Below are positions 1 to 23,697 of a stretch of 23,697 nucleotides of DNA, piece by piece (the first letter of the stretch is position 1; each line of letters begins with the position of its first letter). Made by a program: the position numbers and the translations under genes. Where the stretch lies: IMG/VR virus record IMGVR_UViG_3300044713_000091, positions 1-23,697 of that record; one strand, written 5' to 3'. The notes under the pieces were generated by a model, which did no database searches, was not told where the DNA came from, and saw nothing but the letters and a program-made list of their open reading frames with translations. This DNA is from a virus.

Positions 1-673
1 CGTTCACGAGCCCTCGGATCGTGTCAGCCTCGAGAAGGGTGGTGTTCATCCCGAAGCCGTGAGCTGGGTCCCACGAGATGGTGTTCGGCCACGTCGTACG
101 AGGCACGTAGTAGCCGCTAGGGACGCCAGATGTGAAGACAACAATCCACGAGTCCCACCAATACGTCTGCCGTTCCGGATTGCTTTGTGAATCCCAGTCG
201 AACGCCGCGTACTGCTGCGTAACGACGCCGGAGCTCGAGATCATCGTGTAGCGAGCGCCGAGACCTCCCTGCGCAATACTCGCGCACCGGTCGATCACCG
301 TGACGGCGGGGTTGCCCGCAATCCACGCGCGGAGGTTCGTGGCGAGTCCAATGTCGCCGCCCATCGTCTGAGCGTTCGTGAGCCATGCGCGGCACCTCGC
401 GCCGAAGCTCGCAGCCGTCTCCGTCTCGCCCTGCAAGAGCTGCCGCGCCTGTCCGATGAGTGCGAGGTTGTCCGTTCGACTGTCGTAGCCAGGCCACGCC
501 GCGCGCATCCCATCGAGGGCGGCCTGAACGGCCACGTCGCAGAGGAGCGCGTGAACCCAGATGACCTTGAACGCCTGCTGAAACGCAGGCCGGTTCGCCA
601 TCCACGCCGGTATAAAGTTGGCGACCCGCGTGGTCCACGGACGGACGTTCGCGGTGAGAATCGGCGCGCTCAT
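1..673 (-). CDS. Baseplate/tail protein at the Mu gp48 position, partial (runs off the left edge)
   Basis: The reading frame opens with ATG at 673, inside the stop of the J-like baseplate gene (ATGA overlap), and stays open for 224 codons to base 1 with no stop, so the C-terminus is missing. The protein begins MSAPILTANVRPWTTRVANF and is rich in Trp, Ala and Tyr, with an aromatic stretch around residues 170-205 (QTYWWDSWIVVF). An AGGT about 5 bases before the ATG could serve as ribosome binding site. In Mu-like phages the gene after gp47 is gp48, a baseplate protein that precedes the tail fibre genes; the functional call rests on this position, not on a motif I can name. A longer Arg-rich frame over 117-764 is a shadow. 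The coding call is secure; the function is tentative. Confidence 0.75.
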   Translation of the reverse strand, partial: MSAPILTANVRPWTTRVANFIPAWMANRPAFQQAFKVIWVHALLCDVAVQAALDGMRAAWPGYDSRTDNLALIGQARQLLQGETETAASFGARCRAWLTNAQTMGGDIGLATNLRAWIAGNPAVTVIDRCASIAQGGLGARYTMISSSGVVTQQYAAFDWDSQSNPERQTYWWDSWIVVFTSGVPSGYYVPRTTWPNTISWDPAHGFGMNTTLLEADTIRGLVN

Positions 674-1851
674 GGGACCTGCCGGACCTGGATGATCGTC
701 GCCGAGGTGAGCGCCGCGACCTGTCCTGGATTGAGGGGGAGGTCGGAGGCGAAGCCCTGCACATCGAAGATGAGTGGGTCCGCTGCTTTGATCGCGCCAG
801 TCACGAAGGTCGCATAGAGGTACCCTTGACCGCCCTGCGTTTGCGCGATCCCAGAAATGGGGTAGAGGGCGAGCGCCGCAACGAGAGCCGTGGTCACTTC
901 GTTGAGAATGGTTGCCGGGGACGTTGACCCGCCCGCCCCCCTAGCCCAAACCGTAATCACCGCCATCGGCCCGGTGATCGGAACGACGGTGCAAGACTGC
1001 GCGATCGCGGTGATCCCTTGAGGCTGAGCGACCTGTGCAATCTGGGCCTGCACTGCGGCGACGTCGCCTGTCGTTGGTGCTCCCGAAGGGGCCGCGAGGT
1101 AGACGGTTATCACACCGGTGCTTGGATTGTTCGACTCGGACCACCGATTGATGTTGACTGGATTTCCGCCGTTCCTCGCAGTGAGAACAGCGTTCTGGTA
1201 GGCGCCGTCGGGGCCGAAGTAGGAGCGCGCAGCGATGCTCGCTAGGCACTTGGTCACGATGAGCGAGGGGGCATCCGCGTCGAGGCCTGTAATCGCTGCG
1301 GGGTTCGTGCAAGTGACCTGGGTGCCGGCGAAGAGCTGCGTCGAGACCACCGTGTCAACCGAGCCCGCGCCTGGGCCAGGCACCGCGCTTCCTACGGCGC
1401 CGATCGTGTTTGCCTGGATCGCGATGTTCGCGAGCGTCGTTAGGGGGCCGAGCGTGAACGGCTGCTGATTCGTGTACGTGACACCCGAGAAGGAGTTCGC
1501 GAGTACGAGCTGCTGAGCGCCGATATTGTACGTTCCTCCGCCAGGGTTCGTTAGCGAGACTGCGCCGGTCGCGAATGTGGCGAGGTTGACGGCGACGCCG
1601 TATAGGTAGAGCGCCGCGAAGGGAAGGAGCGCGGGCGGGCAGAGAGTAATGAATTGCGCCGACAGGAACGTGGAAACCGTCTGTCCGATCACCGAGGCGA
1701 ACAGCGACGTCGTGACCGTCAATAGGCTCGACCATCCCCCCCCAGATCGCCACTTGTTCGCCGGGATGCCGAGCGAGACGAGCATCGAAACGGCGGTCGC
1801 GCGAACGCTCGCCGCCGTGGGTGGCATAAGCAATTGCGCGAGCGGAGTCAC
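670..1851 (-). CDS. Baseplate J-like protein (Mu gp47 type)
   Basis: A 393-aa protein that fits the baseplate J/gp47 family, which forms the outer wedge of contractile-tail baseplates. Seen in the sequence: an N-terminal helical segment, a central Gly-rich stretch around the phrase AITGLDADAPS (the usual family signature is a Gly-x-Asp-x-Glu-like turn after a beta domain), and a C-terminal part with GDVAAVQAQIAQVAQPQGIT, matching the helix followed by P-x-G that is typical of J proteins. The frame is open upstream to 1944, but that N-terminus is Arg/Ala junk overlapping the previous gene. I chose GTG at 1851, which forms a GTGA overlap with the gp46-like stop and has AGGTCG about 9 bases upstream. 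Its own stop overlaps the next start (ATGA). Confidence 0.8.
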   Translation of the reverse strand: MTPLAQLLMPPTAASVRATAVSMLVSLGIPANKWRSGGGWSSLLTVTTSLFASVIGQTVSTFLSAQFITLCPPALLPFAALYLYGVAVNLATFATGAVSLTNPGGGTYNIGAQQLVLANSFSGVTYTNQQPFTLGPLTTLANIAIQANTIGAVGSAVPGPGAGSVDTVVSTQLFAGTQVTCTNPAAITGLDADAPSLIVTKCLASIAARSYFGPDGAYQNAVLTARNGGNPVNINRWSESNNPSTGVITVYLAAPSGAPTTGDVAAVQAQIAQVAQPQGITAIAQSCTVVPITGPMAVITVWARGAGGSTSPATILNEVTTALVAALALYPISGIAQTQGGQGYLYATFVTGAIKAADPLIFDVQGFASDLPLNPGQVAALTSATIIQVRQVP

Positions 1852-2324
1852 TGCGGCACGACCTGGAGCCCCTGCGAGGGCGAGTAGCTGTAGGTGATGG
1901 GCAGCACCGCGCCGACCGGAACGACATTCGTTTTCAGGCCCCAACTGAGCGTGCTGATCTGCGAGAGCGTCGTAGTGGAGGACTGCACTCGGTCATCGCG
2001 CAAGAGCTGAGCGTCGATCTGCGAAGGCATCGCGAGAAGCACCGTGGAGGACGCGGAGAGTGCGTTCTCTACCCCGATGCCGCGCGTCGGGTCGTCAAGG
2101 TTCGAGCCGAGCGTTTCGAGCAAAACATGGTAGCAATCCTGAGTGAGAGACTGGAGATCGCTGGACGTCTCTCCCCCGTTGGGGTCCATGTCATCGAACC
2201 ACAAGGCGTCCGTGATCGGCACCGTTACGGCGGTCTCGCCCTGCACCCCGGAGCTCGTTTCCTGGTAGGTGCCCGACGGCTGCAAGTAGAGCACCGTGGA
2301 AGAGATCGGGAGAACGGTGGGCAC
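1848..2324 (-). CDS. Baseplate wedge protein, Mu gp46 / gpW-gp25-like
   Basis: A 158-aa protein whose middle carries SLTQDCYHVLLETLGSNLDD, then a fixed-charge helix (PSQIDAQLLRDDRV), then a beta-rich end (VLPITYSYSPSQGLQVV). That order, a helix with N-terminal acidic DALWF/DDMDP context, an 'I-x-x-x-L-x-x-D-x-R-V' helix and a terminal beta strand, is the pattern I know from gp46/gp25-like baseplate wedge proteins. It starts with GTG at 2324, one base after the stop of the sigma-like gene, and ends in a GTGA overlap with the J-like gene. Neighbours on the left (gp47-like, gp48-position) support the assignment. No clear Shine-Dalgarno sequence is seen, so coupling to the upstream gene is likely. 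Confidence 0.7.
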   Translation of the reverse strand: MPTVLPISSTVLYLQPSGTYQETSSGVQGETAVTVPITDALWFDDMDPNGGETSSDLQSLTQDCYHVLLETLGSNLDDPTRGIGVENALSASSTVLLAMPSQIDAQLLRDDRVQSSTTTLSQISTLSWGLKTNVVPVGAVLPITYSYSPSQGLQVVPQ

Positions 2325-2325
2325 G

Positions 2326-2754
2326 TCAGAGCAGGCCTCGGGGCAGGAGCGGTAGAATCCGCTTTTTCGCGACCGATTCTATCTGACGGACGCGCTCACG
2401 GGTTAGATTCATGATCACGCCCGTCTCCTCGAGCGTCGCCCCCCCACCGTCCGCCACGTCGAGCGCGCACGAGACGGTGAGCTCGTCGGGATCCATGTCC
2501 GGAAAATTCAGCTTGATCGAGCCGGTGAGCGGCGAGACGTCGAGATAGAGGTGGTGCGTACACGAGACGTATGGGCATGGGCGCACGATGTTGGCGCACT
2601 CCCCACGCGTCCGAGGGTGGCCCTCGACTGCCTCCGGATAGGCCTTCGCCCCCTCGGCTATCTCGCTTCTCGGCAGTCTACTGACGTCGATGGTGCGGGC
2701 GCGAACTTCGCGCGTCCTCCGGGAGCGTGCGAGTCCGATCGAGTGAGCCGCCAT
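2326..2754 (-). CDS. Sigma region 4-like HTH regulator with Cys/His cluster, Myxococcota-type
   Basis: A 142-aa protein. Residues 107-131 ([21 protein letters not shown] and following) match the helix-turn-helix of sigma-70 region 4, the part that reads the -35 element. Upstream, C53, C60, C65 and H67-H68, with C96 further on, form a candidate metal site in the context [16 protein letters not shown], followed by [23 protein letters not shown] recall small proteins with this layout as a recurrent family in myxobacterial genomes; this is memory, not a search. There is no region 2, so it is not a complete sigma factor. It could be an anti-sigma, co-regulator or promoter-specificity factor. ATG at 2754 lies 20 bases after the previous stop and lacks a clear ribosome binding site. 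Finding a transcription regulator between baseplate genes, in the same strand and spacing, is unusual. Confidence 0.8.
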
Positions 2755-2774
2755 GTTGGCTCAGCCTAGCACCG

Positions 2775-3269
2775 TCAAGCCCCGCTGAAGAAAGCCGAAA
2801 GTGCCGCAGAAGCTGCTGGCGTGTGCGCAAGTAGGACGATCCCGCCACTCTGGACGAGGGGGCCGCCGCCAGAGGGGGGGCCGGCCGCAAGGGCCACAGA
2901 GAGGGCGGGCCCAAACTCCCCCGCCTGCCCGGACCACGTCCACGCGTCTATCCCCCCCGCCGTGAGGGGGCCTAGGGCCAGGTTTAGGGCTGCGATGAGG
3001 CCCTCCAGAAGGGCGATCTGGGCGCTGATGCTTGCAGAAAGGGAGACGGTCGGCGGGTAGGGGATGGCGATCGAGTCTTGGAGGTTCGCAAGGATGCTCT
3101 CCGCCAGCGTGATCGTAGCCACGATGCTGGGCGGAAGGATCGACACGTTCAGCGACATGTTGATCGCGCCCGTTAGCTCCCCTCCTAGGTAGCCAACGAC
3201 GGCCGAGAGCGAGAAGACCGAAGGCACGAGTGCGCCGAGTGAGACAGATCCGACGTATTGGAGGCCCAC
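2775..3269 (-). CDS. Ala/Ser/Leu-rich baseplate-module protein of unknown function
   Basis: A 164-aa protein starting at GTG 3269, one base after the stop of the hub/spike gene. Residues 1-105 are unusually rich in Leu, Ile, Ala and Ser (ISAQIALLEGLIAALNLALG), consistent with long amphipathic or hydrophobic helices. Residues 107-130 contain DAWTWSGQAGEFGPALSVAL and the C-terminus is Gly/Pro/Ala-rich. I see no signal peptide or lysis motif. Its fixed place between the spike and the gp46-like wedge suggests a baseplate or assembly role. The hydrophobic helices leave open a membrane-interacting part released at infection, but that is speculation. I do not recognise the family by name. Confidence 0.75.
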   Translation of the reverse strand: MGLQYVGSVSLGALVPSVFSLSAVVGYLGGELTGAINMSLNVSILPPSIVATITLAESILANLQDSIAIPYPPTVSLSASISAQIALLEGLIAALNLALGPLTAGGIDAWTWSGQAGEFGPALSVALAAGPPSGGGPLVQSGGIVLLAHTPAASAALSAFFSGA

Positions 3270-3270
3270 C

Positions 3271-4524
3271 CTACCCGCCGATCTGGGCTTTGCCGCTGCC
3301 CGTCGAGATCTGGCCGATGGCCGGCGAGACGATGGCGATGAGCCCGCCGACGAGGGGGACGCCTCCGATCGACCCGGTGATCGGGATGAGGCCAGGGAAG
3401 AGGACGGTTACCGTGTCCCCTTGCCGCGCCGCTGGGGGGCCTCCACCGGCAATGGGCACGGAGGTAGCCGAGGCACCGACGGAGACGGTCCCGGTCGCGT
3501 CGATTGCCGCCGCCGTGGGAAGCGTGGTGTCGAAGTGGACCACGACCGGATCGGACCATCCGGGCGAGAGGAACACGACAGCTACGTGCGAGGACAGCGC
3601 AGGGGAACAGGAGAGCCCCGCCAGGCCCGGCCACATCGGGCAATTGGCGAGGGGGGGCGCGTCGCTCGCGGAGCCGTCCGGGTTCGCCGTGGCCTGGAGA
3701 TTGAGCGTTGTCCCGAGTCCAGATCCGCTCACCGAAACGACGGTGTAGATCCACCTCTTGAGGTTCGCGACGCCAGCGAACTCCCGGACCATCGAGGCGA
3801 GTCCCGCCGCAAGCCGAGAGGTGGCGACCGGCGAAAACCAACACGTGGCGCGGGTGCCGTTGTGGTCCCATGTCATCTCGACGTCTCGGACGGTCAGCGG
3901 CCCATCCCAGCGGGGCTGCGAGCTCGTGTCAGTCAGCACTGTGCCGGGTAGGATGAGCGCGTCGGCCGAGCATGTAGCGACCTGGCGGATCGGGTCGAAG
4001 GTCAGCACCTCGACGGTGGGATCCGGCTGCGCCGCGGGCCACGTGCCGATCTGGGTGACGCCGTTGCCGTCTACGTACCAGTCCCGGTCAGGGTTCCGGA
4101 AGATGCGCGACGCGGGGCCGGCCATCCTCTCCCATCGGAGGCCCAGAGAGATCGGTTGTGGGTCGTTCACCGTCTCGCCGACGAGCGCCGCGGTCGCATT
4201 CTCGACGCTGACCGCCGAGACCCCCCCCGAGCTCTGAAAGTCCTGGGCAGGCACCTGCGAATCCCAGCCGCCCCCCCCCGCGACTAGGCGAAGCTGGATG
4301 CCGCCCACCCAGCGCCCCGAGGCGAGGGGATCCGGCGTGCCCACGAGGGAGATGTTCGATCCGATCGTGAGGGTCTGTTGGCCCGTGGGGACCGATGCAG
4401 CCGTGACGGTCTGCCCTGACGGGTCGAGGTCCAGGTCGACGATCCAAGCCCCACGCCATTGCGCGAAGAGTCGCGCGCGCACGCATCGGACGGCGCCAAG
4501 CTGGATGTTTTGCGGTGCGGTCAC
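3271..4524 (-). CDS. Baseplate hub-spike fusion: hub domain, OB-like domain, PAAR-like tip
   Basis: A 417-aa protein from GTG 4524 (GTGA overlap with the upstream stop; the open frame to 4686 adds only an Arg-rich shadow). Residues 10-240 look like a tail hub (gpP/gp44/gp27-type), with DRDWYVDGNGVTQIGTW at 147-162. Residues about 258-335 resemble the OB-fold of gpV/VgrG spikes (PMWPGLAGLSC ... VAVVFLSPGWSDPVVVHFD). The C-terminus carries a PAAR-like signature: GGPPAARQGD at 361-370 and a closing GQISTGSGKAQIGG. PAAR proteins cap the needle of contractile injection systems. In Mu the hub (P) and spike (gp45) are separate genes, so this would be a compact fusion. Domain assignments are by pattern only. 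The hub role is likely and the PAAR-like tip moderately so. Confidence 0.65.
   Translation of the reverse strand: MTAPQNIQLGAVRCVRARLFAQWRGAWIVDLDLDPSGQTVTAASVPTGQQTLTIGSNISLVGTPDPLASGRWVGGIQLRLVAGGGGWDSQVPAQDFQSSGGVSAVSVENATAALVGETVNDPQPISLGLRWERMAGPASRIFRNPDRDWYVDGNGVTQIGTWPAAQPDPTVEVLTFDPIRQVATCSADALILPGTVLTDTSSQPRWDGPLTVRDVEMTWDHNGTRATCWFSPVATSRLAAGLASMVREFAGVANLKRWIYTVVSVSGSGLGTTLNLQATANPDGSASDAPPLANCPMWPGLAGLSCSPALSSHVAVVFLSPGWSDPVVVHFDTTLPTAAAIDATGTVSVGASATSVPIAGGGPPAARQGDTVTVLFPGLIPITGSIGGVPLVGGLIAIVSPAIGQISTGSGKAQIGG
3274..3492 (-). other. PAAR-like C-terminal tip region within the hub-spike gene
   Basis: Residues 345-417 of the hub-spike protein. The phrase PPAARQGD is the classic 'PAAR-x-GD' core. 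It is followed by a Gly/Pro/Ile-rich stretch and a terminal G-x-I-x-T-G-S-x-K-A-x-I-G-G, which resembles the repeated 'tGS..V.InG' half of PAAR folds. The usual zinc-binding histidines of PAAR domains are not evident here, so it may be a metal-free variant or only a beta-helical mimic. Confidence 0.45.
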
Positions 4525-5138
4525 GGCGCGTCTGACTGTAGCGCGATCTGGTCCTCGAGACTTTGCCCTACCGCCGTCGCATCGAGCTGCTCTTGCCCGA
4601 GCGCGTCTTCGGCTTGCGGGGGGCCACCGCCCGTCGCTGGCGTCGCTTGTGACGGTCTCGCCGCAGCGGGCAAAGGCTGCTTCCACTCGATAAACGAGAC
4701 CTCATAAACCTTACGCCCGCTCTCGACCTGGCCGAGATAGACCACCTCGGACGTCAGGACGGCCTGCACGTTCCATGGGGGGCCGCTGCACTCGTCGTGG
4801 AAGAAGCCGAGCGCCTTGAATCCGCCGTTGCCGCTCTGAAGGGCCGCGGGGGTGAGGATGGTTGACCATCCGGTCCACGCGTCAGAGTCCGCAGCGCCCA
4901 CAACGTTGATATGGAACTTCATCACGGCGAGCTGGACGCCGGCCGGAACAGCGGTCGCCCAATTCAGACCGTATGCCTTCCGGATGTCGTAGTCAGTCGC
5001 GACCCGTAGGGAACCGTCGACGAGCTCGCAGAAGAATGGGACTTGGGAGCCTCCAAGGTAGAAGATGTCTGCTTCCGGGCCGATGCCCCGCATTCCCGAT
5101 GCGTTCTTGGCTATGCGCGGAGGAGTCTCGTTGCTCAT
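4521..5138 (-). CDS. Tail protein following the tape measure (Mu gpN / LysM-adaptor position)
   Basis: A 205-aa protein starting at ATG 5138, in an ATGA overlap with the tape-measure stop, with GAGG 4 bases upstream. Residues 25-160 are beta-rich, with FYLGGSQVPFFCELVDGSLRV near the N-terminus and VYEVSFIEWKQPLP at 143-156. That is the kind of 'EF-x-E-W-x-x-P' strand that closes small baseplate adaptor proteins following the tape measure. Residues 160-205 are a Pro/Ala/Gln-rich tail. No LysM motif is visible. Its place between tape measure and hub matches the gene that links the tape measure to the hub in contractile phages. The role is positional. Confidence 0.75.
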   Translation of the reverse strand: MSNETPPRIAKNASGMRGIGPEADIFYLGGSQVPFFCELVDGSLRVATDYDIRKAYGLNWATAVPAGVQLAVMKFHINVVGAADSDAWTGWSTILTPAALQSGNGGFKALGFFHDECSGPPWNVQAVLTSEVVYLGQVESGRKVYEVSFIEWKQPLPAAARPSQATPATGGGPPQAEDALGQEQLDATAVGQSLEDQIALQSDAP

Positions 5139-7216
5139 GCCGCCTCGGTTTGCGTGGGGATACCCTGGCCCTTTAGGACCGTTGCGATTGCGTGCTCGAG
5201 ATCCGCGAGGAAGCTCGACGCTTGGATGGCCGCCGCGACTTCCTTCGCGTGTGTGCCGTGCGCGTTGACTTGGATCGTGAGGTTGATCGGGATGGTGATC
5301 GAAGATGCTCCGCCGCCGCGCGCGCCGCCGAAGCCGCCGCGAGGGACGATGGTCTCACCCGGCGCAACGCTCGCGAACGCTTCGCCGGGCGCTGGCTGCA
5401 CGACGGTCCCGCCGGCAGCATGCGCGGGCGCGACGGCAACAGGACGATCGCGCACCAGCGATAGGGGCTGTCGGGTCGTGCCCTGCGAGGCGAGTACAGG
5501 AGGGCCGAAAGTGGGCGGGGGCTCGTCGCGCTGGACCGCGAGTGGCTGTCTTACTGCCGGTGCGGACCCGAACGATTTGGCAAGCGCTCCGGGCAAGCTG
5601 CCGGCCGCAGCAAACGGATTGACGCTGGACGCGGCATCCTTCACGCTTTGAGGGACTAGGCTAAGTAGCTTGTCCGTAGGCTTTTCCGCCGTCTCGACGA
5701 TGCCCTTCACCTGCCCGTACATCGTGGCGATCGTCTCCATGTCGAGAGCGATTTCTTTGACCACGTCGCGGATTGCCTCGAACACCTTGACCGCAGAAAA
5801 GTCCTTCTTCGGAAAGGTCTTGAAGTACTGGAGTTCGAGCCTAAGGAAGGCGTTGTTTAGCTTCGTGGCCTCGAGGATCGCAAGCCTCAGGAATGTCTGA
5901 AGCTCTGGCCCGTCGCGTTTAGAGACGATGCCGAGCGAGGTCCCGAGACTCGAGACGATCTGCTTGAGTGCATACCCGCTCGTCGTCGTCGTACTGAAGA
6001 CGCTCTCGATCTTGCCGACCTCTTCCCAAAAAGATTGCAGGCCAGGGACCGCGCCGCGCGTGAGGGCGATCAGGTCGTCGTGCCACTTGTTCGTGATCGC
6101 GTCGGCGGTCGCCATCTTCGCGAGGTTGATCTGGCCGAAGTCCTTCTCGGCCGCCTCGCGGAGCGCCTTCGCCGCGGCGCCAATTGGCACCACGCCACGC
6201 CGAAGCATCGCGGCCGCCTTCTCGACGGAGATGTTCATGTCCTCCGCGAGAGCGTCGGTCACGTCCTCGGACTTGAGCCCGGTCCCTGCGAGCTCCCCGC
6301 CCGCGCGCGCCAGAGGCCCCATTCCGATGTTGATTCCGGTACGGCCGAACGCGGCACCGCGACGGATGATCTCGTCAATCTTTGCAGCAGCCGCAGAAGC
6401 CCCGGCGCCACTCGCGGTGCCCACACCCTCGACGACGTCGAGAATCCCCTGACCGGATACCCGCGTGCCGTCGAGGCCCGCGCGCGTCTGCGCGTAAAGC
6501 TTCGAAAGCTCTTCGGTAGTGAGGGGAATCTTCTGTCGGAGGCGGTCGATCTGGTCGCCCATCCGCGCCGAGTCCTCGGCGGACCCTGCGATCCATTGCC
6601 GAGAGAGCTGAAGCTGCTTGTTCGTGTCCGCGCCCGCGATCGTGAACTTGACGAGCGACGTCGCTGCCGAAGCCGCCGCATAGCCCACGCCGACAAGTGC
6701 CCCAACGAGCGCGAGAGAGCCAGCCACGAGGCCCGCGCTCGCCAGCTCGGCCGCCGTGAAGCCGGATCCGAGCTCGTTGATCTTCATACGCGTTTCGCGC
6801 GAGACGCCAAGCAGCTTGAGAAGACCCATGTTGAGGCCTTCGCTCTGATCGGCGTCGCGCTTGGCTGCCTCCGCTGCTTTGAGTTGCGCCAGCTCCGTCG
6901 CGCGCGCTTCCTTCTGGTGCTGGGCCGTGCGCTCGTTCAGCGCCTTGAGGCTCGAGCCTTGTTTCAGGATCTCGAGGTTCGAACTGGAGAACGCGGTCCG
7001 CTCCGCGTCGATCTGTGCCTTCAGCTTTTCCTTGGCCGTCTTGACTTCGTCGCTTGATCCGCGCAGCCCCCGGAGCGCAGCAGACCCCCTCTTGATGGCC
7101 TCCTCGGCTTGATTTGCGCGCTGGCGCATCTCTTCGAGCGCCTTCGCTGCATCCTCCGACACCTCCTTGACGTCGCCGCCCAAGGAAATGGACCAAGTCG
7201 CCTCCTCCGAAGCCAT
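5135..7216 (-). CDS. Tail tape measure protein
   Basis: A 693-aa protein, the longest in the window. Residues 15-125 are a charged Ala/Glu/Lys-rich coiled coil, about 155-188 form a Gly/Ala/Leu hydrophobic segment (AGLVAGSLALVGALVGVGYA), and 200-480 are mixed helices. Residues 510-610 are Pro/Ala-rich and the end (about 625-690) returns to structured sequence (ASSITIPINLTIQVNAHGTH). This layout is typical of tape measure proteins, which set tail length and are ejected with the DNA. At the usual rule of about 0.15 nm per residue the tail would be close to 100 nm. ATG at 7216 follows the stop of the -1 frameshift product by 9 bases. AGGA and GAGG precede it. The gene ends in an ATGA overlap. 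Confidence 0.9.
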   Translation of the reverse strand: MASEEATWSISLGGDVKEVSEDAAKALEEMRQRANQAEEAIKRGSAALRGLRGSSDEVKTAKEKLKAQIDAERTAFSSSNLEILKQGSSLKALNERTAQHQKEARATELAQLKAAEAAKRDADQSEGLNMGLLKLLGVSRETRMKINELGSGFTAAELASAGLVAGSLALVGALVGVGYAAASAATSLVKFTIAGADTNKQLQLSRQWIAGSAEDSARMGDQIDRLRQKIPLTTEELSKLYAQTRAGLDGTRVSGQGILDVVEGVGTASGAGASAAAAKIDEIIRRGAAFGRTGINIGMGPLARAGGELAGTGLKSEDVTDALAEDMNISVEKAAAMLRRGVVPIGAAAKALREAAEKDFGQINLAKMATADAITNKWHDDLIALTRGAVPGLQSFWEEVGKIESVFSTTTTSGYALKQIVSSLGTSLGIVSKRDGPELQTFLRLAILEATKLNNAFLRLELQYFKTFPKKDFSAVKVFEAIRDVVKEIALDMETIATMYGQVKGIVETAEKPTDKLLSLVPQSVKDAASSVNPFAAAGSLPGALAKSFGSAPAVRQPLAVQRDEPPPTFGPPVLASQGTTRQPLSLVRDRPVAVAPAHAAGGTVVQPAPGEAFASVAPGETIVPRGGFGGARGGGASSITIPINLTIQVNAHGTHAKEVAAAIQASSFLADLEHAIATVLKGQGIPTQTEAA

Positions 7217-7225
7217 CGCCTCATC

Positions 7226-7369
7226 CTACCCGCGATCGGCCACGATTGCAGCCCCGACCCAAGCCTTGTCAACCTCCCCTTCCTTCGGCTCCTCACGGAA
7301 GTGCAGGGCGCGCACGCAGTCGGCCGCGAAGGCGACGTCTTTCCGGGCCTGGGAAAGCGCCGCTATGTT
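7226..7369 (-). CDS. -1 frame extension of the tail assembly chaperone (GT-like product)
   Basis: Directly downstream of the chaperone stop, the -1 frame is open for 47 codons and ends with TAG 9 bases before the tape-measure ATG. It begins NIAALSQARKDVAFAADCVR and ends AWVGAAIVADRG. The composition is normal for protein (helical, balanced charge), unlike the Arg-rich shadows in the other frames. It has no start codon of its own with a usable ribosome binding site. A slip of one base back on the run of five A at 7368-7372 would join it to the chaperone, giving about 216 aa. The lambda G/GT arrangement, with a slippery site just before the tape measure gene, is widespread in tailed phages, including contractile ones. 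Confidence 0.7.
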   Translation of the reverse strand, partial: NIAALSQARKDVAFAADCVRALHFREEPKEGEVDKAWVGAAIVADRG

Positions 7370-7377
7370 TTTGACCG
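7363..7377 (-). promoter_or_regulatory. Putative -1 ribosomal frameshift site
   Basis: On the coding strand the chaperone gene ends CGG TCA AAA ACA TAG. The run of five A lets the AAA-decoding lysine tRNA slip from AAA to the overlapping AAA one base back, after which AAC ATA GCG is read and the stop is bypassed. It is not a perfect X-XXY-YYZ heptamer in the zero frame, so single-tRNA slippage helped by the adjacent stop codon is the likelier mechanism. I did not identify a downstream stem-loop or pseudoknot by eye. Confidence 0.55.
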
Positions 7378-7875
7378 GAGCTCGCCCAGGTAATTACCGT
7401 GAAGTTTCGCAATGTGGTTCATGCTGAGTCTTACGATGGCCTCAGCCCCCGGCGTGGTCCCGTCCCCATGCACCCACCTGCGGAAAGTCTTCTCGTCCGG
7501 GTGGAGGAGCCCGAAAAGAACATGGGCCAGCGTCTCATTGACCGTCGGCACCTCCTTGCCGGACTTGATCGCCTTCGCGACTGTCTGCTCCCACGAATCC
7601 ATCTCCGTGAGCGCAAGCCGTTTGACGACGACGAAGCCTTCGAGGGAGTCGATGATCTCCCACGTGCGCCCGACGTTCGCCTCCCCGTGCGATCCAGAGA
7701 AGCGCTCCATTAGCTCGTTGAACTCGACGAGGTGCGCGAGTTCCCGATCCTGGGCGCGCGCCTTGCGCTCGGCCATCGCCTTCGCGGCCTTCTCGGCCGC
7801 TGCGATGAGCGCCTCTCTTGAGCCAGGCTCTGGACCTACGGTGATGGCGCCGATGGCGGGCTTGTGTTCGGTCAT
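7363..7875 (-). CDS. Tail assembly chaperone (G-like), upstream of the tape measure
   Basis: A 170-aa acidic/helical protein starting at ATG 7875 (MTEHKPAIGAIT). An earlier in-frame start at 7911 adds an unconvincing MCRASRPWHAVR and overlaps the previous gene. Residues 35-70 are an Ala/Lys/Glu helix (AEKAAKAMAERKARAQDREL). The C-terminal half has SWEQTVAKAIKSGKEVPTVN and ends GNYLGELRSKT. Small helical proteins directly upstream of the tape measure act as its assembly chaperones and usually exist in a short and a frameshifted long form. The -1 open frame after this gene's stop supports exactly that role. There is a 19-base gap after the preceding gene and no strong ribosome binding site. Confidence 0.75.
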   Translation of the reverse strand: MTEHKPAIGAITVGPEPGSREALIAAAEKAAKAMAERKARAQDRELAHLVEFNELMERFSGSHGEANVGRTWEIIDSLEGFVVVKRLALTEMDSWEQTVAKAIKSGKEVPTVNETLAHVLFGLLHPDEKTFRRWVHGDGTTPGAEAIVRLSMNHIAKLHGNYLGELRSKT

Positions 7876-7894
7876 TCGGACAGCATGCCACGGC

Positions 7895-8236
7895 CTAGAA
7901 GCGCGGCACAACCGTGATCTCGATGGCCTCCGCCTCGAGAGTGCCTGCCGGGCAGACCCCCATCGGCACTGCGTACGTTTTGCCGACCATCGGAAGGTCG
8001 GTTCCCGCCGTGTAGACGTGCGTGAGCGTGGCCGAGCTCTGAAAGTCGTTGCCCGAACTCGGCGGGATCTGATTGGTCACAACCGCGGGCCACGATGCCA
8101 CGGTGCCGTTTGGGTAGGTTACCGAAAAGTAGGCGGAGGTGACCGTCGACCAATCGAATCCGCTCGCCCCCTCGACGCACACGGCCTGGCACTGGTAAGG
8201 GGGGCCGGCTCCGATGATTGCGCGTCCGAATTGCAC
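7895..8236 (-). CDS. Small beta-rich virion protein, Ig-like (BppU-N-like pattern)
   Basis: A 113-aa protein from GTG 8236, 12 bases after the stop of the 652-aa repeat protein. It is rich in Thr, Val, Ser and Tyr, with alternating strands: DWSTVTSAYFSVTYPNGTV at 28-46, and TYAVPMGVCPAGTLEAEAIE near the end. The order of an N-terminal D-x-S-x-x-T strand, a P-x-G turn, Trp, then a 'G-x-x-Y-x-x-P' strand resembles the small Ig-like domain at the start of BppU-type baseplate proteins. This is only pattern similarity. The start context CGGTAAGCC(T)GTG nearly repeats that of the gene upstream. A structural or adhesin accessory role is inferred from the neighbours. Confidence 0.65.
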   Translation of the reverse strand: MQFGRAIIGAGPPYQCQAVCVEGASGFDWSTVTSAYFSVTYPNGTVASWPAVVTNQIPPSSGNDFQSSATLTHVYTAGTDLPMVGKTYAVPMGVCPAGTLEAEAIEITVVPRF

Positions 8237-8248
8237 AGGCTTACCGTA

Positions 8249-10207
8249 TCAGGGTGCGGGGGCGATGCCCACCGTTTGGCAAGTGACCGAGACTGAAGGG
8301 ACGGCCGCGCACGTTACGGAGATCGATGGCATCGTCGAGCAAATGGCGCCGGGTAAGTTGATACCCGTCGCAACGAGCTTGAAGAACTCGTCGTCTATGG
8401 ACGCCACGGTCGCTCGCCATTGATCGAGATCTTGCGGCCAAAGAATGGCCGACTGCGCGTCATCTAGCCCGAATGGGGATGGGGGACTCGCCATCCAGTC
8501 TTCGCGCGAGGCTGGGTACGAAGGAACCTCTACAGAGGACTGCGGCCATATGTAGCCAGATTCATCCGCCAGCGCCGTCTGGAGTCGCTCATCATTCCCA
8601 GTCGAAAAATAGGAAGTGGGCGACGCATCCGAGGGGCTCACGAGTTTGGGGGATGCCTCCTCGATTGCGATCTGGCCAAGAACGTCCTCGCCCGGTGAGA
8701 ACATGCTCGCCGGCTGAGGATCTTGCGCGAACGAGTACGGGCGCGACGCGTCGTCGAGCGCCGCTTGCGCCGGAAGCTCCTCTTGACTCGCGTATGGCGC
8801 TCCCTGCCATGCGTCGGCCAGCGTGAGCACCGCACCTTGCTCTTCGGCGGCAATCGACGCAACCGAGGTGTGAACCGTATCCTCTTGAGCTCGAACGGGC
8901 GGGATCTCTACGACCGGTTGCGCAGGAACGGGGGGGGACCACTCTTCCACCGCGAGGGTCGACGCCGCCGGCGGAGGAAAGTCGTCGCTCGGCTCGGGAA
9001 GGAACGGTAGATCGGGAGACGCGGGGACAGCGGGGGGAGGGCTCGCCTCTTCCAATGGCGACACGAAAGCGTTGAGCTGATCCTCGGGAGATGGATCGAT
9101 CGGAATGGGGTCGACCACCGAAGAAGAGATCGCGAGAGAAGACTCCTCGAGCCCACGGACTCCGCTGAAATGATCCTCGCACGGCTCCGGAAGGGTGCTC
9201 GCGTCGATCGTCTGCGGCGGCAGGAAGGTCGACCCCTCCCCTTCGAGCGCCGCGAAGAGCGTGCCGGATACATCGTCGGAATTGACCTGCCTAGCCGGGG
9301 CCGCGACATCGTCACTCGGCCGAATCGTCAGCGACGATTCTTCAAATGGGTGCGCAGGCAGCTCATCGGTGGCTGGCTCGGGAACGGAACCATAGTCGAC
9401 GGGCATCCAGATGAGCGGCCCCGTGGCTTCCTCTGCGGCGAGTGCCGTCCCCGCGATCGGCAGCTCGTCCACCGATCCGCGCGGCACATAGAGCCCGAGA
9501 TCTGAAGCGAACGAATAGGCGATCCGCGGCCCATCGTCCTCGGCGACGATTCCTCCGCCTCCACCCCCCGCAGCGAAGTAGGTGGTGGTGACGACGGCGT
9601 AGTAGCTGAACTGAATGACGCCCGAGGCGGTCACGCTCCCGGCCGTCGCCTGGATCATATATTCCTCGAGCTGGCGAAACTCGCTTCCGAGATACGCGCT
9701 CGTGAAGCCTGTACCTACTTGCGGGAAGCCGCTCGTGTCGGCGGTGGAGAAGACCGTGGCCGAGATCAGCTCGCCATTTGCGGTTGTCGTAACCGGATTG
9801 CCGGAAACGGTGCCGCTACCCGCGCTCTCGAAGTGATCCACTTGGTCGAGCGGGTTGCTCGTCGCAAGGATTCCGCTCCACTCGAGCGCGTCGCACTCGA
9901 AGTTGACCGGCGAGCCTGACGAATTGTTGGTGACCGTGATCGAGTACGACCCGGACGCGCAGCTGTAGCAGTAGTACTTTTCCGCGCCCGGGAAGGTCCC
10001 TGTCGCCGACGTCCCCACGGCGAAGTGCCAGATCTGCCCGCTTCCGGAGCTGTCCGTAACCGTGAAGTTTGGCGGCGTCCCAGTACCCGAGCCCTGAACG
10101 ATGATCTCGAGAAGATGCCCGGCGCCGATCGGGTTCGTGAACGTGACGATCGACGGCGAATACTGGAAGCCGATGCCCGGCGCGGCCTGGACGAGGAGGA
10201 TGGCCAC
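8249..10207 (-). CDS. 652-aa adhesin-like protein with about twelve acidic 30-36 aa repeats
   Basis: Starts at GTG 10207, 10 bases after the previous stop. Residues 1-213 are a beta-sandwich-like domain with the order I know from secreted and phage surface proteins: an early 'T-N-P-x-G-A-G-H-L-L-E-I-x-V' strand, FTVTDSSGSG, EKYYCYSCASGSYSITVT, ALEWSGI and TTTANGELISATV. A six-Gly linker (214-219) leads to residues 223-607, made of about twelve degenerate repeats, each opening with an acidic pair and Ser/Ala, then Pro-rich, then a second acidic pair. The end (618-652) holds two short copies, PSISVTC and PSVSVTC. Its place between tube and chaperone is unusual. It may be a decoration, neck fibre or receptor-binding protein. 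No catalytic motif is seen. Confidence 0.85.
   Translation of the reverse strand: MAILLVQAAPGIGFQYSPSIVTFTNPIGAGHLLEIIVQGSGTGTPPNFTVTDSSGSGQIWHFAVGTSATGTFPGAEKYYCYSCASGSYSITVTNNSSGSPVNFECDALEWSGILATSNPLDQVDHFESAGSGTVSGNPVTTTANGELISATVFSTADTSGFPQVGTGFTSAYLGSEFRQLEEYMIQATAGSVTASGVIQFSYYAVVTTTYFAAGGGGGGIVAEDDGPRIAYSFASDLGLYVPRGSVDELPIAGTALAAEEATGPLIWMPVDYGSVPEPATDELPAHPFEESSLTIRPSDDVAAPARQVNSDDVSGTLFAALEGEGSTFLPPQTIDASTLPEPCEDHFSGVRGLEESSLAISSSVVDPIPIDPSPEDQLNAFVSPLEEASPPPAVPASPDLPFLPEPSDDFPPPAASTLAVEEWSPPVPAQPVVEIPPVRAQEDTVHTSVASIAAEEQGAVLTLADAWQGAPYASQEELPAQAALDDASRPYSFAQDPQPASMFSPGEDVLGQIAIEEASPKLVSPSDASPTSYFSTGNDERLQTALADESGYIWPQSSVEVPSYPASREDWMASPPSPFGLDDAQSAILWPQDLDQWRATVASIDDEFFKLVATGINLPGAICSTMPSISVTCAAVPSVSVTCQTVGIAPAP
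8387..9541 (-). repeat. Tandem degenerate 30-36 aa coding repeats, about twelve units
   Basis: First acidic pair of each unit at residues 224, 259, 289, 322, 354, 386, 421, 455, 485, 516, 548 and 582 (steps of 30-35). Second acidic cluster at about 247, 281, 311, 344, 376, 408, 442, 476, 507, 539, 569 and 605 (steps of 30-36). A rough unit is [DE][DE]-x-S-x(8-10)-P-x(5-8)-P-x-x-[ED]-[DE]-x(8-10)-[LI]-[AL]. The identity between units is low, so the repeat shows in spacing more than in letters and is not obvious at DNA level. Confidence 0.7.
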
Positions 10208-10217
10208 GGCTTACCGC

Positions 10218-10817
10218 CTAGGCAGCCGTGAAAGACCACACGTTCCCGCCGGTCGCCATGGTGCCGGTGCCCTGCGTGCAACCCGTGAGAGAGGTGGGCG
10301 TCGTCCCGGTGTAGAGCACCATCTGCATACCGGCAGTGGTCACGACGAACGCCGCGCCGGACGAAGGGAAGGCGGCCGTCGATGCGACGGTGATGGTCGC
10401 TTGCGGTAGCGACAGTCCGTTGGACGCGGCTGTCAGCGTGGTGACGTTGCCGCTTGCGCCGATGTAGTTCGCGACGCTTGGCGGAACCGCGGCATTTACC
10501 CTGGCCTGATAATAGCTGTACCATGCATTGACGCAGGCGGCAGCGCCGGCGTCGCTGAAGAGCACCTGCGGGATCGGAAACGAAACGACTTGCTCGACGT
10601 ACGTGCCGGCCTGAAGAGCTGCGAGCTCCGTGGGGGTAATTCCAGCGACGGCCCACGTGGATCCGCTGGGCTGACCAGACTGGACTGGCACCTGCGACGT
10701 GAAGCCGGGGAGTGGCGTTTGCGCAAGCGGCGGCACCGCGAGCCAAAGGGCTATTCGGTAGTTGATGAGCAGCCCGGTCGGATCCGGCGTCTCATTGAGC
10801 AGGACGTCGGTGCGCAT
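10218..10817 (-). CDS. Virion protein with C-terminal 'FPSSG...YTG' beta module
   Basis: A 199-aa protein from ATG 10817, 9 bases after the previous stop. Residues 1-110 are unrecognised, with Pro-rich and Trp/Tyr-containing segments (AACVNAWYSYYQARVNAAVP). Residues 139-192 carry a module I know from many phage tail-fibre and virion proteins: QATITVASTAAFPSSGAAF, then VLYTGTTPTSLTGCTQGTGT, ending TGGNV. This module usually lies in repeats in fibres, whereas here there is one copy. The gene sits with other beta-rich proteins between the tube and the chaperone. A role as a minor tail decoration or fibre attachment protein is an inference. Confidence 0.75.
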   Translation of the reverse strand: MRTDVLLNETPDPTGLLINYRIALWLAVPPLAQTPLPGFTSQVPVQSGQPSGSTWAVAGITPTELAALQAGTYVEQVVSFPIPQVLFSDAGAAACVNAWYSYYQARVNAAVPPSVANYIGASGNVTTLTAASNGLSLPQATITVASTAAFPSSGAAFVVTTAGMQMVLYTGTTPTSLTGCTQGTGTMATGGNVWSFTAA

Positions 10818-10826
10818 CGACAGATC

Positions 10827-11312
10827 TTACTCGGCGATGCCGATGTCCTGACCGTAAGTCGTGCTCGCCGACGCGCAGGAGACGAACATGTCCAGGCTCT
10901 TCGTCGCGGAGGGCTGAAGCTGGGGCGCGTCGTCGAGGTCGCGCGATGCCATCCACGTATCAGACCCAGAGACCCCGCACGAGACCTCGCGGTAAAATAC
11001 GAGAGTGCCGGTGCCCGAGGTGACGGCGCCGGTCGCATAGCCCGCCGAGCTCTTCGCGGCGGCCGTGGCGGTCGGAGTAGGTGCCGGAGTGATCGCGGTC
11101 CCGCCCGAGCTCGCCGTAGTAGGATACCCCTTGAGGCGACCGGTCAGCGCGGAGAGCGTCGTCGCGCCGCCTGCCTTGCCCATGATGTGGATATAGCGAA
11201 CGATGCACTGAGCCGCCGTGCCTGGCGAGACGAAGAGAGAATCGTTCTCCGTGTTAGGCGTCGCGTTCGTGGTTTGGATCGCTCCAGGTACGACAGAGTA
11301 ATACGCCGGCAT
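10827..11312 (-). CDS. Small beta-rich structural protein of unknown function
   Basis: A 161-aa protein from ATG 11312, one base after the stop of the zinc-type ORF, with AGGAG 7 bases upstream. The N-terminal half has CIVRYIHIMGKAGGATTLSA followed by GRLKGYPTTASSGGTAIT, a Ser/Thr/Gly/Ala-rich stretch resembling phage decoration or fibre proteins. The C-terminal half contains GTGTLVFYREVSCGVSGSD and SLDMFVSCAS. Composition (Thr, Ser, Ala, Gly; few charges) and neighbours suggest an exposed virion part. I do not recognise the family. Confidence 0.7.
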   Translation of the reverse strand: MPAYYSVVPGAIQTTNATPNTENDSLFVSPGTAAQCIVRYIHIMGKAGGATTLSALTGRLKGYPTTASSGGTAITPAPTPTATAAAKSSAGYATGAVTSGTGTLVFYREVSCGVSGSDTWMASRDLDDAPQLQPSATKSLDMFVSCASASTTYGQDIGIAE

Positions 11313-11313
11313 C

Positions 11314-11526
11314 TTAGGCTCCTACGCGCTTTCGGTATTTGTCCGTCGCCGCGAAAGCCGCGCCGTCGGGGGAGTGCGGGAAGTTGATGTGATGAGCGCA
11401 CGTGTTGATGTGCGGGATTGCGGCGCGCTCGAGGTGGTCCACCTCTTCGCCGGTCGACGATTGATCCGCCACCGCTCCGCACCCGGGAACGTCGCAAGCA
11501 GGCTTGTCGGGAATCGGATCGCCCAT
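11314..11526 (-). CDS. 70-aa Cys/His-rich putative zinc protein
   Basis: Starts at ATG 11526, one base after the previous stop, with GAGGA 7 bases upstream. The open frame continues to 11703, but that part is Arg/Ser junk over the neighbour. The protein opens MGDPIPDKPACDVPGCGAVA and later has VDHLERAAIPHINTCAHHIN, giving C11, C16 and a later C-x-H-H cluster. This is a plausible four-ligand metal site. The second half (FPHSPDGAAFAATDKYRKR) is basic. No HNH catalytic pattern is complete. It is paired with the CxxC protein just upstream. Function unknown. Confidence 0.7.
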   Translation of the reverse strand: MGDPIPDKPACDVPGCGAVADQSSTGEEVDHLERAAIPHINTCAHHINFPHSPDGAAFAATDKYRKRVGA

Positions 11527-11527
11527 G

Positions 11528-11896
11528 TCAGTTTCCTCTCGCGCTGCATGCGCGCGCATAGTCGCCCGCCAGCTTCGTGAGCAGCGAGTTAGGGTCATCG
11601 AGCTTCTCCGCGATGGCTTCGACCGAAAGGCCTGACGTCGCCTCCGCGATCCGTTCCTGCCATTCGTCGGGTCCGCATGCGACGAGGCCCGCCGGCACGC
11701 CATGCTTCTCGACGCACTTGTTGCAGAGGTTCGTGACCTTTCGCGCCGTCGTCGTCACGTAGCCATCCGGAGCGCCGCAGTTGAAGCAGAACGCGGGGAC
11801 CCACTCCTTGACGACGCCGTCCGACGGGTCGACGCCGCGGACCACACCGCGCGCCACGCGGGCTCGACTGTCGGGGAGGTGATGTAGGGTGCCCAT
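11528..11896 (-). CDS. 122-aa CxxC...CxxC putative zinc-ribbon protein
   Basis: Starts at ATG 11896, immediately after the tube-gene TAA, with no Shine-Dalgarno sequence, so coupled translation is likely. Residues 37-61 hold CFNCGAPDGYV and LCNKCVEKHG, that is C37-x2-C40 and C58-x2-C61, a typical zinc ribbon or treble-clef spacing. Residues 76-122 are helical (DEWQERIAEATSGLSVEAIA). A protein in this slot just after the tube would normally be suspected as a tail chaperone, but the chaperone with a frameshift lies further downstream. A tail-assembly or regulatory role is possible. I cannot name the family. Confidence 0.75.
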   Translation of the reverse strand: MGTLHHLPDSRARVARGVVRGVDPSDGVVKEWVPAFCFNCGAPDGYVTTTARKVTNLCNKCVEKHGVPAGLVACGPDEWQERIAEATSGLSVEAIAEKLDDPNSLLTKLAGDYARACSARGN

Positions 11897-12409
11897 TTAT
11901 TGCTGGCTCGAGAACAGGGTGAAGATTCCGTTAGACGTCTTGACTGACATCCCGAGGAAGCCGAATGACATGGCGTCCTTGAGCTCCGTGGCATCGACAG
12001 GGTAGTCTCCGCTCTCCTCGTCGTACCAGCACGTATCGAACGTGTAGACGATGGGGGGGACGCCGAGCGCTTCCGACACCGGCTCGGTCAGCGTGTAGGA
12101 AATCGTGTAGCCGACCGCGTCGCCGTAGCTCGTGCCGTTCGGCTCGAGTGCTGCAAGGCCTTCGCGAACGAGCTGCACCGTCTGCGCAGAAAACGTGATC
12201 TTGAGGACGGGGTTCTCCATCTCGCCGGCGGTCACGCCTACCGGGCGAAGATCGCGACGAGAGCCCTTGAACGTCTTACGGCCCCGCTTCGCGCCTTGGG
12301 CGATAGAAACCATCCCGTCGAACGGACCCATCGTGTCGATCCGAACCGTAGTCGATCGTCCGCTGAGGATTACCCCAGCGAGGCGCGCTGCGTCGAGTCC
12401 GGCTGCCAT
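11897..12409 (-). CDS. Tail tube protein
   Basis: A 170-aa protein directly after the sheath gene (TAATG, one-base overlap). It has the size and beta-strand pattern of contractile-tail tube proteins: an early strand with RIDTMGPFDGMVSIA, a loop with GAKRGRKTFKGSRRD, a central MENPVLKITFSAQTVQLVREGL, and a closing ELKDAMSFGFLGMSVKTSNG. Sheath followed by tube is the near-universal order in contractile phages. The tube is the inner conduit around which the sheath contracts. It is most likely the Mu gpM counterpart by position. Confidence 0.8.
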   Translation of the reverse strand: MAAGLDAARLAGVILSGRSTTVRIDTMGPFDGMVSIAQGAKRGRKTFKGSRRDLRPVGVTAGEMENPVLKITFSAQTVQLVREGLAALEPNGTSYGDAVGYTISYTLTEPVSEALGVPPIVYTFDTCWYDEESGDYPVDATELKDAMSFGFLGMSVKTSNGIFTLFSSQQ

Positions 12410-14178
12410 TATTGCGCCACCTGGGTGAAGGCCTGCTGAACCACAAAAAACTTGGCGTAAAGCAACGATTGCACGTACACGAAACCAGTCAGAGTTGCAG
12501 GCGCATTTCCAAGATTGATGTCCGAGCGGCTCAGAACAAATTGCACGCCGCTAACCGCGCCCGCAGACACCTGGTCAACTTCCGGCTGAACGTGCGCCTC
12601 GATGCGAAGCGCCTCGCTCTCGAGGATAAATCCCGTCTTCGGATTTCGATCGAAGCCGCTCGAAAGGAGGTCGGTCAGCGCGGAGAAAGCCGCCGCGCAA
12701 CAGGCGTTCGCGACCCTTGCGTTTTGCGCGAAGACGAAGGCGCTCCCAGTGCCCGAGTGGATGTACTCGTTCGTGATGTAGACGCCCGGGCGGTCGCTGA
12801 AGGTGCGGAGCGTTCCGAGTCCGATCGAGACCGAGTCGAGGCCACTCTGCGTCCCCTCGTTGTGCCACTTCGGCTGGCCGTTCGTCCCCGTGATGTTGAT
12901 CGATGCGGGGAGCGGCCCCGTCACGACAGCCGCCGCGTCGACGCCGATGCCTACCGACTCGAGGCGAGCCGCCGCCGTGATGGCGACCGGAACCGGCTTG
13001 ATTACTCCGGTGATCGCCGAGGTGTAATCGCAGTAGTCCGCGTTCGGGCACACGTTGATCGACGACGAGCCCGCAAGGACGGCTACGACGGCGGTTTGAA
13101 ACGCGGCGTCCGTCTGCCCGGCCGGGATGTTCCGGTGGATGGTGTTCGTTATGAAGAGCGGGAAGACCCCCGAGCCGGCCTGCGCCGTGCTCCATGCGTC
13201 CTCGACGCCGAAGAGCGTGGACGTCGTGTACCCTTCGACGAACACTAGATCCCAATCGAACTCGGTGGACGCAAGCGAGGCGAGCGCGGAAACCAAGTCG
13301 CTCGAGTTCGGCTGCGCGGGGACCGGGTGCACGCGGAGGAAGTCTCCCGTCACAAGGGTTTCCGTCGACGTGCCGAGGGTGATCGGTACACCCGTAGAGG
13401 CGCCCGTCACTGGCATGACCGGCGTGAAGGTCAGTGCGCTCGTGATCGTTACCGGCGGAGAATACGTGTTGCCGCCATCCATCGAGGCTTGAAGCGTGAT
13501 CGGTCCGGTGCCGAGCGTACCGCCCGTGTTTACCTTGACAAGGACGTCCGCATACTCGTCGGCGATGGCCGCCACACTTCCCATTGACGGGACTGCGGTG
13601 CCTGCGATCGAAACGAACAGGCCCGTCCATACAATCGTGGCCGAGCTCGCCGTGTACGTTCCGGAGCCCGTCACGCCGACAAGGGCCAGCGTATTCGCGT
13701 CCACATACGTCGCTTGCCAAGTGCCGTCGATGGCCGTGTCGCCCGTGGCGCCGGTGATGGTGACCGTGATTGCAGTCGCGCCACCAGGAAGCGTTGCGGG
13801 GACGCCATGCGCGGTCACCGTGATGTGCGCGGGCGGCCCGTTCGACGGGACGGCCACGACAGCCTGCCCAGCGGCGCCGCCGAGAATGAGTGGGTTCGTG
13901 AAGTATCCCGGCGTCGATGCGGTGCAGCGCACGGCAAGGATCGGCTTGTTCGCCGTCGCCATCTCGTAGGTGCCGCGCTCGAGCAGCGGCCCCTCGACGC
14001 ATGCGACCTGAAATGCACTCCCCGGCCCGCTCTGACTGTAGGGGGTCGGCACGTTGTACGGGAGCGCCGACGCGGCGCTCGAACAAGGCGCGATGATCGC
14101 GAGGATGCCGTTCGCGGCCTGCGCGGCCTGCACCGCCGCGGCGCTCTGCTTCGTGATGCTTACGCTCGGCGCTGCCAC
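12409..14178 (-). CDS. Contractile tail sheath protein with two inserted beta modules
   Basis: A 589-aa protein from GTG 14178, 4 bases after the terminator-like stop. The N-terminus (SVSITKQSAAAVQAAQ...ILAIIAPCSS) and residues 305-589 (DWDLVFVEGYTTST; DRPGVYITNEYIHSG; FALTDLL-type helix; terminal SLLYAKFFVVQQAF strand) match sheath proteins, including the C-terminal arm strand that links neighbouring subunits. Between them sit two modules: residues 118-184 with DTAIDGTWQATYVDANTLAL and GSGTYT, like the FCCH-type module found in many phage tail proteins, and residues 210-288 (ADVLVKVNTGGTLGTGPITL), similar to an insert in the gp36-like protein. The inserts should be displayed on the sheath surface. 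Confidence 0.85.
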   Translation of the reverse strand: MAAPSVSITKQSAAAVQAAQAANGILAIIAPCSSAASALPYNVPTPYSQSGPGSAFQVACVEGPLLERGTYEMATANKPILAVRCTASTPGYFTNPLILGGAAGQAVVAVPSNGPPAHITVTAHGVPATLPGGATAITVTITGATGDTAIDGTWQATYVDANTLALVGVTGSGTYTASSATIVWTGLFVSIAGTAVPSMGSVAAIADEYADVLVKVNTGGTLGTGPITLQASMDGGNTYSPPVTITSALTFTPVMPVTGASTGVPITLGTSTETLVTGDFLRVHPVPAQPNSSDLVSALASLASTEFDWDLVFVEGYTTSTLFGVEDAWSTAQAGSGVFPLFITNTIHRNIPAGQTDAAFQTAVVAVLAGSSSINVCPNADYCDYTSAITGVIKPVPVAITAAARLESVGIGVDAAAVVTGPLPASINITGTNGQPKWHNEGTQSGLDSVSIGLGTLRTFSDRPGVYITNEYIHSGTGSAFVFAQNARVANACCAAAFSALTDLLSSGFDRNPKTGFILESEALRIEAHVQPEVDQVSAGAVSGVQFVLSRSDINLGNAPATLTGFVYVQSLLYAKFFVVQQAFTQVAQ

Positions 14179-14182
14179 TTGT

Positions 14183-14818
14183 TCATCCGGGGGGAGGCCA
14201 TGGGGGGTTTGCCTTGTTCACCGTGGGAGTCACGCCAACAGATTGATCTAACGGGAAATCGTAGACCCGGGCAAGAATCGTGGCCTCGATGAGAACCTCC
14301 CACCCGTAGGACATGTTTACGCTGTAGGAGTCACGGTAGACCTTGCCGCCGGGGAGCAGGTTTCCGGTGAGCGCGACTGTGCCCCCCTCGTCTTCGCGCC
14401 ACCCGTTATGGAGCCCCTGCCAAGAAGCTTGGTAGAGAGCGCTGGCGGCGTTCGCCTGCTTCGCCTCGTCGTGGGTGTCCGAGTTGTCGACCGACCAGCA
14501 CGACATGGTGAATCGATAGTTTTGCGTCGCCAGCGTGCGCGGCCGAGCGCTCGTTCGGATGGGGGGCGTGAAGTTCCCGAGGTCGGTCCCCTTCGGTCCC
14601 CACCCTGGCATCAGGACCACGCGGTTCGCGCCGGCAGAGTCCGCGTTGAGTTGCTCCTCGCGCGCGCGCCAGCCGAAATGCACTTGCGGCACCGCGGTCC
14701 CTTGGTAGGCGTACTTCGCCTGTACCCACGGCTCCGCGAACCAGTTTCGCAGGCGGTACATCGCCTCGACAATCGGATCGCCTTGCGGGGCCGAGCCGAG
14801 GACGATCTGCGCGCTCAC
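14183..14818 (-). CDS. Probable tail terminator / neck protein (Mu gp37 position)
   Basis: A 211-aa protein from GTG 14818, in a GTGA overlap with the tail completion gene and with GGAGGGCGG directly upstream. The frame is open to 15064 but that extension is a His/Arg/Gly-rich shadow. Residues 14-33 hold DPIVEAMYRLRNWFAEPWVQ, the middle has RFTMSCWSVDNSDTHDEAKQ, and the end has SVNMSYGWEVLIEATILARV. A beta sheet with an inserted helix pair and a closing 'V-x-I-E-A-x-I-x-A-R-V' strand fits tail terminator proteins. The position just before the sheath agrees. Family assignment is by fold pattern and place only. Confidence 0.7.
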   Translation of the reverse strand: MSAQIVLGSAPQGDPIVEAMYRLRNWFAEPWVQAKYAYQGTAVPQVHFGWRAREEQLNADSAGANRVVLMPGWGPKGTDLGNFTPPIRTSARPRTLATQNYRFTMSCWSVDNSDTHDEAKQANAASALYQASWQGLHNGWREDEGGTVALTGNLLPGGKVYRDSYSVNMSYGWEVLIEATILARVYDFPLDQSVGVTPTVNKANPPWPPPG

Positions 14819-15201
14819 CCGCCCTCCATGATTTGCCTGAACACCTTCGCGCCAGCTTCCTCGAGCGCCGCGACGATGATCGGTGGAGGGCCTTCGCCCT
14901 TCGCGGGGAGAATGCCTCGGCGGGCGTTTTGCACGGCCTGGACCTTCTGCGAGCCCGTCGAAGTGCCTTGCAGGTAGAGCTGGACGACCGAGCCGCGCGC
15001 ACGACACGCGACCGCCGCCGCCGCGTTCTGGAGTGCGGGCTTGCCGTCCTTGCGGGGCGCCCACGGCCTGCCGTTCGGCGATAGGCCTGCCGCAGCGGTC
15101 GCCTTGACCGCCGCCTCGACGAGGGGGGCCGCCGCTTTCGCTACGCGCTCACCCGAGGCGCCGAGCTCGCGCATCTTGGCGATCATGGTGTCGATGCTCA
15201 T
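14815..15201 (-). CDS. Phage virion morphogenesis / tail completion protein (gpG/gpS-like)
   Basis: A 128-aa protein from ATG 15201 (ATGA overlap with the gp36-like gene). The motif LSPNGRPWAPRKDGKPALQ at 40-58 is characteristic of the P2 gpS / Mu gpG morphogenesis family ('P-G-x-P-W-x-P-R/L-K'), and NARRGILPAKG near residues 92-102 matches the 'R-x-x-L-P' element that follows in that family. The N-terminus is an amphipathic helix and the C-terminus another (IIVAALEEAGAKVFRQIMEG). Such proteins join head and tail. The gene ends in a GTGA overlap with the terminator-like gene. Confidence 0.75.
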   Translation of the reverse strand: MSIDTMIAKMRELGASGERVAKAAAPLVEAAVKATAAAGLSPNGRPWAPRKDGKPALQNAAAAVACRARGSVVQLYLQGTSTGSQKVQAVQNARRGILPAKGEGPPPIIVAALEEAGAKVFRQIMEGG

Positions 15202-16013
15202 AGAAATGGTGGGTTCCCGAAGCCCCCGCCGCCGCCTCGGTTGTCCTCTCGTCGGCCGCGCGCGCGCTGGATGTTCATCCAGTGATACGGGGAGGCCTGG
15301 GAATGTGCGATCGGCGCTGGCGCGGTCACTCCCGATCCGCCCGTGTCCGTGTTCAGCGGAAGGTCAAAGAGTCCGGTTTCGCTGTTCGCCGCATCAGCGA
15401 CCTCCCTCGCGGCCGTAGCCTCCCGTTCGAACATAAGTTTGATCGCATCATCGTTCGACGGGTGAACCCCGCGGCGCTCGAATACACGCGGCGTCGTCAT
15501 GTCGACGATCCACCGAATCATGACGTCGGGCACAGGCGTCTGTGCGGTGTACACGTTCGAAGGGTCGTAGCTCGCCGGAGACAGAGGGAAGAGGATGGAA
15601 ACCCCCGTCCCGGCGAGTGCTACGAGCGGACCAGTCGTCACGGGTCCGATGATCGGGACCTGCCCGTTGACGAGCGGCGCACTGTTGTCCTGCCATGAGA
15701 AGACCGCAACGCCTGCGACGCCGCCGGTAGTGATCATGATCTGGAGTTCGATGTCCCCGCGCGCCGGGACGCCGACGAAGGAAATCGGCGGGGGTGTGAT
15801 TCCGGTACCCGAGGGGGGTCCCATCGACTGCCCGAGCGTGTCGACGAGGTAGCGCTTCCGGAGCTGCCCATAGATTCGAGACTGCGTCCCGAGGAGCGCG
15901 CGCGCCGTGAAACCCGGCTGCTTATTCTCGACGATCTGGACGTCAGAAGGGCTCATCGACGAGCGGAGCGTGAAGCCCTGCGTCGAGACCGCTTGGACGA
16001 ACGCCGGAATCAT
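15198..16013 (-). CDS. gp36/DUF1320-like head-tail adaptor with an internal beta insert
   Basis: A 271-aa protein from ATG 16013, 9 bases after the capsid-gene stop. Residues 36-57 (TARALLGTQSRIYGQLRKRY) and 165-215 (MIRWIVDMTTPRVFERRGVHP ... REVADAANSETGLFDLPL) match the two helical halves of gp36-like (DUF1320) proteins: a helix ending in 'L-R-x-R-Y', then a helix pair ending '-G-x-F/L-D-L-P'. Typical members are about 140 aa. Here residues about 66-163 are an inserted beta-rich domain (PARGDIELQIMITTGGVAGV...) resembling the second insert in the sheath. The C-terminus is a Gly/Arg/Asn-rich tail. The protein should sit in the head-to-tail joint. Confidence 0.7.
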   Translation of the reverse strand: MIPAFVQAVSTQGFTLRSSMSPSDVQIVENKQPGFTARALLGTQSRIYGQLRKRYLVDTLGQSMGPPSGTGITPPPISFVGVPARGDIELQIMITTGGVAGVAVFSWQDNSAPLVNGQVPIIGPVTTGPLVALAGTGVSILFPLSPASYDPSNVYTAQTPVPDVMIRWIVDMTTPRVFERRGVHPSNDDAIKLMFEREATAAREVADAANSETGLFDLPLNTDTGGSGVTAPAPIAHSQASPYHWMNIQRARGRREDNRGGGGGFGNPPFL

Positions 16014-16022
16014 CCGGACAGC

Positions 16023-17102
16023 TTAGGACGCGAGGACCTGGAACAGAAGATAGGGGTGACCATATTGGAAGCCGTAGCGTCCAATCAGGTTCCACTCCCA
16101 CATTTGCGATCGGTTGCCGCGAGCCGATGCTACGTCGGGGTACCCCTGGAGTTCGAAGGGCTCACGCTCGCTCATGATGAGTGCGCCGAGTTCGTCGGAA
16201 ATCGTATCCTCGACGTAGATGTAGTACGCGTTTGGCGTCGAGTTCGCCGTGTTGATCGCGTTCACCTCGGGTGCGGAGATGACGTCGAGGCCGTACGACT
16301 CGAGCACGTTGGAGCTCATCGAGATGAGTTCGGCGCCTGCGTTACCTCCGCCAAAGACGCCATCCGAACTCATGCCGAGGAGCTGTCGCGCGCGGTAGTC
16401 GAGGGTCGTGGGGACGAGCACGCCGCGAGGAACTAGGTAGCGAGGCGTCCCCGCGGCGTTGAACGTCAGGCTCCCGATGTAGCCCAGCGCTCGGCCAAGG
16501 TTTTCTCCCGCCGTCGCCAGGTCGTTGATCGAGCCCGCCGAGCTTCCGGTAACCGAGATGTCGCACGAGCCGCCGACGGTCGCCACGTCGAGGATGTTGG
16601 AGAACGTGGCGCCCGAGGGCTTGCCAGGGTCGATCGGGTGAGCCGTGTTGAAAAAGCTCAGGCCGTCATAGGTGGTCGCCGTGCCGCCGGCGCCGATGAG
16701 GCTGAACATGTTCTTGCGGGGGAAGAGGACCCCTTCCGCGCCACGGTCGCGCGCCCACTTGTCGGCGTAGTCCATCGCGCCGACCTTCGGGTTCTTCTCA
16801 AGCTGGTTGTCCTTGATCTCGTTGCTCGTGAGGCGAAGGCCGCTCCCGAAATTCGAGATGATGATCTCCGTCTGCATCGCGGTCATGTCGTCGAACCGCA
16901 TCTTGCCGCCGTTGCCTTGCGGGTAGATGCCGACGGTGTCCAAGAGCCACGTGAGGATCTCGATCTTCCCCTGTCCGGGCCGGGCCTTCATGACCTTGCC
17001 CCAAGCGCCCGCGTGCTTGACCGCCCGCTGCCAGTTACCCGTAATCAGGCTCTCCAGCCTCGTATTGATATCGAGGACGTAGAGCGGGTTTACCTCAGCC
17101 AT
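16023..17102 (-). CDS. Major capsid protein (Mu gpT-like)
   Basis: A 359-aa protein from ATG 17102, with AAAGG 9 bases upstream. Residues about 150-163 (TTYDGLSFFNTAHP) are a hallmark of gpT-like capsid proteins ('Y-D-G-x-x-F-F-x-T-x-H-P'). Also typical are the N-terminal LESLITGNWQRAVK and the C-terminal WEWNLIGRYGFQYGHPYLLF ('R-x-x-x-G-Y/F-G-x-P'). It follows the gpI-like protease/scaffold and a small putative decoration protein, the usual Mu-like head order. Residues 110-125 (RDRGAEGVLFPRKNMFSLI) include a basic loop. This is one of the most confident calls in the window. Confidence 0.9.
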   Translation of the reverse strand: MAEVNPLYVLDINTRLESLITGNWQRAVKHAGAWGKVMKARPGQGKIEILTWLLDTVGIYPQGNGGKMRFDDMTAMQTEIIISNFGSGLRLTSNEIKDNQLEKNPKVGAMDYADKWARDRGAEGVLFPRKNMFSLIGAGGTATTYDGLSFFNTAHPIDPGKPSGATFSNILDVATVGGSCDISVTGSSAGSINDLATAGENLGRALGYIGSLTFNAAGTPRYLVPRGVLVPTTLDYRARQLLGMSSDGVFGGGNAGAELISMSSNVLESYGLDVISAPEVNAINTANSTPNAYYIYVEDTISDELGALIMSEREPFELQGYPDVASARGNRSQMWEWNLIGRYGFQYGHPYLLFQVLAS

Positions 17103-17130
17103 TGCCTTGAGCCTTTCGTGCGGTCAGCCG

Positions 17131-17586
17131 TTAGATCGACGCGGGGTAGGGAAACTCGACCCAGCACAGGCCGGATCCGTCTTCGCTGAAATCGTAGAAC
17201 TTGCCGAGCTTGGCCAGCGTGTTGAGGGTCGAGACCGTGATCGCGTCCTGGATGTACATGTCCGTCTCGCGATTCGCTGCGGTGAGCGCATGCGTCGTGC
17301 TGTTGTTCAGGAGCATCAGAGTGCGCTCGCGGAAAAACTGCACGTCCGCGAAAGCGGCGCCCGCGCTTCCGGCGCTGTTGTTTACGGCGCCGTACTGTCC
17401 GTAGAAGCGTCCGACAGGGATCTCCCCGGCGGCGCCCGTCGCCTCCCCGTAGTACCCAGCGGCAGAACCGCCGGGGTTCGCAACACAGATATGACCCTCA
17501 TAGGTCACCTGCCCCGCCGCGAGGGGTCGAAGGTCGCGCTCGATCGTTTCGACCGAGCCAACAAAGTTGGACGTGAGCGCGCTCAT
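17131..17586 (-). CDS. Probable head decoration protein
   Basis: A 151-aa protein from ATG 17586, immediately after the protease-gene TAA, with a strong GGAGG 7 bases upstream (the best ribosome binding site in the window, fitting high expression). It is Gly/Ala/Thr-rich and beta-like: GQVTYEGHICVANPGGSAAG, then GEIPVGRFYGQYGAVNNSAG, then HALTAANRETDMYIQDAITV. Position between head protease and major capsid protein, size and composition match capsid decoration or stabilisation proteins. I do not see a family-defining motif, so the role is inferred. A 28-base gap separates it from the capsid gene. Confidence 0.7.
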   Translation of the reverse strand: MSALTSNFVGSVETIERDLRPLAAGQVTYEGHICVANPGGSAAGYYGEATGAAGEIPVGRFYGQYGAVNNSAGSAGAAFADVQFFRERTLMLLNNSTTHALTAANRETDMYIQDAITVSTLNTLAKLGKFYDFSEDGSGLCWVEFPYPASI

Positions 17587-18372
17587 TTACTTACCTCCCG
17601 CGGCGTGCGCGGCTTGCACTGCGTTGACCCGCTGCGCCGCGCGATATTCGCCGGGGCAGCAGGCGTGAATCCGGAGCACCCGGCGCCCCGTATCGTCCAT
17701 CTCGTACTGAGGCCCCATCGGCATGGGTGCCGAGTTTTTGAAGCGCTCACGCGCCTCCTTCGTACGGAACACCGGAGCGGCGCCGTTCGGTCCTGTCCCG
17801 TCCCCTCCGCGGGTGGGGTTCGGTTGCGCGGGCGGCGTGAGCGGGCCCGGCAGAGCGGCGAGGTATTGCCGAACCACCTCGACCGGTTGGCTCGAAGCCC
17901 AGATCTTGACGGGGCCGGTGAGCTTGTCGCCGGCATCCTTGATAAGCATGTCGCGCTCGATGTTATCCATCCTCGTCGCCAAGACCTTGTCGACGGGCGC
18001 GGCCGATGCCGCAGGACGAGCGTTGGCAATCACTCGCTTCGGAAGCTTCGGCACGACTGGAGGAGGAGGCGCCGCAGCGGCCATCTTTTCCGCCGCAGGA
18101 GGTTCGGCGGCCGCTGCGACGTCAGGCTCAGTAACTTCCGCATCCGCGGACGTCGGAGCGTAGGGCTTCTCTTTCGGAGGCTCTCCGCCACCCTCGGCAG
18201 CCGGCGGCGGAGCCGCCGCCATGTCGCCCTCCGCGGGACTCTCTGCGCCCGGCGCCGCGCCGCCTTCGGCTTTCTCGAGCTCCGCGAGGAGCGCACGCAC
18301 AGAGGCGAGAGCCGCCTCCGGATCTTCTCCGGAGGACGCGGCGAGGAGGGCGGCTTTCAACGTGGGATCCAT
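17587..18372 (-). CDS. Possible nested scaffold product (internal start in the protease gene)
   Basis: An in-frame ATG at 18372 (MDPTLKAALLAASSGEDPEA, residue 148 of the long protein) lies exactly at the junction between the protease and the low-complexity scaffold region, and is preceded by AAAGG about 9 bases upstream. In Mu, and in lambda-like C/Nu3, a scaffold is made from an in-frame start within the protease gene. The resulting product here would be 261 aa. This is an inference from layout. Confidence 0.4.
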   Translation of the reverse strand: MDPTLKAALLAASSGEDPEAALASVRALLAELEKAEGGAAPGAESPAEGDMAAAPPPAAEGGGEPPKEKPYAPTSADAEVTEPDVAAAAEPPAAEKMAAAAPPPPVVPKLPKRVIANARPAASAAPVDKVLATRMDNIERDMLIKDAGDKLTGPVKIWASSQPVEVVRQYLAALPGPLTPPAQPNPTRGGDGTGPNGAAPVFRTKEARERFKNSAPMPMGPQYEMDDTGRRVLRIHACCPGEYRAAQRVNAVQAAHAAGGK

Positions 18373-18813
18373 GGGTCTTACCTTTGCGCTCGCAAGGACG
18401 TGTGCGTGATGGGTTCCTGGGTCGGCGACAAGAGAGACGCGATAGAGCCTAAGGATCTCGCCCGTCGCCTTGTCGGTGTCGTACTCGGGACTGAGAAATC
18501 GTCGCTGACCGCTGGCGATTTGCTCGGCGGCGTAATCGCTCCACTCGAAGGTGAGCCAGGGTTCGCCGTTTCGGATCTCGAGGGTCGCATATCCTCCGGT
18601 AGGGGGAGGCTCACCCTCTGGCGTGATTGCGCCGAGATGCTCGACATCGATGAGAAGCGGGTTGCCGCGAGCGGAGTAAACGGAGCCGACCTCAGCAACG
18701 GAACGATCTGACCAGACATGGATGCCGTAGTCCGTGGGATTCGGGCCAATTCGCCAGAGCTGGATTTCTCGGGGGGGGACTCGTCCAGCAAAGGCGAGGA
18801 TTTTGCCGCGCAT
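17587..18813 (-). CDS. Head maturation protease with scaffold tail (Mu gpI-like)
   Basis: A 408-aa protein. I chose ATG 18813 (MRGKILAFAGRVPP). A TTG at 18897 in the same frame adds an Arg-rich stretch and overlaps the previous gene. Residues 14-142 match the Mu gpI-like protease: NPLLIDVEHLG (D56, H59), GYATLEI, EWSDYAAEQIASGQRRFLSPEY (S108) and a closing SLVADPGTHH. H59 and S108 are candidate catalytic residues. Residues 150-260 are Ala/Pro/Glu-rich and low-complexity, as in scaffolds, and 275-408 are charged helices ending in a Cys pair (IHACCPGEY). It should process the prohead and template capsid assembly. Confidence 0.8.
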   Translation of the reverse strand: MRGKILAFAGRVPPREIQLWRIGPNPTDYGIHVWSDRSVAEVGSVYSARGNPLLIDVEHLGAITPEGEPPPTGGYATLEIRNGEPWLTFEWSDYAAEQIASGQRRFLSPEYDTDKATGEILRLYRVSLVADPGTHHAHVLASAKVRPMDPTLKAALLAASSGEDPEAALASVRALLAELEKAEGGAAPGAESPAEGDMAAAPPPAAEGGGEPPKEKPYAPTSADAEVTEPDVAAAAEPPAAEKMAAAAPPPPVVPKLPKRVIANARPAASAAPVDKVLATRMDNIERDMLIKDAGDKLTGPVKIWASSQPVEVVRQYLAALPGPLTPPAQPNPTRGGDGTGPNGAAPVFRTKEARERFKNSAPMPMGPQYEMDDTGRRVLRIHACCPGEYRAAQRVNAVQAAHAAGGK

Positions 18814-18868
18814 GTCACAGATACGAGCGATACCACCGATCCAGCGGACAAGGGAAAAAGCTCGTGCC

Positions 18869-19090
18869 CTACTGCTCCGCGAGATCCGGGCTCTCAAACT
18901 GCCCGCCCGGTTCGAGCCATGCGAGCTGTTCCGCCACCATCTCCGCGAACAGGTCAGGATCGGACGCCTGCTCTGCGAGGGCGTCGACGCTCGCGGCTAA
19001 CGCCCCGAAGTCTGATGGGCCAAGTGGAGCGCACGCACTGGCAGCCTGGATGAGGGCGAAGGCCCGTCGCGCCAAATCTCGATCCTTCAC
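18869..19090 (-). CDS. 73-aa helical protein of unknown function
   Basis: From GTG 19090, in a GTGA overlap with the stop of the metalloprotease-like gene and with GAGGA 8-9 bases upstream. The frame is open to 19243 but that part is an Arg/Gly-rich shadow. The protein begins VKDRDLARRAFALIQAASAC and is largely helical and acidic (DPDLFAEMVAEQLAWLEPGG). Tight coupling to the gene before it raises the possibility of a chaperone or immunity partner for that protein, but nothing in the sequence proves it. Confidence 0.6.
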   Translation of the reverse strand: MKDRDLARRAFALIQAASACAPLGPSDFGALAASVDALAEQASDPDLFAEMVAEQLAWLEPGGQFESPDLAEQ

Positions 19091-20121
19091 GGTTTCATTC
19101 CTCGAGCTTCCCTCACGGCCTGCACAAGAGAGTATGCCTCCGGATCGTGCGCCTGCAATTCCTTTCCATGAAACACGTAGGCCGTATGCAGTTCGGCGAA
19201 CCACTCCTTGTGATCTGCCATGGCGTAAGTGGAGGGCACCCACGCGCCATGACGGAGGCTCGCCTCGGTATCGCTCACGGCGACTCTCTTACGATAAGCC
19301 TTTTTGATGTCCCTCCAATGCTTGACCGGCAACGGGTCCTTTTCGTCAAGGTGAATGTGGTGCGAGAGCTCGTGGACCATCGTTCGCTGTCGCATCTCTT
19401 CCGGGGTTCGAGCCAGGGTCGAGACGCTGAACACGTCCTCGCCGCCAAGTTGTTGGCGACCGCCGATCTTTGCCCAGTGCGACTCGGTGCGATCAAATGT
19501 CCGAGCCGCCGCCTCCGTGTTCTTGATGGAGATCTTGCCAGCTCGCGCTTTTGGATGCGCATAGACACCGTTTGGGGTCCGTCGCCCAGCTGCCGATACG
19601 GGCCCATGATTATCGATGCGTTCAAGTGGGCTCCTCGCGAGATGGGGCCCGAAGCCACCGAGGACTATCGCGCGCTCGGCAGCCTCGACAGTCCCTCTTT
19701 CCACTACCGAATGATCGATGCCGAGATTTTTCAGCGTAGGGTGCTCAACCTTGCGGGAGAACTCCGCCATCTTCCTGTGCTTTTCGGCCTGCTCCGAATG
19801 ATGCAGCGCGGCGTATCCATGCTTTTCGATCGCCTTCGCATGCCTTTCTCGATCCTTCTTCGTTCGGGCATGCTTGAGAAGTTCTGAGCGACGAGCGACC
19901 TCTTTGGAGTGAAACTCTGCTGCCTTGCGATGAGCTTCGGCGGCCTTCTCGTCATGTTCGGACTTTCCTGTTTTCTTCGCCTTGCCGCTTGCAGCGGCGG
20001 CGTCCCCGGATCCCGAACTTATCCAGCGACCTCTAGAGTCGCGCGCCTGATCTGGATCGAACGCTGCAAAGAAGTGCAGGAAGTCCGCGAACTCGTCGAA
20101 ATCATGCGCTGTCGCGCTCAC
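19087..20121 (-). CDS. Putative HExxH metalloprotease-like virion effector in the MuF slot
   Basis: A 344-aa protein from GTG 20121 (20-base overlap with the portal gene, GGAGAG 6 bases upstream). An upstream ATG at 20181 only adds an Arg-rich shadow. Residues 21-35 (FDPDQARDSRGRWISSG) are the 'D-P-x-Q-x-R-D-x-x-G-R-W' linker common in phage head-associated proteins. Residues 52-125 are a His/Lys/Glu/Ala-rich helical stretch. Residues 246-258 (RTMVHELSHHIHL) give a zinc HELSH site (H250, E251, H254), and HKEWFAELHTAY at 304-315 supplies a likely third ligand, E310, as in gluzincins. No MuF core is visible. An ejected or head-packaged protease is plausible. Activity, substrate and virion location are inferred. 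Confidence 0.75.
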   Translation of the reverse strand: MSATAHDFDEFADFLHFFAAFDPDQARDSRGRWISSGSGDAAAASGKAKKTGKSEHDEKAAEAHRKAAEFHSKEVARRSELLKHARTKKDRERHAKAIEKHGYAALHHSEQAEKHRKMAEFSRKVEHPTLKNLGIDHSVVERGTVEAAERAIVLGGFGPHLARSPLERIDNHGPVSAAGRRTPNGVYAHPKARAGKISIKNTEAAARTFDRTESHWAKIGGRQQLGGEDVFSVSTLARTPEEMRQRTMVHELSHHIHLDEKDPLPVKHWRDIKKAYRKRVAVSDTEASLRHGAWVPSTYAMADHKEWFAELHTAYVFHGKELQAHDPEAYSLVQAVREARGMKP

Positions 20122-21523
20122 GTGCGGCTCTCCAGTGTGCGAATACTTCCGCAACGGCCATCGCCGAAGCTTGCGCCACATCGCCCTTCACTAGGGACAG
20201 AGCCGGCTTTTTTCCGCTCACGTCCGGCGACACCGGCTCCGCCGCCGGCGGCGCGTGGGGCGCAACCCTTCGAACCGGGATCCGATACCGTGTGACGATT
20301 TCCTGGAGGTCGACCTCGAAACCGTACGGCGCCGCCTGCTGATTGAACGCCGCGACCGCTTCACATGCCGCCGTGATGCTGTTCGCCACCGCGGTCAAGT
20401 CCGTCGGCGGCGTAGTGTCAATCTCGACGGTCCCGCGCTCGCCGCTGCCCAGCATGTTGTTCACGATGGGGCGCAAGGCCTGCTCGTTCAGGTCTCCGCA
20501 CGCGCCATCCGCATCATCCTGGATAAGGTCGAGCGCGATCGTTTTGAAGATGTCCGCGTTCGCGAAGCCGACGCCGCCCGTCACCGTGACGAGCTGACCG
20601 GCGAGTGCGATCATCATGTCGTAATTGCAGCTCTCGATCGTTTCCTTGAATGCCTGATACCCGATGCCATTCGATTCGAGGAGCTTGACCGTCCAGCCCT
20701 TCGGCAGCGAGAACACGGAGTTGAGTCCCCAGGCCATCAGCTTTTGCGCCCAGCCCTCTCTCTCGTCCTCGGTGGCACCTAGCGGTCCCTCTGCCACGCG
20801 CGCGGCATTCGCGAGGGTCGCCATGTACGCCTCGCGGTAGTGGAACGAGTGATCCTTCGAGACGTACGACCGAGAGAGCGAACTCCACAGTCCGTTCTGC
20901 CACGGATTTTGGATCCCTCCCGGAAAACCAAGCACCCAGCGGCCGTCACCGGGCACGACGTGGATGAGGCCCCCGACGCTCCGGTAGTACCAACGATTGT
21001 CCCCCCAGACGTATCGCAAGAACTGCGGATCGATCCGAACGAACACCGGCTCGGGACGATCGGGTAGCGGCACGAGTTCTCCGAACCGGACGCCGTTCAA
21101 AATCCCGTCACCGATCCAGAGGGCGAGTTCCTTTGGAGGAAAGATCCGGTCGAAGAGCCCCGTACGACCCTCACGATTCTCGAGTGCCTCGACCGCGCTC
21201 GCGGTGCCGCGGAAAAGCTTTGGAAGCCGCGTAAGCCCGGAGGCGCGAGTCGAAAGCAACCCCCCGGCAACTCCGTCACGCCGGAGCGCTCGAGACAACT
21301 GCGCCACCAGCGTAAGATCTCCTGCGTCCGCCATGTGGAGCGCGTCTTCGATGTCCGCCTGATAGAATCGCTGGATCGAATGCGTCTGTAGCGGGCGCTC
21401 GAGCCGGATACGCTCGGGCTCGTCTGCATAGGCGGATCGGTATGGTGCGGGGAGGTACGGCGGAATGAAGACCGACGCGACCTTACCAGCCACCTTTCCG
21501 CGCAAATCGCTGAACAGGCCCAC
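20102..21523 (-). CDS. Portal protein (Mu gp29 / DUF935-like)
   Basis: A 473-aa protein from GTG 21523, 36 bases after the large terminase. The central RIDPQFLRYVWGDNRWYYRS, FPGGIQNPWQNGLWSSLSRSY and KDHSFHYREAYMATLANA regions, and especially the helix GIGYQAFKETIESCNYDMMI followed by ALAGQLVTVTGG and the later DLNEQALRPIVNNML, follow the DUF935 portal order (helix, 'I-x-G-Q-T-L-T' turn, Gly loop, helix with 'N-x-x-L-x-x-x-L'). The portal is the dodecameric DNA gate of the head. Residues 420-445 are a Pro/Ala linker, then a C-terminal helix. Its end overlaps the next gene by 20 bases. Confidence 0.8.
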   Translation of the reverse strand: MGLFSDLRGKVAGKVASVFIPPYLPAPYRSAYADEPERIRLERPLQTHSIQRFYQADIEDALHMADAGDLTLVAQLSRALRRDGVAGGLLSTRASGLTRLPKLFRGTASAVEALENREGRTGLFDRIFPPKELALWIGDGILNGVRFGELVPLPDRPEPVFVRIDPQFLRYVWGDNRWYYRSVGGLIHVVPGDGRWVLGFPGGIQNPWQNGLWSSLSRSYVSKDHSFHYREAYMATLANAARVAEGPLGATEDEREGWAQKLMAWGLNSVFSLPKGWTVKLLESNGIGYQAFKETIESCNYDMMIALAGQLVTVTGGVGFANADIFKTIALDLIQDDADGACGDLNEQALRPIVNNMLGSGERGTVEIDTTPPTDLTAVANSITAACEAVAAFNQQAAPYGFEVDLQEIVTRYRIPVRRVAPHAPPAAEPVSPDVSGKKPALSLVKGDVAQASAMAVAEVFAHWRAARERDSA

Positions 21524-21559
21524 GGCTCGAAACTACACGAGCAGCATCGTGCTCGGCAA

Positions 21560-23293
21560 CTATCGAGGCCCGCGCCGGGTAAGCCCGTATGCCTCGCTCA
21601 AGTACCGGCCCTCCGGAACAGAACGGCCTTGAGTGTACGGCATCAGTGGCCCCGGCGACGCAGACGGCACCGTCGGAAGCTCGATTACATTCCGGCCCAT
21701 CATCCAGCACGACAGCGCTAGCGAGTCCATCTCATCGGGGGAAGATCCCTCTAGGATTTCGCGCAGGTCGTCCTTGCGGATCAAGACCTGCTTGCCCGCC
21801 TCATTGTCGATCCAGCGGAGCGCGATGAGCTGCGCGCGCAGTCGTTGGTTCTCTGGCCAGCACCCCCCGTCGCGCACCCACTCGAGGAGGGTTCCGAAGA
21901 GAAGATCGCGATTCAGTTTGTACGTCATCGCGAGCGTTGGGTTCGTCGGCTTCGGAGATCCGCGGAACTCGGTGACGAGCATCATCCCGTAATTGTTCCG
22001 AGCGTGCGCAAGGAAGACGTCATACACGCGCGCCCCTTCGGCGCCGTCACGGTCGATCACCACCCGGGGGCGCTGGTCGTCGACATCCTTGCTCGTTCTG
22101 TAGCGGCCGAGGAGGATCAGGACTTGGGACAGGATTCGGTCCGGAGTGCAAAGCTCGCCCGGTCCAAGCTCTTCGGACGTCCAGAAGCAAAGCACACGGT
22201 TCCCGCGCCGCACCGTGATCGCAGTCCGGTCGCCCGTCCTCGCCTCGCCGGCGACGTCCACGCCGATCGCCAAGCGCCCCTCGACGGGCAAGTGGCGCGT
22301 CTTGAGCCACTCTTGCGGGCGCTCGAGAATCACGTCGAGCGGGATAAGCTGGCCCTCCTCCGCTTTGGGCCAGATGCCCAGGACGTCGGTCATCCACGCC
22401 TGCGAGCGCTCCCCCCACGCGCGCCGGCAGCTCTCCGCCCACGCGCGCGAAGCAAGGCCCGGGATGTCCGCTCCGTCCTTGATATTAGGATTCTCCAGCG
22501 AAGAGCAGCTAAGGCACGCGCTCGTGCCGTCCGGGCGCACGAAGTCCGCGGCGTTCGTGTGGAAGCTCCGCCACGCCCACCCCGAGGTCTTCACCGGGTT
22601 CGTGAGCGCCACAAGCTTTGCGTGCGCCGCCGCGAGATTGCCCTCGATGGTCGAAATGTGCTCGTCGTCCACGTAGCAAGCCTCATCGATGACAGACATG
22701 AGGTACTCGCCCGACAGCCCGCGAAGTCCGCCGCCGCCGGGGCGCGCCACCATCCCGAAGATCGCGCGGTCGTCGGTCGCGCGCAGCCCCGTCTCGCAGC
22801 CCACGCCGATCGACCCGACCATCATTGCCGAGTGCGCGCAGGGGAGCGGCACCGATTCGCCTTCGGCCAGCTTCGCCTTGCACGCGACGCAGCGCCCATG
22901 CTCGCGCCACGCCTTCCGGATCTCGGGCCAAATGATCTCCTCGATGCTTTCGAGCTTCGGCCCGTACAGGATCACCTTCGCGCCCGGGTGGCACGCCCAG
23001 AACCAAAGACACGCGCAGGCCACCGCGAAATCTTTCCCAACCTTCCTTCCCCCCGCGATCGAAGTCTTCCTAGACACCGAAATCGTCTCGACGATCTCAC
23101 ACTGAAATCTCCACAGGCGCACGCCGAGCACGTTCGCGCAGAACTCGAGCGGGCGCGTCGCGTAGTACTTCGACGGCCACGCGGTCGACGCCGCCGCCTC
23201 GTCCTCGAGATCCATCCTGCGCAAAAGCTCCGATGCCGGGCTTGCCTTGCGCGAGGTGCGAGCGACGCCGGGGGCCGCGCGCGAGGTCCTCAC
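21560..23293 (-). CDS. Terminase large subunit
   Basis: A 577-aa packaging motor from GTG 23293, in a GTGA overlap with the upstream stop and with GGAGG 4 bases before it. (A GTG at 23338 is also open and also has an SD-like GGGAGG; I prefer the overlap seen at four other junctions.) ATPase: Walker A variant AGGRKVGKD (80-88), Walker B LMSVIDEA (198-205), coupling motif LTNP (230-233). Nuclease (RNase H-like): GVDVAG with D346, VVIDRDG with D414 and PDEMDSLAL with D520/D523. Between the ATPase motifs, CVACKAKL and PCAHS give C135, C138, C152 and H154, a possible zinc-binding insertion. It cuts and pumps DNA into the head through the portal. Confidence 0.9.
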   Translation of the reverse strand: MRTSRAAPGVARTSRKASPASELLRRMDLEDEAAASTAWPSKYYATRPLEFCANVLGVRLWRFQCEIVETISVSRKTSIAGGRKVGKDFAVACACLWFWACHPGAKVILYGPKLESIEEIIWPEIRKAWREHGRCVACKAKLAEGESVPLPCAHSAMMVGSIGVGCETGLRATDDRAIFGMVARPGGGGLRGLSGEYLMSVIDEACYVDDEHISTIEGNLAAAHAKLVALTNPVKTSGWAWRSFHTNAADFVRPDGTSACLSCSSLENPNIKDGADIPGLASRAWAESCRRAWGERSQAWMTDVLGIWPKAEEGQLIPLDVILERPQEWLKTRHLPVEGRLAIGVDVAGEARTGDRTAITVRRGNRVLCFWTSEELGPGELCTPDRILSQVLILLGRYRTSKDVDDQRPRVVIDRDGAEGARVYDVFLAHARNNYGMMLVTEFRGSPKPTNPTLAMTYKLNRDLLFGTLLEWVRDGGCWPENQRLRAQLIALRWIDNEAGKQVLIRKDDLREILEGSSPDEMDSLALSCWMMGRNVIELPTVPSASPGPLMPYTQGRSVPEGRYLSEAYGLTRRGPR

Positions 23294-23637
23294 CCGGCCT
23301 CCACGATTCTCTTGAGCTCCGCGCGCACCGCCATCCACGCCTCCCGGTGCGGGCGAAGCACAACGATCAACGCATCCAGCACGCGCCCGAAGTGCGGCGA
23401 TTCTATTACCTGCCGCGCTGTCAGCTCCGTCTCGCCACGGACGCGCGAGAGCTGGCGAAGAGCAGCGGCCAAGGAGGTAGAGATGACCGCCCGGTTCCGC
23501 AGCGTCATCGCCGGGTCAAGCTCCGCGTCCCGGCGGTCCTGCTTCAACTGCCGGATCACTTCCTCGACCTCCTCGAGGGTGGTGCCGAGTCGAGCAGGGG
23601 GAGCGGGCTTCTGAGCTTTGGCTGCTGCGCGTGCCAT
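23290..23637 (-). CDS. Terminase small subunit-like protein
   Basis: A 115-aa protein from ATG 23637 (MARAAAKAQKPAPPARLGTT). A GTG at 23667 in frame would add 10 residues, and neither start has a good ribosome binding site. Residues about 15-40 form a charged helix (TLEEVEEVIRQLKQDRRDAE), 45-75 another (AVISTSLAAALRQLSRVRGE) and 80-115 a last (DALIVVLRPHREAWMAVRAE). All-helical, small and directly upstream of the large terminase is the usual small terminase situation. The DNA-recognition HTH is not obvious. Called mainly from position. Confidence 0.65.
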   Translation of the reverse strand: MARAAAKAQKPAPPARLGTTLEEVEEVIRQLKQDRRDAELDPAMTLRNRAVISTSLAAALRQLSRVRGETELTARQVIESPHFGRVLDALIVVLRPHREAWMAVRAELKRIVEAG

Positions 23638-23697
23638 TCCGTCAACTTTCGCGCCACTATGGGCCACCCGTCAAGGCAGACCAGAGAGTTTGTAAGG

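Follow-up and report, generated by a model that had tools for sequence, protein, structure and literature searches.

Late genes on the minus strand of the DNA analysed here belong to a contractile-tailed phage of the Mu-like kind, and the question that they raise is what a long acidic repeat protein does among them. The window, that is, the whole stretch of 23,697 nt, belongs to IMGVR_UViG_3300044713_000091, the record of an uncultivated phage. Genes for the terminase (21560-23338), the portal (20102-21523; Portal_Mu match, 1e-30), a Mu-like gpT major head protein (16023-17102), the sheath (12409-14178) and the tape measure (5135-7216) are found on this minus strand. Use of the sheath as a query for close relatives of this phage retrieved none. 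The gene for the repeat protein, here called D (8249..10207, minus strand; 652 aa, GTG start), is located between the sheath and the tape-measure genes, and its assignment is based on the list of open reading frames, a hidden Markov model (HMM) of its N-terminus and codon GC. The third-codon-position GC of D (0.75) is near the values for the tape-measure, sheath and portal genes, and the codon-position GC is flatter in the repeat region (0.70/0.52/0.70) than in the rest of the gene.

Organisation of D and spacing of its acidic pairs

Four parts can be distinguished in D, all of them encoded on the minus strand. Residues 1-213 (9569..10207) correspond to a predicted beta-sandwich, jelly-roll-like domain; residues 214-219 (9551..9568) form a hexaglycine linker; residues 223-607 carry twelve acidic-pair units, as defined by spacing statistics; and residues 608-652 (8252..8386) make up a C-terminal tail with three cysteines (PSISVTCAAVPSVSVTCQTV), for which no match was found. 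An earlier note, made from the sequence alone, had placed the repeats at 8387-9541, and coordinates, length and strand proved to be exact.

Within the repeat region the distance from one acidic pair to the next is by turns about 22 and about 11 residues. The complete series of steps is 24, 12, 22, 8, 10, 12, 33, 10, 21, 11, 22, 13, 21, 13, 21, 9, 22, 9, 23, 9, 21, 13 and 23, so that most steps measure 21-24 or 8-13 residues and the few exceptions lie near the start of the repeats. With a diverged pair (EGEG near 322-325) included, the steps resolve into twelve units of 30-36 aa with a period of 32.7 +/- 2.1 aa, a long arm of about 22 and a short arm of about 11 residues, which bears out the earlier estimate of about twelve units of that size. 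Acidic pairs are more frequent than the composition predicts (24 observed, 9.25 expected), and 18 long/short alternations were counted, against a maximum of five across 50,000 shuffles. When the steps themselves were kept and their order alone was shuffled, 18 alternations were reached in 47 of 100,000 trials.

Two features of this spacing had been overlooked in the earlier note. An additional single acid lies at +11 to +14 in all twelve long arms, a result reached in none of 20,000 shuffles; because this position was spotted after viewing the data, it was scanned in the shuffle test. Further, the power spectrum of the repeats has its peak at a period of 10.75 aa, a third of the unit (reached in 12 of 2,000 shuffles), and this period is explained by the further acid in each long arm. 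As a consequence, D has an acidic group every 10-11 residues or so, paired at two of every three nodes. The composition of residues 216-612 is rich in proline (13%), alanine (13%), serine (12%) and acidic residues (D+E, 17%) and poor in basic ones (K+R, 3%), and the net charge of the repeat region is -56. Acids aside, the units display a weak internal similarity (anchored BLOSUM score, reached by 10 of 1,000 shuffles), in agreement with the low identity between units noted before. Neither RTX nonapeptides (GGxGxD, 0 occurrences) nor collagen-like repeats (Gly-X-Y, 0 runs of four) occur in D.

A gene cassette shared with other uncultivated phages

Used directly as a query, D found no viral contig, no phage record and no PDB chain of note. 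Relatives were sought in viral contigs by a DNA pattern for units reading DEDFWQNPVAPV...DPEEIPAGSLYGQP, which gave 22 loci; two of these (L020 and L023) are chance matches and the remainder bear such repeats. These tandem-repeat open frames of uncultivated phages, of the type DEDFWxNPVAPV...DPEEIPAGSL, resemble D in their alternating acidic pairs (steps of about 24 and 12 there, 22 and 11 here), in an acidic, proline-rich composition, in two partner genes, A and B, and, in some of them, in a beta-sandwich N-terminus. Contrary to this, the words DEDFW and NPV are missing from the units of D. A profile of the 38-position DEDFW unit scored D below the best shuffled controls, and in an anchored position-specific matrix of 173 family units the non-acid columns of the D units remained at chance level against shuffles (z 0.8). 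The relationship of D to the DEDFW-type family is thus not established by the amino acid sequence by itself, and it is the conserved cassette partners that link them.

In many contigs the order of the cassette is fixed: A (CxxC...CxxC), B (160 aa), often C (a beta-sandwich) and then D. The record analysed here holds the full cassette, with A (11528..11896, minus strand; 122 aa, zinc-ribbon-like, LPDSR...FCxNCG...LCNKC), B (10827..11312, minus strand; 161 aa, beta-rich by appearance) and C, which is an own gene in several relatives and is fused here as the N-terminus of D. Identity to relatives amounts to 25-37% for A, with four invariant cysteines, and to 28-32% for B. HMMs built without this record matched A at 11531-11896 (E 1.8e-17), B (E 3.3e-19) and, with the C-domain model, the N-terminus of D (E 1.5e-10), and the three profiles picked these frames alone among the 217 six-frame open reading frames of the record. 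A protein of 199 aa encoded between B and D (10218..10817, minus strand) has weak matches to phrog_22827, of unknown function, and to a baseplate wedge family, and the protein of 113 aa immediately after D (7895..8236, minus strand) has no family match in the libraries searched.

Further cassette contigs were gathered in viral contigs by queries with A and B, independently of D. A D-like frame was present downstream on the same strand, at a distance of 30 to 4,878 bases, in 31 of 51 B-bearing contigs. These 31 comprise ten contigs reached by the D pattern, 20 reached by a query with A or B only, and the present record. Among the 20 B contigs without D, 16 have under 3.6 kb of sequence downstream, and two that were counted as lacking D (L025 and L059) hold a D-like frame under the threshold. 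Fifteen D proteins, including the one described here, go unmatched by the DEDFW profile and were identified by spacing only; of 8,397 six-frame open reading frames, one passed the alternation threshold as a clear false positive. That false positive is an antisense open frame (15699-16433, plus strand) overlapping the major head gene region, and it is due to chance as far as is known. D is a member of a large unannotated group seen in dozens of other uncultivated phages.

It could be argued that D is low-complexity sequence that arose by chance, in an antisense or a drifting frame of high GC content, given that the stretch is GC-rich with many overlapping open frames and that codon-position GC is flatter in the repeats. 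This origin is extremely improbable and is refuted by the spacing statistics, by the homologous N-terminus in the same frame and by 30 other contigs in which D takes the same position.

The cassette co-occurs with unrelated portals or connectors: Mu-like in this phage, and phrog_146, phrog_12, phrog_1216/332, phrog_156 and phrog_10963 elsewhere. Its position also varies, after the capsid gene in L015 and probably in L022, before the portal in L004, and in the gap between sheath and tape measure in this record. In L011, whose portal has no PHROG match, it probably sits, to judge by the sequence alone, between the portal and capsid genes, and in L053 a baseplate gene lies upstream. A GH16 glycosyl hydrolase domain is encoded in the cassette of L018, with a score (E 5.6e-7) that passes the Pfam cut-off. 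Large neighbours with signal-peptide-like starts, unusual for phage structural genes, accompany the cassette in L004 (1813-4869), L018 (773-3394) and L012 (7457-12178), and the one in L004 has a weak rhamnogalacturonan-lyase-like match.

Conservation of spacing among D proteins

The comparison of 25 D proteins, each with four or more complete units, showed that the mean period stays between 32.7 and 37.5 residues in proteins of very different sequence. The repeats of different D proteins do not align, their sequence having altered past recognition. From member to member, one arm gains length as the other loses it (19+14.5 in L063, 23+10 in L053, 26+11 in L022/L030), and the sum of the two is steadier. 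The arms are very regular in some of the diverged members, for example EEPWTAQVQARPWQALPFG / DDETGTATWLKSFALEQ in a composite of the L062 units. In the ten other D members checked, a lone acid midway along the long arm was not common.

That spacing is kept and sequence is not would be expected of an array in which the acidic pairs bind one by one to recurring sites, basic or bridged by a metal, on a capsid or tail lattice or on a surface polymer, with the spacing as the ruler. The further acid at +11 to +14 in every unit of D, and the acidic node every 10.75 aa or so that it creates, also agree with such an array. A rigid ruler, however, would not tolerate arms that range from 19+14.5 to 26+11, although their sum is steadier, and this explanation appears quite unlikely. 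A less rigid form of the idea, in which charge spacing is the inherited trait and a flexible chain docks along a periodic surface of the particle or of the host, is put forward tentatively, as an unlikely possibility.

The domains that are joined to the repeats differ among relatives. A beta-sandwich precedes them in L019, L027, L002 and L055, a Kelch-like sequence follows them in L006 and a Cys-rich module follows them in L004, L012 and L018. This variety of folded domains suggests that the repeats behave as a linker. The Cys-rich C-terminal module (CRICNSGKPLVVRGDYAIWCQDCCAFVSK) is common to five D proteins (L004, L012, L016, L018 and L021). In many relatives (among them L010, L015/L044, L065, L003 and L055) a hydrophobic, Ala-rich segment of 20-25 aa (W-W-x-G-x-Q-K/R-C-F...VALAA...) lies directly before the repeats, at the place where D of this record has the hexaglycine.

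Predicted structure and putative role

AlphaFold, run on an alignment of 16 sequences, predicted a beta-sandwich for residues 1-120 of D (pLDDT about 58-86) and a weaker beta region up to about residue 215. Foldseek searches of BFVD matched the fold of this N-terminal domain to uncharacterised phage proteins, to minor tail proteins of mycobacteriophages and to a phage carbohydrate-binding protein of the CenC-like type; where a minor tail protein was named, the probability was 0.99-1.0, yet identity was 11-16% and E-values were 0.01-0.04. Against solved structures, the VIA-align score rose to Z 8.4 for beta-sandwich domains in subtilisin-like proteases, a likeness that may merely reflect a common arrangement, and a fold search of the PDB with the whole D model returned nothing with E below 0.001. 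Together with the alignment to separate C genes and the C-domain HMM match, these results support the order of a beta-sandwich followed by a poly-Gly linker proposed in the earlier note. The likeness to phage minor tail and tail-fibre-like proteins, such as the minor tail protein of Mycobacterium phage Tonenili, is confined to this domain, and acidic-pair repeats are not known in such tail proteins.

The repeats themselves were predicted without secondary structure (pLDDT about 28-47), and four units taken from a relative with far more regular repeats gave no structure either (31 sequences, pLDDT 36); alignments of 16-31 sequences are shallow, so that these low values do not prove disorder. 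The arms of D display no strand or helix periodicity (strand-like hydrophobic alternation, z 0.3-0.7). These observations speak, weakly given the depth of the alignments, against the stack of beta hairpins that had been suggested along with a rope and a binding array, and of the three the rope is the best description. Phage fibre shafts are often trimeric, and a single-chain model would miss a homotrimeric fibre fold. The repeats might accordingly fold only as an oligomer, for instance a trimeric beta shaft in which the acidic pairs are turns, and build a rigid fibre. The two-arm spacing, whose mean period stays within 32.7-37.5 aa despite complete change of sequence, and the very regular arms of the L062 composite would fit such a shaft. 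In contrast, the arms of D have no strand-like alternation and AlphaFold predicts no strands for the repeats in single chains, and an ordered fibre is considered unlikely.

The reading that we favour, with moderate confidence, is that D is a virion-associated accessory protein in which an acidic, extended tether carries a binding domain, and that the cassette helps the phage to reach or hold the host surface. The N-terminal beta-sandwich would be the binding or docking domain and the poly-Gly a hinge between it and the repeats. The long, strongly acidic and largely unstructured repeat region would be the tether, the chain being held stretched by repulsion among regularly placed acids and by the Pro-rich arms, and selection would keep the spacing of the acids and not the sequence. 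The cassette would act as an accessory structural module across unrelated phages, most likely aiding the particle in reaching or holding a polysaccharide-covered host surface. The extended state is suggested by charge, proline content and the lack of predicted structure, and presence in the virion and adhesion by gene context and the N-terminal fold. This tether is favoured because the alternating acids far exceed chance, cassette synteny is conserved and the period is kept across differing sequences; the structural-gene context, the tail-protein/CenC-like fold predicted for the N-terminus, the GH16 domain in L018 and the predicted lack of structure in the repeats point in the same direction. 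T4 Hoc and collagen-like fibres are modular, repetitive accessory phage proteins encoded among structural genes, and D is like them in this respect, a likeness that serves as a lead; D differs in having no collagen (Gly-X-Y) or RTX motifs and no Pfam relation to them.

Some observations stand against the tether. The cassette proteins were not found in any deposited phage searched, and the hydrophobic segment before the repeats of some relatives fits a membrane-associated protein equally well. A membrane-associated role is possible for the relatives with this segment, which D of this record lacks. A destination other than the particle, namely the host envelope, in which the protein would be anchored or to which it would be exported during infection, would be consistent with that segment and with the signal-peptide-like starts that neighbouring cassette proteins have in L004, L012 and L018. 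For D, which has no hydrophobic segment and whose gene lies between those for sheath and tape measure, such a destination is very unlikely.

Queries with A, B and D against 50,697 phage records found nothing, and D had no match in plasmids. In Pfam, PHROG and NCBIfam no convincing match came up for the A, B, C and D proteins tested, the PHROG matches of the D proteins of L022 and L019 spanning short stretches only, and a literature search for such acidic-pair repeats found none. The cassette is thus viral dark matter, common to phages with unrelated capsids and portals and missing from the deposited phage genomes searched. Since D keeps its charge spacing and not its sequence, ordinary homology searches miss it and a simple spacing statistic detects it. 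If the tether reading is true, it would describe the way in which many uncultivated phages get to, or keep hold of, their hosts. The suggestion in the earlier note that similar repeats occur in phage and bacterial proteins proved right for phages, in the cassette contigs, and was not supported for bacteria: when 84,980 bacterial and archaeal genomes were scanned for partner B, it was confirmed on two contigs, each of them part of a metagenome-assembled genome. Contig L025 (JAHEYD010000002.1), binned as Candidatus Nitrosotalea, carries A, B and a D-like frame together with a phrog_12 portal and a phrog_10 major head protein, and stems either from a phage placed in the wrong bin or from a virus that infects an ammonia-oxidising archaeon.
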